Shown here piece after piece: positions 1-64,000 of a stretch of 64,000 nucleotides of DNA. The stretch lies in contig NZ_JAFIDC010000001.1 of the NCBI RefSeq assembly GCF_017052655.1, positions 868,001 to 932,000 on the forward strand. The letters run 5' to 3'. Each line of letters opens with the position of its first letter. Positions within the stretch are counted from its first letter, which is position 1. Under the pieces are notes generated by a model. That model did no database searches, was not told the origin of the DNA, and worked only from the letters and a program-made list of their open reading frames with translations. The stretch is from Acholeplasma equirhinis. Lineage in GTDB: Bacteria > Bacillota_I > Bacilli_A > Acholeplasmatales > Acholeplasmataceae. Both the position numbers and the translations under genes were made by a program.

Positions 1-826
1 TTAATGGAATTGATAATTTTGGTTCTAATCTGTCTGTACTGTCGTTAATTGCTATATGCAGTTCATCACCACGCCACAACATTGAAAGTTCACCTTTAAA
101 TGAAGCTTCTAATTGTTGTAAGCGTTCAATCATCATCGGTGTGATGATATAGAATGCATGATGTTGGTCTGTTGATTGAACAGAGAACTTCTTATTAAAT
201 TCGATGGATTCAGTTTCAATTTTCTTAAATCCGCTTGGTGCAAAGTTAAATCCTAAAAATGATTTTTCAACAATTCTAATTTGATGTGCAAATCGTTTTG
301 GGAATTTATAAATGAACCAACGACCTCTAAAATAAGTTTGATAAGTTACATGTGTATTACCTTTTGAATCACGTGTCACATGTCGCTCTTCTAATTTAAA
401 CTCAGAAACTCTAAACTTAATATTTTTATATGTTCCTGAAATATAATCTTCACCATTCCAACGATCAGGGCTTTTAACAAGTCCTGTTGATAAGATTTCT
501 TGTAAATTAATTGCTTGATTTGGGAAATACATCACATCTTCGTAACGATTTTTTAATAGCGTAAGAATAACTTGTGATTTAAATTTCTCACGAAATGGTT
601 TTGATGCTGCTTGTGATGAAACCTGAATAATAAATCCTACAATTAATAAAGCAATTCCAATAAAAAACATGATTGGAAGTGAACCACCTTGTAACTCAGT
701 TAAAAATGAAATCACAAGTAAAACTGCACCAATTATATAAAAAGGTATCGCTAACTTTGTTGCCTTCTTTTGCTTAGCAATGATAGCTTGACGTTCTTGT
801 TCAAGTGCTTCGAGTTCTTTGATCAT
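1..826 (-). CDS. DUF3137 membrane protein (partial, C-terminus outside window)
   Basis: The reading frame starts at an ATG at 826 and runs off the left edge without a stop, so the C-terminus is missing. About 275 residues are visible: a charged N-terminal stretch (MIKELEALEQERQ), two adjacent hydrophobic segments near residues 25-68, then a soluble beta-rich domain with many aromatic and basic residues. This layout matches DUF3137 proteins, which commonly neighbour LemA in Mollicutes and Firmicutes, as here. The biochemical role of the family is unknown. A terminator-like hairpin separates it from the upstream lemA gene, so its expression may be lower than that of lemA. Confidence 0.75.
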   Translation of the reverse strand, partial: MIKELEALEQERQAIIAKQKKATKLAIPFYIIGAVLLVISFLTELQGGSLPIMFFIGIALLIVGFIIQVSSQAASKPFREKFKSQVILTLLKNRYEDVMYFPNQAINLQEILSTGLVKSPDRWNGEDYISGTYKNIKFRVSEFKLEERHVTRDSKGNTHVTYQTYFRGRWFIYKFPKRFAHQIRIVEKSFLGFNFAPSGFKKIETESIEFNKKFSVQSTDQHHAFYIITPMMIERLQQLEASFKGELSMLWRGDELHIAINDSTDRLEPKLSIPL

Positions 827-844
827 GTGTTACCCTTCCTTTTA

Positions 845-882
845 CCAAAAAAAGCAGAAACTAAAAATAGATTTCTGCTTTC
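845..882 (-). terminator. Hairpin with T-tract between lemA and the DUF3137 gene
   Basis: On the minus strand a perfect stem AAAGCAGAAA/TTTCTGCTTT with an 11-base loop is followed by a T run just after the lemA stop. It has the form of an intrinsic terminator but sits only about 20 bases before the next co-directional gene, so it could act as a partial (read-through) terminator. Confidence 0.75.
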
Positions 883-900
883 ATGCTTAAAATTCTAACT

Positions 901-1461
901 TCAGAAATTAAAATCGACGTCTTGTCTCTTAGCTACTTCAGCTTCGAAGAAATCACGTTTAGTGAATTTTTTCCAACCTGCAACTAAGCTTGCTGGGAAT
1001 GTTACTAAGTTTTGATTGTAAACAGAAACATTTGAGTTGTAAACTCTTCTTGCAGCTTGTAAGTTTTCTTCAACTTCCATCGTAGCGTTTTGTAAACTTA
1101 GGAAGTTTTGTGAAGCTTTTAAATCAGGATATTGTTCAACAACAACATTAAGTTGTGACATACCTTGAGTTAAAGCATTTGCGAATTCTTGTTTTTCTGC
1201 AATTGATGCATTTCTAGCAGGTTGACGCATTGAGATAACTTTTGCTAAAGTTTCTTGTTCATGCTTCATATAACCTTTAGTTGCTGAAACCATTTTAGTC
1301 AATAGATCAAAACGTTTAGTCAACGCAACATCAATTGAAGACTCAGCCTCATCAATTTTAACTTGTTGTTGTCTAAAACTGTTAAGCGTTGAAATGTACC
1401 AGCCAAAGAAGATTAAAGCGAGTACTAAAATAATACCTAAAACAATTAATAAAACATCCAT
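901..1461 (-). CDS. lemA: LemA family protein
   Basis: The 186-residue product has one N-terminal transmembrane helix (residues 4-24) followed by a long alpha-helical, coiled-coil-like domain. Characteristic LemA features are the VDVALTKRFDLL-like stretch after the membrane helix (here SSIDVALTKRFDLLTKM) and the YNSNVSVYNQNLVTFP region near the C-terminus. LemA proteins are membrane-anchored with an exposed helical bundle; their exact role is unsettled. The gene is the first of a pair with the DUF3137 gene and has an AAGGAG-like site before the ATG. Confidence 0.9.
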   Translation of the reverse strand: MDVLLIVLGIILVLALIFFGWYISTLNSFRQQQVKIDEAESSIDVALTKRFDLLTKMVSATKGYMKHEQETLAKVISMRQPARNASIAEKQEFANALTQGMSQLNVVVEQYPDLKASQNFLSLQNATMEVEENLQAARRVYNSNVSVYNQNLVTFPASLVAGWKKFTKRDFFEAEVAKRQDVDFNF

Positions 1462-1509
1462 TTTTTATATCTCCTTTATAAAAAAGTTTCTTTTGACTCA
1501 CTTGTTATT

Positions 1510-2670
1510 TTATAACAAATCGCTAAAAATATCAATTAAATCTATTTGTTCCCAAGAAAATATTTCATCCTGTTTTCCAAAATGACCAAAATGAACAGTT
1601 TGCTTGAAAATCGGACGCTTTAATCCAAGTTTATTGATAATGGATTTTGGTGTCAATTTAAAGTTTTTTTGCAGTCTTTCTTGGATGAGAGAATCGCTTA
1701 TTTTAGCAGTTCCAAAGGTGTTTACATAAAGTGCTACAGGTTCTGCAACGCCAATTGCATAAGCAAGTTGAATTTCACATGTTTTTGCGATACCTGATGC
1801 AACAACTTGTTTAGCTAAATAACGTGCCATATAGGATGCTGAACGGTCAACTTTAGATGCATCTTTACCTGAGAATGCACCACCACCATGACGTGAATAT
1901 CCACCATATGTATCAACAATCAATTTACGTCCTGTTAAACCTGAATCACCAACTGGTCCACCAATCACAAATCTACCTGTTGGATTAATGTAATACTTTG
2001 TATCTGCTCTTAAAAGTTCTTGTGGTAGTACAGGTTTAATGACATGTTCCATGACATCTTTTTTAACTTCAGCTAATGATTTTTCATCATAATGTTGGGT
2101 CGATACAACAACTGCAGTAATTGATAATGGTTTATGATCATCGCTGTATTCAACAGATACTTGAGACTTACAGTCTGGTCCTAAACCTTTAACGATACCT
2201 TGTTCTCTAACATATGCTAGACGTTTTGTTAATTCATGCGCAAGATAAATCGGAAGTGGCATTAAACTTTCTGTATCATCTTTTGCATAACCAAACATAA
2301 TACCTTGGTCCCCGGCACCTTGTTCTTTATCGTCTTTTTCATCAACACCCATTGCAATATCAGGGCTTTGTGTATTTAAGTTCACATGATAAGTTGCAGA
2401 TTCTGCTTCGAAAACAAAACGCTTATCATTATATCCACAAAACTTAATCGCTTCTTTAGCAATTTCAATAATCTTATCTTTAGATAGGTCTGCTTTAGTT
2501 GTTACCTCACCAAAGATATAAACAGTCGTATTTGCAAGTGCAGTCTCAATTGCACATCTTGAATTTGGATCTGCTTCTAAACAGTAATCTAAAATACTAT
2601 CTGCAATATAATCAGATACTTTATCTGGATGTCCTTTACCAACGCTTTCACTTGAAAAAATATAACTCAT
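1510..2670 (-). CDS. metK: S-adenosylmethionine synthetase
   Basis: MetK makes S-adenosylmethionine from methionine and ATP, acting as a cytosolic tetramer. The 386-residue product shows the N-terminal SESVGKGHPDKVSD motif, the GAGDQGIMFGYA signature near residue 120 and the glycine-rich GGGAFSGKDASKVDRS ATP-binding loop. I chose the ATG at 2670 because it starts the conserved MSYIFSSESVG and is preceded by an AAGAGG-type site. An in-frame start at 2733 lies inside the riboswitch terminator and is not credible. A SAM-I riboswitch with its own promoter controls the gene. The length is normal for the family. Confidence 0.97.
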   Translation of the reverse strand: MSYIFSSESVGKGHPDKVSDYIADSILDYCLEADPNSRCAIETALANTTVYIFGEVTTKADLSKDKIIEIAKEAIKFCGYNDKRFVFEAESATYHVNLNTQSPDIAMGVDEKDDKEQGAGDQGIMFGYAKDDTESLMPLPIYLAHELTKRLAYVREQGIVKGLGPDCKSQVSVEYSDDHKPLSITAVVVSTQHYDEKSLAEVKKDVMEHVIKPVLPQELLRADTKYYINPTGRFVIGGPVGDSGLTGRKLIVDTYGGYSRHGGGAFSGKDASKVDRSASYMARYLAKQVVASGIAKTCEIQLAYAIGVAEPVALYVNTFGTAKISDSLIQERLQKNFKLTPKSIINKLGLKRPIFKQTVHFGHFGKQDEIFSWEQIDLIDIFSDLL

Positions 2671-2692
2671 GCTTTCTACCTCTTTCTTGACC

Positions 2693-2829
2693 AAAAAAAA
2701 TCGCTTCCAACAAGGAAGCGTCTTTATAGCCATTCCTTATTGTTGGGTCTCCCCCTCTTGGTTTAGCACCTAATTTAATAGGTTGCTGCAGGATCATTGG
2801 AACCAGTCGCCTAGCCTGCTCTTAATAAG
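2693..2829 (-). promoter_or_regulatory. SAM-I (S-box) riboswitch with terminator/antiterminator
   Basis: On the minus strand, 2829-2735 carries the S-box pattern: P1 strand CTTATT (near 2829) pairs with AATAAG (near 2735), followed by AAGAG, the kink-turn-like GCGACTGG, AATGA, GCAGCAACC and GGTGCTAA. Downstream, CGCTTCC-TTGTT-GGAAGCG (2702-2720) followed by eight Ts is an intrinsic terminator. The P1 3' strand region CCAAC-AAT-AAGGAA is complementary, apart from a three-base bulge, to TTCCTTGTTGG of the terminator, which gives a textbook antiterminator. Binding of SAM would stabilise P1 and switch metK off. The core departs somewhat from the consensus in the P2 region. Confidence 0.9.
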
Positions 2830-2849
2830 ATTCTATTTAGTTCGTAAGT

Positions 2850-2878
2850 ATGATACTCTATTTGAAAATAAATGTAAA
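2850..2878 (-). promoter_or_regulatory. Promoter of the metK riboswitch transcript
   Basis: A -35 box TTTACA (2878-2873), a 17-base spacer and a -10 box TATCAT (2855-2850) lie on the minus strand. Transcription would start near 2843, just before the riboswitch P1 stem. Confidence 0.7.
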
Positions 2879-2886
2879 CAGTTATG

Positions 2887-4209
2887 TTAAAGATTGTTAT
2901 ATAATTCGTTCATTTCTTCGTTATACTTCAAGAATGTTTCTTTTAAATTGTAATCGAAGTAACCAATAAGTTCTTTATTAAAGAACTGTAGTGACTGTTG
3001 ATGTGAATAAGGTCTATGATAACTTGAAATACTACGCAATGAAATGTAACAGTCTGCAAGTAAGATGATTTGAGAAATAATCTCTGGTTGAATCTTCTTC
3101 ATATCGTCCATAAAGGATTGATTGGCATCGCCTTCATGATGACGTCGCATCATTTCATTACATTTTTGTGCAAGTTGTAATCTCTTACCAATCTTTGATC
3201 CAAGATCAGTTTTCGTTTTAATTAAATCATACGTATGTTCATCATAAGTATCTGTATCCATCATTAAGTCTTTGATTTCATCAAATCTTAAATGAATTAA
3301 ACTATACTTTTCTAAGTCTAATTTTGATTCTTCATCTAAATTATAATAATTTGCCAGTTTGCTTGAAACAGTCGCTACTTTTTTAGCATGTTGGGGATCT
3401 AATAAGGATTGTGCACTTTGGAAAACAACGTTAAATAAATTTCTAACGATATGAGTGAAATCCCCTTGGACTTCTCTACGTTTTGATAATTCTTTTTTAC
3501 GTTCTTCTTGAATCGATTGACCAATCGAAACAATGATGTAGTTAACTGCATAAAAGAAACAGAAAATAATCGTTCTTAAAATTAATGCACCAAATTCCTT
3601 ACTCATTTGGCTGCCTTCTGTAAAGAGTTCACTGGCAAACTCTTGCCAAGTTAACTCTAATGCAAAGAAATTGTATGTCACAGCAAGATGAATCAGTGTT
3701 GTAAATCCAAACAGTGACATAAATGAATTTGCAAGTAATCTCTTATCTTGATAAAGTGAGATTTCAACTAAAGCATAATAAATTAAGACATAGCTTGCAG
3801 TTTCAAAAAGTGAATTTTGACCTACCGCATAAATTCTAACATAGACAAGCATTGCTGATATGAAGATCCAAAAACTGGATACATACATTGCAATCTGTTG
3901 TTTGGTTAAGTCATTATGGTCTAAGTCAATCAATTTTGATTGTAGTTTACCAACTGCATAAGTAATTGGCAGTGATGCAATCGCAAATATCCAGTCAGTT
4001 GTTGGGTTAGCAACCGAAAAACCTAAAACAAAAAACACCACTGAATACAGTAAGTTAGATACAAAAACTATGTTTTTAATAACGACATTTCTTCGATAAA
4101 GTACTGCAACATCATTTGCAATATCAATGCCGTTTTCAAATCCAAAGTACTTTGAAAAAAGTCGTTTAATTAGACCCTTTAGTGTTTTCTTAGGTTTCCC
4201 TAAATCCAT
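2887..4209 (-). CDS. Membrane protein with degenerate HD-GYP-like domain
   Basis: The 440-residue product has about six hydrophobic segments (residues 44-66, 73-88, 107-127, 135-152, 160-182, 205-230) and a cytosolic C-terminal domain of about 200 residues. That domain aligns by eye with HD-GYP phosphodiesterase domains. A HHEG (residues 357-360) stands where HHE..GxGYP occurs, and IILLADCYISLRSISSYHRPYS (381-402) matches the region usually read as IxxxADxxDALTSxRPYR. The HD metal-binding pair is not visible: HLRFDEIKDL stands at its place. The GYP tripeptide is gone. I infer a non-catalytic or strongly diverged HD-GYP relative. It is the last gene after fmt and pgpA, 6 bases downstream of pgpA. 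Confidence 0.6.
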   Translation of the reverse strand: MDLGKPKKTLKGLIKRLFSKYFGFENGIDIANDVAVLYRRNVVIKNIVFVSNLLYSVVFFVLGFSVANPTTDWIFAIASLPITYAVGKLQSKLIDLDHNDLTKQQIAMYVSSFWIFISAMLVYVRIYAVGQNSLFETASYVLIYYALVEISLYQDKRLLANSFMSLFGFTTLIHLAVTYNFFALELTWQEFASELFTEGSQMSKEFGALILRTIIFCFFYAVNYIIVSIGQSIQEERKKELSKRREVQGDFTHIVRNLFNVVFQSAQSLLDPQHAKKVATVSSKLANYYNLDEESKLDLEKYSLIHLRFDEIKDLMMDTDTYDEHTYDLIKTKTDLGSKIGKRLQLAQKCNEMMRRHHEGDANQSFMDDMKKIQPEIISQIILLADCYISLRSISSYHRPYSHQQSLQFFNKELIGYFDYNLKETFLKYNEEMNELYNNL

Positions 4210-4215
4210 GATTAC

Positions 4216-4800
4216 TTACTTACCCTTTTTTTCTTCTTCGATTTCGAAAATGTTTACTTTATGATAGTGAGGGTTTTCTAGAGCGGCATCTTCATTCATA
4301 ACTTGTGCAACACGCGTTGATGCAGCAGCTGCAATAGAACCAACAATGTCATCCATTAAAGTATGTACAGTGCCTGGTTTTTTACCTTCACGATTTAATT
4401 TATCAACAATACCACGTTTGTTAACATCAATATCCCCGAAGTTTGTTTGACCAATTGCACCATAAAGTCTTGCAACATCTAAACCTAAAACTTCATCAAG
4501 ACCAAATAGACCATAATCATAATATAAAATGTCTTGGATAGGACCTTTAAACATTTTTTCTTCAGCTAGACGGTCAACTTCAGATGCAAATTGAATGTGG
4601 TGGAAAACATCTCTAAAAGTTAAGATTTTTTCAACTGATTCAACGCATAGTTGAAGTGAAACTTCTGGGTAATACTTTCTTTGTTGTTCATACGCAATTT
4701 GTGCAATGTCACCAATTGTGACACCACCACGAGATTTTAATGCTTCAATGTTTAGTTTTAACATTTCTTCGCGATTATACGCTAACTTTTTATCATCCAT
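4216..4800 (-). CDS. Phosphatidylglycerophosphatase A-like protein (paralogue 1)
   Basis: The product (194 residues) matches the YutG/PgpA-like family: RGGVTIGDIAQIAY near the N-terminus, DYGLFGLDEVLGLDVARLYGAIGQTNFG in the middle and VHTLMDDIVGSIAAAASTRVA with the conserved DD pair. Family members are proposed to dephosphorylate phosphatidylglycerophosphate at the membrane, but this soluble-looking form is not proven. I chose the ATG at 4800, which follows GAGGAATCATCA; it overlaps the fmt stop by 8 bases, suggesting translational coupling. A second, more canonical paralogue lies at 39259-39801. Residues after the DD motif differ more here, so the specificities may have diverged. Confidence 0.75.
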   Translation of the reverse strand: MDDKKLAYNREEMLKLNIEALKSRGGVTIGDIAQIAYEQQRKYYPEVSLQLCVESVEKILTFRDVFHHIQFASEVDRLAEEKMFKGPIQDILYYDYGLFGLDEVLGLDVARLYGAIGQTNFGDIDVNKRGIVDKLNREGKKPGTVHTLMDDIVGSIAAAASTRVAQVMNEDAALENPHYHKVNIFEIEEEKKGK

Positions 4801-5707
4801 TGATGATTCCTCCGTTTTCAAACAGTGTTTGTCCATTTAGGTAATCACGCACAGGCATGAGTTTTTTACCTGCTTGTTGAATTAAATCTAATTCAATTCC
4901 ACCGTCAAGACAACCGATTACCAAGCGTTTTCCAATGATTCTAATCTCACCTGGATTTAAATCCATTATATCACTCTTATGTGATTTAAATACCTTAACT
5001 AACACATTTCGGTAAACAAAGTGTGCTCCAACATTTGGTGATAATCCACGTATTCTGTTATGATTCCAAAAAACTGTTTTATTAAAATCCAGTGCTTCAT
5101 CTTCATATTTTAGTGTGAATGCGAAAGTGACTTCATCTTCATTTTGAGGAATAGCTGTATAATTTTTGGCTAAAACTTTATCGATATTTTCTTTTAAAAG
5201 ATCACGGCCAATATATGATAATTTTTGACTTAATGTACCATAGTCATCACTATCTAATATCTCAATAGTTCGCTTTTCAATCATCGCACCACTATCCATC
5301 TTAAATGCCATTTCCATTAAAGTGATACCTGTTTCTTTATCGCCATTAAAGAGGGCGTATTGAATTGGTGCACCACCTCGATATTTTGGTAGTAAAGAAC
5401 CATGAATATTCACAGCAGGAATTGTATCCAGCAAAGCTTTTGGAAGTATTTGACCGTAAGATGCAGTGACGATTAAACTTGGTTTTTTATCAATAACATA
5501 TTGATAATCCAATCTTAATTTTTCAGGCTGAAAAACTTCAATACCATAAGATTCAGCAAGTTGTTTAACAGGTGATTTTTGTAGTTCTTTTTTTCTACCA
5601 ACGACTCGATCTGGTTGTGTTACAACGAGTCCTACTGGATAATTTTCTTTGATTAACATTTCTAGAATTGGTACAGAAAATTCAGGTGTACCCATAAATA
5701 CGATCAT
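4793..5707 (-). CDS. fmt: Methionyl-tRNA formyltransferase
   Basis: Fmt formylates initiator Met-tRNA using 10-formyl-tetrahydrofolate. The 304-residue product begins MIVFMGTPEFSVPILEML, has the catalytic-site region NIHGSLLPKYRGGAPIQYAL (Asn, His and the SLLPxxRG formyl-folate loop) and a C-terminal OB-like domain (about residues 205-304). The ATG at 5707 follows AAGGAGTAATT. It lies 9 bases after priA and overlaps the next gene. The order priA-fmt is common in Firmicutes. Confidence 0.96.
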   Translation of the reverse strand: MIVFMGTPEFSVPILEMLIKENYPVGLVVTQPDRVVGRKKELQKSPVKQLAESYGIEVFQPEKLRLDYQYVIDKKPSLIVTASYGQILPKALLDTIPAVNIHGSLLPKYRGGAPIQYALFNGDKETGITLMEMAFKMDSGAMIEKRTIEILDSDDYGTLSQKLSYIGRDLLKENIDKVLAKNYTAIPQNEDEVTFAFTLKYEDEALDFNKTVFWNHNRIRGLSPNVGAHFVYRNVLVKVFKSHKSDIMDLNPGEIRIIGKRLVIGCLDGGIELDLIQQAGKKLMPVRDYLNGQTLFENGGIING

Positions 5708-5716
5708 AATTACTCC

Positions 5717-7987
5717 TTAATACCAGGTAATGTTTTTATTTATATCAATGTTGAATTCCTTAGTTGATACAAGTAAAGACTTAACTGATTCTTCTATTTT
5801 TTGATACTTCATTAATAATAAGACACGATAATGATTTTCTAACTTTAAAGGGGTTGCATCTATAGGTCCTAAAACTTGAATGTTTTCAAGTGCCAATTTG
5901 TTTTTTAAAATGTGTGCATATTGATGAACTCTCAAATAACTTTCTGCTGAAATTCTTATTTGTAAAAGTTCATTAAATGGTGGTAGTTTGGATACTTTTC
6001 GATTGGATAGTTCTGCTTTATAGAAAATGTCTTCGCTACTTAATGCACTTAAGACAAAATGGTTACTATCATATGCTTGAATTACAAGATCATCTTTCGC
6101 GATATGTTTTGCATCATTTAAGATTTTAAAACCAACTTCGTTCGCATCAAATCTTGGTAGTTTTAAGAAACTATCAGCAAGTAAAACACCAACTAAAGAA
6201 ATTTTATCTTTAAAGAGTGATTTTAATGCCATTTGAGTTCCGATAAATATTTTTCTATCTTTTAACGTTGTATTTTTAATGATTTCATATGTTTCTTTTG
6301 AACTTAAGGTATCTTTATCAATTTGAATGATGGTTTCATTTGGATATACTTTGTTTAGATACGTTTTTAAAAGTTCAATCCCCGCACCAACTGGTTTCAT
6401 TGAATCTTTACCACAAATAGGACAAGTCTTTGTAAAATGTTCTTGATATTTCGTTAAATTTGACCTTAACATACCGGTCTTTTCAATGTAATTTAATGGA
6501 ATATCTGTTGCAGGATCTTTTGGAACATGGGAACAACTTCGACACATGACAAATCGAGATAATCCTTTTTGATTTAAAACGAGTAAACTATTTTTATTTA
6601 AAGTAAGTGCTTCATCTATTTTTTCTCTTAGAACATGACTTAACATCTTGGTATTACCAAGTTTAAGTTCTTCTTTCATATCAACTAAAGTTATCTTGGT
6701 GTCAAAGTTATCTTTCTTTAAATCAATATAAGTATAGTTACCTAAATCGATTTGATAAAAATCATTTAAGGTTTTCGTATGTGTATTTAAAAAGAGTGGA
6801 ATTTGATTGATTTCAGCTCTTAAAGTTAAGAGTTTAAATGGATCATAATAGAGGCCTTCAAATGGATAATAAGCCTCATCGTGACTAAATAGAATAAAGA
6901 TGCCACCTAAGTTTTTAAACTGTGTAAAAACAGATAAACGTGTTCCAATCGCAATCCTTGCATCATTATCCAATAAACTTTCTTGATTTAAATAACGTTC
7001 TTTATACGTTTGATCACTTGAAATCCCCACAACCAAAACATCTTTAAAACCTTCTTTAAATAAATCTATATAGTGGTCAACCATAAACTTTTCTGGAACG
7101 AGTACTAAGACTTGTTGACCTTGATCAATGATTTTTCTTACTGCATGTTGAATAAAGGTTCTAGAATCTTCGTTCATACCTTCAATTAAATACGTATTAA
7201 ATTGATTGAACTCAATTTCATTAAAAGGTTTTTGAAGTTTATCTTTTAATGGTTTTAATTCAAGTCTTTCTGTTGTTTCATCTTCTAAACGCTTTAAAAT
7301 ATCCAGTTCTTCTAGACAGCCATTTTTAATTAGGGTTTTAATTGAACTTGAACCATAAATCTCAACAAGTTCTTTTTTAAGTATTTTATATCGGCCATCA
7401 AAATGACTAACAATTTCTTTATGACGATCCGTCTTAACCAAACTACCATTTTTTAAAATTAAGTATGTAATATACTCTTTTTTAACTTTAGGTGTCAAAA
7501 TGGTTTCAATTTTTACATAACCTTTCTCTTCAAGACGACGTAGTTTGGGGTAAAGATTTTGATCTTTCTTTTTTAAAATGAATTCATTTTTTGTATTAAA
7601 TATGGATTTTAATTCAGTATCTACGTTCTCTTCATCAAGTAATGTGATTTTTTTAATGTAATACATGAGCATGTCATTTGGAATCATAGCCTCAATTGCA
7701 CTTGCAATTAACGTATTTGGAACCTTTAACATCTCATCTAGAAGTATAAAAAATTCATCACTTAAAATTGGAGTTAAATCGATGACTTCTTTGATTGTTT
7801 TAGTTGCAGCATCACTTTCATTTTTAAGTTCAACAACTAAACCTAATCTTTCAATATTATGATCAGTAAAAGGGACAATGACTCTCATCCCTCTTTTAAT
7901 TGTTTCAACTTCTGTATCAGGTACAAAATAGTCAAAAACTTGATTAATTTCTTTATGTTTGATGTCAACAATGACCGATGCAATCAT
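5717..7987 (-). CDS. priA: Primosomal protein PriA with eroded helicase motifs
   Basis: PriA reloads the replicative helicase at stalled forks. The 756-residue product has the N-terminal PriA DNA-binding start (MIASVIVDIKHKEINQVFDYFVP) and the helicase fold (QGQQVLVLVPE at 289-299, GTQMALKSLF at 583-592, LPPFNELLQIRIS in the C-terminal domain). The key motifs are missing. The Walker A position reads EGMNEDSRTF (269-278) instead of GSGKT, the DEEH box reads HDEA (369-372), and no GRAGR motif VI is present. Only four zinc-site cysteines (482, 485, 522, 525) are seen. I infer a structural primosome factor without ATPase activity. The ATG at 7987 follows AGGTGA and a TATAAT at 8010-8005. Confidence 0.88.
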   Translation of the reverse strand: MIASVIVDIKHKEINQVFDYFVPDTEVETIKRGMRVIVPFTDHNIERLGLVVELKNESDAATKTIKEVIDLTPILSDEFFILLDEMLKVPNTLIASAIEAMIPNDMLMYYIKKITLLDEENVDTELKSIFNTKNEFILKKKDQNLYPKLRRLEEKGYVKIETILTPKVKKEYITYLILKNGSLVKTDRHKEIVSHFDGRYKILKKELVEIYGSSSIKTLIKNGCLEELDILKRLEDETTERLELKPLKDKLQKPFNEIEFNQFNTYLIEGMNEDSRTFIQHAVRKIIDQGQQVLVLVPEKFMVDHYIDLFKEGFKDVLVVGISSDQTYKERYLNQESLLDNDARIAIGTRLSVFTQFKNLGGIFILFSHDEAYYPFEGLYYDPFKLLTLRAEINQIPLFLNTHTKTLNDFYQIDLGNYTYIDLKKDNFDTKITLVDMKEELKLGNTKMLSHVLREKIDEALTLNKNSLLVLNQKGLSRFVMCRSCSHVPKDPATDIPLNYIEKTGMLRSNLTKYQEHFTKTCPICGKDSMKPVGAGIELLKTYLNKVYPNETIIQIDKDTLSSKETYEIIKNTTLKDRKIFIGTQMALKSLFKDKISLVGVLLADSFLKLPRFDANEVGFKILNDAKHIAKDDLVIQAYDSNHFVLSALSSEDIFYKAELSNRKVSKLPPFNELLQIRISAESYLRVHQYAHILKNKLALENIQVLGPIDATPLKLENHYRVLLLMKYQKIEESVKSLLVSTKEFNIDINKNITWY

Positions 7988-8021
7988 AAAAATCACCTAT
8001 AGTTATTATAACATTTAGGAC

Positions 8022-8049
8022 AAAAAAATATCCCAATTAAGGGATATTT
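8022..8049 (-). terminator. Intrinsic terminator after rbfA
   Basis: On the minus strand AAATATCCC/GGGATATTT forms a 9-bp stem with a 6-base loop, followed by seven Ts. It ends the rimP-rbfA operon and separates it from priA, which has its own -10 box. Confidence 0.85.
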
Positions 8050-8051
8050 AA

Positions 8052-8402
8052 TTATTCGTTATTTTTAATCTCGTTTAAGAGTTTTGCAATATGATTTCCG
8101 TATGCTAATGCCTTATCGTATTCAAAGACTAAATCAGGAATTTTTCTGATGTCTCTAATTTTTTCTGCAAGTTTCATACGAATTTCTTTTTTGTTTATTT
8201 CTAGGAGTTCAGCAACCTTATTTAATGATGCTTCATCATCTTTTAAAATGGTGTAATAAACTTTACAGAAACTTAAGTCTTTAGTTACTTTAGTTTCAGT
8301 TAAAGTTATGTAACCAATGTTTGGGTTCTTAACTACGTTATTAACAATGTGAACAAGTTCACGGAAAATACGAGATTGTAAACGATCAGTTGTAATACTC
8401 AT
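8052..8402 (-). CDS. rbfA: Ribosome-binding factor A
   Basis: RbfA is a KH-fold assembly factor of the 30S subunit that acts in 16S rRNA 5'-end maturation and cold adaptation. The 116-residue product starts MSITTDRLQSRIFRELVHIV and contains the family stretches NIGYITLTETKVTKDLSFCKVYYTIL and RDIRKIPDLVFEYDKALAYG. Start ATG 8402 is preceded by GAGGTAGACTAAG, whose TAA is the infB stop, so the two genes are essentially abutting. It is the last gene of the rimP-nusA-infB operon. Confidence 0.96.
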   Translation of the reverse strand: MSITTDRLQSRIFRELVHIVNNVVKNPNIGYITLTETKVTKDLSFCKVYYTILKDDEASLNKVAELLEINKKEIRMKLAEKIRDIRKIPDLVFEYDKALAYGNHIAKLLNEIKNNE

Positions 8403-8403
8403 C

Positions 8404-10251
8404 TTAGTCTACCTCTACTTCCTTTTCAATAGCACACTCAATAATGTCCCCTTCTTTAATATCGTTGAAGTTAACAATTGAGATACCACATTCGAAACCT
8501 TGACGTACTTCTTTAACATCATCTTTCATGCGTTTTAGTTGTTGGAATTCGCCCTTATAGATGACAACACCATCACGAATGATTGTAGCTTTACCATCAC
8601 GTCTAATGACACCATCTGTCACCATACAACCTGCAATTTTACCTACTTTACTGAATGTAAAGATTTGGCGTACTTCGGCTTGCCCAGTAACAACATCTTC
8701 GAAGGTAGGTTCTAGCATTCCTTTAAGTGCTTTTTCAATATCCTCAGTAATACGATAAACTATGTTATAAAGTCTAATTTCAACACCTTGGCTCTCAGCT
8801 AGAGATTTAACTGCAGCTGATGGACGGACGTTAAAGCCAATAACGATTGCGTTTGATGCAGATGCTAATGTAATATCAGATTCAGAAATTGAACCGACAC
8901 CACTTCTTACAACATTCGCATGGAATCCTTCAATATCAATCTTTTCTAACATACCTTTTAAAGCCTCAATTGAACCTTGAACGTCTGCTTTTAAGACAAG
9001 GTTTAATACCTTAGAACCATCATCTTGTGCACCGAACATACTTTCAAGTGAAGTTGCTTTTTGTTGTTTAGAATATGTTTCACGCTCTTTAGAAGCACGT
9101 GCTTCTGCAGTTTGTCTTGCAATTTTTTCGTCTTCAAATACCATGAAGACATCACCTGCTCTAGGCACATCATCAAGACCAGTAATTTCTACTGGAGTAC
9201 CTGGTAATGCCTCTGTAAAGCGGCGTTTTAAATCATCATTCATTGTTCTGATCTTACCAAATGTGTTACCACATACGATAATATCACCAATTTTTAATGT
9301 ACCATTTTCAACGATCACAGTTGCAACTGCACCACGACCTTTGTCAAGTGAAGCTTCAATAACTGTACCTTTTGCAAGTCTCTTTGGATTTGCTTTTAGG
9401 TTTTCCATTTCCGACACTAATATAATAACATCTAATAATTCATCAATACCCATTTTCTTTAATGCTGAAACCATCACATAAGGTGTTGTACCACCCCAAG
9501 TTTCAGGGATTAAATCATGTGATGATAATTCACTCATCACGTTATCTGGGTTTGCACTTGGTTTATCAATTTTGTTAACTGCCACTATGATAGGCACTTT
9601 TGCTGCTTTCGCATGTTGAAGTGCTTCAATCGTTTGAGGTTTTACACCATCGTCTGCTGCGACAACTAGAATAACAATATCTGTTACTTTAGCTCCGCGT
9701 GCTCTCATCTCAGTGAAAGCAGCATGTCCTGGAGTATCAATAAAGGTAATCTTTTCCCCTTGATGTTCCACTTGGTAAGCACCAATATGTTGAGTGATAC
9801 CACCAGCTTCACCAGATACTACACGTGATTTTCTAATTGAATCTAGTAATGTTGTTTTACCATGGTCAACGTGTCCCATAATGGTAATGATAGGGCTACG
9901 CTTAACTAAGTCTTTTGGATCGTCAACGATTTCCATTTCATCATATCGGGTTAAATCGGTAATAACTTCGTCTTTAACCGTATATCCCATTTCTAATGCG
10001 ACAAGTTCAACGGTTTCTCTGTCTAACACTTGGTTGACAGCAGTCATCATGCCTAATCCCATTAATTTCTTAATAAGAATAGCATTTGATACATCCATCG
10101 CTAAAGCTATGTCAGAGACGGTCATTTCTGGACGATAAATCAGTTCAGTATTTTTTGGTTTATTCGCCTCTTTTGGTTTTACTGTTGGGATATTCGATTT
10201 ACGAAAATCTTTTTTTGGCATTGGTTTTTTATTCTTTTTGTTATACGCCAT
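8404..10251 (-). CDS. infB: Translation initiation factor IF-2
   Basis: IF-2 is the GTPase that places initiator tRNA on the 30S subunit and promotes subunit joining. The product has about 615 residues. A short basic N-terminus is followed by the IF2_N-like fold (about residues 45-95), the GTPase with P-loop [13 protein letters not shown] and NKID, and the four C-terminal domains ending [13 protein letters not shown]. The N-terminal extension is much shorter than in B. subtilis or E. coli, which is usual for small genomes. I prefer ATG 10251 over the in-frame GTG at 10260, because the AAAGGA site sits only two bases before the GTG. Confidence 0.97.
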
Positions 10252-10268
10252 ATGAATCACAATCCTTT

Positions 10269-10547
10269 CTACTTCAGCAACATACTAAACCCCTTATCTT
10301 TTATTCCGATAACTTTAACTTCTTTTCTACCTAGAGCACTAGAAAGCTCTATTGAAGAAAAGTTCTCATTTAAAACGCATTGATAAGTTTTCGTTTTGTC
10401 ACTGATTTTCTTTTTTGTATTGGGACCGGCATCATTAGCAAGAAGGACCATATGAAGTTCACCTTTTTGTAAGGCTTTAACGACTTCATCAGTACCGAGT
10501 ACCACCTTTTTTGCACGATATGCGAGTCCAAGTGTACCTAAGTTCAT
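10269..10547 (-). CDS. ylxQ: YlxQ, L7Ae-family RNA-binding protein
   Basis: The 92-residue product has the L7Ae/L30e fold signature: GLAYRAKKVVLGTDEVVKAL at the start and MVLLANDAGPNTKKKI, the conserved region that contacts kink-turn RNA. YlxQ binds RNA kink-turns in other bacteria, but the in vivo partner is not established. The gene overlaps the ylxR stop by four bases and precedes infB by 17 bases, in the usual nusA-ylxR-ylxQ-infB order. The RNA target here is unknown. Confidence 0.92.
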   Translation of the reverse strand: MNLGTLGLAYRAKKVVLGTDEVVKALQKGELHMVLLANDAGPNTKKKISDKTKTYQCVLNENFSSIELSSALGRKEVKVIGIKDKGFSMLLK

Positions 10548-10801
10548 AAGAGTCCTAATAACTCCTCATAAATACTATCCGGTACATTTACTTCTAGTTT
10601 TTTATCTAAAGCTTTATTTTTCTTTGCAAGTTCGATGACTTCTTTAGACAAGATTAAATAAGCTCCACGGCCATTTGCTTTTCCTTTTGTATCAACTGAT
10701 ACTTCGCCTTCTTTAGTTGCTACAACACGGATTAAATCTTTTTTAGGGCGTACTTCTTTTGTGACAACACATGTACGCATTGGAACTTTTTTAACTTTCA
10801 T
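10544..10801 (-). CDS. ylxR: YlxR (RnpM) RNA-binding protein
   Basis: The product (85 residues) carries the YlxR/DUF448 pattern: PMRTCVVTKEVRPKKDLIRVV, then KANGRGAYLILSKE with the conserved GRGAY motif. Members bind RNA, and one has been described as a modulator of RNase P. The ATG at 10801 follows a strong GGGAGG site; a longer in-frame TTG start at 10816 lies on that site and is rejected. It sits between nusA and ylxQ. Confidence 0.93.
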   Translation of the reverse strand: MKVKKVPMRTCVVTKEVRPKKDLIRVVATKEGEVSVDTKGKANGRGAYLILSKEVIELAKKNKALDKKLEVNVPDSIYEELLGLL

Positions 10802-10821
10802 GAGAATACCTCCCAAAACAA

Positions 10822-11898
10822 TTAGTAAATAATGCCTTCTTCTGCTGCAATTGATTCTGATTTGATATCAATACTCCAACCAGATGCTTGAACTGCAAGT
10901 TTAACATTTTGACCAAGTTTTCCAATAGCAAGTGATAATTGTTGATCTGGAACGATCGCTAATGCGCTCTTATCTTTCGGATTAACTTTAGTTACTGCAA
11001 CAACTGGAGCAGGTTGTAATGAGTTTGCAATTAATTCCTTTTCGTTATCGCTCCAACGGAAAAGGTCAATCTTTTCGCCAGATAGATACTTAGAAATTTC
11101 CTTAATACGAACGCCACCTTCACCTACAGTTGCACCAATAACGTCAACATTTTCGTTATTTGAACGTAGACCAACTTTTGATCTATCACCTGGGTCGCGA
11201 GCAATACCTAAAACTTCGATTGTACCATCTTTGATTTCAGGTACATGTTCTTCAAGTAAGCGAGTAATTAAACCAACATGTGTTCTTGAAACATAAATTT
11301 TTGGTCCTTTAGGTTTCATTTCAACATCTGTGACATAAACTTTAATTCTGTCACCAATATGGAATTTATCTGTTGGTAAAGCTTCTTTCTTAGGTAACAT
11401 CGTAATGACATCTTTATTGATTTCAATACGATAGATTTCTTGTTCAACATCAAGTACTCTTGCATTTACCATTTCATATTGAAGTTTCTTTAATCCTTGA
11501 TAAATGTTTTCTTTCTTGATTTGATTTAAAACTTCATTAAAACGATGTTTTAAATCACGAGAAGCATTATAGTTGAACTCACCTGGTTCAATTTTAACTT
11601 CAAGTAATTCATTCGCTTTAGCTCTAGAGTTCATTTCTTTAGCATCAGCTAATTTAATGAATGTATACTTCTTGTCTAGGTCAAGATTTAGTTCACCTTC
11701 GGGTAACACAAAGTATTGACCAAAGATTAAAAGTTCATTCTTTTCTTCTCTGAACTCAACTCGGCAAGTTTGTACGCCTAATTGTTTTTTACAAGCAGCA
11801 ATGAGCCCCTGTTCAAATGCGTAGTAAACTTGTTCTTTTGATAAGTCGTTATCTTCTGCGACTTCATTGATATTTTGGAAAAATGCTTTATTAATCAT
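10822..11898 (-). CDS. nusA: Transcription termination/antitermination factor NusA
   Basis: NusA binds RNA polymerase and modulates pausing and termination. The 358-residue product has the N-terminal RNAP-binding domain (1-125), an S1 domain (about 130-200, with RIKVYVTDVEMKPKGPKIYVSRTH), and two KH domains including RDPGDRSKVGLRSNNENVDVIGATVGEGGVRI and LAIGKLGQNVKLA. It ends shortly after the second KH domain, as in Gram-positive NusA, which lacks the acidic C-terminal repeats of E. coli. It lies 15 bases after rimP and 20 before ylxR. Confidence 0.97.
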   Translation of the reverse strand: MINKAFFQNINEVAEDNDLSKEQVYYAFEQGLIAACKKQLGVQTCRVEFREEKNELLIFGQYFVLPEGELNLDLDKKYTFIKLADAKEMNSRAKANELLEVKIEPGEFNYNASRDLKHRFNEVLNQIKKENIYQGLKKLQYEMVNARVLDVEQEIYRIEINKDVITMLPKKEALPTDKFHIGDRIKVYVTDVEMKPKGPKIYVSRTHVGLITRLLEEHVPEIKDGTIEVLGIARDPGDRSKVGLRSNNENVDVIGATVGEGGVRIKEISKYLSGEKIDLFRWSDNEKELIANSLQPAPVVAVTKVNPKDKSALAIVPDQQLSLAIGKLGQNVKLAVQASGWSIDIKSESIAAEEGIIY

Positions 11899-11912
11899 TT
11901 TCTTTTCTCACC

Positions 11913-12347
11913 TCAAAATTTGACAGCTTGTCTAATAAATTTAATATTTTCGTAACTAATTTGTAGCTTTTTAGGTCTACCTTTAATAAAGAAACTTATG
12001 TAAAGTTGATCATCAATTACATCATCAAGTGTCGCATCGCCCATGAAACTTTCTGTTTCAATATAGACATACTTTCCGATGTTTTCTTTGATTTCATCGA
12101 GTGATCTAAGTGGACGCTCGATACCTACAGTTGAAAGTTCTAAGTAGTAATCGTCTGGTAAATCATCATTGATCAGATCTAAAACTTCCATGTGAATAGG
12201 TTCTAACGTCTCATGATCCAATTCATTATCGATTAAAATCGTAAGAATTTTCTCACTCCCCATCTTCTCAATTGATATATCAAATAAGTCTAATTTGTGT
12301 TTTTCAAACACTGTTAAAACTTTATTTTTAATTAAATTTATATCCAT
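11913..12347 (-). CDS. rimP: Ribosome maturation factor RimP
   Basis: RimP assists early 30S assembly. The product of about 144 residues contains LSTVGIERPLRSLDEIKENIGKYV, the best-conserved family motif, plus a C-terminal SH3-like strand set. I chose ATG 12347 (MDINLIKNKVL), preceded by GGAGAGTGATGAG. A longer frame from 12401 would run through the leader hairpin and starts at the predicted transcription start, so it is rejected. It is first in the rimP-nusA-ylxR-ylxQ-infB-rbfA operon. Confidence 0.94.
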   Translation of the reverse strand: MDINLIKNKVLTVFEKHKLDLFDISIEKMGSEKILTILIDNELDHETLEPIHMEVLDLINDDLPDDYYLELSTVGIERPLRSLDEIKENIGKYVYIETESFMGDATLDDVIDDQLYISFFIKGRPKKLQISYENIKFIRQAVKF

Positions 12348-12358
12348 CTCATCACTCT

Positions 12359-12392
12359 CCAAAAAATAAGTGAGAACTTGCCAGCCCCACTT
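12359..12392 (-). promoter_or_regulatory. Leader hairpin with T-tract upstream of rimP (possible attenuator)
   Basis: Right after the predicted transcription start, minus-strand AAGTGGG (12392-12386) pairs with CTCACTT (12374-12368), seven pairs with one G-U, and is followed by ATTTTTT and then the rimP binding site. This is a terminator-shaped hairpin in a very short leader, so it may attenuate the operon. NusA autoregulation is an inference. Confidence 0.6.
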
Positions 12393-12405
12393 CATCTTCA
12401 TAAAA

Positions 12406-12434
12406 ATTATAGCATTTATTTATATAAATGACAA
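12406..12434 (-). promoter_or_regulatory. Promoter of the rimP-nusA-infB operon
   Basis: On the minus strand TTGTCA (12434-12429), a 17-base spacer and TATAAT (12411-12406) form a near-consensus promoter. The predicted start near 12399 lies directly before the leader hairpin. Confidence 0.75.
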
Positions 12435-12458
12435 CAAATAAATTAATTATGCTACAAT
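12429..12458 (+). promoter_or_regulatory. Divergent promoter of coaD
   Basis: TACAAT at 12453-12458 is a good -10 box 27 bases before the coaD start. The -35 region (TGACAA, 12429-12434) is shared with the opposing rimP promoter, so the two promoters overlap and probably exclude one another. Confidence 0.5.
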
Positions 12459-12484
12459 ATTTATACAAAAGAGAGGAATTTGTA

Positions 12485-12967
12485 ATGAGAAAAGGTGTTT
12501 ATCCAGGTTCATTTGATCCACCAACACTTGCACATTTAGATATTATCAAACGCGCATCAGAACTTGTTGATGAGCTTCATGTTGTGATTGCTCAAAATCC
12601 ACGTAAAGTATTTTCATTTTCAGTTGAAGCACGTGAAATTATGCTTCAAAAGATGACCAAGGATATTCCAAATGTAAGAATTGGTCACACTTCTGACTTG
12701 GTTGTTCGTTATGCTCAAGAAAATGGATTAAAAGTTTTATTCCGTGGTTTACGAAACATTGCAGATTACGAAGCAGAATATCAATTATTCCAGTTCAATA
12801 AAAACTTAAATAATGAGGTTGAGACTGTTTATCTGTTCCCATCAACAAGAAATGGATTTGTCTCATCATCCTCAATTAAAGAACTTGTTTACCATCATGC
12901 TGACATTAGTCTATATGTCCATGAGGATATCATTAATGATGTGATTAATGGTTTACCCAAAAAATAA
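12485..12967 (+). CDS. coaD: Phosphopantetheine adenylyltransferase
   Basis: CoaD makes dephospho-CoA from 4'-phosphopantetheine and ATP. The 160-residue product shows the nucleotidyltransferase start YPGSFDPPTLAHLDII, the RGLRNIADYEAEYQL substrate loop and a C-terminal SSSIKEL in place of ISSTxVRE. The usual TxGH motif reads TLAH, so Gly is Ala; the His is kept. ATG 12485 is preceded by GAGAGG; the upstream in-frame ATG lies in the promoter. It is a single-gene unit followed by a strong terminator. Confidence 0.95.
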   Translation: MRKGVYPGSFDPPTLAHLDIIKRASELVDELHVVIAQNPRKVFSFSVEAREIMLQKMTKDIPNVRIGHTSDLVVRYAQENGLKVLFRGLRNIADYEAEYQLFQFNKNLNNEVETVYLFPSTRNGFVSSSSIKELVYHHADISLYVHEDIINDVINGLPKK

Positions 12968-12991
12968 AGCACTCCGATGAGTGCTTTTTTT
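12968..12991. terminator. Bidirectional terminator between coaD and the HTH membrane protein
   Basis: AGCACTC-CGAT-GAGTGCT is a perfect 7-bp stem with a T run on the plus side (12983-12991) and TTTATTTTTT on the minus side, serving both convergent genes. Confidence 0.9.
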
Positions 12992-12992
12992 C

Positions 12993-14171
12993 TTAACTGT
13001 TTTTAAATTTCCAATTAACTAAGATGAATATGCCTAATACAACTATCATATAAATGTTAAACAAAAAGTCCATTCCAAATGGAATTATAGAAGCTAAGGA
13101 TACAAACAGTAAATAGATCACTACCGTTAGAAGTGCGACTTTTTTCTTCAAGAATGCAAGTAAACCTAAGATAGTAAATACTACCGGACCAATTAAAAGA
13201 AATAATAATGCACCAATATCATGGACACCATAGTAATTTACGTTCATCTCTAGAAACACATAAATGACACTTAGTAAGACCAATGGAAGCCATTTAAAAC
13301 TTATTCTCTTTCTAATCATCATGATGATTGAGATCGTTAAGATATTAACCAAGTTTAAAACTACTAAAAATTCTATCATTCTTGATGCTTGACCAATTAT
13401 TAAGAATAAAAGTAAATTTGAAATAGCAATCATCGAACCAACAAAAATAGTATCAATAGTTATTTTAAACTTATCAAAAATTGTGGGGTAATGGATCATT
13501 TTACGGTGAATTGTATTTACAATTATTATAATTAAACCTGCAATTAAACCGCTAAATAAAGCCCATAATAAATACCAGTCGAATCTAATAATGCCTATTA
13601 TCCAACCATTTTGAGTTAAATAAAAATAATGCCCAGCAATATAAGGTGAATATAAGAATACGGTTAATATCTGTGCAAAATATGTCCATTTTGTTTGATT
13701 GTATAAAACTCTTTTTTCTTCATCTGTAAAAACAGATTTTTCAATAAAGAATGTTCTTAGAACAATGTATAGAATCAATCCTGCAAAATTGAATATAAGT
13801 AATGGAATTAATCCATACCAAATTGCATCAGCTTTATCACTTTTTAAGTTAATAACAAGAATGGATAAAAGTAATCCAAAGTACATTCCTATTACATTCA
13901 GATTAGAATATAACTTGAATCTTGATACATGATTCTTAGGTGATGATTGTTTCACAATACCAATTCTTTCGCCTTTTAAAAGTTCATCAACTGAAACACC
14001 TAAAACCTCTGATAATTTAGGTAGTAAGGTAACTTCAGGAAACCCTTCTCCTGTTTCCCATCTTGAGATAGCTTTATCAGTTACCCCGATTAAATCTGCT
14101 AATTCATTTTGGGTTAATCTTTTTTCTTTTCTAATACTTTGAATAAATGCTCCACATTTTTTTGCATCCAT
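12993..14171 (-). CDS. XRE-type HTH regulator fused to a multi-pass membrane domain
   Basis: The product has 392 residues. Residues 1-70 form a Cro/C1-type helix-turn-helix (TQNELADLIGVTDKAISRWETGEGFPEVTLLPKLSEVLGVSVDELL). About nine hydrophobic helices follow from residue 90 to the C-terminus, with no other recognisable domain. Such one-piece membrane-bound XRE regulators occur in Firmicutes, and their signals are generally unknown. ATG 14171 follows GAGGTGATAAGT. The gene stands alone between convergent coaD and a HAD hydrolase, so its target is not suggested by context. Confidence 0.8.
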   Translation of the reverse strand: MDAKKCGAFIQSIRKEKRLTQNELADLIGVTDKAISRWETGEGFPEVTLLPKLSEVLGVSVDELLKGERIGIVKQSSPKNHVSRFKLYSNLNVIGMYFGLLLSILVINLKSDKADAIWYGLIPLLIFNFAGLILYIVLRTFFIEKSVFTDEEKRVLYNQTKWTYFAQILTVFLYSPYIAGHYFYLTQNGWIIGIIRFDWYLLWALFSGLIAGLIIIIVNTIHRKMIHYPTIFDKFKITIDTIFVGSMIAISNLLLFLIIGQASRMIEFLVVLNLVNILTISIIMMIRKRISFKWLPLVLLSVIYVFLEMNVNYYGVHDIGALLFLLIGPVVFTILGLLAFLKKKVALLTVVIYLLFVSLASIIPFGMDFLFNIYMIVVLGIFILVNWKFKNS

Positions 14172-14259
14172 ACTTATCACCTCAAGTTCATTCTAACAAC
14201 CAAGAATTAAACTTCCTACCTATTAATTAAAGAAACGACTCCACGATTCGTAGAATTTG

Positions 14260-15039
14260 CTATAATAAGCCATTTTCTTCGAAGAAATCAAACAATTTGT
14301 CTTCTTCAATATGTGGAGCAATCAACTTTTTGATATCACTTGCTTCATCTTGCCATCTTGAGTTACCCATTAAAATACCATGGTCTGCAAGTTTAATCAT
14401 TTCTAAATCATTTTGGCCATCCCCGACACAAATAAGTTCATAACCTTCATAATTTTTCATAACAATCTTAACAGCATTTTCTTTAGATATTCTTGGATAC
14501 ACTAAATCAACACCACCATAGTGCCAAAAATAATGTTTGAACTGTGGATATGATTTTGCAATCTTACTCAATTCTTCTTGATCTTTATGGAATACCCATA
14601 ATTGGTAAACATGATTTTCTTTATAAAATTCAGGATCAACAAGTGGTTTAATTGATGTATAACCTTTTAATGCATATTCAATATGTTCATCAAATAATGA
14701 AACTGCTTCTTTATCAAATCCGACCATACCCATTGAAATACCACGTTCTTTAGTATCTTCAATAACCATTTTTACGTCATCGTCATCAATCGGATCTTCG
14801 TAAATAATTTCATCACCTTTAAGTACTACCGCACCATTAACCATGATTAAATAATCAAAAAGATGTCTATATTCATCGAGTACATCCATCTTAGAAGGTC
14901 CACGGCCAGTTGCTAGAACTAAAACGTAGTCTTTATTCTTTCTTAATGTTTCAATAAGTTTAACTGTTTGTGGTAAGACTCTTTGTTGTTTTGTTGAACG
15001 TAACGTATTATCAACATCGAAGACATATACTCTTTTCAT
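14260..15039 (-). CDS. Cof-type HAD-superfamily phosphatase
   Basis: The 259-residue product has HAD motif I (VFDVDNTLRST), motif II (LATGRG), a cap domain, and motif III/IV (ICVGDGQNDLEMIKLADHGILMGNS). This is the IIB (Cof/YbjI) type, which dephosphorylates small phosphorylated metabolites with broad specificity. Motif I has Asn in DVDNT where many members have Gly. ATG 15039 follows GAGGTGTCTT. It is divergent from RNase J across about 105 bases. Confidence 0.88.
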   Translation of the reverse strand: MKRVYVFDVDNTLRSTKQQRVLPQTVKLIETLRKNKDYVLVLATGRGPSKMDVLDEYRHLFDYLIMVNGAVVLKGDEIIYEDPIDDDDVKMVIEDTKERGISMGMVGFDKEAVSLFDEHIEYALKGYTSIKPLVDPEFYKENHVYQLWVFHKDQEELSKIAKSYPQFKHYFWHYGGVDLVYPRISKENAVKIVMKNYEGYELICVGDGQNDLEMIKLADHGILMGNSRWQDEASDIKKLIAPHIEEDKLFDFFEENGLL

Positions 15040-15144
15040 AAGACACCTCATTATCTATACATATTGTAACACAAACAAATTACTATGAATTTTCAAATTT
15101 TAATGTATAATAAATATATAGTTTATACGATACGAGGAATTTTT

Positions 15145-16827
15145 ATGCCAAAGAATGTATTGCTGCAAACCGGCGAAATCGGAGTTTTTGCGTTAGGTGG
15201 TTTAGGCGAAGTCGGAAAAAATACATATGTTTATGAAATAAACGATCAAATATTTATCGTCGATGCTGGAATTTTATTTCCAGATGACGAACTTTTAGGT
15301 ATCGATTATGTCATTCCTGACTATCAATACTTAAAGGAAAACGAAGAACGTATCGTTGGTTTATTTATAACCCATGGACATGAAGACCACATTGGTGGTA
15401 TTCCATATTTATTACGACAAGTTAAAATCCCTCGCATTTATGCATCCGGTATCGCAGTTGACTTAATTGAATATAAACTTGCTGAACATAAAAATATTAC
15501 AATCCCAAAAATTGAAGAATATAAATCATATTATTCTTATAATTTTAAAGGTGTTGATATTTCATTTATCAGACTAAATCACTCAATTCCAGATATGTTT
15601 GGTATTGTTTTTAGAACTGAACATGGTCCAATTTTCCATACAGGTGACTTTAAAATTGACTACACACCAGTAGGTCCGCATGCAGAATATGATAAACTTG
15701 CAAGTTTAGGCAGTGAAGGTTGTTTACTACTGCTATCTGACTCAACCAATGCTGAACAAGAAAACTTGATTCAATCAGAGTCTAAAGTTGGTAAATCAAT
15801 CAATGAACTCTTCACGAGAATTCCAGGCAGAATTATCATTGCAACATTTGCATCCAACCTTTATCGTATTCAACAAATCATTGAGGCATCCGAATTAACT
15901 GGAAGAAAAGTTGCAGTCTTTGGACGTTCTATGGAACGTGCAATTGAAGCAGGTCAACAATCTGGTTATATTAAAGCTAAAAAAGGTACAATCATTACAC
16001 CTGAGGATTTGAATAAATTCACTTTAGAATCAACTTGTATTTTAGTAACTGGATCTCAAGGTGAACCACTTGCAGCACTATCTAGAATTGCTAATGGATC
16101 TCATAGACAAATTAAAACTGTGAAAGGTGACACTGTCATCTTCTCATCAAGTCCAATCCCTGGTAATCAAGATCCAATTAATAAAACAATTAATCTTTTA
16201 TTTAGAAATGATGTCAACGTCATTACACACGGTCCAATTACCGATACCCATACTTCAGGTCACGGTTCTGCACCAGACTTAAAACTTATGTTAACTTTAA
16301 TCAAACCTAAGTTCTTCATTCCAATGCATGGTGAACATCGAATGTTAAAACACCATAAAGCACTTGCTGTTGAATGTGGTGTACCTTCAGAAAATGTACT
16401 TATCATGGATAATGGTGATGTTGCAGGTCTAACAAAAGACACTTTAAGACATGCAGGTAGAGTTCAAGCTGCAGATGTCTATATTGATGGTACTGGCATT
16501 GGAAACATCGGTTCTTCTGTCTTAAGAGAAAGAAAAATACTTTCTGAAGAAGGTTTATTCTCAGTTGTCTTAACAATTGACGAAGAAAAGAAAACTTTAG
16601 TCAATGACCCAACAGTGATTTCTCGTGGTTTCATTTATATGAAAGGAAATGAGGAACTAACCCAAAGTCTTGCAAATGAAGTTAAACAATTAGTACTTAA
16701 GGAACTAAACAAGAAAAAATACATGGAAGCTACCCTTAAACAAACAATCATTGATTTATTAACAGATAAGATTTATGATCTAACTTTACGTAAACCAATG
16801 ATTATTCCAATCTTCATGCATATATAA
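15145..16827 (+). CDS. rnjA: Ribonuclease J
   Basis: RNase J is a beta-CASP metallo-beta-lactamase nuclease with 5'-exo and endonuclease activity in mRNA decay. The 560-residue product has the zinc motif HGHEDH (residues 77-82), HTGDFKIDYTPV, the beta-CASP stretch with HTSGHGS, and the MPMHGEHRM-like FIPMHGEHRML. ATG 15145 follows GAGGAATTTTT; an upstream in-frame ATG at 15085 precedes the TATAAT at 15106-15111 and is not usable. The C-terminal domain is present (to KPMIIPIFMHI), so the length is normal. Confidence 0.95.
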   Translation: MPKNVLLQTGEIGVFALGGLGEVGKNTYVYEINDQIFIVDAGILFPDDELLGIDYVIPDYQYLKENEERIVGLFITHGHEDHIGGIPYLLRQVKIPRIYASGIAVDLIEYKLAEHKNITIPKIEEYKSYYSYNFKGVDISFIRLNHSIPDMFGIVFRTEHGPIFHTGDFKIDYTPVGPHAEYDKLASLGSEGCLLLLSDSTNAEQENLIQSESKVGKSINELFTRIPGRIIIATFASNLYRIQQIIEASELTGRKVAVFGRSMERAIEAGQQSGYIKAKKGTIITPEDLNKFTLESTCILVTGSQGEPLAALSRIANGSHRQIKTVKGDTVIFSSSPIPGNQDPINKTINLLFRNDVNVITHGPITDTHTSGHGSAPDLKLMLTLIKPKFFIPMHGEHRMLKHHKALAVECGVPSENVLIMDNGDVAGLTKDTLRHAGRVQAADVYIDGTGIGNIGSSVLRERKILSEEGLFSVVLTIDEEKKTLVNDPTVISRGFIYMKGNEELTQSLANEVKQLVLKELNKKKYMEATLKQTIIDLLTDKIYDLTLRKPMIIPIFMHI

Positions 16828-16832
16828 ATCAT

Positions 16833-16863
16833 AAGACTTCACTAAGTAGGAAGTCTTTTTTTT
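16833..16863 (+). terminator. Terminator of the RNase J gene
   Basis: AAGACTTC/GAAGTCTT forms an 8-bp stem with a 9-base loop, followed by a run of eight Ts, just after the stop codon. Confidence 0.9.
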
Positions 16864-16928
16864 AATCTATTTTTACCTTTATTTCGCTTCCAATAAAGAT
16901 CATTATAAGCAAGAGATAAACCTTTCAT
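16842..16928 (-). CDS. Candidate small basic peptide (28 residues)
   Basis: ATG 16928 is preceded at the ideal distance of six bases by AAGGAG (16940-16935). The frame encodes MKGLSLAYNDLYWKRN followed by a Lys/Arg-rich tail and stops at 16842 inside the RNase J terminator stem-loop. I recognise no family. It lies just after the minus-strand terminator at 16949-16970, so it would need read-through or a promoter inside the exonuclease gene. Existence as a gene is uncertain. Confidence 0.3.
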   Translation of the reverse strand: MKGLSLAYNDLYWKRNKGKNRLKKRLPT

Positions 16929-16948
16929 ATTTGGCTCCTTAAAGCCAT

Positions 16949-16970
16949 AAAAAAACTCCTTACTGGAGTT
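16949..16970 (-). terminator. Terminator of the uvrC-exonuclease unit
   Basis: Minus-strand AACTCC-AGTAA-GGAGTT followed by TTTTT; the stem includes the last base of the exonuclease stop codon. Confidence 0.8.
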
Positions 16971-17811
16971 ATTTCATTTGTGAGATAAAAGCATCAAACA
17001 CATCTTTTGTAATAATCGCGTCTGTTCTAGCATCATGTGACTGGTCTTCAAGATCAGTTAAGTAATATTGTTTATATGCATCAAATAAACCTAAATCGTT
17101 CTGTAAATTGAAATAGTCTTTATGCAGTTTAAGTAAATCAATGAACATATTTTCTTTAGTTAAAGGTTGCATATGATTAATTTCATATGAAAAATTTAAA
17201 GCTTGAATATCATTTTTACCCCAAACAACAATTTGAGGCTTAAATTTTGATACTATTTCTTTTAATCCTTCATAAAAATATTTATACGTTTTAGCTGTAT
17301 TAAAGAAATGTTCTTCATCCAATTTTAAAAACTTAATCGTTCTTTTGTTGATTGCTGAGTCATGTTTTGGACGAATATAATAACCTTCATCCACTAATAC
17401 ATCACCTGCTTTATTAGAAAGTACATAACCAGCTTGAATAATTTCTGGAATAAATTTTTCAGGTCCATATCCTGGCATGCTCATTTCAAGATCCAAGAAT
17501 AAAAAATACTTATATTTCTTTAAAACTTTCTTCATATCTTTTCGAAGTTGTTCAAGATCATATAAAACACGTTTAGGTTTTAAATTAATGATTTCTTTAA
17601 AGTATGAAACAGGGTACACCTTCATCGGATGCCCTTCAAATTTTCTTACTTGTAAATCTTTTACTTCAAAATCAACAAGTTGATTCACTTTTAATATTGG
17701 AAAGAAAGTTTTTGCAAGTCTATTTGATAAATAAAATGCTTCTTTTTTTCTGTTAATAATACAGTAGAATAACTTTTTCTTTTCATCAATGTCATGGATA
17801 AATGTTTTCAT
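16969..17811 (-). CDS. DEDDh-type 3'-5' exonuclease family protein
   Basis: The 280-residue product has an N-terminal domain of about 95 residues without a recognised fold, then a DnaQ-like exonuclease domain. The acidic residues are D107 and E109 (FLDLEMS), D201 (WGKNDIQAL), and H259 with D264 (SHDARTDA), which is the DEDDh set. Substrate may be RNA or DNA; the family includes KapD and ERI-1-like proteins. Its ATG overlaps the uvrC stop (ATGA), so the two are co-translated. A role with UvrC is suggested only by position. Confidence 0.82.
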   Translation of the reverse strand: MKTFIHDIDEKKKLFYCIINRKKEAFYLSNRLAKTFFPILKVNQLVDFEVKDLQVRKFEGHPMKVYPVSYFKEIINLKPKRVLYDLEQLRKDMKKVLKKYKYFLFLDLEMSMPGYGPEKFIPEIIQAGYVLSNKAGDVLVDEGYYIRPKHDSAINKRTIKFLKLDEEHFFNTAKTYKYFYEGLKEIVSKFKPQIVVWGKNDIQALNFSYEINHMQPLTKENMFIDLLKLHKDYFNLQNDLGLFDAYKQYYLTDLEDQSHDARTDAIITKDVFDAFISQMK

Positions 17812-19541
17812 GAAAGTCCTTCCTTGATGGCTTTGATGACTTTATCAGGTAAACCTATTTCGCGCAGTGCTTCCACAGATGCACCTTTTATTTCATCAAT
17901 GGATTTAAATTGTGTCAGTAGTTTTTTCTTTCTTGTTGGTCCTAGACCTGGAATTGAATCTAAGACTGAAGTGTAGTCTTTTCTATTTTTTGTATCTTGG
18001 TGGAAAGTAATCGTAAATCTATGGACTTCTTCTGAAAGTTTGCCTAAGAACTGAAATAATACATCTTTTTTATCCAGTAATGTCACTTCACCATTAAAAA
18101 CATAACCTTCTAATTGGTGGAATTTATTTTTCTTTAAACCGAGAATTGGTACATCTAAACTGAGTTCGGATAAGACCTCTGTTGCAGCAGAAACTTGTGG
18201 TTTTCCACCATCAACACAGACTAAATCAGGTAAACGTTGTTTTTCAATTAGAAGTCTTTGGAATCTGCGATATAAGACTTCCTTCATCGATTGATAATCA
18301 TCATTGGTTGAAGTCTTTAAATGAAACTTACGATACATCTTACGTTCAAAATGATTATCTTTCCAAACAATCATACCACTGATCGGTGCTGTACCAAATA
18401 GATGCGCATTATCAAACACTTCGATATAATTAACAGTTCTACCTACGACATTCGATAAACTTTCCATCTGTTCATTCATTTTTTCAGACTTTAATCTATA
18501 AAGTTTAAAGTAATGAGTTAAGTCTTCTATAGCGTTCTTATGTGCTAAATCAATTAACTTTTTCTTATCACCAATTTTTGGAACAGTTACTTTTTGACCA
18601 AAATAAACTTTTAAACTTTCAATATCAATTTGTTGGTCAAAAACAAGTTCATCAGGTAGTAAGAATCTTTCATAATAACTCTTAAGATACGATAAGAATG
18701 TTTCTTTAGGATCATCCATAAAAGATAAGACTTGCTGATGAGAATCAAAAATTCTACCTTGACGCATCATTAAAATATGAATTGCAAGATCATCTTCATT
18801 TGCTGCAAAAGAAATAAAATCTCTATCTTTATAATCATTTAATGAGACAATTTGTTTTTCAGTTGTTGCTTCAACTGCACGAATCATATCACGATATTCT
18901 AAAGCTTTTTCAAATTCAAGTGCTTCAGATGATGCCTTCATTCTTTCTTTAAGTTCATCTAAAACTTCTTTGGTATCACCTTTTAAAAACTGTGTAATCC
19001 TCTTGATGTTTGGTTGATAATCCACATGCTCATGTGCACACGGACCCAAACATAAACCTAAATGATAATACATACATGGTTTTTTACCAATTGGATTACA
19101 ACGTCTTAATGGATAAAGTTTTTGAAGTAACTTAACTGTTTCTTTTGCAGAATATGCATTTGGAAAAGGACCAAATAACTTTCTATCTTTATCAACGGAT
19201 TGATAACGAGATACAACGAGCATTGGGTCTTTTTCATTAGTGATTTCGATATATGGATAACTTTTATCATCAATTAAACGAATATTATAAATTGGTGCAT
19301 GTTTTTTAATAAGGTTAAATTCTAAGAGTAAACTTTCAGTTTCAGAATTCGTTACGACATAATTAAAATCTCTGATTTCAGAGACTAACTTTTGAGTTTT
19401 CGCATTATGCGAACCAGTGAAATACGACTTCACGCGGTTTTTTAAGTTTTTAGCTTTACCAACATAAATTACATCACCTGCTTCATTTAACATCATGTAA
19501 CAGCCTGGTTCAGTTGGTAGTAATGCGAGCTTTTCCTTCAT
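17808..19541 (-). CDS. uvrC: Excinuclease ABC subunit C
   Basis: UvrC makes the dual incisions of nucleotide excision repair. The 577-residue product has the GIY-YIG domain (LPTEPGCYMMLNEAGDVIYVGKAKNLKNRVKSY), a cysteine cluster (CNPIGKKPCMYYHLGLCLGPC), a UVR motif (about 195-230), the RNase H-like endonuclease domain with VCVDGGKPQVSAA, and a C-terminal helix-hairpin-helix pair (SIPGLGPTRKKKLL). It is slightly shorter than typical. A TATAAT at 19563-19558 and AGGTGATTTA precede the ATG. uvrA and uvrB are not in this window. Confidence 0.97.
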   Translation of the reverse strand: MKEKLALLPTEPGCYMMLNEAGDVIYVGKAKNLKNRVKSYFTGSHNAKTQKLVSEIRDFNYVVTNSETESLLLEFNLIKKHAPIYNIRLIDDKSYPYIEITNEKDPMLVVSRYQSVDKDRKLFGPFPNAYSAKETVKLLQKLYPLRRCNPIGKKPCMYYHLGLCLGPCAHEHVDYQPNIKRITQFLKGDTKEVLDELKERMKASSEALEFEKALEYRDMIRAVEATTEKQIVSLNDYKDRDFISFAANEDDLAIHILMMRQGRIFDSHQQVLSFMDDPKETFLSYLKSYYERFLLPDELVFDQQIDIESLKVYFGQKVTVPKIGDKKKLIDLAHKNAIEDLTHYFKLYRLKSEKMNEQMESLSNVVGRTVNYIEVFDNAHLFGTAPISGMIVWKDNHFERKMYRKFHLKTSTNDDYQSMKEVLYRRFQRLLIEKQRLPDLVCVDGGKPQVSAATEVLSELSLDVPILGLKKNKFHQLEGYVFNGEVTLLDKKDVLFQFLGKLSEEVHRFTITFHQDTKNRKDYTSVLDSIPGLGPTRKKKLLTQFKSIDEIKGASVEALREIGLPDKVIKAIKEGLS

Positions 19542-19576
19542 TAAATCACCTAAATTTATTATACAATAATAACTCT

Positions 19577-19610
19577 AAAAAAAATCACGTTCATTCTTCG
19601 AACGTGATTT
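19577..19610 (-). terminator. Terminator of gmk-rpoZ
   Basis: Minus-strand AAATCACGTTC/GAACGTGATTT, an 11-bp perfect stem with a 7-base loop and following Ts. The upstream arm contains the end of the rpoZ coding sequence. Confidence 0.88.
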
Positions 19611-19806
19611 TAACTCTACCATTAATGATTTCTTCTAGTGCCTTACCAACAGTTGTAACACTTTTAGCATCTTTGATGTCTAATCTTTCTGATTCAATAA
19701 TGTGTGCAACTTTACTTGCAGCATAAACTAATTTATATTTAGAATCAATTTTGCTAAGTAATGCATCGATAGATGGATAACGTAATCCTTCTTTGTTTGA
19801 TTTCAT
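19591..19806 (-). CDS. rpoZ: RNA polymerase omega subunit
   Basis: The 71-residue product fits RpoZ: RYPSIDALLSKIDSKYKLVYAASKVAHII followed by KSVTTVGKALEEIINGRVKI, the conserved regions that clamp the beta' C-terminus. It follows gmk by seven bases in the usual gmk-rpoZ order, with GGAGTGATGATTTT before the ATG. Confidence 0.92.
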   Translation of the reverse strand: MKSNKEGLRYPSIDALLSKIDSKYKLVYAASKVAHIIESERLDIKDAKSVTTVGKALEEIINGRVKITFEE

Positions 19807-19813
19807 AAAATCA

Positions 19814-20431
19814 TCACTCCTCTAACATCTTTAGGTAATTATGAATTGTGCGTTCAGTTCTTGCGTGTTCCGCACGAATGATTGCCATAATACGATCAGC
19901 AGCATTGTTTACATCGTCATTAACTACAATATAATCGTATTTATAAGCCAGTTTAAATTCTTTTTCTGCTTTTTGGAATCTCTTATCAATTAATTCTTTA
20001 TTTTCGGTTCCACGTTCAACTAAGCGATCATAAAGTGCTTTCTTGCTTGGTGGAACTAAGAATATAAAGACAGCATCTTTCATTCTTTCACGAACTTGAA
20101 GTGCACCTTCAACTTCAATTTCAAGAACAACTTCTTTACCTTTGTTTAACATCTCTTCAACTTTATCAATTGGTGTACCATAATAGTTTCCAACAAATTC
20201 AGCCCACTCTAAGAAACGTTTTTCTTTAATACTCTGTTCGAAAGATTCACGGTCAACGAAATAATAATCGCGTCCATCAACTTCACCTTCTCTTGGTGGT
20301 CTTGTTGTCATTGAAACTGAGTATACAAGATTATGGTTAGTCATGTTGAAAAGTGCTCGGCGAACTGTTCCTTTACCGACACCAGATGGACCTGATATGA
20401 CGATGAGTAACCCACGTTGGTTTAATTTCAT
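19814..20431 (-). CDS. gmk: Guanylate kinase
   Basis: Gmk phosphorylates GMP to GDP with ATP. The 205-residue product has the P-loop [10 protein letters not shown], the GMP-binding region [18 protein letters not shown] and [12 protein letters not shown]. The start at 20431 follows GGAGAAGCAA. It is divergent from rqcH across 100 bases containing TATAAT boxes in both directions. Confidence 0.96.
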
Positions 20432-20531
20432 TTGCTTCTCCTAACTCTCGCTTAATTTATTATATCTAATAATAAAATCAATGTAAATAGTTTCAGTAAC
20501 TTTCATGATATAGTATTAATGAGGTAACATT

Positions 20532-22076
20532 ATGGCATTAGACGGAATTTATTTACATCATATCAAAAATGAAATAGAAAAAGAAATTTTAAATGCAAGA
20601 GTTGAGCAAGTTTGGGCTTCAGGGCTCTATTTTGTCATGCAATTATACAAAGAAAAGCAAAGACATTACTTAACTTTCAACTTAACTGCAAACTTCACTT
20701 CGGTATATCTATCAAATAAACCAGTTGATAAGGTAGACACTTCAAATTTTTTAAATAGTTTAAAGAAACATTTAACTGGTGGTATTCTAAAAGAAATCAC
20801 ACAATTCTCATCTGATCGTGTGCTTATTTTTAAATTTACTGTGTATGATTTCATTTTAGGTCCAATAGAAAAAACATTGATTTTCGAAGCAATGGGTCGT
20901 CACTCTAACTTAATCCTTTTAGAAGATAATAAGATTATTGATTTATATAAGAGAATGTTTGTATTAGATGGACGTCATATGGTTCCAAATGCAACCTATG
21001 AATTTTTCAAAACCGAGAAATTAGATGCAAGTACTTATGAATTTAATCCATTACTTACACCAAAAGAAATTTCAGAGAAATATTTAGGTATATCGCTTCG
21101 TCTAGCAAAATACTTAGCAGAATATCCTGTAAAACCTTATGATATTAATATTGAACCTACACTTTCATTAAAAGAAAATAAGAGTTACTTCTTCAATCTC
21201 TTTGAAGGTGAGACTAAAGTTTTCGATTCTTTATCTGAAGCTTTAGAAAATCGTATCATGGAAACTAAAGATGATAAGTTACCATATACTACTTTTATTA
21301 AAAATCAGCTAAAGAAACTAGAAAAGAAACGTGACCAATTGCTTAAACAAAAACATGATGCTGAACTTCATTTATCAGATAAAGATAAAGGGGATCTCAT
21401 CTATGCATCTGGTTTTGATTTAACATCTAAACTTTCACATGTTGAAGGTTTAGAACTCGATAATCAAAAGAGTTTGTCACAAAATGCTCAAGGATTTTAT
21501 AAGAACTATCAAAAAGCTAAACGTGCATTAAATTTCATCGAAAATGAACTTCAAAATGTTTACGGACAATTAGAAATCTTTAATACATTTATGTCTGAAT
21601 TAAACCTTGCAAGTAAACATGAACTGAATGATTTTAGAGAGTTATTTATTCCTTATGGTTATTTAAAACAATCTTTAAAATCAAACAGACCAACTAAACA
21701 TAAAGTTGAGATTTTAACAATTAGAGATCAGGATGCAACTTACTACATTGGTAAAAATAGTCTTCAAAATGGAAAAATCATAAATGACTTAGGAACAGCA
21801 AAAGACTTCTGGTTCCATGTCAAAGATGCGCCAGGTTCACATGTACTTGTGAAAACTGAAAGTCTAAATGAACCAATTATTAGAAAAGCTGCAAGTCTTG
21901 CTGCATACTTTTCATCTTTACGACAATCCTCATCAATCCCAGTTTTATATACTCAATTTAGAAACGTCTCGAAGATGAATGGAAAACCAGCTTCTCTTGT
22001 CAAGGTGAAGGGTGAAAAAACCATCTTTATCGACATTGATGAAGAACAACTTAAATCATTTTTAAAAAATGCTTAA
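20532..22076 (+). CDS. rqcH: RqcH (NFACT) ribosome quality-control factor
   Basis: RqcH binds stalled 50S subunits and recruits tRNA-Ala to add C-terminal alanine tails. The 514-residue product has the NFACT-N domain with the Asp-Arg pair (SSDRVL, D95-R96) needed for tailing, a middle helix-hairpin-helix and long coiled coil (about 240-360), and the NFACT-R domain (DFWFHVKDAPGSHVLVKTE). It is somewhat shorter than the roughly 570-residue Bacillus protein. ATG 20532 follows GAGGTAACATT. It is a single-gene unit ahead of sodA. Confidence 0.93.
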   Translation: MALDGIYLHHIKNEIEKEILNARVEQVWASGLYFVMQLYKEKQRHYLTFNLTANFTSVYLSNKPVDKVDTSNFLNSLKKHLTGGILKEITQFSSDRVLIFKFTVYDFILGPIEKTLIFEAMGRHSNLILLEDNKIIDLYKRMFVLDGRHMVPNATYEFFKTEKLDASTYEFNPLLTPKEISEKYLGISLRLAKYLAEYPVKPYDINIEPTLSLKENKSYFFNLFEGETKVFDSLSEALENRIMETKDDKLPYTTFIKNQLKKLEKKRDQLLKQKHDAELHLSDKDKGDLIYASGFDLTSKLSHVEGLELDNQKSLSQNAQGFYKNYQKAKRALNFIENELQNVYGQLEIFNTFMSELNLASKHELNDFRELFIPYGYLKQSLKSNRPTKHKVEILTIRDQDATYYIGKNSLQNGKIINDLGTAKDFWFHVKDAPGSHVLVKTESLNEPIIRKAASLAAYFSSLRQSSSIPVLYTQFRNVSKMNGKPASLVKVKGEKTIFIDIDEEQLKSFLKNA

Positions 22077-22141
22077 GGTTTGTAAAATATTGACTTTTAT
22101 CGTAAGATAAAGGTGAACTAAATTTATAGGAGGAAACTATT

Positions 22142-22744
22142 ATGGCATATCAATTACCTGCATTACCATATGCATACGATGCATTAGAACCATTCATTGA
22201 CGCTAAAACAATGGAAATCCATCACGGAAAACACCATGCTGCTTATGTAACAAACTTAAACGCAGCACTTGAAAAACATCCAGAATTAAAAGCTGAAACA
22301 ATGGATGATTTAGTAGAATTATTAAAAGATTTAAACAAAGTCCCTGAAGACATCAGAGGCGCAGTTAGAAATAATGGTGGTGGTCATTTCAACCACGCAT
22401 TCTTCTGGCCATTATTAAAGAAAAATGACGGTGCTAAACCATCTGGTAAATTAGCACAAATGATCGACCGTGATTTCGGTTCATTTGAAAAGTTCCAAGA
22501 AGCTTTCTCAAATGCAGCTAAGACACGTTTCGGTTCAGGTTGGGCTTGGTTAATTTTAGCTGGTGACAAATTAGTTGTTACTTCTACTCCAAACCAAGAT
22601 ACTCCACTTGCAGAAGGTAAACCACTGCTTGGTTTAGATGTTTGGGAACATGCTTATTATCTAAACTATCAAAACAGACGTCCTGATTATGTTGCAGCAT
22701 TCTTCAATGTTGTAAACTGGAAAGCTGTTGAAGCATTATTATAA
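22142..22744 (+). CDS. sodA: Superoxide dismutase (Fe/Mn family)
   Basis: The 200-residue product begins [35 protein letters not shown], has the active-site [10 protein letters not shown], and the metal-binding [19 protein letters not shown]. Metal ligands are His (IHHGKH), His (NHAFFW), Asp and His (DVWEHAYY). It lacks a signal peptide and so is cytosolic. An AGGAGG site precedes the ATG and a strong terminator follows. Mn versus Fe cannot be decided with confidence from the sequence. Confidence 0.96.
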
Positions 22745-22757
22745 TTTCTACAAAGAA

Positions 22758-22785
22758 AAAGTGCAGAGCAATCTGCACTTTTTTT
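22758..22785. terminator. Bidirectional terminator after sodA
   Basis: AAAGTGCAGA-GCAA-TCTGCACTTT, a 10-bp stem flanked by Ts on both strands, between convergent sodA and the HAD hydrolase gene. Confidence 0.92.
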
Positions 22786-23434
22786 ACTTAATAACCTCAA
22801 TTAAATCTTTTATATCAGAGATTGTATAGGTTGCATCCTTGAATTCTTGAGGGTTTCCATAACCATATAAACATCCACAAGTATCTAAATTATTAAGAAT
22901 ACCAGCATTCATGTCATGTATTCTATCACCAACAACTAGAATTGGTTTTGGAAGATCATCCAAAACAGTTTTTAAAATGTCTTCTTTGGGAATGTAGTCA
23001 TACATTTCACTGACCATAAAGTAATCGAAGTATTTATCTAACCCAAAATTCTTTTTATGAAATTCCATGTAATATGTTTTAGAGTTAGAAAGGTATACAA
23101 GTTTGATACCTTCTTTTTTTAAATATTCTAAAACTTCAATAGAGTTCGGATAGAGTTTTGCATCTCCTTTTAGAATTCTTGCTCGCATCTCTTCACCAAC
23201 TCTAGCTGATGCAACTTTTATGACATCTTCAGATAATGCTGGTATAAACGATGCCCACATTTCTTTAGGATTCATTCCAAGAAATGAAGTGACTTCATTA
23301 ACTTTCCAATCTCTTTTTGGTTGATGACCTGCTTCAACAAGTTCTTCATATACTTTCATAAAAGCAGGATAGTATATATGAATACTTTCATGTAATGTAC
23401 CATCATAGTCAAATACAATTGTTTTATATTTCAT
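22784..23434 (-). CDS. HAD-superfamily phosphatase (phosphoglycolate phosphatase-like)
   Basis: The 216-residue product has motif I FDYDGTLHES, a helical cap, motif II YLSNSK, Lys in KKNFG or KEDIL, and motif IV VVGDRIHDMNAG. It overlaps the ribD stop by 11 bases. Because the riboflavin pathway needs a HAD phosphatase after RibD to remove phosphate from the pyrimidine intermediate, this could be that enzyme. That is inference from position. The alternative is a general phosphoglycolate-type phosphatase. Confidence 0.8.
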   Translation of the reverse strand: MKYKTIVFDYDGTLHESIHIYYPAFMKVYEELVEAGHQPKRDWKVNEVTSFLGMNPKEMWASFIPALSEDVIKVASARVGEEMRARILKGDAKLYPNSIEVLEYLKKEGIKLVYLSNSKTYYMEFHKKNFGLDKYFDYFMVSEMYDYIPKEDILKTVLDDLPKPILVVGDRIHDMNAGILNNLDTCGCLYGYGNPQEFKDATYTISDIKDLIEVIK

Positions 23435-24515
23435 TGTTGTCCTTCTTAACTAATCCTTCGATTAAGATATCTTGATCGAAGAACTGCATTCTAATATCTT
23501 CAAGTAAATGTGCATTTTTCATCAAAGATACACCTTCACCTGAAACTGGTGTCAGCGCATTTCTACCACCAATTAATTTTGGTGAAATATATGCATAAAC
23601 TTTATCAACTAATCCTTCGTCTAAGAATGTTCCATGGGTATAAGCTCCACCTTCAACAAAAATTGAGTCAACACCTTCATCACCAAGATTAATTAATAAT
23701 TGTCTTAAATCTATTTTATCCATCTTGATAATTCTTACACCTAAGTCAACTAAAGTTTGATCAAACTTTTCTGAAACCACCCAAGTTGGTTGTTCGTTTG
23801 CAGTCTTTACAACAAAACTTTCTTTCGGAATTTCAAGATTAGGGTCAAGTATGATTCTAATCGGTTGTTTTGCATCACGTTCTAATCTAACATTTAAACT
23901 TGCATCATCTTTAATAATTGTATTTACACCTGCTAAAATTGCCATATATCGAGCTCTTAACTCATGCACATGATGTCTTGCTGCTTCATTTGTGATCCAT
24001 TTTGAATCAAAATCTTTAGTTGCAAGTTTACCATCTAATGTCATTGCATATTTCATTGCAACAAATGGTCTTCTTGTTGTAATATATTTGATAAAAATTT
24101 CATTTACCCTTTTAATTTCATCAGCCATAAAATTGTATTCAACTTCAATGCCAGCAGCTTGAAGTTTTTTAATGCCATTCATGTAAACTACTGGATTTGG
24201 ATCAAGCATTCCAACGATGACTTTTTTAATTTTTTTATCAATAATTGCATGCACACATGGTGGTTGTTTACCAAAGTGACTACATGGTTCTAATGTTACA
24301 AAAATCGTTGCACCAGTAACATCTTCAGTTGCATTTAGAAATGCATTCACCTCTGCATGTGATTCACCAAATCTTTGATGATAACCTTCACCTATGATTC
24401 TGCCATCTTTAACAATGACTGCACCAACTAAAGGATTTGGATTAACAAATCCTTCACCTTTATATGCAAGTTCTATTGCACGTTTCATATACATTTCTTT
24501 TTCGTGTTGTTCCAT
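23424..24515 (-). CDS. ribD: Bifunctional diaminohydroxyphosphoribosylaminopyrimidine deaminase/reductase
   Basis: RibD deaminates and then reduces the GTP-derived pyrimidine in riboflavin synthesis. The 363-residue product has the zinc deaminase domain (HAEVNAF and PCSHFGKQPPC) and the NADPH-dependent reductase domain (AMTLDGKLA near 157, FVEGGAYTHGTFL near 290). Both halves look intact. No ribBA, ribE or ribH lies within this window and no FMN riboswitch is seen upstream; it follows a 91-residue gene of unknown function by 8 bases. The other riboflavin genes could be elsewhere, or this RibD could serve another pathway. Confidence 0.93.
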   Translation of the reverse strand: MEQHEKEMYMKRAIELAYKGEGFVNPNPLVGAVIVKDGRIIGEGYHQRFGESHAEVNAFLNATEDVTGATIFVTLEPCSHFGKQPPCVHAIIDKKIKKVIVGMLDPNPVVYMNGIKKLQAAGIEVEYNFMADEIKRVNEIFIKYITTRRPFVAMKYAMTLDGKLATKDFDSKWITNEAARHHVHELRARYMAILAGVNTIIKDDASLNVRLERDAKQPIRIILDPNLEIPKESFVVKTANEQPTWVVSEKFDQTLVDLGVRIIKMDKIDLRQLLINLGDEGVDSIFVEGGAYTHGTFLDEGLVDKVYAYISPKLIGGRNALTPVSGEGVSLMKNAHLLEDIRMQFFDQDILIEGLVKKDNNEI

Positions 24516-24523
24516 ATCATCAC

Positions 24524-24799
24524 CTACATATCTATTTCACGATAACCTAGATAATCTCTAAAAAATCGTCTAAAATCATCTTTATTATTTTTACGGACTC
24601 CAGCACTAAAGAACCTAAAAGTGTGATTAAAATGATCCACTTCTAAAAATTTTTTTATATCATTCAAATAGTATATCTCACGGAATTCACCTCGATAACG
24701 TGTCCAATTATCTAGTGTAATTGATTTATTTGTTTCTATATCTTGGCTACATAAATGCCAAATGCGTGAGTTTTTAATACCAAAATCGGTTCGCTGCAT
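24524..24799 (-). CDS. Hypothetical protein upstream of ribD
   Basis: The 91-residue product is rich in aromatic and basic residues (RFFRDYLGYREIDM at the C-terminus) with no signal peptide, membrane helix or recognised domain. ATG 24799 follows AAGGGGATTAC. It is 8 bases upstream of ribD and so probably co-transcribed with ribD and the HAD phosphatase gene. I do not recognise the family. Confidence 0.55.
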   Translation of the reverse strand: MQRTDFGIKNSRIWHLCSQDIETNKSITLDNWTRYRGEFREIYYLNDIKKFLEVDHFNHTFRFFSAGVRKNNKDDFRRFFRDYLGYREIDM

Positions 24800-24898
24800 G
24801 TAATCCCCTTGTTACTTTGAATTATAAACATGATAACTCATTATTTGATGATAATCAAATATAAGTGTTTACTAACTTAATTTTACATCACAATAGTA

Positions 24899-24920
24899 AA
24901 AAGCACATTGCTGTGCTTTT
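24899..24920. terminator. Isolated hairpin AAAAGCACA/TGTGCTTTT
   Basis: A 9-bp stem with a 4-base loop and Ts on the minus side, located between the hpf terminator and the 91-residue gene. It may be a backup terminator for hpf. Confidence 0.5.
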
Positions 24921-24941
24921 GATGATTTAAATTGAAAAGAG

Positions 24942-24970
24942 AAAAAAGGTGCATCTTAAAGATACACCTT
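24942..24970 (-). terminator. Terminator of hpf
   Basis: Minus-strand AAGGTGTATC/GATGCACCTT (10 pairs, one U-G) with a 5-base loop followed by TTTT, just after the hpf stop. Confidence 0.85.
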
Positions 24971-24976
24971 CAAAGT

Positions 24977-25543
24977 TTATTTTAGTTTAGTTACTTCTGG
25001 GGTTGCATGAATGACTGCATAATCCCCGTCTTCTCTGCGATACACAATTTGTGGATCAAATGTTTCTAAATCAAGGAAGATGAAGAAGTCATGGCCAGAT
25101 AATTCCATTTGAGCAATTGCATCATCAACACTCATTGGTTTAATAGCAAACTTCTTTTGTTTTACGAGACTTGAAGCCTTAACTTCTTTATCCATTGCTT
25201 CAGCATCAAATTCTTTACTAAATGCTGGGTTCTTACCACCTTTTTCAAAGTGATGACGAATTTTCGTTTTATGCTTTCTAATTTGTTGTGAAAGTTTATC
25301 AACAGATTTATCGATTGCTGCATACATATCAGGATCTTTGACTTCACTTCTTAAAAGAACGTAAGGCGCAGGGATCGTGACTTCAACTTTCGAAAAGGTT
25401 TTATACACACTTAAGACGACTCTGACGTTATCAATTGAACGTGCATCGAATAGACTAATAATTTTATTCAATCTCTTCTCAATGTAGGCGTTAATTGATT
25501 CCGTCGGTTGAAATCCGTTTTTTCCAATAATCTCGTATCTCAT
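24977..25543 (-). CDS. hpf: Long-form ribosome hibernation promoting factor
   Basis: HPF dimerises ribosomes into inactive 100S particles in stationary phase. The 188-residue product has the N-terminal S30AE domain (MRYEIIGKNGFQPTESINAYIEKRLNKI) and the C-terminal dimerisation domain (FAIKPMSVDDAIAQMELSGHDFFIFLDLET). This two-domain layout defines the long form. An AAGGAGG site precedes the ATG, which is 4 bases after the upstream zinc-ribbon gene; comFC-hpf is the common Firmicute order. Confidence 0.95.
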   Translation of the reverse strand: MRYEIIGKNGFQPTESINAYIEKRLNKIISLFDARSIDNVRVVLSVYKTFSKVEVTIPAPYVLLRSEVKDPDMYAAIDKSVDKLSQQIRKHKTKIRHHFEKGGKNPAFSKEFDAEAMDKEVKASSLVKQKKFAIKPMSVDDAIAQMELSGHDFFIFLDLETFDPQIVYRREDGDYAVIHATPEVTKLK

Positions 25544-25546
25544 ATT

Positions 25547-25906
25547 TTATTCCTCCTTACAAATATTTGTAAATATAATGAGATGACCAATATTTAATTT
25601 GTCAAAAAGTTCAATCCATTTAGGTGTAAGATATTCTATATAAATTGCATCTATCTTACCACTTAATTTAAAATATGCCTGATAAAATGGTCTAAAATAT
25701 TCTAAAGTGCTATCAATAGGTTCGATATTTTCATGCAATAATTCGAATACATGTAGTAAACCACCATTGACAGGGATAACAAAGTACGGATAATAATTCA
25801 TCTTACTTTGAAAACAGGTATGACATATTTTAAAATCAATTTTTCGTTCTAAATTAATGAAACTTCTTTGAATTGTTAGTTCTTTACCACATAAAATACA
25901 TTGCAT
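25547..25906 (-). CDS. Small zinc-ribbon protein, possible ComFC remnant
   Basis: The 119-residue product begins with CILCGKEL and a second pair CHTC at about residue 28, a four-cysteine zinc ribbon. The remainder (YYPYFVIPVNGGLLHVFELLHEN...) resembles the first half of ComF proteins. The phosphoribosyltransferase motif expected in ComFC is absent. Its position immediately before hpf is where comFC lies in many Firmicutes, so I infer a shortened ComFC derivative. The alternative is an unrelated zinc-ribbon protein. Confidence 0.5.
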   Translation of the reverse strand: MQCILCGKELTIQRSFINLERKIDFKICHTCFQSKMNYYPYFVIPVNGGLLHVFELLHENIEPIDSTLEYFRPFYQAYFKLSGKIDAIYIEYLTPKWIELFDKLNIGHLIIFTNICKEE

Positions 25907-25944
25907 AAGATCACCTATACAATAGTATCTTTTTTTACTTCATT

Positions 25945-28002
25945 TTACTTTTTATATTGTTCGACTATTTTTGGAATAATTTGAGCAGGTACTTCATCAT
26001 AACGAATGAATTCACGTTCAAATCTACCAGAACCTTGGGTCATTGCTTTTAGATCAATTGAATATGAAACAACCTCAGCTTCAGGTGCTTCAGCAGTAAT
26101 AATTGTGTAACCATCTTGTTGGTCCATACCTAGGATACGTCCACGGCGTTTGTTCATATCCCCCATGACATCTCCAACATAAGCTTCTTTTACTTTAATT
26201 GTTAATTTAAGAATCGGTTCTAAAATCGTTGGTTGAACTTTTTCTAATGCTGCTTTCCATGCAAGATCAGCAGCGAGTACGAATGAAATTTCATTACTAT
26301 CAACATCATGATAAGAACCATCAAATAAGGTTGCTTTAACCTTAATAACAGGGAACCCTGCTAAAGGACCTTTCTCAAAAGATTTTAATAAACCTTTTTC
26401 AACTGCTGGGAAATAACCTTTAGGAACTGCACCACCAACAACTTCAGATCCAAACTCAAAATCTTGTTCAGTTGGTTCAAATCTAATATAAACATGACCA
26501 AATTGGCCTGCTCCACCAGATTGTTTTTTATGTTTACCTTCACCTTCACCTTTACGTTTAATGGTTTCTCTGTAAACGATCTTTTGATCCTCATAATCGA
26601 TACCAACTTTATACATGTTTTTCATTCTTTCAACAATATATCCGATATGAGATAAACCATATCCACCAATTAAAAGTTGGCCTGTTTCTTTATTTCTTTG
26701 GATATCAAAAGTAGGATCTTCAATGTTTAACTTAGTTAAAGCCATTGAAATTTTATCTTCGTCTTTTTCATTATGTGGAATAATTGCCTTATAGATGACA
26801 GGTGTTGGCATTGGTACTTTATCAAATACAATTCGATTTTTAGGATCAGAAATTGTATCATCTGTTCTAAATTGTTCAACTTTAGTTAAGACAACAATAT
26901 CACCGGCATTGGCTTTTTCAACTGGAATTTGATCTTTACCAAGTAAAGTCATCAAACCATTGATTTTAATCACAGAGTCACTGCCAGAATGATAAACTTC
27001 ATCGCCATTCTTTAAAGTACCTGAATTGATTTTGATAAATGAAAGTGTGCCAATGAATGGGTCAACCATGACTTTAAAAATGAACCCACTAAATGGTGCT
27101 TCACTTACTGTTTTAATTGATACTTTTTGTGAGGTTTGAAGATTCGTAGCTTCTAATTCTTTTAATTCATCTGGTGATGGTGAAAAGTCAATTAACATCT
27201 TAAGCATGGTTTCCATACCAATATTCTTAAGTGAAGATCCGACTAATACTGGTGTTAATTCACCATTAATAATTGAATTATGAAGTGCACCTTTCACTTC
27301 ATCAAGTGAAATTTCTTCACCACCTAAATATTTATCTAGTAATTCTTCTGAGGTTTCAGCAACAGATTCCATGATCATTTCACGAAGTGCATTCACTTTA
27401 GGCATTTTTTCTTCCCAAATTTCAGCATCGACGCATTTTTCACCATCATAGATTCTTGCTTTCATTTCGACAACGTTAACGAATCCTTCAAAATCTTCTT
27501 TTCGTCCAATTGGATAAGTAAATGGAACTGCACGTTTACCTAATTTTTGGCGAATATCTTCAAGTAAGTTTTCGTAGTTAATATTTTCTTTATCCATCTT
27601 ATTGATGAATAATACTGCTGGAATGTGGTGTTTTCTAATTTCAGCCCATACCATTTCAGTACCTACTTCAACCCCTTTGGTTGCATCAATTAAAATGACT
27701 GCACCTTTAACAACTTCGAGTGCATGATAGAGCTCACCGATGAGTTCATCGTTACCAGGCACATCTAAGAAGTTAAGTTTGCAGTCATTGAATTCTACAG
27801 GTATTAAAGATGTTTGCATAGAAGATCCCTTAGCCTGTTCTTCAGATAAAAAATCAGACTTGGTATTCTTCTTTTCGACTTCTCCTTTTTTACTAATTAC
27901 CCCCGAAACATAGAGTAGACTTTCGACAAGTGTAGTTTTACCACTACCTTGGTGTCCGAGAAGTGCGATGTTTCGAAGGGCATCCGTTCTATAGTCCTTC
28001 AT
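25945..28002 (-). CDS. EF-G-like translational GTPase
   Basis: The 685-residue product has the P-loop GHQGSGKT, DVPGNDEL in place of DxPGH, NKMD, and the EF-G domains II-V (GGAGQFGHVYIRFEPTEQDFEF, then GRILGMDQQDGYTIITAEAPEAEVVSY). The switch I region reads KGSSMQTS rather than the RGITI sequence of true EF-G, and DxPGH has Asn for His. Hence it is an EF-G2-type paralogue rather than the translocase itself. An AAGGAGG site precedes the start. The function of such paralogues is not settled. Confidence 0.85.
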   Translation of the reverse strand: MKDYRTDALRNIALLGHQGSGKTTLVESLLYVSGVISKKGEVEKKNTKSDFLSEEQAKGSSMQTSLIPVEFNDCKLNFLDVPGNDELIGELYHALEVVKGAVILIDATKGVEVGTEMVWAEIRKHHIPAVLFINKMDKENINYENLLEDIRQKLGKRAVPFTYPIGRKEDFEGFVNVVEMKARIYDGEKCVDAEIWEEKMPKVNALREMIMESVAETSEELLDKYLGGEEISLDEVKGALHNSIINGELTPVLVGSSLKNIGMETMLKMLIDFSPSPDELKELEATNLQTSQKVSIKTVSEAPFSGFIFKVMVDPFIGTLSFIKINSGTLKNGDEVYHSGSDSVIKINGLMTLLGKDQIPVEKANAGDIVVLTKVEQFRTDDTISDPKNRIVFDKVPMPTPVIYKAIIPHNEKDEDKISMALTKLNIEDPTFDIQRNKETGQLLIGGYGLSHIGYIVERMKNMYKVGIDYEDQKIVYRETIKRKGEGEGKHKKQSGGAGQFGHVYIRFEPTEQDFEFGSEVVGGAVPKGYFPAVEKGLLKSFEKGPLAGFPVIKVKATLFDGSYHDVDSNEISFVLAADLAWKAALEKVQPTILEPILKLTIKVKEAYVGDVMGDMNKRRGRILGMDQQDGYTIITAEAPEAEVVSYSIDLKAMTQGSGRFEREFIRYDEVPAQIIPKIVEQYKK

Positions 28003-28151
28003 AAGTCCTCCTTAATTGTATGCGTTTACATTGTACTTTTATTATAACATACATTTATTTTTGAAGTAAGTGATAAGATAACTAATGTTTTAGCGAGGTA
28101 AATAATTATGTTATTTACTTTTTTAAAAACATAAGTTGTATAATAAGTTGT

Positions 28152-28409
28152 ATGAAAAAATTAGCTATCAAAGCCATTCGTTGGTACCAAAAAAATTTAT
28201 CAGGTGGTAAAATGCACAAGTGCCGACACAATCCAACTTGTAGCAATTACGCCATTGAAGCTTACGAAAAACATAACTTTGTTTATGCTTCTTTTTTAAC
28301 GACTAGACGTATCCTAACTTGCAATCCTTTATTCAAACCAAAATACGATCCGGTTCCAGAACCAAAACGCAAAAAGAACTTAAAAGATTTAGAAACCAAA
28401 ATAGATTAG
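28152..28409 (+). CDS. yidD: YidD membrane protein insertion efficiency factor
   Basis: The 85-residue product has the family pattern AIRWYQKNLSGGKMHKCRHNPTCSNYAIEAYEKHN with the conserved CR..PTCS..A. It is an amphipathic peripheral membrane protein thought to help YidC. The TATAAT at 28139-28144 ends only seven bases before the ATG and no Shine-Dalgarno sequence is seen, so the mRNA may be leaderless. A GTAAATAA/TTATTTAC hairpin with Ts (28097-28126) lies upstream. yidC is not in the window. Confidence 0.92.
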   Translation: MKKLAIKAIRWYQKNLSGGKMHKCRHNPTCSNYAIEAYEKHNFVYASFLTTRRILTCNPLFKPKYDPVPEPKRKKNLKDLETKID

Positions 28410-28470
28410 AAATCTACTTTTTTGATTCTTTCACCTTTATAATTAATTCAAATTCTAACTTTCTCATACT

Positions 28471-28509
28471 AAAATAAAAGACTGCTCACTTTGATAAAAT
28501 GAACAGTCT
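28471..28509 (-). terminator. Terminator of cvfB-proS
   Basis: Minus-strand AGACTGTTCA/TGAGCAGTCT, a 10-bp stem with one wobble pair and an 11-base loop, followed by TTTTATTTT. Confidence 0.88.
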
Positions 28510-28521
28510 ATTTTATTTAAA

Positions 28522-29949
28522 TTAATATGCTCTTGCAAAAAGAATTGTTGTAGTTGCAGGGTTACCTGTCACTGGACAAGTCTCTGTAACAAGTGGTTCA
28601 TTGACAATAACACGTGCAGTTGCACCGGTTTCTGCTTTGATTTGAATTTCAGCATCTTGACCAGATACTGACATTTTAATGTAGCCCCCTTGTTTTAAAT
28701 ATGATTTAAATTCATCATATGATTTAGCAGTAAAGGTGTGTGATTCTACATGCTTAACTGCATTTTGATACATTTCTTCATGCATCTTAGCCATCGCTGG
28801 TTCTACAAATTCTAATACATCTTCTACTGCAAGTAATGATTTTTCTCTTGTATGACGGAAGACAACTTGAACATTACCTTGTTCTAGGTCACGTGGGCCA
28901 ACTTCAATACGAAGTGGTACACCTTTCATTTCATACTCAGCAAATTTCCAACCTGGTGACTTCTTAGAATCATCAAGTGAAACTCTGATACCGCGCGCTT
29001 CTAAATCTGCTTTCAATTTATTAGCAGTGGCGGTAACTTCTTCATTTGCTGCAATAGGAATAATTACGACTTGAGTTGGAGCAAGGTATGGTGGTAAGAC
29101 TAAACCTTCATCATCACCATGAACCATAATGACTGCACCGATTAATCTTGTTGATACACCCCATGAAGTTTGGTAAGCAAGTTCCAATTCATTGTTGGTA
29201 TTTGTAAACTTAATGCCAAATGCTTTAGCAAATTCTTGACCAAAATAGTGTGATGTACCTGATTGTAAAGCTTGTCCATCATGCATTAATGCTTCAATTG
29301 AATAAGTTTCAAGAGCACCAGCAAATTTTTCTTTTTCAGTTTTTCTACCTGTAACAAATGGAATTGCTAAAAGCTCTTTACCTAATTTTTCATAGATATC
29401 TAACATTTTTAATGTTTCAGCTTTAGCTTCTTCAGCAGTTGAATGGACTGTATGTCCTTCTTGCCATAAGAATTCTTTACCTCTTAAGAATGGACGTGTT
29501 GTCTTTTCCCAACGAACAACTGAACACCATTGATTGTAAAGTTTTGGTAAATCTCTATGTGATTTAACAATCTTCGCATAGTGTGTACCAAATAGTACTT
29601 CAGATGTTGGTCTAATCAATAATCTTTCAGCAAGATCTTCAACACCGGTTGTTGTAACCATGGCAACTTCAGGTGCGAAACCTTCAACGTGTTCTTTTTC
29701 AATTTTGAATAATGATTCTGGAATTAACATCGGCATGTAAACATTTTGATGTCCAGTTTGTTTGAATTTTTTATCTAAGTAACTTTGAATGTTTTCCCAA
29801 ATTGCATAACCGAGTGGGCGATAAATAATAAAGCCTTTTGCATCTGAATAATCCATTAATTCTGCTTTTAAACAAAGGTCTGTATACCATTGGGAGAAAT
29901 CAACGTCGCGAGATGTAATGCTTTCAACTAATTTCTTGTCTTTACTCAT
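28522..29949 (-). CDS. proS: Prolyl-tRNA synthetase (archaeal/eukaryote-like type)
   Basis: The 475-residue class II synthetase has RPTSEVLFGTHYAKIV (motif 2 region), FLRGKEFLWQEGHTVHST and SWGVSTRLIGAVIMVHGDDEGLVLPP (motif 3 region), an anticodon-binding domain and a C-terminal domain ending LFARAY. It lacks the editing insertion of the bacterial long form, so it is the short archaeal/eukaryote-like ProRS also found in several Firmicutes. It overlaps cvfB by 8 bases. Confidence 0.95.
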   Translation of the reverse strand: MSKDKKLVESITSRDVDFSQWYTDLCLKAELMDYSDAKGFIIYRPLGYAIWENIQSYLDKKFKQTGHQNVYMPMLIPESLFKIEKEHVEGFAPEVAMVTTTGVEDLAERLLIRPTSEVLFGTHYAKIVKSHRDLPKLYNQWCSVVRWEKTTRPFLRGKEFLWQEGHTVHSTAEEAKAETLKMLDIYEKLGKELLAIPFVTGRKTEKEKFAGALETYSIEALMHDGQALQSGTSHYFGQEFAKAFGIKFTNTNNELELAYQTSWGVSTRLIGAVIMVHGDDEGLVLPPYLAPTQVVIIPIAANEEVTATANKLKADLEARGIRVSLDDSKKSPGWKFAEYEMKGVPLRIEVGPRDLEQGNVQVVFRHTREKSLLAVEDVLEFVEPAMAKMHEEMYQNAVKHVESHTFTAKSYDEFKSYLKQGGYIKMSVSGQDAEIQIKAETGATARVIVNEPLVTETCPVTGNPATTTILFARAY

Positions 29950-30793
29950 TTTCTTTCACCAAATATGTCTTTCCGTCTTTAAAATTAATTTTGCGTTTTT
30001 TATATAATAAGCCAAGTGCACGTTTAAATGCTTTTCTAGATAAACCAAAAGTTTCTACAACGAGTTCACTTTCAGTATCAGCAGTATAAGGCATAACCCC
30101 ACCATGTGATTCTAAATATTCTAAAATCATATTCGAATCATCTAAACGCACTTCTTCTTTAAATTTACTTAAACTACCTTCATAACCTTGTTTAGTTTCA
30201 TAAGTTACTTTAACAGAAACTGGTTCCCCTAAGCGATATGAATGTCTTGTGTTTGATTTTTTAACTAAAATAATGTTACCTGGCGCAGTTAGTATAAAGT
30301 ATCCAATATTACCAATACCTTGCACAAAACCTTCAATTTCTTCACCAATTTCAAGGTTGCCTAATACCACACGGAATTCTTGTGGCGGAACAAGTCTTGC
30401 TGTCATTCTAGTTTTAATTTTTAAGTCAACATAAACTTTATCACCAACTTGTGGCCATAAAGATTCATCTTTAGGTAAATCATCCTTAGATAAAAGTACA
30501 TCTTTTGAAATACCTAAATCAAGAAACACACCTAAATTAGGGCTAACTGAAACAACCTCTAACTCACCGGGGTCTCCAACAGTGATTTTTGGTCTGCTTA
30601 ATGTTGCTGCAAGTCTACCTTTCGCATCATAGTATAAAAAAGCCTCAACTAAGCTGCCTTTCTTTAATTCTTCGCGTCCGGATTCATTGACATGAAGAAA
30701 GACTTCTTCACCTTTCTCATCCTTTAAACTGTATGCGATATCTGTTTTACGATCAACTTTTAAGGTATTGATCTTACCAATCATTAATGCCAT
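29942..30793 (-). CDS. cvfB: CvfB/YitL S1-domain RNA-binding protein
   Basis: The product (283 residues) has repeated S1-like domains in its first two thirds (EVFLHVNESGREELKKGSLVEAFLYYD and LGVFLDLGISKDVLLSKDDLP) and a C-terminal winged-helix (YTADTESELVVETFGLSRKAFKRALGLLYKKRKI). CvfB of Staphylococcus binds RNA and affects virulence gene expression; the general role is unclear. ATG 30793 follows AGGTGATTAAA. It is co-transcribed with proS, whose start it overlaps. Confidence 0.88.
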   Translation of the reverse strand: MALMIGKINTLKVDRKTDIAYSLKDEKGEEVFLHVNESGREELKKGSLVEAFLYYDAKGRLAATLSRPKITVGDPGELEVVSVSPNLGVFLDLGISKDVLLSKDDLPKDESLWPQVGDKVYVDLKIKTRMTARLVPPQEFRVVLGNLEIGEEIEGFVQGIGNIGYFILTAPGNIILVKKSNTRHSYRLGEPVSVKVTYETKQGYEGSLSKFKEEVRLDDSNMILEYLESHGGVMPYTADTESELVVETFGLSRKAFKRALGLLYKKRKINFKDGKTYLVKENE

Positions 30794-30822
30794 TTTAATC
30801 ACCTAACTTATTATAACATAAT

Positions 30823-30845
30823 AAAAAAATCCAGTTAAGGATTTT
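30823..30845 (-). terminator. Terminator after the Fic-like gene
   Basis: Minus-strand AAAATCC/GGATTTT with a 6-base loop and a following T run, at the stop codon of the Fic gene. Confidence 0.75.
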
Positions 30846-31577
30846 TTAGTTTTCAAGATAATCAATATATTTTTCGTAAGAATCAAGTAAAAGTGTGTAA
30901 ATGTAGTTTACAAATGGTGAGATATCCTTCTCTACTTTGAAGGTGTCTAAATGTTGTAAATAAAGATCTTTTTGATCAACAGGAATTGAGAATGGCATAT
31001 ACCCATCAAAGATTAGAATGTAATTTAAAACGAGTCTTGCAAGTCGTCCATTACCTTCTAAGAATGGATATATTTTAAAGATCGTTGCATGTGCAAATGC
31101 ACCTTTTTGAAGTGCAGTACCTTTAAAATGTTCAAGGTCATAAAAGAATTTAGCCATTCGATCGTAAACTTTTACATAATCTGGTGGTTGATGCATTGAA
31201 CCAGGTAATTGAATATTTACTTTTCTGTAATGACCTCCAACAAAAATACCTTCAACTAACATTTCATGTAAGTCTTTTAATATTTCTTCGTCAAGTCTTC
31301 TTCTTGAAACACACAGTTTAAACACATGTGAGAATGCGTTTAGATAATTTAACGCTTCTTTTTGTTCACGTTCAGGCAGAGATGTCACAATTACTTTCTT
31401 TTCTAAGAGATTAGAACAATCTTCAAAAGATAAAGCATTTTTCCCGTCAATTGTAATGGATTCATAGACAAACTTTTTAACAAATTCGTTTAGTAAACGA
31501 TTAAACTTTTCTTCGCCTACTGATTCACGCAATTCATTAAAATGTAATCTATCTACTTCCAAGAGATCATGATTCAT
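30846..31577 (-). CDS. Fic-domain protein with Tyr replacing the catalytic His
   Basis: Fic proteins transfer AMP or other groups to target proteins. The 243-residue product has the Fic core with IYPFLEGNGRLAR (residues 169-181). The expected motif is HPFxEGNGRxxR; here codon 170 is TAT (Tyr), not His. The upstream SITIDGKN (40-47) resembles the inhibitory helix motif S/TxxxE-G-N with Asp for Glu. Phosphate-binding Gly, Asn and Arg residues are retained. ATG 31577 follows AAAGGGGC; the upstream ATG overlaps a TATAAT box. Catalysis is doubtful, but nucleotide binding is plausible. Confidence 0.88.
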   Translation of the reverse strand: MNHDLLEVDRLHFNELRESVGEEKFNRLLNEFVKKFVYESITIDGKNALSFEDCSNLLEKKVIVTSLPEREQKEALNYLNAFSHVFKLCVSRRRLDEEILKDLHEMLVEGIFVGGHYRKVNIQLPGSMHQPPDYVKVYDRMAKFFYDLEHFKGTALQKGAFAHATIFKIYPFLEGNGRLARLVLNYILIFDGYMPFSIPVDQKDLYLQHLDTFKVEKDISPFVNYIYTLLLDSYEKYIDYLEN

Positions 31578-31618
31578 TGTTATCGCCCCTTTTGACTTCA
31601 TTATAGCAAACTTTTTGT

Positions 31619-31648
31619 AAAAAAAAGAGGTTTACGAATAAACCTCTT
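31619..31648 (-). terminator. Terminator of the cold-shock gene
   Basis: Minus-strand AAGAGGTTTA/TAAACCTCTT, a perfect 10-bp stem with a 4-base loop, followed by a run of Ts. Confidence 0.9.
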
Positions 31649-31663
31649 ATTTCAATTAGCGAA

Positions 31664-31861
31664 TTAAACTTTTAATACGCTTGCAGCTTGATCGCCACGG
31701 TCGCTTGATTTGATTTCAAATTCAACCGCATCGCCTTCTGCTAATGATTTGTAGCCATCAGCTTTGATTGCTGAATAGTGAACAAATACATCTTTACCGT
31801 TTTCAGCAGTGATAAAGCCGTAGCCTTTACCTGCGTCGAACCATTTAACAGTACCCTTCAT
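31664..31861 (-). CDS. cspA: Cold-shock protein (CspA family)
   Basis: The 65-residue product has the RNA-binding motifs KGYGFI (RNP1) and VFVHYSAI (RNP2) of cold-shock domain RNA chaperones. It starts [14 protein letters not shown] leader of about 65 bases separates it from a near-consensus promoter, and the AAGGAG site is 11 bases from the ATG. Such leaders often respond to temperature, though no specific thermosensor structure is evident to me. Confidence 0.96.
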
Positions 31862-31931
31862 TAAATGCGTTACTCCTTCTTCGTATCCAAACTCTCGTCC
31901 AGACTAATTCTTTTGGTTTTCACCTACAATC

Positions 31932-31960
31932 ATTATACACGGTATTTATACAAATAACAA
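31932..31960 (-). promoter_or_regulatory. Promoter of the cold-shock gene
   Basis: Minus-strand TTGTTA (31960-31955), 17-base spacer, TATAAT (31937-31932). Confidence 0.75.
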
Positions 31961-32127
31961 CAAAAAACATTTACAAAAAATTTTATTTCAAAATAACATC
32001 CAAAAAAACTAATTTATTGGCTTTAAATAGACAATATAAGGAATTTTTGAGATTCTACTTCAATAATGTTAAAGTAAGTAAATTAGAATCTAAAAAATTA
32101 GGGCTTTATTTTTAATAAAGTCTTTGA
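31961..32127. other. AT-rich non-coding spacer with a long imperfect hairpin
   Basis: No reading frame with a binding site is seen. At 32045-32096, TTTTGAGATTCTA pairs with TAGAATCTAAAAA with one mismatch, enclosing a CTT/AAG inner pairing. A second small hairpin CTTTATT/AATAAAG lies at 32104-32120. Neither is clearly followed by a T tract in the expected direction. The function is unknown. Confidence 0.4.
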
Positions 32128-32152
32128 TATAATCATTTTGCACGCTTCAAAG

Positions 32153-32226
32153 GCCCCCATAGGTTAGTGGCAAACCGCATCCATGGTAAGGATGAATTGC
32201 AAGTTCGATTCTCGCTGGGGGCACCA
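32153..32226 (+). tRNA. tRNA-Thr (anticodon GGT)
   Basis: The cloverleaf is complete: acceptor GCCCCCA/TGGGGGC, D stem GGTT/AACC, anticodon stem CATCC/GGATG with loop ATGGTAA (anticodon GGT), T loop TTCGATT, and an encoded CCA end. The T stem has one A-C mismatch. A TATAAT at 32128-32133 serves as promoter. Confidence 0.95.
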
Positions 32227-32242
32227 TTTACAGTACACCCTT

Positions 32243-32273
32243 AACGTCGCTAGAAATAGCGGCGTTTCTTTTT
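32243..32273 (+). terminator. Terminator of the tRNA-Thr transcript
   Basis: AACGTCGCTA-GAAA-TAGCGGCGTT, a stable 10-bp stem with a GAAA loop, followed by TCTTTTT. Confidence 0.9.
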
Positions 32274-32275
32274 AA

Positions 32276-32305
32276 TTAAAAACCAGAATATTTTTCTGTT
32301 CTGGT
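32276..32305 (-). terminator. Terminator of the MFS transporter gene
   Basis: Minus-strand ACCAGAA/TTCTGGT, 7-bp stem followed by TTTTTAATT. Confidence 0.8.
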
Positions 32306-32336
32306 CTATTTTTACATTTTTTAGTTTTTATAATTT

Positions 32337-33578
32337 TTATTCTTGTGTGATTTCTAATTCTTGTGGTTTAACTTTAGGTAATCCTTCAGCCATTAATTTC
32401 TTACGTGTATATGGGAAGAGAGCGAGTAATATCATACAAATACCTGCAATCAATATGATTAATGAAACATCAGTAAAATCTGACAGTGGACCAAAAAGTA
32501 ACATACCAAGTGGCATTGATGTTTGTGAGATCAATCCAAAGACAGAGAACACTCTACCTAAGTATTCAGGTTCAACTTTTTCTTGAATTAATGTAGGTAG
32601 GATTGGATTTGAAATTGAAATAAAGAAACCAATTAATGACCATGCTCCAATGTAGAACCAAAAGTCAAATGGAATACCTAGAAGTGCGGTTCCTATCCCA
32701 ATCACAGCATATGCCATAAAGAATGTCTTTAATCTGTTTTTAAAACCACCCCAAAAGGTAATGAATAAAGATCCTAACACCATACCTAATCCAAATAGTG
32801 TTTCAAGAACAGCTAATCGCCATTCTTCTGCACCAAATACTCTTGCAACTTGTAGATAGGTCAAGAATGACGGTGCAGCAACTAAGAACATGAATAGTGC
32901 ACCAAAGATTAAAAGACTTAAAACAAATTTATGGTTAAATGCATATTTGATTCCACTCTTAATATCTTTCATATATTCAATTTTGACATTTTCAAGTTCT
33001 GCTTTATGTTTTGGAATCTTAACATATGTCACTAAGATAAAGACAGCAATTGCAGCGGTAACAACATCAACCAATAAAATGTATTCAATTGGCACTGTCG
33101 CAAATAAAAGACCTGCAAGCATTGGCATTAATACCATTGATGAAGATTGAATACTTTGATTGATACTTTGTACCTTTAAAAGTTTATCTTCTGGAACAAT
33201 TTGTGGATAGACTGCAGATACTGCAGGTGAATGGACTGCTTGTCCAATAGAGCGTATAACAGATACCACAAAGATAATCCATAAATCTCTAATACCAAAC
33301 ATAAATAGAATAGCGATCACTAACGTGACTGCAGCAATGCCTAAATCTGCAACAATCATTAATGCTTTTCTATTGAGTCTATCTGCCCAAACACCAGCGA
33401 ATGGTGCAAATATTAATGCAGGTATAAATGAACATAAAACCATGATTGTCATCATACTTCCTGATTGAGTGCCTAATGTAACATACCACATGATTGTATA
33501 CATTACGAGCATTGATCCCATCAGAGAAACGACTTGGCTAATTAGAAAGGTCGTTACCTGTTTTTTCCAGTTGTCCAT
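32337..33578 (-). CDS. Major facilitator superfamily transporter
   Basis: The 413-residue product has 12 predicted membrane helices. The loop after helix 2 reads AGVWADRLNRKALMI, the MFS motif A (GxxxDRxxRK), and a related stretch follows in the second half. It resembles the MefA/MDR-type efflux subfamily, but the substrate cannot be deduced. AAGAGGAG precedes the ATG. It stands alone. Confidence 0.88.
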   Translation of the reverse strand: MDNWKKQVTTFLISQVVSLMGSMLVMYTIMWYVTLGTQSGSMMTIMVLCSFIPALIFAPFAGVWADRLNRKALMIVADLGIAAVTLVIAILFMFGIRDLWIIFVVSVIRSIGQAVHSPAVSAVYPQIVPEDKLLKVQSINQSIQSSSMVLMPMLAGLLFATVPIEYILLVDVVTAAIAVFILVTYVKIPKHKAELENVKIEYMKDIKSGIKYAFNHKFVLSLLIFGALFMFLVAAPSFLTYLQVARVFGAEEWRLAVLETLFGLGMVLGSLFITFWGGFKNRLKTFFMAYAVIGIGTALLGIPFDFWFYIGAWSLIGFFISISNPILPTLIQEKVEPEYLGRVFSVFGLISQTSMPLGMLLFGPLSDFTDVSLIILIAGICMILLALFPYTRKKLMAEGLPKVKPQELEITQE

Positions 33579-33647
33579 ATAATTCTCCTCTTAAGTGATA
33601 GTTTTTATCTTATCAAAAAATTATCATTAACTCATTTATTTTACATA

Positions 33648-34175
33648 TCAAAGTAACTCTTTAATCTTTCTTACTGTATTTACATTTCTAATTGTAAGAT
33701 GCATATAAACTTTTGTTCCTACGATTTTGATTAAACCACTTTTAGGTTGGTTCTTCCTACTCACTCCAACGATCATTGCATTTTTAAGGTAAATCGCTTC
33801 ATCAACGCCTTCTTTCATCGGAATTGTATCTATTAATTCTTGCGTCATATCCTGATAATAAAACAAAACATCTGCTTTAAATTCATCATCATTTTTAAAG
33901 TGTGGTGGAATCATTTCTGCGACTTCAACAAATTGCTCTTTTGAAATAACAAGTGTTTTACTGTCGACATCAAAGACATTTATTATAAGATCATGAATTT
34001 GACCTTGGAGTTTTAAAATATCTGTTTCTTCACTTTCAAAAATAATATTACCCGAGTTAATATAGGTCACAACATTTTGAAATCCGTTAGTTAACATCTC
34101 AGATTTTAATTTTTTCATTTCAACTTTATTTTTACCACCAACATTAATGCCTCTTAATAAACACACATATATCAT
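33648..34175 (-). CDS. DUF1697 family protein
   Basis: The 175-residue product starts MIYVCLLRGINVGGKNKVEMKKLK and contains NVVTYINSGNIIFES and TVRKIKELL at the end, diagnostic of DUF1697. It has no membrane segment. The biochemical function is unknown. ATG 34175 follows GAGGTGCATT. It lies between the transporter genes without obvious functional linkage. Confidence 0.9.
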   Translation of the reverse strand: MIYVCLLRGINVGGKNKVEMKKLKSEMLTNGFQNVVTYINSGNIIFESEETDILKLQGQIHDLIINVFDVDSKTLVISKEQFVEVAEMIPPHFKNDDEFKADVLFYYQDMTQELIDTIPMKEGVDEAIYLKNAMIVGVSRKNQPKSGLIKIVGTKVYMHLTIRNVNTVRKIKELL

Positions 34176-34203
34176 AATGCACCTCAATACTTAATTATAA
34201 AAT

Positions 34204-34235
34204 AAAAAAAGAAAGCCTCAAATTATGAGACTTTC
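34204..34235 (-). terminator. Terminator of the ArsB/NhaD-like gene
   Basis: Minus-strand GAAAGTCTCA/TGAGGCTTTC, 10-bp stem with one wobble pair, followed by seven Ts. Confidence 0.9.
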
Positions 34236-34244
34236 AAAAAATTA

Positions 34245-35525
34245 TTATAAACCGAACGTTAACCAAATCAGAACATAACCTGTTAAGACTGTAACAATTG
34301 TTGTTGGTACAGAAAGTTTAAGATAGGTTTTAAGTGATACTGTATAACCTTCTTTTTTTAATATACCTAATGCAGCAATGTTTGCCGATGCACCGATTGG
34401 TGTGAAGTTACCTCCAAGTGTTGCTCCACTTAATAAACCAAAGTATAGAACAGTTGGATCTACACCAAGTGCAGTTGATACAACAGCAATAATCGGTAAC
34501 ATGGTTGCAACATATGGAATGTTATCAATAAATGCTGAAACAATTACTGAAATAAAGACAATTAATGTATATAACAAGAATAGATTTCCACTAGAAACAC
34601 TGACAAAGAATTGACCAATTGCATCAATCACACCAGCATATCCGATACTTTCAATAATAATGAATAAACCAATCAAAATTAAAAGTGTTTGATAATCAAT
34701 TTCTTTGATGTGAGGGATCACTTCTCTTACTGATTTATCTCTAATTGATTGATAGATTAAACCAACTAAGAACCAGGCAACACAAATTAGTCCGTTTAAT
34801 AAAGCAAAATCGCTTTGAATAAATGATGAAATCACAAGCGAAACGATGATTGCTCCAAGTAAGACTGTTGGAAAGAAAGTTTTCACTTTGACTTTATCGC
34901 CATTTAAACTAATATCAATTGGTTCATTTTGTTTTCTAAATAGATAATATAAAACTGCGGTAAACGCAACAAGTGCAATTTGAATGATAAAAAATAACCC
35001 TGGACGTTCTAAATACCAAAAGAAATCAAAGAATGTCATATTTAATGCACTACCTAAAATGATAGCTGTAGTATCACCAACTAAAGTTGCTGCACCTTCT
35101 AGATTTGATGAAAGTGCAATTGCAATTACTGGTGCAACGGGTGAGACATTTAATTTTTTACAAATCATAATCGCAATCGGTGCAATAATGACAACCGTTG
35201 CAACATTATCAACAAATGCTGATACTAATCCTGCAAACATTGCTAAGTAAATAATTGTCCACTTAAAATTTTTAGATTTTTCAATCAATTTATCAGCAAT
35301 TAAAGTAGGCATGCCAGATTCAATAAATAAATTGACAACTCCCATAATCCCAAATAACATTAGGATAATATTCCAGTCAACAGCAGCTAAAATACCTTCT
35401 ATAGGCATTGTTCCCACTAAAACAAATAAGAGTGCAGAACCAAGTGCAATTAAATGTTTATGGTTAGAGAACACAAAGAATAAGATATACGTGATTACAA
35501 ATAAAATCACAGCAAAAATCAACAT
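34245..35525 (-). CDS. ArsB/NhaD-type ion transporter (SLC13-like permease)
   Basis: The 426-residue product has about 11-12 membrane helices with two related halves. Each half carries the helix-break motif typical of the IT superfamily: FVDNVATVVIIAPIA in the first and FIDNIPYVATMLPI in the second. The region GATLGGNFTPIGASANIAALGIL is also characteristic. Substrate may be Na+/H+, arsenite or a dicarboxylate; the sequence does not decide. GGAGTTTGCATC precedes the ATG. Confidence 0.87.
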   Translation of the reverse strand: MLIFAVILFVITYILFFVFSNHKHLIALGSALLFVLVGTMPIEGILAAVDWNIILMLFGIMGVVNLFIESGMPTLIADKLIEKSKNFKWTIIYLAMFAGLVSAFVDNVATVVIIAPIAIMICKKLNVSPVAPVIAIALSSNLEGAATLVGDTTAIILGSALNMTFFDFFWYLERPGLFFIIQIALVAFTAVLYYLFRKQNEPIDISLNGDKVKVKTFFPTVLLGAIIVSLVISSFIQSDFALLNGLICVAWFLVGLIYQSIRDKSVREVIPHIKEIDYQTLLILIGLFIIIESIGYAGVIDAIGQFFVSVSSGNLFLLYTLIVFISVIVSAFIDNIPYVATMLPIIAVVSTALGVDPTVLYFGLLSGATLGGNFTPIGASANIAALGILKKEGYTVSLKTYLKLSVPTTIVTVLTGYVLIWLTFGL

Positions 35526-35636
35526 GATGCAAACTCCAATCTTTTTTTATACTTTTCATATTATAACAAAGTTATCCATGAAAAGTCTGTCTTTTGAAAT
35601 TAAATTTAAATTATGAAATAAACAATTTAATTTTAA

Positions 35637-36770
35637 TCACTTTATATCATCTAAATGATTTTTTAATTCAAGTGGTGCATATAACCAATTTACTGAACTT
35701 GAGTAATTGTTTTTCGGATCATTCAAATATGCACTTTCGTCTTTCTTTTTAAGTAAATGATTTGTTAATCTTTCATAATACTCAGCAACTTTTTTATCAA
35801 CTTTAAAATTCTTTTCCGGAATTTTATTCAGTAATTCTTCCACTTTATCAAAGTTACCTAATGCTTGATTATAGTAAATATAGAAATGATACAACATAAA
35901 ACTATCTTCTGAATTACCGAATTTGTTCTCTAAATTCTTCAGTTTGTTTTCAATGGTGACACATCCGATTTTTTGTTCAAATGTGATTTCTTGCATATAA
36001 TGCGCAACCAAGTTTAAATATAGTCTATTTCGATATTGTGAATGCATAGAAAGTAAATGAATCACTTTCTTCCATAGATACTCTAGACTTTCTTCATCTC
36101 TTTCAATTAGTGTTACCAATTGTAATAGATATACCATTCTAAACATTTGATCATTATTAAATGCATTTATAGCTGCATAATCTCCGTAAATACCACCATT
36201 TGAAACTTTACTAGAAAGTACTGCAAGAATGGTCATGAGGAGTGTTAATAAATTAAAACTGAATAAGAATCCATTCAATGCATAAAAAGGTGTGAAAAAG
36301 AATCCTAAGAACATAATTAAAATGGTGCTACCATAAATGATTGATGTATTCGGACCTGCAATTAAGACTTTTTTAAACTTATCAATAATTTCTTCTTCTT
36401 TAGCTTCATTTCTAATTTGAATTTTATCAGGTATTACGATACCACCTAATAAAAGTAAGAACTTTGGAATAAACTTTAATTTCCATTTTCCATTTATTTT
36501 TACAATACCGAAACAAAGTACATACATTGCTTTAACATCAATACCTAATTTTTTAAAAGTTATGAAATGACCAAGTTCATGAAAAAGTATTGCAAAAAAT
36601 ATTGCAAGTAACATAAATAGAATATGTATATAAAAAGGGTAGATACTCATACCCTTTTGAAAATTTGCCCATATAAATTCATATGTAAACAAGGTGTTTA
36701 AATAACCTATTAAGAATCCTGCCAGTAAAACAATGCCAATTGTAATTAAGAATTTATAAATCTTTTTCAT
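35637..36770 (-). CDS. M50 site-2-protease-like membrane metalloprotease
   Basis: The product (377 residues) has membrane helices around the zinc motif HELGH (near residue 65, IFFAILFHELGHFITFKKLG). A further conserved GPNTSIIYG, probably the equivalent of the NPDG region, follows, and there are several more helices. The C-terminal 170 residues are soluble, helical and TPR-like. ATG 36770 follows TAGGAATGATTAT and a TATAAT at 36797-36792. The substrate is unknown. Members of this group often process membrane-bound regulators or peptides. Confidence 0.75.
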   Translation of the reverse strand: MKKIYKFLITIGIVLLAGFLIGYLNTLFTYEFIWANFQKGMSIYPFYIHILFMLLAIFFAILFHELGHFITFKKLGIDVKAMYVLCFGIVKINGKWKLKFIPKFLLLLGGIVIPDKIQIRNEAKEEEIIDKFKKVLIAGPNTSIIYGSTILIMFLGFFFTPFYALNGFLFSFNLLTLLMTILAVLSSKVSNGGIYGDYAAINAFNNDQMFRMVYLLQLVTLIERDEESLEYLWKKVIHLLSMHSQYRNRLYLNLVAHYMQEITFEQKIGCVTIENKLKNLENKFGNSEDSFMLYHFYIYYNQALGNFDKVEELLNKIPEKNFKVDKKVAEYYERLTNHLLKKKDESAYLNDPKNNYSSSVNWLYAPLELKNHLDDIK

Positions 36771-36926
36771 ATAATCATTCCTATCAAAAACATTATAACA
36801 TGTAAAATACTTCAAATTATTGTAAAAAATCTTGCTTCTTTTTAAAAAAAGAACATACATAAATTATGGGGTAAATTCTACTAAAAATTAAAGTTTAAAA
36901 AAAGTCAAAAAAATGTTAAAATAGTG

Positions 36927-36956
36927 TTGACAACTTATGGCGATATTTGTTATCAT
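36927..36956 (+). promoter_or_regulatory. Promoter of tRNA-Gly
   Basis: TTGACA (36927-36932), 18-base spacer, TATCAT (36951-36956); predicted start about seven bases before the mature tRNA. Confidence 0.7.
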
Positions 36957-36969
36957 AATAAAGCACGAC

Positions 36970-37044
36970 GTCGGTGTCGTATAATGGTTATTACAAGGCC
37001 TTGCCAAGGCTTAGACGGCAGTTCGATCCTGCTCACCGGCTCCA
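36970..37044 (+). tRNA. tRNA-Gly (anticodon GCC)
   Basis: Acceptor GTCGGTG/CACCGGC, anticodon stem AGGCC/GGCTT with loop TTGCCAA (anticodon GCC at 37003-37005), T arm GGCAG-TTCGATC-CTGCT, discriminator T and an encoded CCA. Confidence 0.95.
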
Positions 37045-37055
37045 GTTGAATTTAT

Positions 37056-37085
37056 ACCCTTCGAAGACTTCTTCGAAGGGTTTTT
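37056..37085 (+). terminator. Terminator of the tRNA-Gly transcript
   Basis: ACCCTTCGAAG-ACTT-CTTCGAAGGGT, an 11-bp perfect stem followed by TTTTC. Confidence 0.93.
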
Positions 37086-37130
37086 CTTTGCCTTCATGAT
37101 AATATAAAGGTAGACATACCGAGGTGTTTC

Positions 37131-37910
37131 ATGATTAAACATATATCAATTTATTCAAATATTTTAAAAATGAATAGAGATTTAAGAATCTTTATACCTG
37201 ATCAAATTGAAGGTCCATATCAAGTTTTATATATGCACGATGGGCAAAATCTTTTTAATGATAAGGACGCTGCATATGGCACTTCATGGCGAATTGGTGA
37301 GACATTAGAATCAATGATTCATGCAGCGATAATGAAACCAATGATGATTGTAGGGATCGATAATAATTCTGATCGATTAATTGAATATTCACCTGTTGAT
37401 GTGAAAACTATCGAAGATACTTTAAAAATCAAATTTGAAAAACCTTATTATGGTGAATCTTATGTTGATTTTATAGCAAATGAACTCAAACCATTTATTG
37501 ATCAATCTTTTAACACTTTAAAAAATAAAGAAAATACATTCATTGCAGGTAGTTCTATGGGTGGGGTCATAAGTTTATTCGCTGGACTAAAGTATAAAAA
37601 TATCTTTGGTCGCATTGGTATGTTATCAAATGCTTCTTGGTACAATCAGCAAGCATATCTTAACTTAATCAATTCAATCAAACCATCAGCTGACCAAAGA
37701 TACTTTATTACAGTTGGTTCAAATGAATCGTCTAAAGGTGATCCAAAAGATGGATTGATTTATATAAAAACTAATGAAGAGCTTGCTGATGCTTTAAGAA
37801 AATATTCAAATCATATTTATTTTAGAGTTTATGAAGGTGCTATACATAATGAATCCTTCTGGAGAATCGTATCCCCTGAAATGCTTTTTTTCTTAACTTC
37901 AACCAAATAG
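37131..37910 (+). CDS. Esterase of the alpha/beta-hydrolase (esterase D-like) family
   Basis: The 259-residue cytosolic protein has the YMHDGQNLFN oxyanion region, the nucleophile elbow GSSMGG (Ser near residue 141) and a C-terminal catalytic His (GAIHNESFW). These match the putative-esterase family that includes feruloyl and acyl esterases. There is no signal peptide. It sits between tRNA-Gly and a GGDEF protein, about 3 kb from the pectin locus, so a role on plant esters is possible but unproven. GAGGTGTTTC precedes the ATG. Confidence 0.88.
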   Translation: MIKHISIYSNILKMNRDLRIFIPDQIEGPYQVLYMHDGQNLFNDKDAAYGTSWRIGETLESMIHAAIMKPMMIVGIDNNSDRLIEYSPVDVKTIEDTLKIKFEKPYYGESYVDFIANELKPFIDQSFNTLKNKENTFIAGSSMGGVISLFAGLKYKNIFGRIGMLSNASWYNQQAYLNLINSIKPSADQRYFITVGSNESSKGDPKDGLIYIKTNEELADALRKYSNHIYFRVYEGAIHNESFWRIVSPEMLFFLTSTK

Positions 37911-37924
37911 TGATACACAAGACA

Positions 37925-37958
37925 TAAAAATAAAAGACTTTCAAAGTCTTTATTTTTT
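37925..37958. terminator. Bidirectional terminator between esterase and GGDEF genes
   Basis: AAAGACT-TTCAA-AGTCTTT flanked by T runs on both strands. Confidence 0.85.
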
Positions 37959-39071
37959 TGCATGTTTTTGATTATACATTAATTGGTCTACTTCTTTTTG
38001 GAATTCATAGAGTGTTGGATGAATTTCTTTATTATATACACAATATCCGATAGATGCTTGAAGTTTATATGTTGGATTGTTTAGATTGAAAACATGAATA
38101 TTCTCTTGAATTTTATCAATAATCGCTTCAATATCTTTCTTTGCATGTTTAGATGTAACGATGAAGAATTCATCTCCACCAAAACGTGCGACAAAGTCAT
38201 TCTTCTCAACACTATATTTAATAATTTCAGCAACATTTACTAAGGCCTGGTCACCTACAGGATGTCCATACGAATCATTGATTTGTTTAAAATCATCCAT
38301 ATCAACAAATATTGCTGTAAAGGTGCCATTTCTTTTTGCTTGTTTAATTCTATCTTCAATATAGAAATCCAGTTGTCTTCTATTAAAAGTATTTGTTAAA
38401 AAATCAGATTTCATTTGTTTGTTTTGAACAAATATATAAAGTATTGTAATAGATAGAGTAATCGCATGTAATGTATAAGGAATACCGTAGTGAATACTTT
38501 GTGCAATGAGCGCAAGAATTGGTAACAATCCGAAAATTAAATACATCAAGAAATGAGATTTGATTAATCTATTTCTAGCTATAATCAATATAAGGAAGGT
38601 CATAATAATAATGACTAAATTGATGAATTCAGGTACTAAATAAAGTGGTCCTCTTTGATATATATTTCCTTCATCGATATGAAATAACCAACCATAAGCA
38701 AGTGTACCAAACACTAATACTTGATTAAAAACAAAGATTGGAATTGATGCTATCATAAAACGTTTTAATATTTTATCGTTACTATAAATTTCATAATGAA
38801 TATACATAAACCATAATACTGGAAGCAGTGGGTTCACACTAAATAAAAGAAAGTTACCCAAATGATTTAGAAATGGAAAAATTGCCATCGCAGTACCATC
38901 AAAACGAGACATAAAATCAAAGATTAATGTAATGATCGAAGTGATTAATAAATAACTAAATAATCTATCCGAAGTTCCTTGATGTTTAGTTTTCGAGTTT
39001 GAGATTAGAACAGCCAATAATAAAATAATCGAATATATAAATAAAGAAAGGTTCATTAAAAGTAATTGCAT
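37950..39071 (-). CDS. Membrane diguanylate cyclase (GGDEF domain)
   Basis: The 373-residue product has about seven N-terminal membrane helices (residues 5-215) and a C-terminal GGDEF domain with VDMDDFKQINDSYGHPVGDQAL and ARFGGDEFFIV (GGDEF at 298-302). All active-site residues look intact, so synthesis of c-di-GMP from GTP is expected. The inhibitory I-site RxxD, five residues before GGDEF, reads EKND, so product inhibition is probably absent. ATG 39071 follows GGGGAG. A degenerate HD-GYP-like protein is at 2887-4209. Confidence 0.92.
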   Translation of the reverse strand: MQLLLMNLSLFIYSIILLLAVLISNSKTKHQGTSDRLFSYLLITSIITLIFDFMSRFDGTAMAIFPFLNHLGNFLLFSVNPLLPVLWFMYIHYEIYSNDKILKRFMIASIPIFVFNQVLVFGTLAYGWLFHIDEGNIYQRGPLYLVPEFINLVIIIMTFLILIIARNRLIKSHFLMYLIFGLLPILALIAQSIHYGIPYTLHAITLSITILYIFVQNKQMKSDFLTNTFNRRQLDFYIEDRIKQAKRNGTFTAIFVDMDDFKQINDSYGHPVGDQALVNVAEIIKYSVEKNDFVARFGGDEFFIVTSKHAKKDIEAIIDKIQENIHVFNLNNPTYKLQASIGYCVYNKEIHPTLYEFQKEVDQLMYNQKHAKK

Positions 39072-39154
39072 TGATGCTCTCCCCTACAATCTTTGCAATT
39101 TAAGATTGATAATCTACCTTCATTATAATGAATTTTTTATATTTTTTAAAGTGT

Positions 39155-39190
39155 TTTAAATAAAATCCCTAGCCAAATGGTTAGGGATTT
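39155..39190 (-). terminator. Terminator after the PgpA paralogue 2 gene
   Basis: Minus-strand AAATCCCTA/TAGGGATTT, 9-bp stem, followed by TTTATTT. Confidence 0.85.
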
Positions 39191-39258
39191 ATACTTTATT
39201 TTTCAAAAACTTCAATATTGTTAATTCAGTTCAAATATTTAAAAAGCAAAATTAAAAA

Positions 39259-39801
39259 TTAAGCTTCTTTTTCGTAAGCTTTAACAACGGCTTCAGATTC
39301 TGCATATTTGTGGGCAACTGAACTTGCTGCAGCTGCAGCTATTGCACCAACAATATCATCAAAGAAAGTATGTACTTCTTTTTTATCTGGTGATTTATTA
39401 TCTAATTTTTTCATAACACCTGGTTTTAATTTATCAACATAACCGAAGTTTGTTAATCCAATTGAACCGTAAACATTAACAATCGATAATGCTAAAATTT
39501 CATCGATACCATATAGACCGTAATCGCTTTTTAATAAAGTTGAAAGTGGTTCTGATATCAAACCCTTTTCCGCTAGAATATCAAGTTCAAGTCCAGTTAA
39601 AACTGCATGTTGGACTTCTCTTTTCATGATGACACGTTTAATATGATCCATACAAATATCTAGTGTCAATTCTGGTAAATATTTCTTTTGAAGATCCAGT
39701 GTAATTTCAGCAATTTCTTCTAATTTTACACCACGTTCTTCAATTCTTTTAACGATTAAATCATACTTAAGATCGTCACTTAATTTAGTAGTTGCATGCA
39801 T
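39259..39801 (-). CDS. Phosphatidylglycerophosphatase A-like protein (paralogue 2, YutG-like)
   Basis: The product (180 residues) is close to Bacillus YutG: RGVKLEEIAEITLDLQKKYLPELTLDIC, SDYGLYGIDEILALSIVNVYGSIGLTNFGYVDKLKPG and VHTFFDDIVGAIAAAAASSVAHKYAESE. The metal-binding DD pair is kept. ATG 39801 follows AAGGGGGAAAGATT. It is a lone gene. The first paralogue (4216-4800) is more diverged, so this copy is the better candidate for the canonical role. Confidence 0.82.
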   Translation of the reverse strand: MHATTKLSDDLKYDLIVKRIEERGVKLEEIAEITLDLQKKYLPELTLDICMDHIKRVIMKREVQHAVLTGLELDILAEKGLISEPLSTLLKSDYGLYGIDEILALSIVNVYGSIGLTNFGYVDKLKPGVMKKLDNKSPDKKEVHTFFDDIVGAIAAAAASSVAHKYAESEAVVKAYEKEA

Positions 39802-39889
39802 AATCTTTCCCCCTTTATGCAATATATATTTTTCTTGATTTTTAGAGATGTATATCTATTATAGTACAAAGAATATTATTGTCAAAACA

Positions 39890-39918
39890 AATAAAAAGAA
39901 TTGGATTACCCAATTCTT
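39890..39918 (-). terminator. Terminator of the DUF402 gene
   Basis: Minus-strand AAGAATTGG/CCAATTCTT, a 9-bp stem overlapping the stop codon, followed by TTTATTTG. Confidence 0.85.
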
Positions 39919-40495
39919 ATTCTTCATCTGATTTAAATTTATTTTTAGATTGTTGTCTTGCTTTATACTTTTCTAAAATTACTTTAAACTGCTCATAATG
40001 CATTTTAACGGTTCTTTTATCAAATGGTGGACGTTCTTCTTTAATCCATACTTTAAGGTCTTCCATAGCCTTTAAAATGATTTTTTGAACATCTTCTGGA
40101 TAATTCATTAAGGCCGAATGTTCATCGTAATCTTTTTGGTCTAACACGAAGTGTTTACCTGTTGGAAAAACTTTAACATCTAAGTCATAATCGATATACT
40201 TAATAGCTTCACCATCATATAAATATGGTGATGAAATATTACAGTAATAATGTATACCATCTTTTTTAAGCATAGCAATGATGTTGAACCATTCTTTTTC
40301 ATAAAAGTAACAAATTGCAGGTTCTTTAGTATACCAACTTCTACCATCTGATTCAATAACTTTAGTTGCTTGATTTCCAGTAACTAAATGTGAGGCTGTA
40401 TCATCGATAACAAAAGATGAAGTCCATACACGATGAAGTGAACTATCATGTTTATAACTATGAATTTGAAGTTTTTTGCCTGATTTAAGCTTCAT
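39917..40495 (-). CDS. DUF402 nucleoside tri-/diphosphate phosphatase (YgaC-like)
   Basis: The 192-residue product matches YgaC/Ntdp proteins: IHSYKHDSSLHRVWTSSFVI, ESDGRSWYTKEPAICYFYEKEWFNIIAMLKKDGIHYYCNISSPYLYDGEAIKYIDYDLDVKVFP and DEHSALMNYP. Characterised relatives hydrolyse nucleoside tri- and diphosphates. It is cytosolic with a lysine-rich C-terminus. The start follows AAGAGGTAACAAA. It borders the pectin locus but is not obviously part of it. Confidence 0.9.
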   Translation of the reverse strand: MKLKSGKKLQIHSYKHDSSLHRVWTSSFVIDDTASHLVTGNQATKVIESDGRSWYTKEPAICYFYEKEWFNIIAMLKKDGIHYYCNISSPYLYDGEAIKYIDYDLDVKVFPTGKHFVLDQKDYDEHSALMNYPEDVQKIILKAMEDLKVWIKEERPPFDKRTVKMHYEQFKVILEKYKARQQSKNKFKSDEE

Positions 40496-40577
40496 TTTGT
40501 TACCTCTTAATTGATTATAACATACGCGCTTTACCTTGGTAAACGAGAAACCTTTAGAAAACGGTTTTTATATTTAA

Positions 40578-40608
40578 CGAAAAGGGACTACCTAAAGTAA
40601 TCCCTTTT
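40578..40608 (-). terminator. Terminator of the eda-kduD operon
   Basis: Minus-strand AAAAGGGA/TCCCTTTT with a 13-base loop, 11 bases after the kduD stop. Confidence 0.75.
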
Positions 40609-40619
40609 GTTCATATTAA

Positions 40620-41393
40620 TTATCTTGCTAACCAACCACCATCAACTGCGATTGTAAAACCTGTGATGTAATCAGATGCTGAGCTTGCTAGGAATACAGC
40701 AGGTGCTGCAACATCTTCTGGTGTTCCCCAACGACCTGCTGGGATTCTTTCTAAGATTTGACCAGCTCTTGTTTCATCATCTCTTAATTGTTTTGTATTG
40801 TTTGTTGCCATATAGCCTGGTGCGATTGCATTGACTTGAATGTTGTGTTTGCTCCATTCATTCGCAAGTGCCATTGTTAAGCCTTTTACAGCAGATTTAG
40901 ATGCGGTGTAAGAAGGTACTCTAATACCACCTTGATAAGATAGCATAGATGCTATAGAAATGATCTTACCACCAGTGCCTTGTTTAACATATTGACGGCC
41001 AACAGCTTGACTTAGGAAGAAGACTGTATCAATGTTAATCGCCATAACATCATACCAATTTTCTTTAGAAAAATCTAAGGCATCTTCACGACGGATAATA
41101 CCTGCATTATTAACTAAAATATCAAGTTTACCGTAAATTTTTACTGCTTTTTCAACTAAAGCTTGTAGATCTTCAGGGGTTGCTTTAATAAGGTCAGCTT
41201 GAAGTGATGTAAATTCACCACCTAGTGCTTTAACTTTTTCAGCTGTGTCATCTTGTGTTGGCATATAGTCAACACCAACAACTTTTGCACCAGCTTGAAT
41301 AAAGCCTAATGTAATACCTTGACCTAAACCGGTTGATGTTCCAGTTACAAGTGCCACTTTACCTTTTAATGAAAACTTGTTTAAATAACTCAT
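40620..41393 (-). CDS. kduD: 2-dehydro-3-deoxy-D-gluconate 5-dehydrogenase
   Basis: KduD reduces 2,5-diketo-3-deoxygluconate to 2-keto-3-deoxygluconate, the step after KduI. The 257-residue SDR protein has GTSTGLGQG (nucleotide loop), NNAGIIRRED, the catalytic SMLSYQGGIRVPSYTASKSA (Ser, Tyr, Lys) and NAIAPGYMATNNTKQLR, and it ends AVDGGWLAR. These stretches are very close to E. coli KduD as I recall it. It is the last gene of the catabolic operon. Confidence 0.95.
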   Translation of the reverse strand: MSYLNKFSLKGKVALVTGTSTGLGQGITLGFIQAGAKVVGVDYMPTQDDTAEKVKALGGEFTSLQADLIKATPEDLQALVEKAVKIYGKLDILVNNAGIIRREDALDFSKENWYDVMAINIDTVFFLSQAVGRQYVKQGTGGKIISIASMLSYQGGIRVPSYTASKSAVKGLTMALANEWSKHNIQVNAIAPGYMATNNTKQLRDDETRAGQILERIPAGRWGTPEDVAAPAVFLASSASDYITGFTIAVDGGWLAR

Positions 41394-41412
41394 ATTTTAT
41401 CCCTCTTTCCTT

Positions 41413-42249
41413 TTATTTTAAATCTGTTGTTTTAACAAAATCCATATCATCGTATGTTTGGTTTTCACCAGTCATACCCCAAATAAATGCATAAGCACTT
41501 GTTGCAAATCCTGCATGAATACTCCAAGATGGTGAAATCACGGCTTGTTCATTATGAAGAATGATGTGTCTAGTTTCTTGAGGTTCTCCCATTAAGTGGA
41601 AGACAACTCCATCTTCTGGAAGATTAAAATAGAAATAAACTTCCATTCTTCTATCATGTGTATGCGCAGGCATTGTATTCCAAGCATTACCTTCTTCAAG
41701 AATTGTTAATCCCATTTGCAATGCACATGTTTCTAAAACAGCTGGATTTAAATATTGATAAATTGTTCTTTTATTTAAAGTTTTTGGATCACCAATTTTT
41801 CTTGGGTTTGCTTTTTCAAAAGGTATGTGAACAATTGGTAATACCTTATGTGCAGGAGCTGAATTGATATAATATTTTGCTGGATTTTTTGGATCATCAG
41901 ATTCAAAGACAACTTCTTTGACACCTTTTGGAATATAAAGTCCGTCTTTTTCAACCATCTTGTAAGTCACACCATCCAGTGTAATCTTACCCTTACCACC
42001 GACATTGATTAAACCAATTTCTCTGCGTTCTAAGAAATATTCAGTTCCTAATTCTTTTGTTAAACCGAGTTTAACAGGACCTTTAACTGGCATACATCCA
42101 CCAGCAATAATTCTGTCATGATGAGAATAGGTAAACAGAATTTCATCCGCTTCAAAGATATTTTCAATTAAATATCTCTCTCTTAAGGTTTTAGTGTCAT
42201 AATGTTTTGAATCTGCTGGATGATTATTGTATCTAACATCAATTTTCAT
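41413..42249 (-). CDS. kduI: 5-keto-4-deoxyuronate isomerase
   Basis: KduI converts the unsaturated uronate product of pectate lyases to 2,5-diketo-3-deoxygluconate. The product (278 residues) is a two-cupin protein with zinc ligands in NTMPAHTHDRRMEVYFYF and the later SWSIHAG. Family landmarks are MKIDVRYNNHPADSKHYDT and IINVGGKG-like LINVGGKGKITLDG. ATG 42249 is preceded by AAGGAGG; its stop is 19 bases before kduD. Its presence points to a lyase-based pectin route. Confidence 0.95.
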   Translation of the reverse strand: MKIDVRYNNHPADSKHYDTKTLRERYLIENIFEADEILFTYSHHDRIIAGGCMPVKGPVKLGLTKELGTEYFLERREIGLINVGGKGKITLDGVTYKMVEKDGLYIPKGVKEVVFESDDPKNPAKYYINSAPAHKVLPIVHIPFEKANPRKIGDPKTLNKRTIYQYLNPAVLETCALQMGLTILEEGNAWNTMPAHTHDRRMEVYFYFNLPEDGVVFHLMGEPQETRHIILHNEQAVISPSWSIHAGFATSAYAFIWGMTGENQTYDDMDFVKTTDLK

Positions 42250-42250
42250 C

Positions 42251-43075
42251 TCATTTTCCTCCTTCATATTTTAAAATTAATCTTTTAATAAATCTTAAAC
42301 TTTCAAGTTGATCTTCTCTTTTAACCCCTTCAAATATAAGATAAGCATTTGGATTGTTTTCTAAGATTAAAGGTATGATTTCTTCATATCTCATTTGACC
42401 CATACCAAGTGCAACTTGTTTGAGTTTTCCATTTTCAACAATATAGTCTTTCAAATGGAATATGACAATCTTTTCCTTGAAAAGTTCAAATGCTTCTTTG
42501 AATATTTCAAGATGGTTTGTATGATTATCGATATTTAAAAAGTTATAGAGATCAACAATCACTTTAAGTTTCGGACTATTGATTGATTGTAAAAGTTGGT
42601 ACATTCTATTAGGTGAATAAATCACATGTGCATACGCACCTTCAATTGCAACTTCAACTTTCTTATCTTTTGTGTATTCTACTAATTCTTTAACCACTTC
42701 AACGACTTTTTGGAAAGTATCATCTAAATGATTTTCTGGTACATAATTCCAAGGGCTTCCCATAAGTGAACCTGTCTCTGTTCCAACATATGGTGCATTT
42801 ATGCTATCTGCAACATCTAAGTGTTTTTTAAAATTTGAAATGCCATTTTTAATCTCTTCTTCATTTGGGTGTACCATATTGAAATAGGCACCAAGCAAGA
42901 ATATTTGATCTAAAAATTCATTTCTAACTTCATCTTTTGTTTCATCAATAGCTTTTGAAAAGACTTTTTGACTCACCAGTTGAAGTCCATCAAAACCTAA
43001 TGTATCAATTTCTTTTTTTAATGCTTTAGGTGTTGTAGAAGTTAACACATCGTGTGCTCTTACACCAATTTTCAT
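42251..43075 (-). CDS. Sugar phosphate isomerase/epimerase (xylose isomerase-like TIM barrel)
   Basis: The 274-residue product has the AP-endonuclease-2/xylose-isomerase-like TIM barrel pattern: LGFDGLQLV, YVGTETGS, VEVAIEGAYAH, LKVIVDLYNFLN and IVIFHLKDYIVENG, with Glu, Asp and His metal ligands. The substrate is not known. It is placed between the IclR regulator and kduI, so an isomerisation or epimerisation of a uronate or its keto product is likely. ATG 43075 follows AGGTGATTAAG, and it abuts kduI. Confidence 0.8.
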   Translation of the reverse strand: MKIGVRAHDVLTSTTPKALKKEIDTLGFDGLQLVSQKVFSKAIDETKDEVRNEFLDQIFLLGAYFNMVHPNEEEIKNGISNFKKHLDVADSINAPYVGTETGSLMGSPWNYVPENHLDDTFQKVVEVVKELVEYTKDKKVEVAIEGAYAHVIYSPNRMYQLLQSINSPKLKVIVDLYNFLNIDNHTNHLEIFKEAFELFKEKIVIFHLKDYIVENGKLKQVALGMGQMRYEEIIPLILENNPNAYLIFEGVKREDQLESLRFIKRLILKYEGGK

Positions 43076-43076
43076 C

Positions 43077-43772
43077 TTAATCACCTAGATAACCTAAGCG
43101 TTTAGATACGGTTTTAGCAATTTGAACAAGTTCTAAAATAACTTCATTCTTTTCTGGTTTATCTTGCCAAAGATCAGATACAGACAGAATACCTACAACT
43201 CTGTTTTCAAAGTTTTTAACAGGTACTGCAATTTGTGAAATATGGCCTTGTTGCTCGTTTGATAGAACATATCCGCGGTCAAATTCAACAAGTTGATTTG
43301 GTTCTAGTTTATTTCTCTTTTGTGTAAATATTTTAAATGCTCGACCAATCGGTGAAATATCAAAATCATTTGATATATATCCAATTTCTTCACTAATGAA
43401 GATGAGTGAATTTGGTGGTTGATATTTAAAGATATGTACGTAATGGTCTTCTGTTTGTTTAGTAATTAAAACAGTCTTACCATATTCATTCGCAAAATTT
43501 CTAAGTAACATTTCTGATGCTTCAATTAAACTTGAGTTCTTAGTATAGACAGATCCGATAGCAAACATCTTAGAACCAATAACATAGTTCTTTAATCTAG
43601 GATCTTTATAATAAATCGCGTCTGCTTTATAAAGTGTTTGGAGAAAATCATAAGCGGTTGCTTTTGGAATATCAAGTTCTCTATAGATTTGTCCTAAGGT
43701 TAAACCTTCAGGATGTGCAGCAATAAGCTCTAATATTGATAAAATTCTATTAACTGATCGATTATCTTTCAT
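43077..43772 (-). CDS. IclR-family transcriptional regulator (KdgR-like)
   Basis: The 231-residue product has an N-terminal winged helix (SVNRILSILELIAAHPEGLTLGQIYRELDIPKATAYDFLQTL) and the C-terminal IclR effector domain (VGSVYTKNSSL..., GRAFKIFT, ISQIAVPVKNFENRVVGILSVSD). KdgR of enterobacteria, a relative, represses pectinolysis genes and responds to 2-keto-3-deoxygluconate. It overlaps kdgK by four bases (ATGA), so it is made with the enzymes it probably controls. A candidate operator motif precedes eda and is found again at 58343. Confidence 0.9.
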   Translation of the reverse strand: MKDNRSVNRILSILELIAAHPEGLTLGQIYRELDIPKATAYDFLQTLYKADAIYYKDPRLKNYVIGSKMFAIGSVYTKNSSLIEASEMLLRNFANEYGKTVLITKQTEDHYVHIFKYQPPNSLIFISEEIGYISNDFDISPIGRAFKIFTQKRNKLEPNQLVEFDRGYVLSNEQQGHISQIAVPVKNFENRVVGILSVSDLWQDKPEKNEVILELVQIAKTVSKRLGYLGD

Positions 43773-44794
43773 CGTTGCACACGTCCTGATGCATCGCCGC
43801 CTGCAAGTGCATTAACCTCATCTTCAGATACTAAATTAAAGTCACCTGGTATTGTATGCTTAAGTGCAGATGCTGCTGCTGCAAATTCTACTGCCTCTTG
43901 TCTTGTTGGTTTAGTGAGTAAACCATGAATTAAACCACCTGAGAATGAATCGCCACCACCAACTCTATCAACAATCGGGTTGATGTCATATCGTTTAGAC
44001 TCAAAGAAATCTTTTCCATCATATAAAAGAATTCTCCAACCATTATGATTTGCTGAATAAGATTCACGAAGTGATGTTGCAACAAATTTAAAGCCGAATG
44101 TTTCTTTCATTTCTTTAAAGATCTTTTCATAACTTTCAGTGTTTAATTCACCTTTATGGATATCTACACCGCTTGGTTTAAACCCTAAAACAAGTTCAGC
44201 ATCTTCTTCATTACCAATACATACGTCAACATATTTCATTAAAGGTCTCATGACAGACTGTGCTTTTTCTGGTGTCCATAATTTCTTTCGATAATTAAGG
44301 TCTACAGAAACTGTCACATTATAATATTTAGCTTTTTCTAAAGCGATTTTAGTGAGTTCTGCAGCTGAATCAGAAAGTGCTGGTGTAATCCCTGAGAAAT
44401 GGAACCAGTCAGCATCTTTAAAGATTTTATCCCAGTCAAATTCATCCGCTTTTGCAAGTGCAATTGCTGAATTTGCACGGTCATAAATAACTTTAGAAGG
44501 ACGCATAGCTGCACCAGTTTCTAAAAAGTAGATACCCACACGATCACCACCACGTTTAATGTAATTGGTATGTACTCCATACGTTCTTAACATATTAACC
44601 GCAGCTTGACCAATTTCATGTTTAGGTAGTTTGGAGACAAAGTATGCATCATGTCCATAGTTTGCAAGTGAAACAGCGACATTTGCTTCACCGCCTCCAT
44701 AAACAACATCAAATGCATTAGATTGTACAAATCTTGATACACCTGGTGTTGATAAACGCAACATAATTTCTCCTAAAGTTATAACTTTTGCCAT
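43769..44794 (-). CDS. kdgK: 2-keto-3-deoxygluconate kinase (PfkB family), copy 1
   Basis: KdgK phosphorylates 2-keto-3-deoxygluconate to KDPG. The 341-residue ribokinase-fold protein starts MAKVITLGEIMLRLSTPG, has GGGEANVAVSLANYGH near 33, a DLNYRKKLW segment and the catalytic DRVGGGDSFSGGLIHGLL. It is followed by IclR with overlap and overlaps yhcH (44779-44794). A related kinase lies two genes upstream, so the two may differ in substrate, for example 2-keto-3-deoxygluconate against a galactonate analogue. Confidence 0.9.
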   Translation of the reverse strand: MAKVITLGEIMLRLSTPGVSRFVQSNAFDVVYGGGEANVAVSLANYGHDAYFVSKLPKHEIGQAAVNMLRTYGVHTNYIKRGGDRVGIYFLETGAAMRPSKVIYDRANSAIALAKADEFDWDKIFKDADWFHFSGITPALSDSAAELTKIALEKAKYYNVTVSVDLNYRKKLWTPEKAQSVMRPLMKYVDVCIGNEEDAELVLGFKPSGVDIHKGELNTESYEKIFKEMKETFGFKFVATSLRESYSANHNGWRILLYDGKDFFESKRYDINPIVDRVGGGDSFSGGLIHGLLTKPTRQEAVEFAAAASALKHTIPGDFNLVSEDEVNALAGGDASGRVQR

Positions 44795-45267
44795 AATAAC
44801 TCTCCTTTAACTTTTATCTTAAATACGACTTTTTCAACGAATCTCGAATCTTGTAATTTTAGTTTAGGCATGTGTAAATCTTCTGGATTTACTAATGCAA
44901 ACATTGAATCTTCTAAGATGACTTTTGTAAAATCTTCAATTTCATATTTCTCAACATCTTTTAAAGCATCATATGGAGATGTTATCTTAATACCTTTTAA
45001 ATCCCCTTTATGATGATATCCAAGTGCTTCTTTTCCAGATAACACCAGTTGAATATCTGCGTAATTTTTATGACCTTCAAAATAACATTGGTCAAGTGGT
45101 CTTGGATCATAAGATTCTCTTAAGACATAAACTTCATCACCTTCTATGACAGTTTTTCCATTTGGTAAACTCTTAAGATCTGTTTTTAGCATAAACTCAA
45201 CCACAGTTTTAATGTTAGGGTTTAGCGAGACATATTTCTTTAAATTACTTATATGATCAACAATCAT
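44779..45267 (-). CDS. YhcH/YjgK/YiaL family cupin protein
   Basis: The 162-residue product has the family stretches GKTVIEGDEVYVLRESYDPRPLDQCYFEGHKNYADIQLVLSG and FALVNPEDLHMPKL, with His residues of a cupin metal site. Homologues occur in sugar-acid operons and may act as anomerases or mutarotases; this is not settled. It begins with GGAGGTCAAAAG upstream, overlaps the stop of the preceding kinase by 4 bases and overlaps kdgK. Confidence 0.9.
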   Translation of the reverse strand: MIVDHISNLKKYVSLNPNIKTVVEFMLKTDLKSLPNGKTVIEGDEVYVLRESYDPRPLDQCYFEGHKNYADIQLVLSGKEALGYHHKGDLKGIKITSPYDALKDVEKYEIEDFTKVILEDSMFALVNPEDLHMPKLKLQDSRFVEKVVFKIKVKGELLWQKL

Positions 45268-46259
45268 CTTTTGACCTCCAATGAATTATTGTAGATGACA
45301 TTTAAAACATCTTGTTCATCAAGTTTAAATGCATCGCCACCTAAAGTATGTTTTAAAATACTAGCAGATAACCCAAAGTTTAACGCAAAATCTAAATCTT
45401 TCAATTTAGTTTTGATTAATCCGTGAATAACTCCTGCTGCAAATGCGTCGCCCCCACCAATTCTATCAAAGATATGAAATCTTAATGAAGTCGTCTTTTT
45501 AATCTCATCATGTGTTACTAAATAGCCTTGTAGTGCATTTTCACTTGCAGAATACACCATGCGTTTATAACCGAAAATATATTTAGCATTGGTTAATTTT
45601 AAAAACTTATTTAATGTTTCTAAATCCTTGTCATCGGCATCTATTCCAAAGAGATTTACACAATCAAACGGATTCACAAAAAATAAGTCGACGTAAGGCA
45701 TTATTTTTTGGTAGACTGGTTTTGCTTCATCTATAGACCATAAAGCACTTCTGTAATTAGAATCAAATGATACAAAGATATTTCGTTTTTTAGCTTCTTC
45801 TAATAGTTTATAAATAAACTTTCTAACATTTTCATGAAGAGCAAGTGAAATTCCTGAAAAATGGAACCATGTTGCACTATCAAGAATTTTATTGATGTCT
45901 AAATCATCAACCACTATTGTGGTAATGCTTGAATGCTTCCTATTGTAAACAACTTTACTTGGTCTCACACCAAAACCTACTTCAAGGAAATAAATTCCCA
46001 TATTGGTGCCTTCTTTTTTGATAAAAGAGGTATCAACACGATTTGCATTCAAATATTTTATTGCACCTTCACCTAATTGATTATTAGGTAGTTTTGAAAC
46101 AAAATAAGTTTCGTGGCCAAATTGAGCAAGTGAAATTGCAACGTTTGCTTCCGTTCCACCGTATGTTGCATCAAAATGATTGGCATCTTCAATAATTTGA
46201 TAATTTGGTGGAGAAAGCCTCAACATGATTTCACCAAATGTGATGATTTTTTCTTTCAT
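45264..46259 (-). CDS. PfkB-family sugar kinase, KdgK paralogue (copy 2)
   Basis: The 331-residue product is clearly related to the kinase at 43769-44794 (same IITFGEIMLRLSPP start and RIGGGDAFAAGVIHGLI catalytic motif). It differs in the sugar-binding loops, e.g. FDSNYRSALWS instead of DLNYRKKLWT. It probably also acts on a 2-keto-3-deoxy sugar acid. Its ATG follows the eda stop closely, with only a weak binding site, suggesting coupled translation. Confidence 0.87.
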   Translation of the reverse strand: MKEKIITFGEIMLRLSPPNYQIIEDANHFDATYGGTEANVAISLAQFGHETYFVSKLPNNQLGEGAIKYLNANRVDTSFIKKEGTNMGIYFLEVGFGVRPSKVVYNRKHSSITTIVVDDLDINKILDSATWFHFSGISLALHENVRKFIYKLLEEAKKRNIFVSFDSNYRSALWSIDEAKPVYQKIMPYVDLFFVNPFDCVNLFGIDADDKDLETLNKFLKLTNAKYIFGYKRMVYSASENALQGYLVTHDEIKKTTSLRFHIFDRIGGGDAFAAGVIHGLIKTKLKDLDFALNFGLSASILKHTLGGDAFKLDEQDVLNVIYNNSLEVKR

Positions 46260-46263
46260 ATCT

Positions 46264-46908
46264 TTATTTTTGACGTGCTTCTTTTACTGCGTTAATAAAT
46301 GCTATTGCATTATTTTTAACGCCTTCAAAGTCACCTTTTTTTGCTGGTGCGGTTAATTCACCACCAACCCCTACTGCTACAACACCTGCAGCAATCCAAT
46401 CTTTAACATTATCTAAAGAAACCCCACCTGTTGGCATAATCTGTATGTCAGGAAGTGGACCTTTAACTGCTTTTACATAACTTGGACCAAATGCAGATCC
46501 TGGAAATAACTTAATCACTTCAGCACCAGCATTTCTAGCTGTTAACATTTCAGTGATTGTTAGACAACCCGGCATATATGGAACACCAACGCTCTCACAA
46601 TATTTTGCAGTTTCTAAATCAAAACCTGGAGAGACAATATAATTTGCACCAGCCTTAACTGCACTTTCTGCAGTCATTTTATCAAGGACTGTTCCGGCAC
46701 CTAAAAGTAGTGTTTTCGAATCGAATTTTAAAGAGAGTTCTTTGAGAACATCAACAGCACCAGGAACTGTAAAGGTTAATTCAATTGTTGGAAGTCCACC
46801 GTCAATACAAGCGTTGGCAATTTTAATTGCTTCTTCTCCACTGGTTGCACGTAGAACTGCGACAACTCCAATTTCTTTAATTTTATTCAATACTGTAAGT
46901 TTATCCAT
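46264..46908 (-). CDS. eda: KDPG/KHG aldolase
   Basis: Eda cleaves 2-keto-3-deoxy-6-phosphogluconate to pyruvate and glyceraldehyde-3-phosphate. The product (214 residues) has GVVAVLRATSGEEA (active-site Glu region), IELTFTVPGAV, LLGAGTVLDK and the Schiff-base lysine in EVIKLFPGSAFG, then MPTGGV. ATG 46908 is 10 bases after AAGGAG; a GTG at 46914 is four bases after it, so either start is possible. It is first in the operon eda-kinase-yhcH-kdgK-iclR-isomerase-kduI-kduD. Confidence 0.95.
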   Translation of the reverse strand: MDKLTVLNKIKEIGVVAVLRATSGEEAIKIANACIDGGLPTIELTFTVPGAVDVLKELSLKFDSKTLLLGAGTVLDKMTAESAVKAGANYIVSPGFDLETAKYCESVGVPYMPGCLTITEMLTARNAGAEVIKLFPGSAFGPSYVKAVKGPLPDIQIMPTGGVSLDNVKDWIAAGVVAVGVGGELTAPAKKGDFEGVKNNAIAFINAVKEARQK

Positions 46909-46928
46909 AAACACTTATCTCCTTTTAT

Positions 46929-46954
46929 GTACACCGTTTATATTATTAATTATA
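46929..46954 (-). promoter_or_regulatory. Promoter -10 and candidate operator upstream of eda
   Basis: A TATAAT (46954-46949) is followed 9 bases later by AAACGGTGTAC (46939-46929) and then the eda binding site. The same motif, AAACGGCGTAC, occurs downstream of the promoter at 58398-58369. The -35 is weak (TTACTA, 46976-46971). I infer a repressor site of the uronate regulon. Confidence 0.5.
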
Positions 46955-46958
46955 TAGT

Positions 46959-46982
46959 GGGCCATTAAGTTAGTAATGGCCC
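46959..46982. promoter_or_regulatory. Perfect 9-bp inverted repeat between GH28 and eda
   Basis: GGGCCATTA-AGTTAG-TAATGGCCC. No T tract follows on the minus strand, so it is not a standard terminator. It covers the -35 region of eda and may be an operator or an mRNA-stabilising hairpin at the 3' end of the transporter-GH28 message. Confidence 0.55.
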
Positions 46983-46994
46983 TGAGGGGTAGTA

Positions 46995-48533
46995 TTAAAT
47001 TTCCTCGAATGATTTTACGTTTTCTAAAATAACTTTTTCACCAATTTGACCAGTTAATGTCACATTTTTAAGTACGACATTATTAACTTCTCTAAATTGT
47101 AACCCCATTTTAACTTGAGGATCTAAATAACTCATCATAGCTGGAGTAAATTCTTTTGCATCTTCACTGAATGTAATATCAACATTTTCTAATGTGATTG
47201 ACTCAATTGGTTGTTCAGGTAAACCATAGAAAAATCCAGCTGCAGCATGCGCATTTTTAGCTTTGATGTTTCTAAACGTGAATGAACCTAAATAAGGTGT
47301 TCTTTCATCTTTCGCTAATGCCTTCTTACTCCATACATATTCTGTTTTTCCATCATCATCACAGAAATAGTACATATTCATAACGAGTGGAACTTTAACT
47401 TCATCCATGATGATATTTTCAAATACAATACCATCAATTTGCATGGATTCTCCACGTCCACGACGTGTCTTAATTCTTAAACCTCTGTCTGTTTGATAGA
47501 AATAACATTTCTCTACTGTTAAATCTTTAACACCACCAGATGTTTCAGAACCAAGTACGACTGCACCATGACCATGGGCAAAGTAACAATTTCTTACGAC
47601 CATCTTCTCAGTAGGTCTTCGATACTTCATACCCATTTCAAATTTACCTGATTTAATCGCAATACAATCATCACCAACTGAGAAATTCACACCAATCAAA
47701 GTGACATGACTACAACTTTCTGGATTACAACCATCTGTGTTTGGTGAATCATGTGGAGAGATTAACTTAACATCAATGATTTCTAAATGATCCGAGAAGT
47801 ATGGATGTAGATTCCAACTTGGTGTATTTTTAACTGTGATACCTTGAAGTCCGATATGTTGACAGTTTGATAAAAATATACCCTTTGGTCTCCAAGCTCC
47901 ACCACGCATCTGTTTATGATTTATCCACCAATCAGAATTTTGGGCATTACAATCAATAATACCTTCACCAAAAATCTTTACATTAGATACTTCAACACCT
48001 GTAATAATTGATGCGAAAGTATCTGCTGGTGTACCTTCCCATGACGATTGTTCGAGAATCGAACCATCATTTCTTTCAACTCTAGCTTTTAGAATTGGAT
48101 ATTCTTTTCGATCTGTTTTACCAAGTAATACGGCATCTTTATCAAGCTCAATCATTAAATCATTTTTTAAAAATAATGGTCCTGTAAAGTAAACACCTGG
48201 TTTGAAATAAATTAAGGTTTCCTTTGGTGCACCAAGGATAATTGTTTGTAAGACTTTCGTATTATCAAATACACCATCAGGTATTGCACCATATTCACAA
48301 ACATCAATTTTATATTTATAATCGAGTGTTCTAAATTTTAAAGTTTCTTTTTCGACTTTAATTTTGTATTCAGTATTGCGTTCTAAATGATAAAGTGAAA
48401 ACACGTTGGTTTTCACGTTGCTTAAAACGAGTTTATCATTTAGATAAACATCAAAAGGTGTTTCACTAAAAAATGGACTTTTATTCACCATTTCAATTGT
48501 GACTGATGTTGGTGATAAAAAGACAATTTGCAT
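46995..48533 (-). CDS. GH28 polygalacturonase / exo-galacturonidase (intracellular)
   Basis: GH28 enzymes hydrolyse alpha-1,4-galacturonan. The 512-residue product has an N-terminal fibronectin-III-like region (1-70), then a right-handed beta-helix with all catalytic motifs: NTDG (Asp267), GDDC (Asp288, Asp289), HGHG (His322) and RIKT (Arg353, Lys355). No signal peptide is present, so it should act in the cytosol on imported oligogalacturonides, most likely as an exo-enzyme. It begins two bases after a membrane-protein gene of the transporter operon (AGGAGACTACATAAT before ATG). Confidence 0.95.
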   Translation of the reverse strand: MQIVFLSPTSVTIEMVNKSPFFSETPFDVYLNDKLVLSNVKTNVFSLYHLERNTEYKIKVEKETLKFRTLDYKYKIDVCEYGAIPDGVFDNTKVLQTIILGAPKETLIYFKPGVYFTGPLFLKNDLMIELDKDAVLLGKTDRKEYPILKARVERNDGSILEQSSWEGTPADTFASIITGVEVSNVKIFGEGIIDCNAQNSDWWINHKQMRGGAWRPKGIFLSNCQHIGLQGITVKNTPSWNLHPYFSDHLEIIDVKLISPHDSPNTDGCNPESCSHVTLIGVNFSVGDDCIAIKSGKFEMGMKYRRPTEKMVVRNCYFAHGHGAVVLGSETSGGVKDLTVEKCYFYQTDRGLRIKTRRGRGESMQIDGIVFENIIMDEVKVPLVMNMYYFCDDDGKTEYVWSKKALAKDERTPYLGSFTFRNIKAKNAHAAAGFFYGLPEQPIESITLENVDITFSEDAKEFTPAMMSYLDPQVKMGLQFREVNNVVLKNVTLTGQIGEKVILENVKSFEEI

Positions 48534-48534
48534 A

Positions 48535-49086
48535 TTATGTAGTCTCCTTTTTGAGTTCTTTTCTACCTTTATACCAAATTAAATCCAGTAACCAAACATA
48601 GAAACCAAAACTAATTGGATCAAGTGATTTTTGTTCACCATGTAATAGCCAACCAAGTGTTGGTATACCAATAAGATTAAACAATTCAACAACGATTGTA
48701 TGAAGAATCATCGCCTCACCAATCATGATTATGACATATAAGAATGTTAATAAGAGTGAAACTAGTTTATTTCTTTCTTGATTCGCTCTAAATGGCAAGA
48801 ACTGATAAGTATCTTGATCAGCTCTATGCATATAATATATAAATTTATTTGTTACATATTCAGTTAGAAGTCCCATTAAAATCGCTAGAATAAACAATTG
48901 GTCCAGCATATCAGAACGTAATGAAGCTTCAACAGTCATGAATGCTAGAAAGTATGATACACCAGCGACCCAGAATTTTAAAAATCCAATTTTATGAACT
49001 GCTTTCACAGTTGCAAACTTATCAATAAAATAAGGTTTACCAACACGTTGTTGTTCTGTATTTTTATTAGTCTTCAATCTTAACAT
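48535..49086 (-). CDS. Unrecognised membrane protein in the uptake operon (183 residues)
   Basis: Four hydrophobic segments are visible (about 36-52, 62-80, 107-130, 132-150) with charged loops and a basic C-terminus (WYKGRKELKKETT). No family is recognised. Its start overlaps the end of the 283-residue membrane protein gene by 20 bases, and GH28 begins two bases after its stop, so it is translationally coupled within the operon. It may be an accessory to uptake, but that is inference from position only. Confidence 0.7.
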   Translation of the reverse strand: MLRLKTNKNTEQQRVGKPYFIDKFATVKAVHKIGFLKFWVAGVSYFLAFMTVEASLRSDMLDQLFILAILMGLLTEYVTNKFIYYMHRADQDTYQFLPFRANQERNKLVSLLLTFLYVIIMIGEAMILHTIVVELFNLIGIPTLGWLLHGEQKSLDPISFGFYVWLLDLIWYKGRKELKKETT

Positions 49087-49918
49087 ACTTCCAATCTACA
49101 TATTTCCATGCGAATGCTGTTGATGCGATACCAAATAAGATGCCTATACCAAATACTGACATAGAAAACTGCGCAGATGCGGTAAGTTTATAAGTTGGTG
49201 AAAGTGTAGGTTCTACCATAAATACATAAACGTAGAATATATAAGCAGCAATTTCAACCACTGTTAAAGCTGTAATTAAATACAGGCTCAATGGATTCTT
49301 CTTTTGTCCAAAAGTAATGGTATTAAAGATTTGAACAATTGCTACAATATTGAGTAAGAATACCATAAAGGTTGCTGCTGATTTATATTGATTAGAATAT
49401 AGAGATGTTATGGCATCAAAATGAGATTTTAAACTAAACTTTAATTCAGATAATTCAAAATCCAGTAATGCTGTAATAAAAATAACTGAGAAAATACTTA
49501 AGAAAAATGGTATTCTTTGTTTATTAAACTTGTACCATCTTTTCCATGAAAATGGTCTTTTATATGTCACATCACTTGTTGGTATTTTTTTAGCAAGTAA
49601 AATTAATAAAACTCCTGTGACGATAAAACCACCAAATAAATAGAATATTCCCCAGTTTTTAACAACACTCTTTTTATAACCTTTATTATGTTCACTTAAT
49701 AATTCAACAACACCAAGTGATGATGCGATTAAAAGAACAATTGAAAATACACTGATAAAAACATCAATTGTGACAATTGTTTTTAAAAAATCTGGTAGAT
49801 TTGGAATTTGAGCTAAAATACCTGGTAATAGTGCAATCACTAACCAAAGAATAGATGAGATAATCGCTGCAATTGTTGCTGCTGGAAGTCTTTTTAACAT
49901 ATATGCTTTATTTTCCAT
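49067..49918 (-). CDS. Unrecognised membrane protein in the uptake operon (283 residues)
   Basis: The product has about seven hydrophobic helices (14-35, 46-68, 88-108, 135-155, 180-198, 208-232, 250-270) and a basic loop KRPFSWKRWYKFNKQR near 118-134. No motif of a known transporter was recognised. A strong AAGGAGG site precedes the ATG, four bases after the ABC ATPase stop. It is placed with the importer genes. Confidence 0.72.
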   Translation of the reverse strand: MENKAYMLKRLPAATIAAIISSILWLVIALLPGILAQIPNLPDFLKTIVTIDVFISVFSIVLLIASSLGVVELLSEHNKGYKKSVVKNWGIFYLFGGFIVTGVLLILLAKKIPTSDVTYKRPFSWKRWYKFNKQRIPFFLSIFSVIFITALLDFELSELKFSLKSHFDAITSLYSNQYKSAATFMVFLLNIVAIVQIFNTITFGQKKNPLSLYLITALTVVEIAAYIFYVYVFMVEPTLSPTYKLTASAQFSMSVFGIGILFGIASTAFAWKYVDWKYVKIED

Positions 49919-49922
49919 GAAC

Positions 49923-51029
49923 TTAAACCTCCTTCTCTACAAAGCGAATTCTATCTTCTGTTTCAGGATCGAAGAAATACGTTTTATCTAAATCAAGTTT
50001 AAAGACAACTTCATCACCTTTAACAAAAGGTAAGCGTTCATCAACTTTTGCGATAACTCTTTGTCCACCAATTTCAAAATGAACAAGTGCTGCATGACCT
50101 AAAAGTTCATAGTTTACAACTTTAGATTCAACACCGTTTCTATCTTTTGCAACATGGTCAATTTTAACGTGTTCTGGTCTGATACCCACTATGATATCTT
50201 TACCTAAATAAGGTTTTAATTGATCCATGTGTCTAAATCTTGTAATATCACATTTTGCATCTCCAAAATTCAATGTACCATCTGGATTTAAATGTGTTTT
50301 AAAGATATTCATTGGTGGCGTACCAATAAAGTTTGCAACAAATAAATTTGCAGGGTCCACATAAATTTCTGTTGGTGTACCTACTTGTTGAATATAACCT
50401 TTATTCATGACAACAATTCGATCTGCAAGTGTTAAAGCTTCGATTTGGTCATGGGTTACATAAATCATTGTTGATTTAAGTCGATTGTGTAAAAGTTTTA
50501 ATTCTTTACGCATTGTGCCACGAAGCTTTGCATCTAAATTCGAAAGTGGTTCATCAAATAGAAAGACTTTAGGGTCACGTACGATAGCGCGTCCTACTGC
50601 GACTCTTTGACGTTGTCCACCGGATAAATGTTGTGGTCTTCTATTTAAATAAGGTGTTAGACCTAAAATCTCTGCAGCCCACATGACACGCTCATGAATA
50701 ATATCGCTTTGTTCTTTTCTTAAAACTAATGAAAATGCCATATTATGATACACAGTCATATGTGCATAAAGTGCATAGTTTTGGAAAACCATTGAAATAT
50801 CTCGGTCTTTTGGTGCAAGATCATTAATCAGTTTTCCGTCAAGTTTTAATTCACCTGAGGTGATTTCTTCAAGCCCAGCAATCATTCTTAAAGTAGTTGA
50901 TTTACCACAACCTGAAGGACCTACTAATACAATGAACTCACCATCTTTAATATCTAAATTGAAATCAAAGACAGCTTGTACACCTGAAGGATATATTTTA
51001 TTGATATTGGTAAGTTGCATTGTTGCCAT
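49923..51029 (-). CDS. ABC transporter ATPase (MsmX/UgpC-type)
   Basis: The product (368 residues) has Walker A GPSGCGKST, the signature LSGGQRQRVAVGRA, Walker B VFLFDEPLSNLDA and the switch His (YVTHDQIEAL). The C-terminal regulatory OB domain (about 240-368) with GIRPEHVKI is typical of CUT1 sugar importers. It would power the permeases at 54827-56797. ATG 51029 lies 1 base before the end of the preceding 540-residue gene region. The ATPase gene may also serve other importers, as MsmX does. Confidence 0.95.
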   Translation of the reverse strand: MATMQLTNINKIYPSGVQAVFDFNLDIKDGEFIVLVGPSGCGKSTTLRMIAGLEEITSGELKLDGKLINDLAPKDRDISMVFQNYALYAHMTVYHNMAFSLVLRKEQSDIIHERVMWAAEILGLTPYLNRRPQHLSGGQRQRVAVGRAIVRDPKVFLFDEPLSNLDAKLRGTMRKELKLLHNRLKSTMIYVTHDQIEALTLADRIVVMNKGYIQQVGTPTEIYVDPANLFVANFIGTPPMNIFKTHLNPDGTLNFGDAKCDITRFRHMDQLKPYLGKDIIVGIRPEHVKIDHVAKDRNGVESKVVNYELLGHAALVHFEIGGQRVIAKVDERLPFVKGDEVVFKLDLDKTYFFDPETEDRIRFVEKEV

Positions 51030-51030
51030 A

Positions 51031-52590
51031 TTAAACACCTTTTTCCTTCAATAATAACTGTAGTTTCTTTGACTTATTATATGAAACGATACCAGCAACA
51101 ATTGTCAATCCTGCACATATAACATGTGAGATTGCAATTTGCATAAATATTTCAAATGGAATTTGATTTGTATTTAATGAGATTAAAGGCACATAGAAAA
51201 TACGAAGAATATTAATTGCTGAAATAACAAACAATCCAATACTCCATTTAATTGAATAAACTTTAACTTTTTCTGCTGCTAAGAACATGACTAAAATTAA
51301 AACAATTGACATTGCAATATCTAGTGCAACATTGAAATCAGGTCTTACCTTTACTTCATTTGGCAAGAATGTAAACAATGAATAATTAATTGAAGTGAAT
51401 AATGCCCATATGAAGAATGCAAGTGATCCAAAAGTCATTGAATAAGCAAATGAATTGTTTTGATAACGCATTTTTTCTATTTCAAACTTAGATGGTTTTA
51501 ATTTTAATGCAACCGGTAAGAGTAAAATACCTGCGATAATTGTTGAGAATATTAAATAAACTGAATATCCAATAGCTTGTGCTTTAGATGCTTTTTCTTG
51601 TTTAATTGATTTAATGACTTTAATTGCATTCAAGTTAAATACAACAACAAGTAAGCATAAAATCATACCAAAGTCGACAACAGAAGGTTGTAATCCTGTT
51701 ATTGTTGCATATGTAAAGTTGACTACATTTAAATTAAATAAGAATCCAAAGACGAAGTTTCCGACAACAAGCAATGCTAATAATCCAGTAATGATCATTG
51801 TGAAATAATAAGCAACTTGTATCGATAATTTGTTATTTTTATAGAACTCACCTGGTACATGATGTTCTAAATGAACAAATTCAGCTTCTTTAAAGTCAAT
51901 GATTTCATCATCAACTGATGGAATTGAGTTAACAACCTTTTCTGTAACTTTAATTTCACCGGCTTCAACTTGCGCTAAAATTTGTTGTACATATGCTTCT
52001 CTAGCAAGAACTGCTTTTCTATGTAGAAGATTATCAACAAGTAGCCAAATTGTAAGACCAACACCAATCAAAGTCATGAGTGAAATTGCAAATACTGCAT
52101 CAAATGATGCTAGAATATCTGGTCTAATATCTCTTGATTGGAATGCAAGTTGAATTGCTAAATCCCAATTGGCTTGATATTGTTGGAAAGATTGTTCAAA
52201 TGCTGCTTTTAAACTCAGTGATCCAACTACTACATAAATACTATATGCAATACCAAAGAAAATGGTTGTTCCGACAGTAATGAAATTACTTAAGTAGTAT
52301 TTTTTTCTATTGTGAGTTCCAAAACCTAAACCTAAAAGCACACTTAAGATAAAACCACCACTTAAAATTAAAATTAAATCATTCGTGGCAAAGGCTTGAT
52401 CCCAAAGTGGTTGCATAGATTTATAGCTTTTTCCAATAACTTCTGTAGTTGCCCATGTTGTTGAATATCCAAGAGCAAATATTGTTGAGACAATAGAAAA
52501 GAATACAACAAGTGAATAAATATATGTTTTCCAACGTGTTGTAAAATGTTTAACTATTTTGTCTTTGAATGATATTTTCATTGTTGTCAT
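51031..52590 (-). CDS. Unrecognised large membrane protein in the uptake operon (about 519 residues)
   Basis: The product has about 11 hydrophobic helices and a soluble loop near 195-250 (REAYVQQILAQVEAGEIKVTEKVVNSIPSVDDEIIDFKEAEFVHLEHHVPGEFY). No permease EAA motif, Walker motif or known transporter signature is visible. It is not a standard CUT1 subunit. ATG 52590 follows GAAGGATTTGGGTT. A longer frame from 52653 would translate the stable hairpin at 52619-52645 and is rejected. Located between the binding protein and the ATPase genes, so probably an accessory or second transport component. Confidence 0.72.
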   Translation of the reverse strand: MTTMKISFKDKIVKHFTTRWKTYIYSLVVFFSIVSTIFALGYSTTWATTEVIGKSYKSMQPLWDQAFATNDLILILSGGFILSVLLGLGFGTHNRKKYYLSNFITVGTTIFFGIAYSIYVVVGSLSLKAAFEQSFQQYQANWDLAIQLAFQSRDIRPDILASFDAVFAISLMTLIGVGLTIWLLVDNLLHRKAVLAREAYVQQILAQVEAGEIKVTEKVVNSIPSVDDEIIDFKEAEFVHLEHHVPGEFYKNNKLSIQVAYYFTMIITGLLALLVVGNFVFGFLFNLNVVNFTYATITGLQPSVVDFGMILCLLVVVFNLNAIKVIKSIKQEKASKAQAIGYSVYLIFSTIIAGILLLPVALKLKPSKFEIEKMRYQNNSFAYSMTFGSLAFFIWALFTSINYSLFTFLPNEVKVRPDFNVALDIAMSIVLILVMFLAAEKVKVYSIKWSIGLFVISAINILRIFYVPLISLNTNQIPFEIFMQIAISHVICAGLTIVAGIVSYNKSKKLQLLLKEKGV

Positions 52591-52618
52591 AACCCAAATC
52601 CTTCTTCTATTGGTTCTA

Positions 52619-52645
52619 TATGGTGGGGAATTTTTCCCCACCATA
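52619..52645 (-). promoter_or_regulatory. Stable intercistronic hairpin after the binding-protein gene
   Basis: TATGGTGGGGAA-TTT-TTCCCCACCATA, a perfect 12-bp stem with a 3-base loop and no T tract. It would protect the 3' end of the binding-protein mRNA or partly block the downstream genes, as known for intercistronic hairpins in sugar ABC operons. Confidence 0.7.
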
Positions 52646-52668
52646 CATACCAATTAATTTATAAAATG

Positions 52669-54795
52669 TTATTCGCCTTTAGAACGTGCAAATGCTGCTC
52701 TAACAGCTGCTAAATAAGAAGTTTGATAATTTTCAGTTGCAAGTAACGCTTTATAGTCTGCTGCAGAAATGCCGTTGTTATTTCCTGAGAAGCCATTAAT
52801 CATTAATGCTAATAATTTACCATCTGCAGTGTGATCTCTAAATGTTGAGTTTTGACGTGCAGTGATTTCAAGTTGAGTATAAGGTAAGAATGTTGGTACT
52901 AATTCGCCCCATTTACCTAATGAAGCAGCATTTTGGTGACCTGCAAGTTTTAACACACCTGCTTGAACGGCTGTATTAATTCTTTCAATACCCTTAATAC
53001 CATCTTCTGTTAATGTTTGATATTCAAGACCCAAAGAACGAACGTGTCCGATTGGCATTGTAGCACCCATGTACCAGCGTAGGTAGTTAATATGGTTACC
53101 AGCTGCTAATGTGTTAATTTCACCATTAGGACCTAAAACTTGAGTTTGGTGTAATTGATAAACTTGTTCACCATTGTAATCAAGAATAGTTCCGCTTCTC
53201 CATTCTTGTGGACCATAAAGATGAATATTACCGATTGAATCAGCTTCACTGTAATCATACATACCATCAACGATAGCAAGTGCTCTTAATAAAACTGCTT
53301 CATCTTTATCCATAATAGACATTGGGATACCCCAAGCTTCATTCTTAACAGAACGGTTAGATTCTGAGAAGTGGAAATATTTACCATCGCCTAACCAGTC
53401 AACAACTGGAGGTAAGATTGCTTGGAATTCCATATCTGGATCTTTTAATTTACCACCTTGTTCAATTAAACCAGTTGTTGTTGATGATGCATTATAATCA
53501 TAAGTCATGAAACCAAAACGACCATAGTCTCCATCACCAGTTAATAATTCTTGACGAAGGTTAGTTGTTGTAAAACCTTCAACGTTTGGAATTAAACCAT
53601 CTGTCACTAAGTTAGAAAGATTGTTTACTGAATCTATAAATTTATCGACGTCTTTACCTGCACGTACATCATTGATTTGTCCATCTTCATCAATGTACAT
53701 CCATTCGTTTCTTGAAGATGCACCACGAAGACCAAACATTTCAAGTCCACGGAACATTTGACGTACACGTGCACCAGATTTTTCACGTGGGAAATACATT
53801 TCAATTGATTTAACAGAGTTATTTTGAACTTGTCTTAAAATGTATTTTGGATTCGCATCGATAACATACATTAATGCTACTAGTTCATCTGTATCATAAG
53901 ATGCATCAGTTCCAACAAAGATGTCTGATAGCTTAGTATAACCATGGCCTGAACCATAAGTTTGATTAATGTATGAACGGAAAGTATCGGCTAATTTTTT
54001 ACCATTTGTAACCATTACTTCATCCTTTTTTTCTAGTGTCGCACGTAATAAATTGATTACATTAGAAGTTCTTGTTTTAGCAACTACTCTTGTAGATGCA
54101 TCTGGGTTAGCAACAGTTACGTTATAAGAAGCTGTAGCTGGTGTAACAGGTTGATAATTTATTCCCATTACATAATCATCAGTATCAAATGCATCTGTGT
54201 TAGCTGCATCTAAAATATCTTTAACCCAGTCAACACGCACCATGAACATATGTTCAAGTTCGTTAATACCGTCAAAGTAAGGTGTGAAGTAAATACCACC
54301 ATCACCTGAAGTTAATGATTGTTTAACTGCTGGGTTAGCATCAAAGAATGCACTAAGATTAGGCATTTTATCTAAATATTTGCCTAAATCTACGAATGAA
54401 CCATTGACACCTGCATCCCCTATTAATGCACCTGTACCATTGATTAAGTCGATACCTTCAAAACCTTCAGCTTGCATTTTTTCGAATTGGTCAGCTGTTG
54501 AAGTATGGTTTGAAGTTGCCTTGTCAACGAAAGTGGTGTTTGTTAATTCACCAATCTTTTCCCATACTGGTAATAAACTACCTTTAGTATAAGTTTTACC
54601 AGGTTTCATGACAGGCGAATATGTACTTTCTCTTTGGTAGCTAATACTATATAACTGTCCAGAAGTTGAATAGTTAATAGCAACATTTAACTCTACTTGT
54701 TGTGAAAAGTCTGGCTCAAATGGTGCTGGTTGATCACAAGCAACAAGTACGAATGCAGCCAAAGCGACTGCGAATAATGAAAACAATTTTTTCAT
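52669..54795 (-). CDS. ABC transporter substrate-binding lipoprotein (LplA/YtcQ-like)
   Basis: The product (708 residues) has a lipoprotein signal (MKKLFSLFAVALAAFVLVACDQ, Cys at the lipobox LVAC) and a large periplasmic-binding-protein-like domain. Features typical of the oversized extracellular solute-binding family of LplA type include PNPKYILRQVQ-like DANPKYIL and WGIPMSIMDKDEAVLLRALAIVDGMYD. In a wall-less cell it would sit on the outer face of the membrane. Given the locus, it should bind oligogalacturonides. ATG 54795 follows AAGGAGATTTATATA. A frame from 54933 overlaps the permease and is rejected. Confidence 0.88.
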   Translation of the reverse strand: MKKLFSLFAVALAAFVLVACDQPAPFEPDFSQQVELNVAINYSTSGQLYSISYQRESTYSPVMKPGKTYTKGSLLPVWEKIGELTNTTFVDKATSNHTSTADQFEKMQAEGFEGIDLINGTGALIGDAGVNGSFVDLGKYLDKMPNLSAFFDANPAVKQSLTSGDGGIYFTPYFDGINELEHMFMVRVDWVKDILDAANTDAFDTDDYVMGINYQPVTPATASYNVTVANPDASTRVVAKTRTSNVINLLRATLEKKDEVMVTNGKKLADTFRSYINQTYGSGHGYTKLSDIFVGTDASYDTDELVALMYVIDANPKYILRQVQNNSVKSIEMYFPREKSGARVRQMFRGLEMFGLRGASSRNEWMYIDEDGQINDVRAGKDVDKFIDSVNNLSNLVTDGLIPNVEGFTTTNLRQELLTGDGDYGRFGFMTYDYNASSTTTGLIEQGGKLKDPDMEFQAILPPVVDWLGDGKYFHFSESNRSVKNEAWGIPMSIMDKDEAVLLRALAIVDGMYDYSEADSIGNIHLYGPQEWRSGTILDYNGEQVYQLHQTQVLGPNGEINTLAAGNHINYLRWYMGATMPIGHVRSLGLEYQTLTEDGIKGIERINTAVQAGVLKLAGHQNAASLGKWGELVPTFLPYTQLEITARQNSTFRDHTADGKLLALMINGFSGNNNGISAADYKALLATENYQTSYLAAVRAAFARSKGE

Positions 54796-54826
54796 TATAT
54801 AAATCTCCTTCTTTTTTTTATTTTTT

Positions 54827-55696
54827 CTATTCTTTAACTCCACCAACATTAACACCTCTTGCAAAATACTTCTGCAAGTATGGATATATAATGATGATAG
54901 GTATAACAGACAAGACGATAGCTGCATAAGCAAGCGATCTTAATGAGTAAGGATAGTTAAATCCAGTTTCCGTGTCCCCAGATTCTTGTACAATTGCTCG
55001 AAGGACAACTTGGAGTGGGTGTTCGTTTGTATTTGCAACTAATATTCTGTTCCAGAAATACCCATTCCATCTAGATAGTGCATAGAACAATGTAACAGTT
55101 GCTATTGCACTCTTACTCATAGGAATGTAGATAGTTGTTAAGAGTTGTAACTCATTCGCACCATCTACAATCGCTGCTTCTTCAATTTCTTTCGAAATAC
55201 CTTGGAAATAATTTCTTAAAAGGATGATATTAAATGCTTGTACCCCAAATCCGTAAATAATACCCCAACGGTTAGATACCAGCAAGTCTTTATAATTGTA
55301 GTACGTTGGAATTAACCCAGCTGAGAACCACATTGTAAAGACAATAAAGAAAGCAATTTGACGTTTGAATAATAAATTTGATTTAGCAAGTGCATAGCCT
55401 GCAAAGATTGAAACTCCCATCGAGAATAATGTTCCATAGAAGGTATAAAACAATGTGTTTGTATAACTTCTCCATAATGCAACCCCACGATTTGGATCTT
55501 CAAAGAATGCTTTAACAGCTAAGAAATCAGGATCAACTGGCCAGAATACAACTGAACCCGAATCCATAGCAGTCTTAGAAGAAATTGCTGCAAAGACGGT
55601 ATATAAGAACGGGTATAGTGTTGCGAGTGCAAATAACGTAACTAGGACATAAGCTAGTACTTTAAAGATAATTTCACTTGTATCTAATCTTTTCAT
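54827..55696 (-). CDS. ABC transporter permease (YtcP/LplC-like)
   Basis: The 289-residue product has six membrane helices and the EAA loop EEAAIVDGANELQLLTTIYIPMSKSAIATV (near 190-220), and it ends in the YLQKYFARGVNVGGVKE tail characteristic of the LplC/YtcP group. AGGGGAGGCAGCTT precedes the ATG. It pairs with the permease at 55709-56797. Confidence 0.95.
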   Translation of the reverse strand: MKRLDTSEIIFKVLAYVLVTLFALATLYPFLYTVFAAISSKTAMDSGSVVFWPVDPDFLAVKAFFEDPNRGVALWRSYTNTLFYTFYGTLFSMGVSIFAGYALAKSNLLFKRQIAFFIVFTMWFSAGLIPTYYNYKDLLVSNRWGIIYGFGVQAFNIILLRNYFQGISKEIEEAAIVDGANELQLLTTIYIPMSKSAIATVTLFYALSRWNGYFWNRILVANTNEHPLQVVLRAIVQESGDTETGFNYPYSLRSLAYAAIVLSVIPIIIIYPYLQKYFARGVNVGGVKE

Positions 55697-55708
55697 AAGC
55701 TGCCTCCC

Positions 55709-56797
55709 CTAGAATAGTGATGTATCAGATACTCGGCGTGAAATGAAGTTTGCACCAAGCACTAAGAACATTGCAATAAATGAGTTAAATAAGTCAGCTG
55801 ATGTAGAGAATGCTCTAATCAAATCATTCGGTACCGATAGTCCTGCGGATGATCCATAAACATTACCAAGTCTTAAGATGAATGTTGATAATACATCGGC
55901 TGTTTCAAGTACTGCATGTTGCTCATTTTCAGTCATTAAGATAATCTTTTCATATCCAACAGAAAGAATCGAACCAATTCTTAAAATTAACATGATCGTT
56001 AATGTTGGAGCCATACCAGGCAATGTAACATATCTAATTTGATCTAGTTTATTCGCACCATCAATTCTTGCTGCTTCATAACTTGTAGGTGAAATACTCA
56101 TAATGGCTGCAAAATAGACAATAGAGCCATAACCTGCACCTTCCCAAATATCAGAAAGAATATAGACGGATCTAAAATATGCTGCACTTCCTAAGATATT
56201 TGTTTCCGGAGGTACTAAACCTAAACTTGTTAACATACCGTTAATAATACCTGGTTTAATAAATGCATCTGCTTGTTCAGGTCTTAACATCAAGAATAAT
56301 AATGATGTAATAACAACTGTTGAAATAAATTTAGGTAAATACGATAGTATTTGAGTGATTGATCGATAACCATCACTCTTAATTTCAGAGAAAAGTAAAG
56401 CTAAGATAATTGGAATCGGGAAGCCAAATAAAAGTCCATACATACTAATTGTGAATGTATTTCTAAATGCCTTCCAGAAAAGTTGTGTGTATTCTTTTGA
56501 TGAAAACATCAGTTCTCTTAAAGCATAAAACCCAACCCATGGTGATTGGAATGAATCCGTTGTAACATTTGGGTCATAACTCTTAAAAGCAACTAAGAGT
56601 TCCAGTATTGGTCGGTATCTAAAAAGGAGGAAATAAACCAATACTGGAATTAACATGACGAAAATTGGCCATTGTCTTTTTAAGGTTTGCCAGTATCTAG
56701 TGAGTTTAGTCTCTTCCATCACGAGATGGATAGATTCACCTCTTAAGGATTCTAGTTCTTTATATGAAATTATTTCTGGTTGCTTAGTTTCGTTCAT
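55709..56797 (-). CDS. ABC transporter permease (LplB-like)
   Basis: The 362-residue product has an N-terminal cytosolic extension (1-45) followed by six membrane helices. The EAA loop reads SYEAARIDGANKLDQIRYVTLPGMAPTLTIM, matching LplB/YteP-type permeases that import complex carbohydrates. It overlaps the upstream 202-residue gene by 4 bases, and the second permease follows by 12 bases. Confidence 0.95.
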   Translation of the reverse strand: MNETKQPEIISYKELESLRGESIHLVMEETKLTRYWQTLKRQWPIFVMLIPVLVYFLLFRYRPILELLVAFKSYDPNVTTDSFQSPWVGFYALRELMFSSKEYTQLFWKAFRNTFTISMYGLLFGFPIPIILALLFSEIKSDGYRSITQILSYLPKFISTVVITSLLFLMLRPEQADAFIKPGIINGMLTSLGLVPPETNILGSAAYFRSVYILSDIWEGAGYGSIVYFAAIMSISPTSYEAARIDGANKLDQIRYVTLPGMAPTLTIMLILRIGSILSVGYEKIILMTENEQHAVLETADVLSTFILRLGNVYGSSAGLSVPNDLIRAFSTSADLFNSFIAMFLVLGANFISRRVSDTSLF

Positions 56798-57402
56798 AAG
56801 TAATCCTCTTCTTTTTGTTTAACTTGTTCAATTAATAAAGACTTCATATCCGTAATTAAATCTTTTTGAAGTGACATAATAATGATCACTAAAGTAGAAA
56901 TAACTAAATTTGTTGTATGTCTAAATAGAATACCTAAATAAGAAAGATGTAATCCAAAAATTATACCGACTAACCATTCAACTGATAACATACATATGTA
57001 TATCAGAATGAAACTTATTAAATGTCCTAACCAACTATTCATGAAATCATTTTTGAGATATTTAATCTTGAGCAATACAACGAGGAATATTGCATAAGAT
57101 ATAATGATCATGAATGGATAAGGTAGACCCTGAAAAATTTGGTTACTGTATAAAATAAGCTGTAAAATTAATGATATACCGTGTGTAACAAATCCAAATT
57201 TACCCCATCTATGATATACAAGATAAATAATTGCGAAACTTGGTACAATGAATACATTCTCAGTAAAATAATTTTCTACAGTTGAGGATGCAATCCATGA
57301 AGTTATTAAGTATGCTATGACATCAATTAATATTGCCCATATCGTGAGCATAAGGATATCCATCCACATGTAGCGTTTTATTGTCAATTTAAGTTTCTCC
57401 AT
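56794..57402 (-). CDS. Unrecognised membrane protein, first gene of the transporter operon
   Basis: The 202-residue product has six hydrophobic helices (12-35, 48-62, 72-86, 95-112, 126-150, 160-180) and a charged C-terminus (EQVKQKEEDYL). The size and helix count recall small integral components such as ECF S subunits, but no motif confirms this. The ATG at 57402 has no Shine-Dalgarno sequence. A TTG at 57387 lies nine bases after a GGAG and might be the true start. It overlaps the LplB-like gene by 4 bases (ATGA). Only 38 bases separate it from the divergent pectinesterase gene. Confidence 0.7.
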   Translation of the reverse strand: MEKLKLTIKRYMWMDILMLTIWAILIDVIAYLITSWIASSTVENYFTENVFIVPSFAIIYLVYHRWGKFGFVTHGISLILQLILYSNQIFQGLPYPFMIIISYAIFLVVLLKIKYLKNDFMNSWLGHLISFILIYICMLSVEWLVGIIFGLHLSYLGILFRHTTNLVISTLVIIIMSLQKDLITDMKSLLIEQVKQKEEDYL

Positions 57403-57440
57403 TTATAATAAAATTAATAAAGGTTAAAAGAGGTCTATTC

Positions 57441-58319
57441 ATGCAAATTCATCACATTAATCCATCCATGAAACTTCAAACACTTCTCGATAAACTAGAT
57501 CCTAACATCTCACATACAATTTACTTAGCCCCTGGGTTATATCATGAGAAGATAAAACTATCAAATAACAACATTTCAATCATAGGTGAATCTAAAGATT
57601 CAACTTTGATTTCTTTTAATGATTATGCATATAAAATGCATGATGATGGTTTACTCTATAATACCTTTAGAACTTCCACCTTTTTAATCACTGGTTCCAA
57701 CAATAAATTAGAACATTTAACAATCATGAATGATGCCGGTTATGGAGACCGAATTGGTCAAGCCATTGCATTATCCATATATGGTACGATGAATGAAGTT
57801 ATTGACTGCAATATTATTGCCAATCAAGATACTTTATTTTTAGGTCCATTACCAATTGATTTAATTCATCGTTATCCACATATTTTAGATAAAGATCAAC
57901 TACAATCTAATCCAACTAAGAATTTCTTTTTTCAAACTAAAATCACCGGTAATGTCGATTTTATCTTTGGAAGTGGAAATGCACTATTTGATTCATGCAC
58001 CTTAGAATTTAACGGTGATGGTTATTTAGCTGCACCTTCAACTTATAAAAATGAAATCGGATTTGTCTTCTACCGTTCAAGAATTACATCCTTATCCGAT
58101 GAATTCAAGATGATTCTTGCCCGTCCTTGGAGAGCCTTTGGAAAGACTACCTTTATTGATTGTACATTTGAAACTAAGATTGATCCTAGTCGTTATGATA
58201 CTTGGGCGAAACCTGACTTCTACTTTTACGAACATCCCCATGTTGCTAATCCCTTAAGTCAAAAGGTTTCTTTTGAATTTCTGAAACAAATCGAAGATTT
58301 ATTTGACAGAAAATTCTGA
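57441..58319 (+). CDS. Pectin methylesterase (CE8), intracellular
   Basis: CE8 enzymes remove methyl esters from pectin. The 292-residue beta-helix protein has the family motifs GQAIAL (Gln107), QDTL (Gln129, Asp130), GNVDFIFGSGNALF (Asp173) and LARPWR (Arg228, Trp230). No signal peptide is present, so it probably de-esterifies imported oligogalacturonides in the cytosol. It is the only plus-strand gene inside the minus-strand locus, 38 bases from the divergent transporter operon. AGAGGTCTATTC precedes the ATG. Its reverse strand would be read by transcription from the promoter at 58398. Confidence 0.95.
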   Translation: MQIHHINPSMKLQTLLDKLDPNISHTIYLAPGLYHEKIKLSNNNISIIGESKDSTLISFNDYAYKMHDDGLLYNTFRTSTFLITGSNNKLEHLTIMNDAGYGDRIGQAIALSIYGTMNEVIDCNIIANQDTLFLGPLPIDLIHRYPHILDKDQLQSNPTKNFFFQTKITGNVDFIFGSGNALFDSCTLEFNGDGYLAAPSTYKNEIGFVFYRSRITSLSDEFKMILARPWRAFGKTTFIDCTFETKIDPSRYDTWAKPDFYFYEHPHVANPLSQKVSFEFLKQIEDLFDRKF

Positions 58320-58342
58320 TTTTGTCAAAATCGTCTATTATG

Positions 58343-58398
58343 TCGTACGCCGTTTGTAATACAAGGTTATTTTATCATATAGACTATTTAAATGTCAA
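58343..58398 (-). promoter_or_regulatory. Strong promoter with downstream operator-like motif pointing through pectinesterase
   Basis: Minus-strand TTGACA (58398-58393), 18-base spacer, TAAAAT (58374-58369) with an upstream TG (extended -10). Around the expected start lie TTGTA-T-TACAA (58365-58355) and AAACGGCGTAC (58353-58343), the latter shared with the eda upstream region. No minus-strand gene follows for 940 bases except by reading antisense through the pectinesterase gene into the transporter operon. Confidence 0.6.
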
Positions 58399-58407
58399 CG
58401 CTTACAT
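58391..58407. promoter_or_regulatory. Cre-like site (CcpA operator candidate)
   Basis: ATGTCAACGCTTACAT matches the catabolite-responsive element consensus WTGNAANCGNWNNCA with one mismatch (C for A at position 5) and is nearly palindromic around CG. It overlaps the -35 box at 58398-58393, as in carbon-catabolite-repressed promoters. Confidence 0.55.
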
Positions 58408-58440
58408 ACTATTTTTTCTAAGCGTCTAATAGGATAAACG

Positions 58441-58468
58441 AAAGGGTTATTATATATAATCCTTTTTT
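58441..58468 (+). terminator. Terminator of the pectinesterase gene
   Basis: AAAGGGTTAT/ATAATCCTTT, a 10-bp stem with one G-T pair and a 5-base loop, followed by Ts. It lies beyond the opposing promoter at 58398. Confidence 0.75.
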
Positions 58469-58492
58469 AATTACGTAGTAAGTTTTAATATT

Positions 58493-58532
58493 AAAAAAGA
58501 GCATATCTGTTTTTATAGAAAGATAAGCTCTT
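58493..58532 (-). terminator. Terminator of the MATE transporter gene
   Basis: Minus-strand AAGAGCTTATCT/AGATATGCTCTT, 12-bp stem with one mismatch and a 12-base loop, followed by TTTTAATA. It isolates the promoter at 58398 from upstream transcription. Confidence 0.8.
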
Positions 58533-58578
58533 ATGAATCAGTTTTATTTTTTAGTTTAAAATGCAGTTTATAAAATCT

Positions 58579-59973
58579 CTAATTTTGTAGTTTTAACAAG
58601 ACGATTCTTTCATTTTCTTGTCGAATGAAAATAATTGTCATCGCAATTGTAATTATAGTCGTTAATGTATTTGAGAAAAACATTACAAATCCAACATGCC
58701 AATATGGACGTTCTGGAATAAATGTGTACATTAAGAACAATACTGGCAGTCTTAAGATGATCACGCGAATAATGTTAATCCAAAAGACAACTTTTGTTCG
58801 TTTGAATCCAATAAATAAACCACTCATGGCAGAGATCAATGCTGAATACACTAAAGAATACTGTTCAAAATTATAGGTTGTTTTAATGACTTCTACTTGT
58901 TCATCACTAAAATTACCTAATAATTTAATAATCCAATCTAAATTAATGTAACAGATGATGAGTCCAATTGTCGATACAATCAATGCATATAAAATTGTTA
59001 TATAAAATGTTTTAATTGCTCTTTTTGGTTTATTAACACCTAAATTTTGAGATATGATTGTCATCTCGGTTTCATGGAATACATTTGCAACCGATGCAAA
59101 AAGTCCAAATATTCTAGAACAAATACCAAGTGCTGCAACAACATAATTATGATAAAGTAATGCAATACCATTAATAAAGACTTTACCCATATTAAACAAG
59201 AACTTACCTAAGAATATTGGAAATGCAAGTATGAGTATTGGTTTAATCAAAAAAAATTCAGGTTTAAAATCGTTTAAACTTACACTAATTGGATTCTTCT
59301 TTCTCATTGTAATGTAAATACCAATCATCATAAGTAATCCTTGTGCAATCATGCTTGAAATTGCAAGTTCAAATAAACCACCATTTAAGAACATAACCCA
59401 AATATATGAGAGAATCAATTTAACAATCATCACACCAAGATTTGCAAAAAGTATGATTTTTGTATTACCTTTAGCTTTTTCTAAACCAATAAAAACAGCG
59501 TTAAATGCAACCAACCCTGTTGTTGCCATTTGGATGATATAGTAATTTAGTCCACTTTGAATGATGTAATCATTCGCTCCAAACCCTCTTAATATAGGTT
59601 CTGCAAAAACAATCATAACACCGATTACAATTAATGAAACACTTAAAACTGATATCATCACTTGTCCAGCATTTTTACTTGCTTCTTTGAGTTTGTTTGC
59701 AGCATAATCTCTGGCAACAATAACAGATCCTGCAGATGCAATAGAGCCTCCAAATGCTGTGATTGCCATTCTAATTTCATCAATAAAGATAACTGATGTC
59801 ACAAAGTTTGTATCCAGTCCTGATACTAGCCACAAGTCAATAAAAGCGTATAAATAATTAAACGCCTCATAAATTGCGAGTGGAATTGATAATGAAATTA
59901 ATATTTTCCAAAGATTACCTTCTAAGATTAAATTTCTCTTCTTTTCATCTTTGAGTGATAGTTTTGAAGTCAT
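58579..59973 (-). CDS. MATE-family efflux transporter
   Basis: The product (464 residues) has 12 membrane helices in two related halves, with SIPLAIYEAFNYLYAFIDLWLVSGL at the start and GGSIASAGSVIVARDYAANKLKEA, both typical of MATE/DinF proteins. These export cations or drugs in exchange for Na+ or H+. Start ATG 59973 follows AGGTGACT. It lies between the pectate lyase lipoprotein gene and the pectinesterase gene; a direct role in pectin use is not evident. Confidence 0.9.
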   Translation of the reverse strand: MTSKLSLKDEKKRNLILEGNLWKILISLSIPLAIYEAFNYLYAFIDLWLVSGLDTNFVTSVIFIDEIRMAITAFGGSIASAGSVIVARDYAANKLKEASKNAGQVMISVLSVSLIVIGVMIVFAEPILRGFGANDYIIQSGLNYYIIQMATTGLVAFNAVFIGLEKAKGNTKIILFANLGVMIVKLILSYIWVMFLNGGLFELAISSMIAQGLLMMIGIYITMRKKNPISVSLNDFKPEFFLIKPILILAFPIFLGKFLFNMGKVFINGIALLYHNYVVAALGICSRIFGLFASVANVFHETEMTIISQNLGVNKPKRAIKTFYITILYALIVSTIGLIICYINLDWIIKLLGNFSDEQVEVIKTTYNFEQYSLVYSALISAMSGLFIGFKRTKVVFWINIIRVIILRLPVLFLMYTFIPERPYWHVGFVMFFSNTLTTIITIAMTIIFIRQENERIVLLKLQN

Positions 59974-59982
59974 AGTCACCTA

Positions 59983-60017
59983 ATATAAAGGGTGCAAGTA
60001 ATTTTCTTGCACCCTCT
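59983..60017 (-). terminator. Hairpin after the pectate lyase gene
   Basis: Minus-strand GGGTGCAAG-AAAATTA-CTTGCACCC, a 9-bp stem followed by TTTATATT. The T tract is weak, so some read-through into the MATE gene is possible. Confidence 0.7.
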
Positions 60018-60031
60018 TTTAATTCAATCGG

Positions 60032-63000
60032 TTATTTTAAGTATGCAAGTCCATTTTCATCAATAGACCATTTGTCACTTGTTGCAATCGATGGTAGATT
60101 TGCGTTCCACCATGCTTCATTTACTTCAGATATAGATGCTAGGATATTTGCATTAATATTTAGACCTTTAGGTTTTCTATCTTCAAAGTCACTATCTGCT
60201 ATAACGAAGTAATTAAATACTTGAGTCTTACCTGCATCTGGGTTACCAATGATGTAACCAAAGTAATCTGAGTATATTCCTGAAGCATCTGTTTGGAATG
60301 TAAAGTCAGCTTCAGCAAAGAAGTTTCTTGCTTGAATATAAGTTGTTGTATTATCTTCTTTACCCACTAAAATACCAAGATTATGACGACCTGTGATTTC
60401 TACACCGAGCATCACAATATTTTCAACATCCAAGTATGAACGAACACGACCAACTAATACACCAATCATATCTGATTGTTGATGTTCAATTCTAAGTCCA
60501 TCAACGAAGATATCTTTCATGAAGAGTTTAGTATTTGGTTCGATACCACCTATTAAACCACCTGTGTATTTACTTTGTGGAACAGATGAAATAATATCTA
60601 CATTTAAGATCTTAATACCCTCGTAATATGCCTCACCAGTTCTAACACGACCAAGTAATGCACCTCCATAATTTCTAGTTGTGATTAACTTAGAGTTTTG
60701 GATTGTGATATTTTCAAATCTTGCATAACCATATACATATGTTGCAAGAAGTCCACTGTCATCGCTCGCTTTAGTTTCTTTAAATGTTCCTGGATTTTCA
60801 GTATCCTCAGAATATATCGAATCTACTGTAAACTCAAAGTCATCAAGTACTAAGTTCTTAATCATACCACCATTAATGGTCATGAATAAACCACCACGCA
60901 ACATTGTCTTCTTATAGTTATAGAGTTTATAACCATTACCATCAAAGATACCTGAAAAGACATTGGATGTAGATAATGCATCCATACGACCTTGTGAAAG
61001 ATCGATATCATTCATTAAGATGTAGTATTTACCAATTGATGCGAAAGAGGTAATCATATCATTTAATTGTGCAACGGTAGAAATTTGTATGATTTGTTCA
61101 TTTCTAATTTGTTTGACAACGAGTTCTGATTCCTTATTTTGGCGGACAGTATACATATAAACATATGATAAACGATTTGTTTCTACGTTAACTAGTTTTC
61201 CATATACGGATGTAATTTCAGTACTTTGTAAGTCTTCATGCACCTTAACTTGTTCTAAAGTTAAATTATTAGTGTTAGAAATTAAATAATAAAGTGTCCC
61301 TTCTGCTGTATAAACAGAATAATTAATATTAATTGTTGCATCAAACTCATCTGAGATTGATGATTCATAAATTTCATTTGGTCCTTCCGGATCATACACA
61401 ATAACACTTTGGACATACACATATTCATCCCAATCATTATGCATATTCTTGAAGGTATAAATAACATCATACGTGCCTTCATTAGAAACATCTAATTGGC
61501 TCTTGTCAATTTCTAGTGTATAGTCTACATTTCTTTGATATTGAGGTCCACCAAGATAGAAATTAAATACTTGAGGGTTCTTCTCAACATAAGTTTCACC
61601 AAGTTCAAGTAAATCATCTTCTATTTCAATAGAATCTGGGTCAATACGATGACCTCTAACTGCAGTTGGAGAAATTGGATTTGATAGTAATTTTCTAATT
61701 TCTTGCCAGTTAAAATCAGGAATTTCACCTGGACCAACATAGTTATCTTCTAAAACTCTGCCTAACATTTCTGGTTCAACCATATAATTGTAGACTGCTC
61801 CATTACCTTCAGTATCTTTATATCGATATGGAATCTCTTGATAATTTCTTAAGAAGAATTCAATTCTTGGCATGTTGGTATTAGATTGTTTCCAAGGTGA
61901 GTATGGGTCACCATCTGGCTGACCTTCATATGATGAACCTTTATAGTAATTAATACCTTTAATTAAAATTGAATTAAGAACTTTATATCGACCAGTATAC
62001 GCTGGATCCATAATATTATCTTGGTGTGTCTTAATTGGTTCGACCGTTTCAATTAATTTAGAGTTTTCAAATAATACAGCACCTTCTTCAGTGGGTACCA
62101 TTGCTTGTGATGGCAATGATGTACCACTAGATGCAATCATTTGACGAATATTTTCAAGTTCTGTATTATCAATTAATACATTATAAACATGGACATCACC
62201 TTGTCTTAGGCGAGGTAATCTGTCTGCTAGGTTAAAGATGCGTAAATGATGCATGGTGATTGTAATTGTTTTAAATCCCATACCCATTGTTGTATTACCA
62301 AAGTTGAAACCCTTCTTTTGAGCTGATGTGTAACGGATAATTTGTTCCATTGACATACCCGCTTCTTTTCTTAACTTCACATAACGAGAATTAGAAATAG
62401 TTTTAGTTGGGTCATCCATGTAGTTTTCTTCTAACCATTCAATTTGATCTCTAATAAACTGATTTTCTACGAAATTCAAGTCTAAATAAGAAATTGTAAA
62501 GTTTGAAGTACCACCTTTAACGTCAACCAAACCATCGTATGATTGATCAAATTTCACATGGTCTATCCATAAACCATTGGTAGTTTCAACTGTAAAGTAG
62601 TCCCAGTCATTTTCATCATAATCTGCAGCAAGTCCGTCATCCCACTCCCAAATACCAGTAAAGTGAAGATTTCTAATGACAATATCTGATGATGTCTTAA
62701 TAATGGATGTCAAATGAGAGATTTTTGCACCATATTCAGAATAAATCATTAAACTTGTACGGTCTTGAATAATCATTTGACCAACACCTTCTTCTTTTAG
62801 TGTTGGATGTAAAAGTGGTACGTTTGCATTCTGACGATAGAATGAGCCATCTGTATAATTTGAAATTTCTTGTTCAGTCTTACCAGCTTCTTCTAACTTC
62901 TTCATAACGTTTAAGAAGCCCATATTTAAATCGGCTGTAATTTTAATAATTTTAATTGACTTATTAGCAAGTGCATCTAAAAATTCAATTTCAGTTGTAA

Positions 63001-63439
63001 CTTCAACCGCTTCCTGTCCATTACGGTTTGTTAAAACAATGGATGCATAACCATAATCCGAACGGTATGCGTTTAAGTCAAAGATCATGGAGTCAACCGG
63101 TTGTACAGAAACCGCATAACGATGTGACTTGTTTTTACCCTCTAATGTAACAACTGCCACCATTTCGACAGTAGTTGGTTGATCAGGACGTCTAACCTCA
63201 CCTTGGTTTGTAATAACTTTTTGATTGGTTGAACGCCAAGCAATAGAAGCATCAGGAAATAACGCTGACTTATTTTTTAAACTTAAATTACTCATTGTTG
63301 ATTCTGGTAACGCGATTTCCTCAAAGATAGCATCAAATGCCGCATCGCTTACTATTGGATCTCCACCATTGTCTTCACAGGCAATTAGGATTAATCCCAA
63401 TAAAAATATCGAGAAAATTGCAAGAATTTTTTTATACAT
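60032..63439 (-). CDS. Surface lipoprotein with PL1 pectate lyase domain
   Basis: The 1135-residue product has a lipoprotein signal (LIACEDNGGD, Cys21) and an Ig-like (bacterial Ig) domain near 40-115. A pectate lyase family 1 beta-helix (about 150-600) follows, with WIDHVKF (291-297), YDGLVDVKGG (301-310) and RLPRLRQGDVHVYN (407-420), the PL1 substrate-binding Arg motif. Another Ig-like region (about 620-720) and a C-terminal repeat region resembling GLUG motifs (FSGIFDGNGYKLYNY, MIKNLVLDDFEF) come last. It would cut pectate by beta-elimination at the cell surface, giving the unsaturated ends that GH105 and KduI need. AGGAGGATAAAG precedes the ATG. Confidence 0.9.
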   Translation of the reverse strand: MYKKILAIFSIFLLGLILIACEDNGGDPIVSDAAFDAIFEEIALPESTMSNLSLKNKSALFPDASIAWRSTNQKVITNQGEVRRPDQPTTVEMVAVVTLEGKNKSHRYAVSVQPVDSMIFDLNAYRSDYGYASIVLTNRNGQEAVEVTTEIEFLDALANKSIKIIKITADLNMGFLNVMKKLEEAGKTEQEISNYTDGSFYRQNANVPLLHPTLKEEGVGQMIIQDRTSLMIYSEYGAKISHLTSIIKTSSDIVIRNLHFTGIWEWDDGLAADYDENDWDYFTVETTNGLWIDHVKFDQSYDGLVDVKGGTSNFTISYLDLNFVENQFIRDQIEWLEENYMDDPTKTISNSRYVKLRKEAGMSMEQIIRYTSAQKKGFNFGNTTMGMGFKTITITMHHLRIFNLADRLPRLRQGDVHVYNVLIDNTELENIRQMIASSGTSLPSQAMVPTEEGAVLFENSKLIETVEPIKTHQDNIMDPAYTGRYKVLNSILIKGINYYKGSSYEGQPDGDPYSPWKQSNTNMPRIEFFLRNYQEIPYRYKDTEGNGAVYNYMVEPEMLGRVLEDNYVGPGEIPDFNWQEIRKLLSNPISPTAVRGHRIDPDSIEIEDDLLELGETYVEKNPQVFNFYLGGPQYQRNVDYTLEIDKSQLDVSNEGTYDVIYTFKNMHNDWDEYVYVQSVIVYDPEGPNEIYESSISDEFDATININYSVYTAEGTLYYLISNTNNLTLEQVKVHEDLQSTEITSVYGKLVNVETNRLSYVYMYTVRQNKESELVVKQIRNEQIIQISTVAQLNDMITSFASIGKYYILMNDIDLSQGRMDALSTSNVFSGIFDGNGYKLYNYKKTMLRGGLFMTINGGMIKNLVLDDFEFTVDSIYSEDTENPGTFKETKASDDSGLLATYVYGYARFENITIQNSKLITTRNYGGALLGRVRTGEAYYEGIKILNVDIISSVPQSKYTGGLIGGIEPNTKLFMKDIFVDGLRIEHQQSDMIGVLVGRVRSYLDVENIVMLGVEITGRHNLGILVGKEDNTTTYIQARNFFAEADFTFQTDASGIYSDYFGYIIGNPDAGKTQVFNYFVIADSDFEDRKPKGLNINANILASISEVNEAWWNANLPSIATSDKWSIDENGLAYLK

Positions 63440-63484
63440 CTTTATCCTCCTACAATACTACTTATCGCACTTATTCTAACTTAG

Positions 63485-63501
63485 TATACATTTAATGTAT
63501 A
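63485..63501. promoter_or_regulatory. Perfect palindrome TATACATT-T-AATGTATA upstream of the pectate lyase gene
   Basis: A 17-base inverted repeat with a one-base centre overlaps a TATACT -10-like box on the minus strand (63488-63483). It is a good candidate operator of the pectate lyase promoter. Confidence 0.5.
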
Positions 63502-63532
63502 TAGTAACTTTGCACATAAATGAAACTTCAAT

Positions 63533-63584
63533 ATGGTTAATTTAACCATTGTTAACATCACTTTATATCGTATAATAGATACGA
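63533..63584 (+). promoter_or_regulatory. GH105 gene promoter with two palindromes
   Basis: TTGTTA (63549-63554), 16-base spacer, TATAAT (63571-63576). A perfect palindrome ATGGTTAA-T-TTAACCAT (63533-63549) abuts the -35 and TCGTAT-AATAG-ATACGA (63568-63584) covers the -10. Both are operator candidates. Confidence 0.6.
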
Positions 63585-63597
63585 AAGGATTGAAATT

Positions 63598-64000
63598 ATG
63601 TATCCAAAAGTTGAACAATATATTAAATATCTTATTGAAAATTCAACCCCTGAAAAACCACTTTGGAATCAAGAGTTGCTTAGACAGGGTAAAGAAAATC
63701 GTTGGAATTATATTGATGGTTGCATCACTGCTTCTTTGATTGCATTATATCAAGCAACGAACGAAAAGTCTTATTTAGACTTTGTTAAATCATTTGTAGA
63801 TTATTTTGTAAATCAAGACGGTACAATCAAAGGTTATAATCCACTACATTATTCAACAGATGATTTATCCCAATCAAGGATTCTTTTTGATTTATATGAA
63901 ACAACACATGATGATAAATACAAAAAAGCAATCCATCATACTTATTTACAAGTAAAAACACATCCAAGAATCAAAACTGGAAACTTTTGGCATAAGAAAA
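63598..64000 (+). CDS. GH105 unsaturated galacturonyl/rhamnogalacturonyl hydrolase (partial)
   Basis: The frame starts at ATG 63598 (MYPKVEQYIKYLIENS) after AAAGGATTGAAATT and continues past the right edge; 134 residues are seen. The (alpha/alpha)6-barrel N-terminus shows LLRQGKENRWNYIDGCITASLIALYQATNEKSYLDFVKSFVDYFV and DDLSQSRILFDLYETTHDDKYKKAI, matching YteR/YesR. These enzymes remove the terminal unsaturated uronate made by pectin lyases. No signal peptide, so it is cytosolic. It is divergent from the pectate lyase gene across 158 bases. Confidence 0.88.
   Translation, partial: MYPKVEQYIKYLIENSTPEKPLWNQELLRQGKENRWNYIDGCITASLIALYQATNEKSYLDFVKSFVDYFVNQDGTIKGYNPLHYSTDDLSQSRILFDLYETTHDDKYKKAIHHTYLQVKTHPRIKTGNFWHKK

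Follow-up and report, generated by a model that had tools for sequence, protein, structure and literature searches.

A PriA protein without ATPase motifs is maintained across Acholeplasma and may act as an ATP-independent platform for helicase loading

The 64,000-nt stretch of the Acholeplasma equirhinis genome analysed here (the window) contains a priA gene whose product has lost the motifs of its ATPase, raising the question of what, if anything, a PriA without a motor is kept for. The reading frame of 756 codons and a stop occupies 5717..7987 on the minus strand, as do all features given below, and starts with an ATG at 7987; it is open without interruption over 5717-7996, where a GTG at 7996 offers an alternative start, so the frame is as intact as a preliminary description of the locus had stated. 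The N-terminal 3′-DNA-binding domain (PF17764; residues 1-103, 7679..7987) scores 57.9 bits against a cut-off of 22.7 (E 1e-15), the C-terminal domain (PF18074; residues 661-756, 5720..6007) 36.7 bits against 26.9 (E 8e-9), and the whole protein 260 bits against the curated cut-off of 230 for the NCBIfam PriA model TIGR00595. A winged-helix region (residues 104-235, 7283..7678) was placed by homology and by an AlphaFold2 model built from 23 sequences (mean pLDDT 86, pTM 0.81). The best Foldseek matches of this model are all PriA, with 6dgd and 4nl4 first, and VIA-align superimposes it along its length on PriA chains with Z 27-30 over 554-659 residues, as a two-lobe PriA architecture. By domains, profile and fold the protein is PriA, and its predicted two-lobe core seems to have outlasted the loss of the ATP site. 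It is also the only PriA copy in a genome of 99.75% estimated completeness; a second was not found there, and Mfd (1140 aa), RecG (653 aa) and one further helicase-type protein match only in short motifs. The gene order priA-fmt is preserved, adjoining rbfA and infB.

The state of the helicase motifs was read from an alignment of 75 family loci that includes intact relatives. Lobe 1 (residues 258-425, 6713..7216) keeps its fold in the model and has lost its ATP motifs. The Walker A sequence G(V/I)TGSGKT of intact relatives is matched by GMNEDSRT (residues 270-277, 7157..7180), in which EDSRT stands in place of GSGKT and whose columns hold four to six different residues in eight species. At Walker B, IIIDEEHDASY of intact relatives aligns with IFILFSHDEAY, so that the DEEH column reads LFSH (residues 366-369, 6881..6892); the earlier reading of this motif as HDEA was three residues out of register, but both acidic residues are gone and the conclusion drawn from it stands. 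The GRSGR of motif VI is replaced by a stretch four residues shorter and without arginine (residues 622-631, 6095..6124), and motif III (SAT), which was not on the earlier list of losses, is missing as well. Still present are motif Ia (LVPE, residues 296-299, 7091..7102; all members of the genus share its P and E), motif IV (NQKG...FVMCR) and motif V (GTQM, residues 583-586, 6230..6241). Judged by its sequence, the protein would not qualify as an active PriA helicase of the SF2 ATPase type, since Walker A, Walker B and the motif VI arginines are all wanting, and passing the TIGR00595 equivalog cut-off would lead annotation to call it an ATP-dependent helicase, a label that this finding corrects.

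The same pattern runs through the genus. All eight Acholeplasma species lack motifs I, II, III and VI and retain Ia, IV and V, each with an intact frame, at protein identities to the window PriA of 37-45%; nearly all sister genera retain the ATP motifs, and a loss common to all eight members against that background is far beyond chance. It is highly unlikely that the substituted residues bind nucleotide after all and form an unconventional working ATPase. Such a site should be conserved, yet the ATP-contact columns of motifs I, II and VI vary freely (mostly three to six different residues across the eight species), and no new invariant residue replaces the K, D, E or arginines in these columns among them, which argues that no substitute or hidden ATP site is maintained. 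The same species show almost no variation in motif V and FVMCR, and it is the persistence of motifs Ia, IV and V, with the predicted lobe fold, that speaks for a working ATPase. The model itself runs against one, with a strand at 265-269 and, after only a short loop, a helix from 273 onwards, so that a P-loop would hardly have space. In E. coli PriA, moreover, a change of lysine to arginine is alone enough to abolish the ATPase (PMC4504706).

Whether the frame is under selection was read from the closest pair of species (G004/G005), in which 38 synonymous and 10 non-synonymous changes give a dN/dS of 0.063, a low value for the genus that has this one close pair as its basis. Neutral expectation is 70-79% non-synonymous changes (P 4e-12 or less for transition biases of 1-6), and lobe 1 alone has 6 synonymous against 2 non-synonymous changes. 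Domain-by-domain constraint was measured with RecG identity as a clock, to which the identity of each PriA domain is tightly related among intact genera. Acholeplasma lies below this relation by 8.1 residual SD in lobe 1, by 2.7 in lobe 2 (cysteine-rich region excluded) and by 1.3 in the cysteine-rich region, whereas the 3′-DNA-binding, winged-helix and C-terminal domains depart from it by only -0.1, -0.4 and -0.4 SD; species pairs being non-independent, these values are effect sizes rather than measures of significance. When RecG identity is the same, Acholeplasma has a lobe 1 identity of 0.33 and intact genera one of 0.62, compared with 0.51 against 0.53 for the 3′-DNA-binding domain and 0.43 against 0.47 for the C-terminal domain. 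Divergence beyond that of intact genera is thus a matter of the helicase lobes alone, lobe 2 being somewhat relaxed as well.

This distribution bears on the possibility that the gene, its helicase function having become superfluous, is slowly being lost, as in most mollicutes, from whose genomes PriA is missing (PMC1193525). Intact frames in eight of eight species at such low identity, the dN/dS of 0.063 and normal constraint on the DNA-binding and C-terminal domains make slow decay very unlikely. A loss of constraint in the motor alone is instead what a helicase-independent role predicts, unlike general decay. The Acholeplasma gene is not decaying and selection on it is purifying, as the preliminary description had supposed when it proposed that selection keeps a helicase-independent protein; the combination it named as counting against that proposal, a second intact PriA together with relaxed selection on this copy, fails on both sides.

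The protein has also changed in the cysteine-rich region (6413..6544). Standard PriA has eight zinc-site cysteines; here the outer CxxC pairs, C482/C485 and C522/C525, are kept and the inner four replaced, so that what had been described as a partly persisting zinc site is exactly one of the two. This holds for 8/8 species, and a new conserved stretch at about residues 489-520 accompanies the loss. The window protein would thus be a PriA with a single zinc site, unlike the standard form. In E. coli PriA the inner zinc site is tied to partner assembly, and its loss throughout the genus means that partner contacts may have changed, which counts against a role in handing sites to restart proteins. 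The lost site and the new stretch could also be taken as signs of a function unrelated to restart, for instance in transcription or as a structural DNA protein, but all restart partners are present in the genome, the DNA-binding domains are normally constrained and priA and fmt keep their order next to rbfA and infB, so that a new function of this kind is very unlikely.

Loss of the motor is not peculiar to Acholeplasma. The comparison with PriA of other Acholeplasmataceae and phytoplasmas that the preliminary description had proposed, once run, finds the motif loss recurring in one phytoplasma clade, and an RpoB tree covering 29 genomes requires about five losses, of which at least three are forced by well-supported branches. 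Those in Acholeplasma, in the phytoplasma clade and in genus g14 are firm. Two further ones come from weak genomes and were left out of the firm losses: in G080 (g13) the gene is truncated by the end of a contig and loss can be seen for motif I only, and G017 (g6) is 77% complete and sits on a very long branch. The Acholeplasma and phytoplasma losses are separate because genus g2 and early-branching phytoplasmas, including G055, keep the motifs. The motif-less phytoplasma genes, found in 13 genomes, have one origin, and their products retain the full set of eight cysteines and the lysine of Walker A while the P-loop glycines and motif VI arginines are lost; the motif-less lineages outside Acholeplasma in general keep seven or eight zinc cysteines.

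The phytoplasmas also provide a case for decay, since priA is frame-broken in three genomes (G058, G061 and G069; L137, L138 and L139) and undetected in five incomplete ones, so that in this group the motif-less gene can, at least in some cases, be done without. Against this, the motif-less lineages outside Acholeplasma have dN/dS below 1 (0.09-0.41 in phytoplasmas and 0.19 in genus g14), similar to the 0.18-0.24 of intact phytoplasma priA, a range given by two informative pairs. In phytoplasmas G054 and G062 recG is likewise split (L144, L145), and the split priA and recG genes could be pseudogenes or assembly errors. Outside the family, PriA relatives without motifs I, II and VI were seen in Aminicenantes, an uncultured bacterium and Omnitrophota (L105, L107 and L112), and motorless PriA may be more widespread than has been reported; no relatives were found among viral contigs.

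We consider it reasonably likely, with somewhat less assurance than we attach to the account of the window protein given below, that helicase-dead PriA is a recurrent and stable state: that this family lost the motor on three or more occasions, probably five, with selection continuing to act on the remaining functions, that the motor is dispensable in nature for restart of the DnaD/DnaB/DnaI type, and that in Acholeplasma the cysteine-rich region was rebuilt around a single zinc.

The proteins with which a motorless PriA would have to work are encoded. DnaD/DnaB-type domains occur in 86/88 family genomes, and the gene after dnaB in the window's genome encodes a 266-aa AAA+ protein that carries GPYGTGKS, a DnaI-like loader (L135:2949-3749). 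The DnaI N-domain (PF07319) has no match among the 88 family genomes, but the loader was not scored as absent because this DnaI-like gene adjoins dnaB; its helicase-binding domain may have diverged or been replaced. RecA is present, and RecG is intact with GSGKT, DEQH and RGRIGR. The dnaD gene, an RNase III gene, plsX and recG form one cluster (L136:1485-5733), and the spacing of dnaD and recG is similar in many family genomes. The SSB C-terminus reads DDDLPF in the window's genome; a change in this tail as compensation was considered and rejected, since, of the seven genus members covered, six share this tail and the remaining one has DEDLPF. In phytoplasma G065, 17 SSB matches in a small genome, many of them short or interrupted, suggest that ssb is carried on mobile units.

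Taken together, these observations favour, at a probability of roughly three in four, the reading that the window protein is a PriA pseudohelicase which has lost ATP binding and hydrolysis and serves as an ATP-independent fork-binding platform for loading the replicative helicase. On this account, and very probably so from the sequence, the protein would neither bind nor hydrolyse ATP. Forks and D-loops would be recognised through the 3′-DNA-binding domain, winged helix, C-terminal domain and the DNA-facing surfaces of the helicase lobes, as homology and constraint suggest, and the site would be handed to DnaD, DnaB and the DnaI-like loader, which would place the replicative helicase. Fork binding with DnaD/DnaB-type loading, as the preliminary description had put forward, fits the retained domains and the encoded partners. 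Clearing of the lagging strand would be left to other enzymes, of which RecG is the obvious candidate; that RecG also remodels the forks is speculative.

A further proposal would add to the platform reading rather than compete with it, namely that loss of the motor was favoured as RecG remodels forks and a dead PriA avoids harmful unwinding. In E. coli, helicase-dead priA300 suppresses most recG defects, and PriA and RecG act as antagonists at forks (PMC5055574). RecG is found in every motif-less genome outside the phytoplasmas, and a phytoplasma clade without RecG mostly keeps its PriA motifs, but intact genera carry RecG too and several phytoplasmas have a motif-less PriA without it. The RecG-PriA association within phytoplasmas (raw Fisher P 0.04) comes from a single tree change and is gone with independent pairs; we treat it as conjecture because it amounts to one PriA state change on the RpoB tree and is not significant. 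Such a division of labour is possible but doubtful. The converse idea, that loss of RecG drove loss of the motor because PriA unwinding is harmful without it, is contradicted by the non-phytoplasma motif-less genomes, all of which have RecG.

Among known systems, actinobacterial PriA (the NCBIfam PRK14873 group) is also annotated without helicase motifs. The window protein, however, scores far better with PRK05580 (387 bits) than with PRK14873 (87 bits), and the actinobacterial proteins have been described as 'smaller and very divergent' (PMC1193525). Bacillus PriA recruits DnaD, DnaB and the loader, and the same partner set as in the PriA-DnaD-DnaB-DnaI pathway of Bacillus subtilis is encoded in the window's genome, although B. 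subtilis PriA is an active ATPase; a review describes it as unsettled whether restart requires the PriA motor (PMC10804225). Motorless Acholeplasma and their close relatives with an intact motor provide a ready-made comparison on this need, and A. laidlawii grows in the laboratory. E. coli PriA K230R (priA300) has, through one substitution, no ATPase or helicase, and retains primosome assembly in viable cells (PMC4504706, PMC5055574), but it is a laboratory point mutant, whereas the Acholeplasma state is natural and maintained across a genus. The closest parallel in kind is D. radiodurans PriA, which has no ATPase or helicase activity yet binds forks and its DnaB helicase, and for which a loading role without unwinding has been proposed (PMC4504706). 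As in that pseudohelicase, the ATP motifs of the window PriA are degraded while the frame and PriA domains are retained. In Deinococcus the Walker A lysine has become arginine and motifs I and II are poor across the phylum (PMC4504706); in Acholeplasma, by contrast, free variation extends to four motifs, the protein has lost its inner zinc site, the family also contains close relatives with an intact motor and the genome encodes the DnaD/DnaB/DnaI-type pathway. No report of a motif-less PriA in Acholeplasma or phytoplasmas was found in the open-access literature. While helicase-dead PriA is itself known from Deinococcus, its recurrence within one family beside intact sisters, the constraint resolved by domain and the form with a single zinc are new.

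What the first reader, a model, noticed from the sequence alone, without database searches (positions are those of the whole stretch)
30846..31577. Fic protein with HPF changed to YPF
The codon at residue 170 is TAT where the catalytic His is invariant, while EGNGRxxR is intact. Fic proteins without the His may be pseudoenzymes or use other chemistry, such as the phosphocholine or phosphotransfer variants that still keep His. One base change would restore His, so it could also be recent inactivation.
Basis: seen in the sequence. Interest (0 to 1): 0.5.

Follow-up and report, generated by a model that had tools for sequence, protein, structure and literature searches.

The report
Genus-wide Fic protein lacking catalytic histidine
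In the wall-less bacteria of the genus Acholeplasma, a long-conserved protein of the Fic enzyme family has had its key catalytic histidine exchanged for a tyrosine while the rest of its active site has been kept, so it looks like a stable, inherited variant rather than an error, but what it does is untested.

Summary
It is not an error or a recent inactivation. Seven of eight held Acholeplasma genomes have the gene, all with Tyr: six intact copies (the other five 70-81% identical to the window's) and one frame-broken. The six form one clade (100/98), so His was lost once, on the genus stem. The gene sits beside cvfB in 18 of 20 regions examined, including a second family, and is under purifying selection. 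The rest of the FIC motif is intact in 6 of 6 Tyr proteins but in 8 of 23 His-bearing relatives; the full inhibitory motif in 5 of 6 against 0 of 23. Published Fic mutants without this His mostly lose activity, and FICD H363A holds AMPylated substrate tightly. The likeliest reading is a conserved nucleotide- or substrate-binding pseudo-AMPylase; a Tyr-assisted reaction such as AMP removal stays open. His-less Fic/Doc groups are in print, so this is a new variant of a known kind.

The parts
30846..31577 (-). Fic protein, 243 aa, Tyr at residue 170 in place of His (251 aa if the upstream ATG at 31601 is used)
   Evidence: an AAGGGG ribosome-binding-like stretch precedes the ATG at 31577 (my reading)
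31035..31070 (-). FIC loop codons 170-181, YPFLEGNGRLAR; invariant in the 6 intact genus copies
31158..31238 (-). target-binding flap region, residues 114-140; 22 of 27 residues invariant in the genus
   Evidence: called the flap from its place in the alignment with FICD, the term being from the Fic literature
31443..31460 (-). inhibitory-helix motif, residues 40-45, SITIDG here (SITIEG in the 5 other intact genus copies), aligned with the TVAIEG of FICD
29942..30802 (-). downstream neighbour cvfB (S1 domains plus CvfB winged helix), 43 bases after fic
28522..29949 (-). proS, proline--tRNA ligase, overlaps cvfB by 8 bases; same conserved block
31664..31861 (-). upstream neighbour, cold-shock protein, 86 bases before fic
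31625..31648 (-). terminator-like hairpin between csp and fic, so fic may start its own transcript
   Evidence: consensus match only

Best explanation
This is a chromosomal, vertically inherited FICD-like (class II) Fic protein. In the ancestor of Acholeplasma its catalytic His became Tyr. Shown by sequence: Tyr is present in every genus copy found, arose once on the tree, and is kept with the complete remaining FIC motif, most of the flap and an acidic residue at the inhibitory position. Inferred: ordinary AMP transfer is lost or very weak, because Tyr is a poor base for activating a target hydroxyl (general chemistry, recalled). The protein still binds a nucleotide and/or its old (possibly AMPylated) target through the kept pocket and flap, and acts by binding: a pseudo-AMPylase that senses nucleotide, or sequesters or protects its partner, much as the laboratory mutant FICD H363A holds AMPylated BiP.
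For: Tyr in 6 of 6 intact genus copies and in the broken seventh. One clade, 100/98, one change needed, 28 rows. fic dN 0.15-0.25 over 15 pairs, dS 1.44 or more in 11 pairs and not computable in 4. Simple neutral simulation: all six stay Tyr in 161, 28 and 2 of 40,000 runs at mean pairwise distance 1.0, 1.44 and 2.0. fic protein identity exceeds that of adjacent cvfB in 12 of 15 pairs. The ten motif/pocket positions tested are all invariant, chance 0.0024 given 135 of 243 invariant columns. Rest of the FIC motif canonical in 6 of 6 against 8 of 23 His relatives; full (S/T)xxxE(G/N) in 5 of 6 against 0 of 23. Literature passages: His is needed for AMPylation and deAMPylation in FICD (PMC8373988) and Fic-1 (PMC13327609), and for deAMPylation in EfFIC (PMC6408439). 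Doc H66Y, the same exchange, is non-toxic (PMC2686095, PMC10467106). FICD H363A holds BiP-AMP tightly (PMC6826200). BepC's actin phenotype does not need its FIC motif (PMC7842960).
Against: No activity, binding or target has been measured. Strict retention of the Mg- and phosphate-binding residues is also what an active enzyme would show. A His to Ala change in IbpA did not abolish AMPylation completely, as reported in PMC4454073. The gene may be dispensable: it is frame-broken in G003 and was not found in G007, though either could be an assembly fault. The window's own copy has Asp in place of the inhibitory Glu. The 6-against-23 comparison is not phylogenetically independent: the Tyr clade is one event. 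The NG86 dS of fic is mostly higher than that of cvfB (0.81-1.67) and proS (0.77-1.26), so it is saturated and rough; the simulation at 1.0 is the cautious one.
Confidence: 0.5

Rival explanations
1. Tyr170 is catalytic. With an acidic residue at the inhibitory position activating water and Tyr giving a proton to the leaving hydroxyl, the protein would be a dedicated deAMPylase (or carry out another Tyr-assisted phosphoryl reaction). Tyr is a poor base but can act as an acid, which would favour removal over transfer.
For: An acidic residue is kept at position 44 in 6 of 6 Tyr proteins against 14 of 23 His relatives, and the full inhibitory motif is seen only in the Tyr clade. Residues 170-181 are invariant. 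In FICD and EfFIC the His is proposed to be the acid in deAMPylation (PMC8373988, PMC6408439, PMC9905249). Residue 167, one helical turn before Tyr170, is Phe in the whole Tyr clade and Ala or Ser in 23 of 23 relatives, perhaps a local adjustment. His to Ala in IbpA leaves residual AMPylation (as told in PMC4454073).
Against: Removing the His abolishes deAMPylation in three studied Fic systems. Doc H66Y is non-toxic. A simulation study found the FICD deAMPylation barrier the same without Glu234 (PMC9905249), which weakens the argument from the kept inhibitory acid. No Tyr-dependent Fic chemistry appeared in the passages and abstracts I saw.
Confidence: 0.3
2. The protein is a degenerating leftover: the His loss removed its function and it is drifting to loss.
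For: Frame-broken in G003 although 97.7% identical to intact G002; not found in G007. A His relative, G019, has an internal stop.
Against: Low dN at saturated dS, invariant active loop, and conserved locus in the genus. Drift since the genus ancestor would have scattered the site (28 of 40,000 simulated runs keep Tyr in all six at distance 1.44, 161 at 1.0).
Confidence: 0.13
3. The scaffold is kept for a role unrelated to nucleotide or the old target, such as a partner of the neighbouring RNA-binding protein or of ProRS.
For: Linkage to cvfB in 18 of 20 regions examined (14 direct, 4 with one ORF between; 2 undecidable), two of them in family f5; proS is seen in 16 of the 18.
Against: Such a role would not need E174, N176, R178 and R181, which are invariant. 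The linkage also exists with His in other genera, so it does not explain the Tyr.
Confidence: 0.05
4. Sequencing error, strain oddity or mis-called frame.
For: One base separates Tyr from His codons.
Against: The same codon TAT in six genomes, four of them matched to separately named records.
Confidence: 0.02

Closest known systems
FICD/HYPE and C. elegans Fic-1 (class II Fic AMPylase/deAMPylase)
   Same: Best fold matches (Z about 26-27 over 222-231 residues) and best sequence matches in the PDB; inhibitory motif in the same N-terminal place; flap and loop motif.
   Different: No TPR domain (243 aa in all), bacterial, and the catalytic His (FICD His363) is Tyr.
FICD H363A (laboratory substrate-trapping mutant)
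   Same: Catalytic His missing while the nucleotide site and inhibitory acid are kept; binds AMPylated BiP tightly with slow release (PMC6826200, passages).
   Different: Man-made, Ala not Tyr, target known. Trapping is untested here.
Doc H66Y
   Same: The identical His to Tyr exchange in a Fido protein; non-toxic (PMC2686095, PMC10467106; passages).
   Different: Laboratory mutant of the Doc toxin, not a naturally fixed state.
Doc clade D2 (Qx[F/Y]x[D/E][G/V]NKR)
   Same: Natural clade of 45 sequences with the catalytic His replaced (PMC4454073, section 6).
   Different: Gln not Tyr, Doc-type NKR motif.
Bartonella Bep Fic domains without His; BepC
   Same: About a quarter of 99 Beps lack the His (PMC8401265, abstract passage and section 3.3); [quoted passage not shown]
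   Different: Host-translocated effectors with BID domains. In Beps, residues for ATP binding are enriched where the His is present; here they are all kept without it.

Membership tests
Fic/Doc domain family (PF02661) | Profile match over the curated cut-off and Fic fold | tested here: met
   60.7 bits, cut-off 24; VIA-align Z 26.9 to C. elegans Fic-1
Fic AMP transferase | Catalytic His in HxFx(D/E)GNGRxxR | tested here: not met
   Tyr in 6 of 6 intact genus copies
Fic AMP transferase | Rest of the motif (F, D/E, GNGR, final R) for Mg and phosphate binding | tested here: met
   6 of 6
Fic AMP transferase | AMP transfer activity | not testable with these tools
   needs an enzyme assay
Class II Fic (N-terminal inhibitory helix) | (S/T)xxxE(G/N) before the Fic core | tested here: inconclusive
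   5 of 6 genus copies have SITIEG; the window copy has SITIDG
Toxin-antitoxin Fic (class I) | Small antitoxin gene with the inhibitory motif next door | tested here: not met
   neighbours are csp, cvfB and proS, with 86 and 43 bases between fic and its two neighbours; the protein carries its own inhibitory-type motif
Doc clade D2 | Gln for His with NKR | tested here: not met
   Tyr with NGR

The most novel reading that the evidence does not exclude
Acholeplasma has naturally fixed what biochemists built by mutation: a Fic protein whose His is replaced but whose nucleotide pocket, flap and inhibitory acid are kept. It would work either as a dedicated reader or trap of AMPylated proteins or, with Tyr as the acid, as a one-way deAMPylase.
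Probability: 0.25. Interest if true: 0.72.

Novelty: new variant of a known kind. Interest (0 to 1): 0.42.

Why it matters
His-less Fic proteins are easily dismissed as decayed. Here a single His to Tyr event is fixed in a genus while the other active-site motif residues are kept, better than in the relatives that retain His. That gives a clean natural test of whether the FIC histidine can be replaced, whether Fic pseudoenzymes bind nucleotide or AMPylated targets, and whether removal of AMP can be separated from its addition. It also warns against annotating these proteins as adenylyltransferases.

Tried and rejected
Error or recent inactivation: rejected. Compensating catalytic His elsewhere: His129 and His163 are present in the Tyr clade, but also in 23 and 21 of 23 His relatives, so they are not specific replacements. 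Position 78 looked like a second coordinated His to Tyr change, but 2 of 23 His relatives have Leu there; dropped. Mobile or viral origin: no relative in viral contigs by the search for related loci; all matches in plasmids (291 records) and phages (15 records) are under 60% identity. Searching genome contigs with the genus alignment gave five loci: four match contigs of genus genomes already counted, and L040 has His. The exact pattern scan of viral contigs gave four hits: L105 and L106 have no Fic context, L103 lies in an 18-residue open frame, and L104 is a real Fic. The structure model cannot settle the Tyr geometry: loop and flap have pLDDT under 50, from a six-row alignment.

Rows dropped: L014 (G019, internal stop) was left out of the tree, so 28 of 29 rows were used, but it is among the 23. 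Ten orthologue-strength matches (G052, G040, G011, G048, G054, G056, G060, G025, G018, G023) got no locus; G040 and G048 show His in the listing and the other eight were not read. G003's broken copy is not among the six Tyr rows. The phylum pattern scans hold 392 genomes drawn from a larger group and do not include G004 and G005; an exact pattern misses variants such as DANGR, and one search's match listing was cut short.

Full report
WHAT IS THERE. The finding's coordinates hold a Fic gene on the minus strand, 31577..30846, 243 aa. Pfam Fic scores 60.7 bits against a cut-off of 24. The loop reads YPFLEGNGRLAR, with Tyr at residue 170. Aligned with human FICD, Tyr170 stands at the His of HPFIDGNGR, and Asp44 (Glu in the other genus copies) at the Glu of TVAIEG; in the FICD papers these are His363 and Glu234 (PMC8373988). 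The AlphaFold2 model (mean pLDDT 80) matches C. elegans Fic-1 and FICD at Z about 26-27.

IT IS A GENUS TRAIT. The window lies in a 1.45 Mb genome with seven other held genomes of its genus. Seven of eight genus genomes have the gene, all with Tyr: six intact (window included) and one, G003, frame-broken although 97.7% identical in DNA to intact G002. In G007 neither fic nor cvfB was found, and only a weak partial proS match. In the 23 orthologues read from other genera the residue is His. The tree puts the six Tyr proteins in one clade, 100/98, with one change. The codon is TAT in all six. In 392 genomes of the phylum the YPFx[DE]GNG pattern occurs in 5, all this gene in this genus, while the HPF pattern occurs in 186.

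IT IS OLD, VERTICAL AND CONSTRAINED. csp-fic-cvfB-proS is the order in the window and in the genus regions fetched, except that the G004 contig ends after cvfB and G001 shows a 170-aa ORF between fic and cvfB. Of 20 regions fetched, fic sits directly beside cvfB in 14, with one ORF between in 4 (G001, G013, G050, G043), and 2 cannot be judged (fic at a contig end in G031; hidden by an overlapping ORF in the display of G015). Two of the linked regions are of family f5 (neighbour names). Within the genus fic dN is 0.15-0.25, cvfB 0.17-0.32 and proS 0.07-0.19; fic dS is 1.44 or more in 11 of 15 pairs and not computable in 4, mostly higher than for the neighbours, so saturated and rough. 135 of 243 columns are invariant and the second-longest invariant run is exactly 170-181. 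A neutral site would keep Tyr in all six in 28 of 40,000 simulated runs at pairwise distance 1.44 (161 at 1.0, 2 at 2.0). The simulation is simple (HKY, fixed tree) and serves as an order of magnitude.

THE REST OF THE SITE IS UNUSUALLY INTACT. In the Tyr clade xPFxEGNGRxxR holds in 6 of 6, the full inhibitory motif in 5 of 6 and an acidic residue there in 6 of 6. In the 23 His relatives the full FIC motif holds in 8, the full inhibitory motif in 0 and the acidic residue in 14; twelve of them have DANGR. Thus the His was not lost as part of general decay. Clade-specific changes include Phe167, one helical turn before Tyr170 (Ala or Ser in 23 of 23 relatives), and Lys119 and Met128 in the flap. 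These are one lineage's changes, so their link to Tyr170 is a suggestion.

HOW IT MOST LIKELY WORKS. The His is proposed to be the base in AMP transfer and the acid in AMP removal (PMC6408439, PMC8373988, PMC9905249; passages). Its loss abolishes deAMPylation in EfFIC and both reactions in Fic-1 (PMC13327609, passages); for FICD the paper calls it an essential base and reports deAMPylation eradicated. Doc H66Y, the same exchange, is non-toxic (PMC2686095, PMC10467106; passages). Against this, His to Ala in IbpA is reported not to abolish AMPylation completely (PMC4454073). FICD H363A holds AMPylated BiP with slow release (PMC6826200, passages). From these I infer that the Acholeplasma protein transfers little or no AMP and works by binding nucleotide and/or its partner. 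A Tyr-assisted removal of AMP is the main rival; a simulation study that finds Glu234 unimportant for the deAMPylation barrier (PMC9905249) speaks against leaning on the kept acid. No step beyond the sequence facts is shown.

WHAT IS KNOWN. His-less Fido proteins are in print: Doc clade D2 with Gln (PMC4454073, section 6 read) and about a quarter of Beps (PMC8401265, section 3.3 read). BepC's phenotype does not need its FIC motif (PMC7842960, passages). Paper searches: Fic with catalytic histidine, tyrosine and pseudoenzyme, 0 papers; A. laidlawii with 'Fic family protein', 0; three of the four terms Fic protein, Mycoplasma, Acholeplasma, AMPylation, 3 papers, all on FICD by title or abstract; degenerate or inactive Fic, 12 of 12, 15 of 34 and 7 of 7 listed; a broad one, 12 of 92 listed. 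None of the listed titles names this protein or a natural Tyr-for-His clade. The library holds open-licence papers only, and I saw parts of twelve of them.

SIDE RESULTS. The same genome has a second Fic, on contig C2, beside a RelB-type antitoxin gene; its His is Arg. In the genus this second gene occurs in 8 of 8 genomes, Arg in two (G000, G001) and His in six. Only two PF02661 matches were found in the window genome, so no Fic with the catalytic His was detected in it. A viral contig (L104) carries a distant Fic (25% identical over 165 alignment columns) with YPFADGNGR while a Lactococcus plasmid relative (52% identical) has HPFADGNGR: probably a second, independent His to Tyr, though no tree was made.

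Noticed in passing
L002:1342-1965 (G000:C2:4152-4775): Second Fic of the same genome has Arg for the catalytic His (IRPFREGNTR), beside a RelB/DinJ-type antitoxin ORF (L002:1013-1342); Arg in G000 and G001, His in the six other genus genomes.
   Followed up: partly
L104:5518-6288: Viral contig with a different Fic carrying YPFADGNGR and an SxxxEN inhibitory-type motif; a Lactococcus plasmid relative has HPFADGNGR. A search of viral contigs with it returned only the same contig.
   Followed up: partly
L031 / L051 (G003): The Tyr Fic gene is broken by a frame change in this genome although nearly identical to the intact G002 copy.
   Followed up: partly
L012-L028 orthologues in other genera: Twelve of 23 His-bearing orthologues have DANGR instead of (D/E)GNGR, and eight have Lys for the last Arg, so much of the subfamily departs from the AMP-transferase consensus.
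   Followed up: partly
G007: In this genus genome fic and cvfB were not found and proS gave only a weak partial match: the block is absent, strongly diverged or in an assembly gap.
   Followed up: no
window 25945-28002: EF-G-like GTPase (685 aa) in the neighbourhood, matched again near the block in A. granularum and A. laidlawii; its name is my reading of the sequence, no family search run.
   Followed up: no
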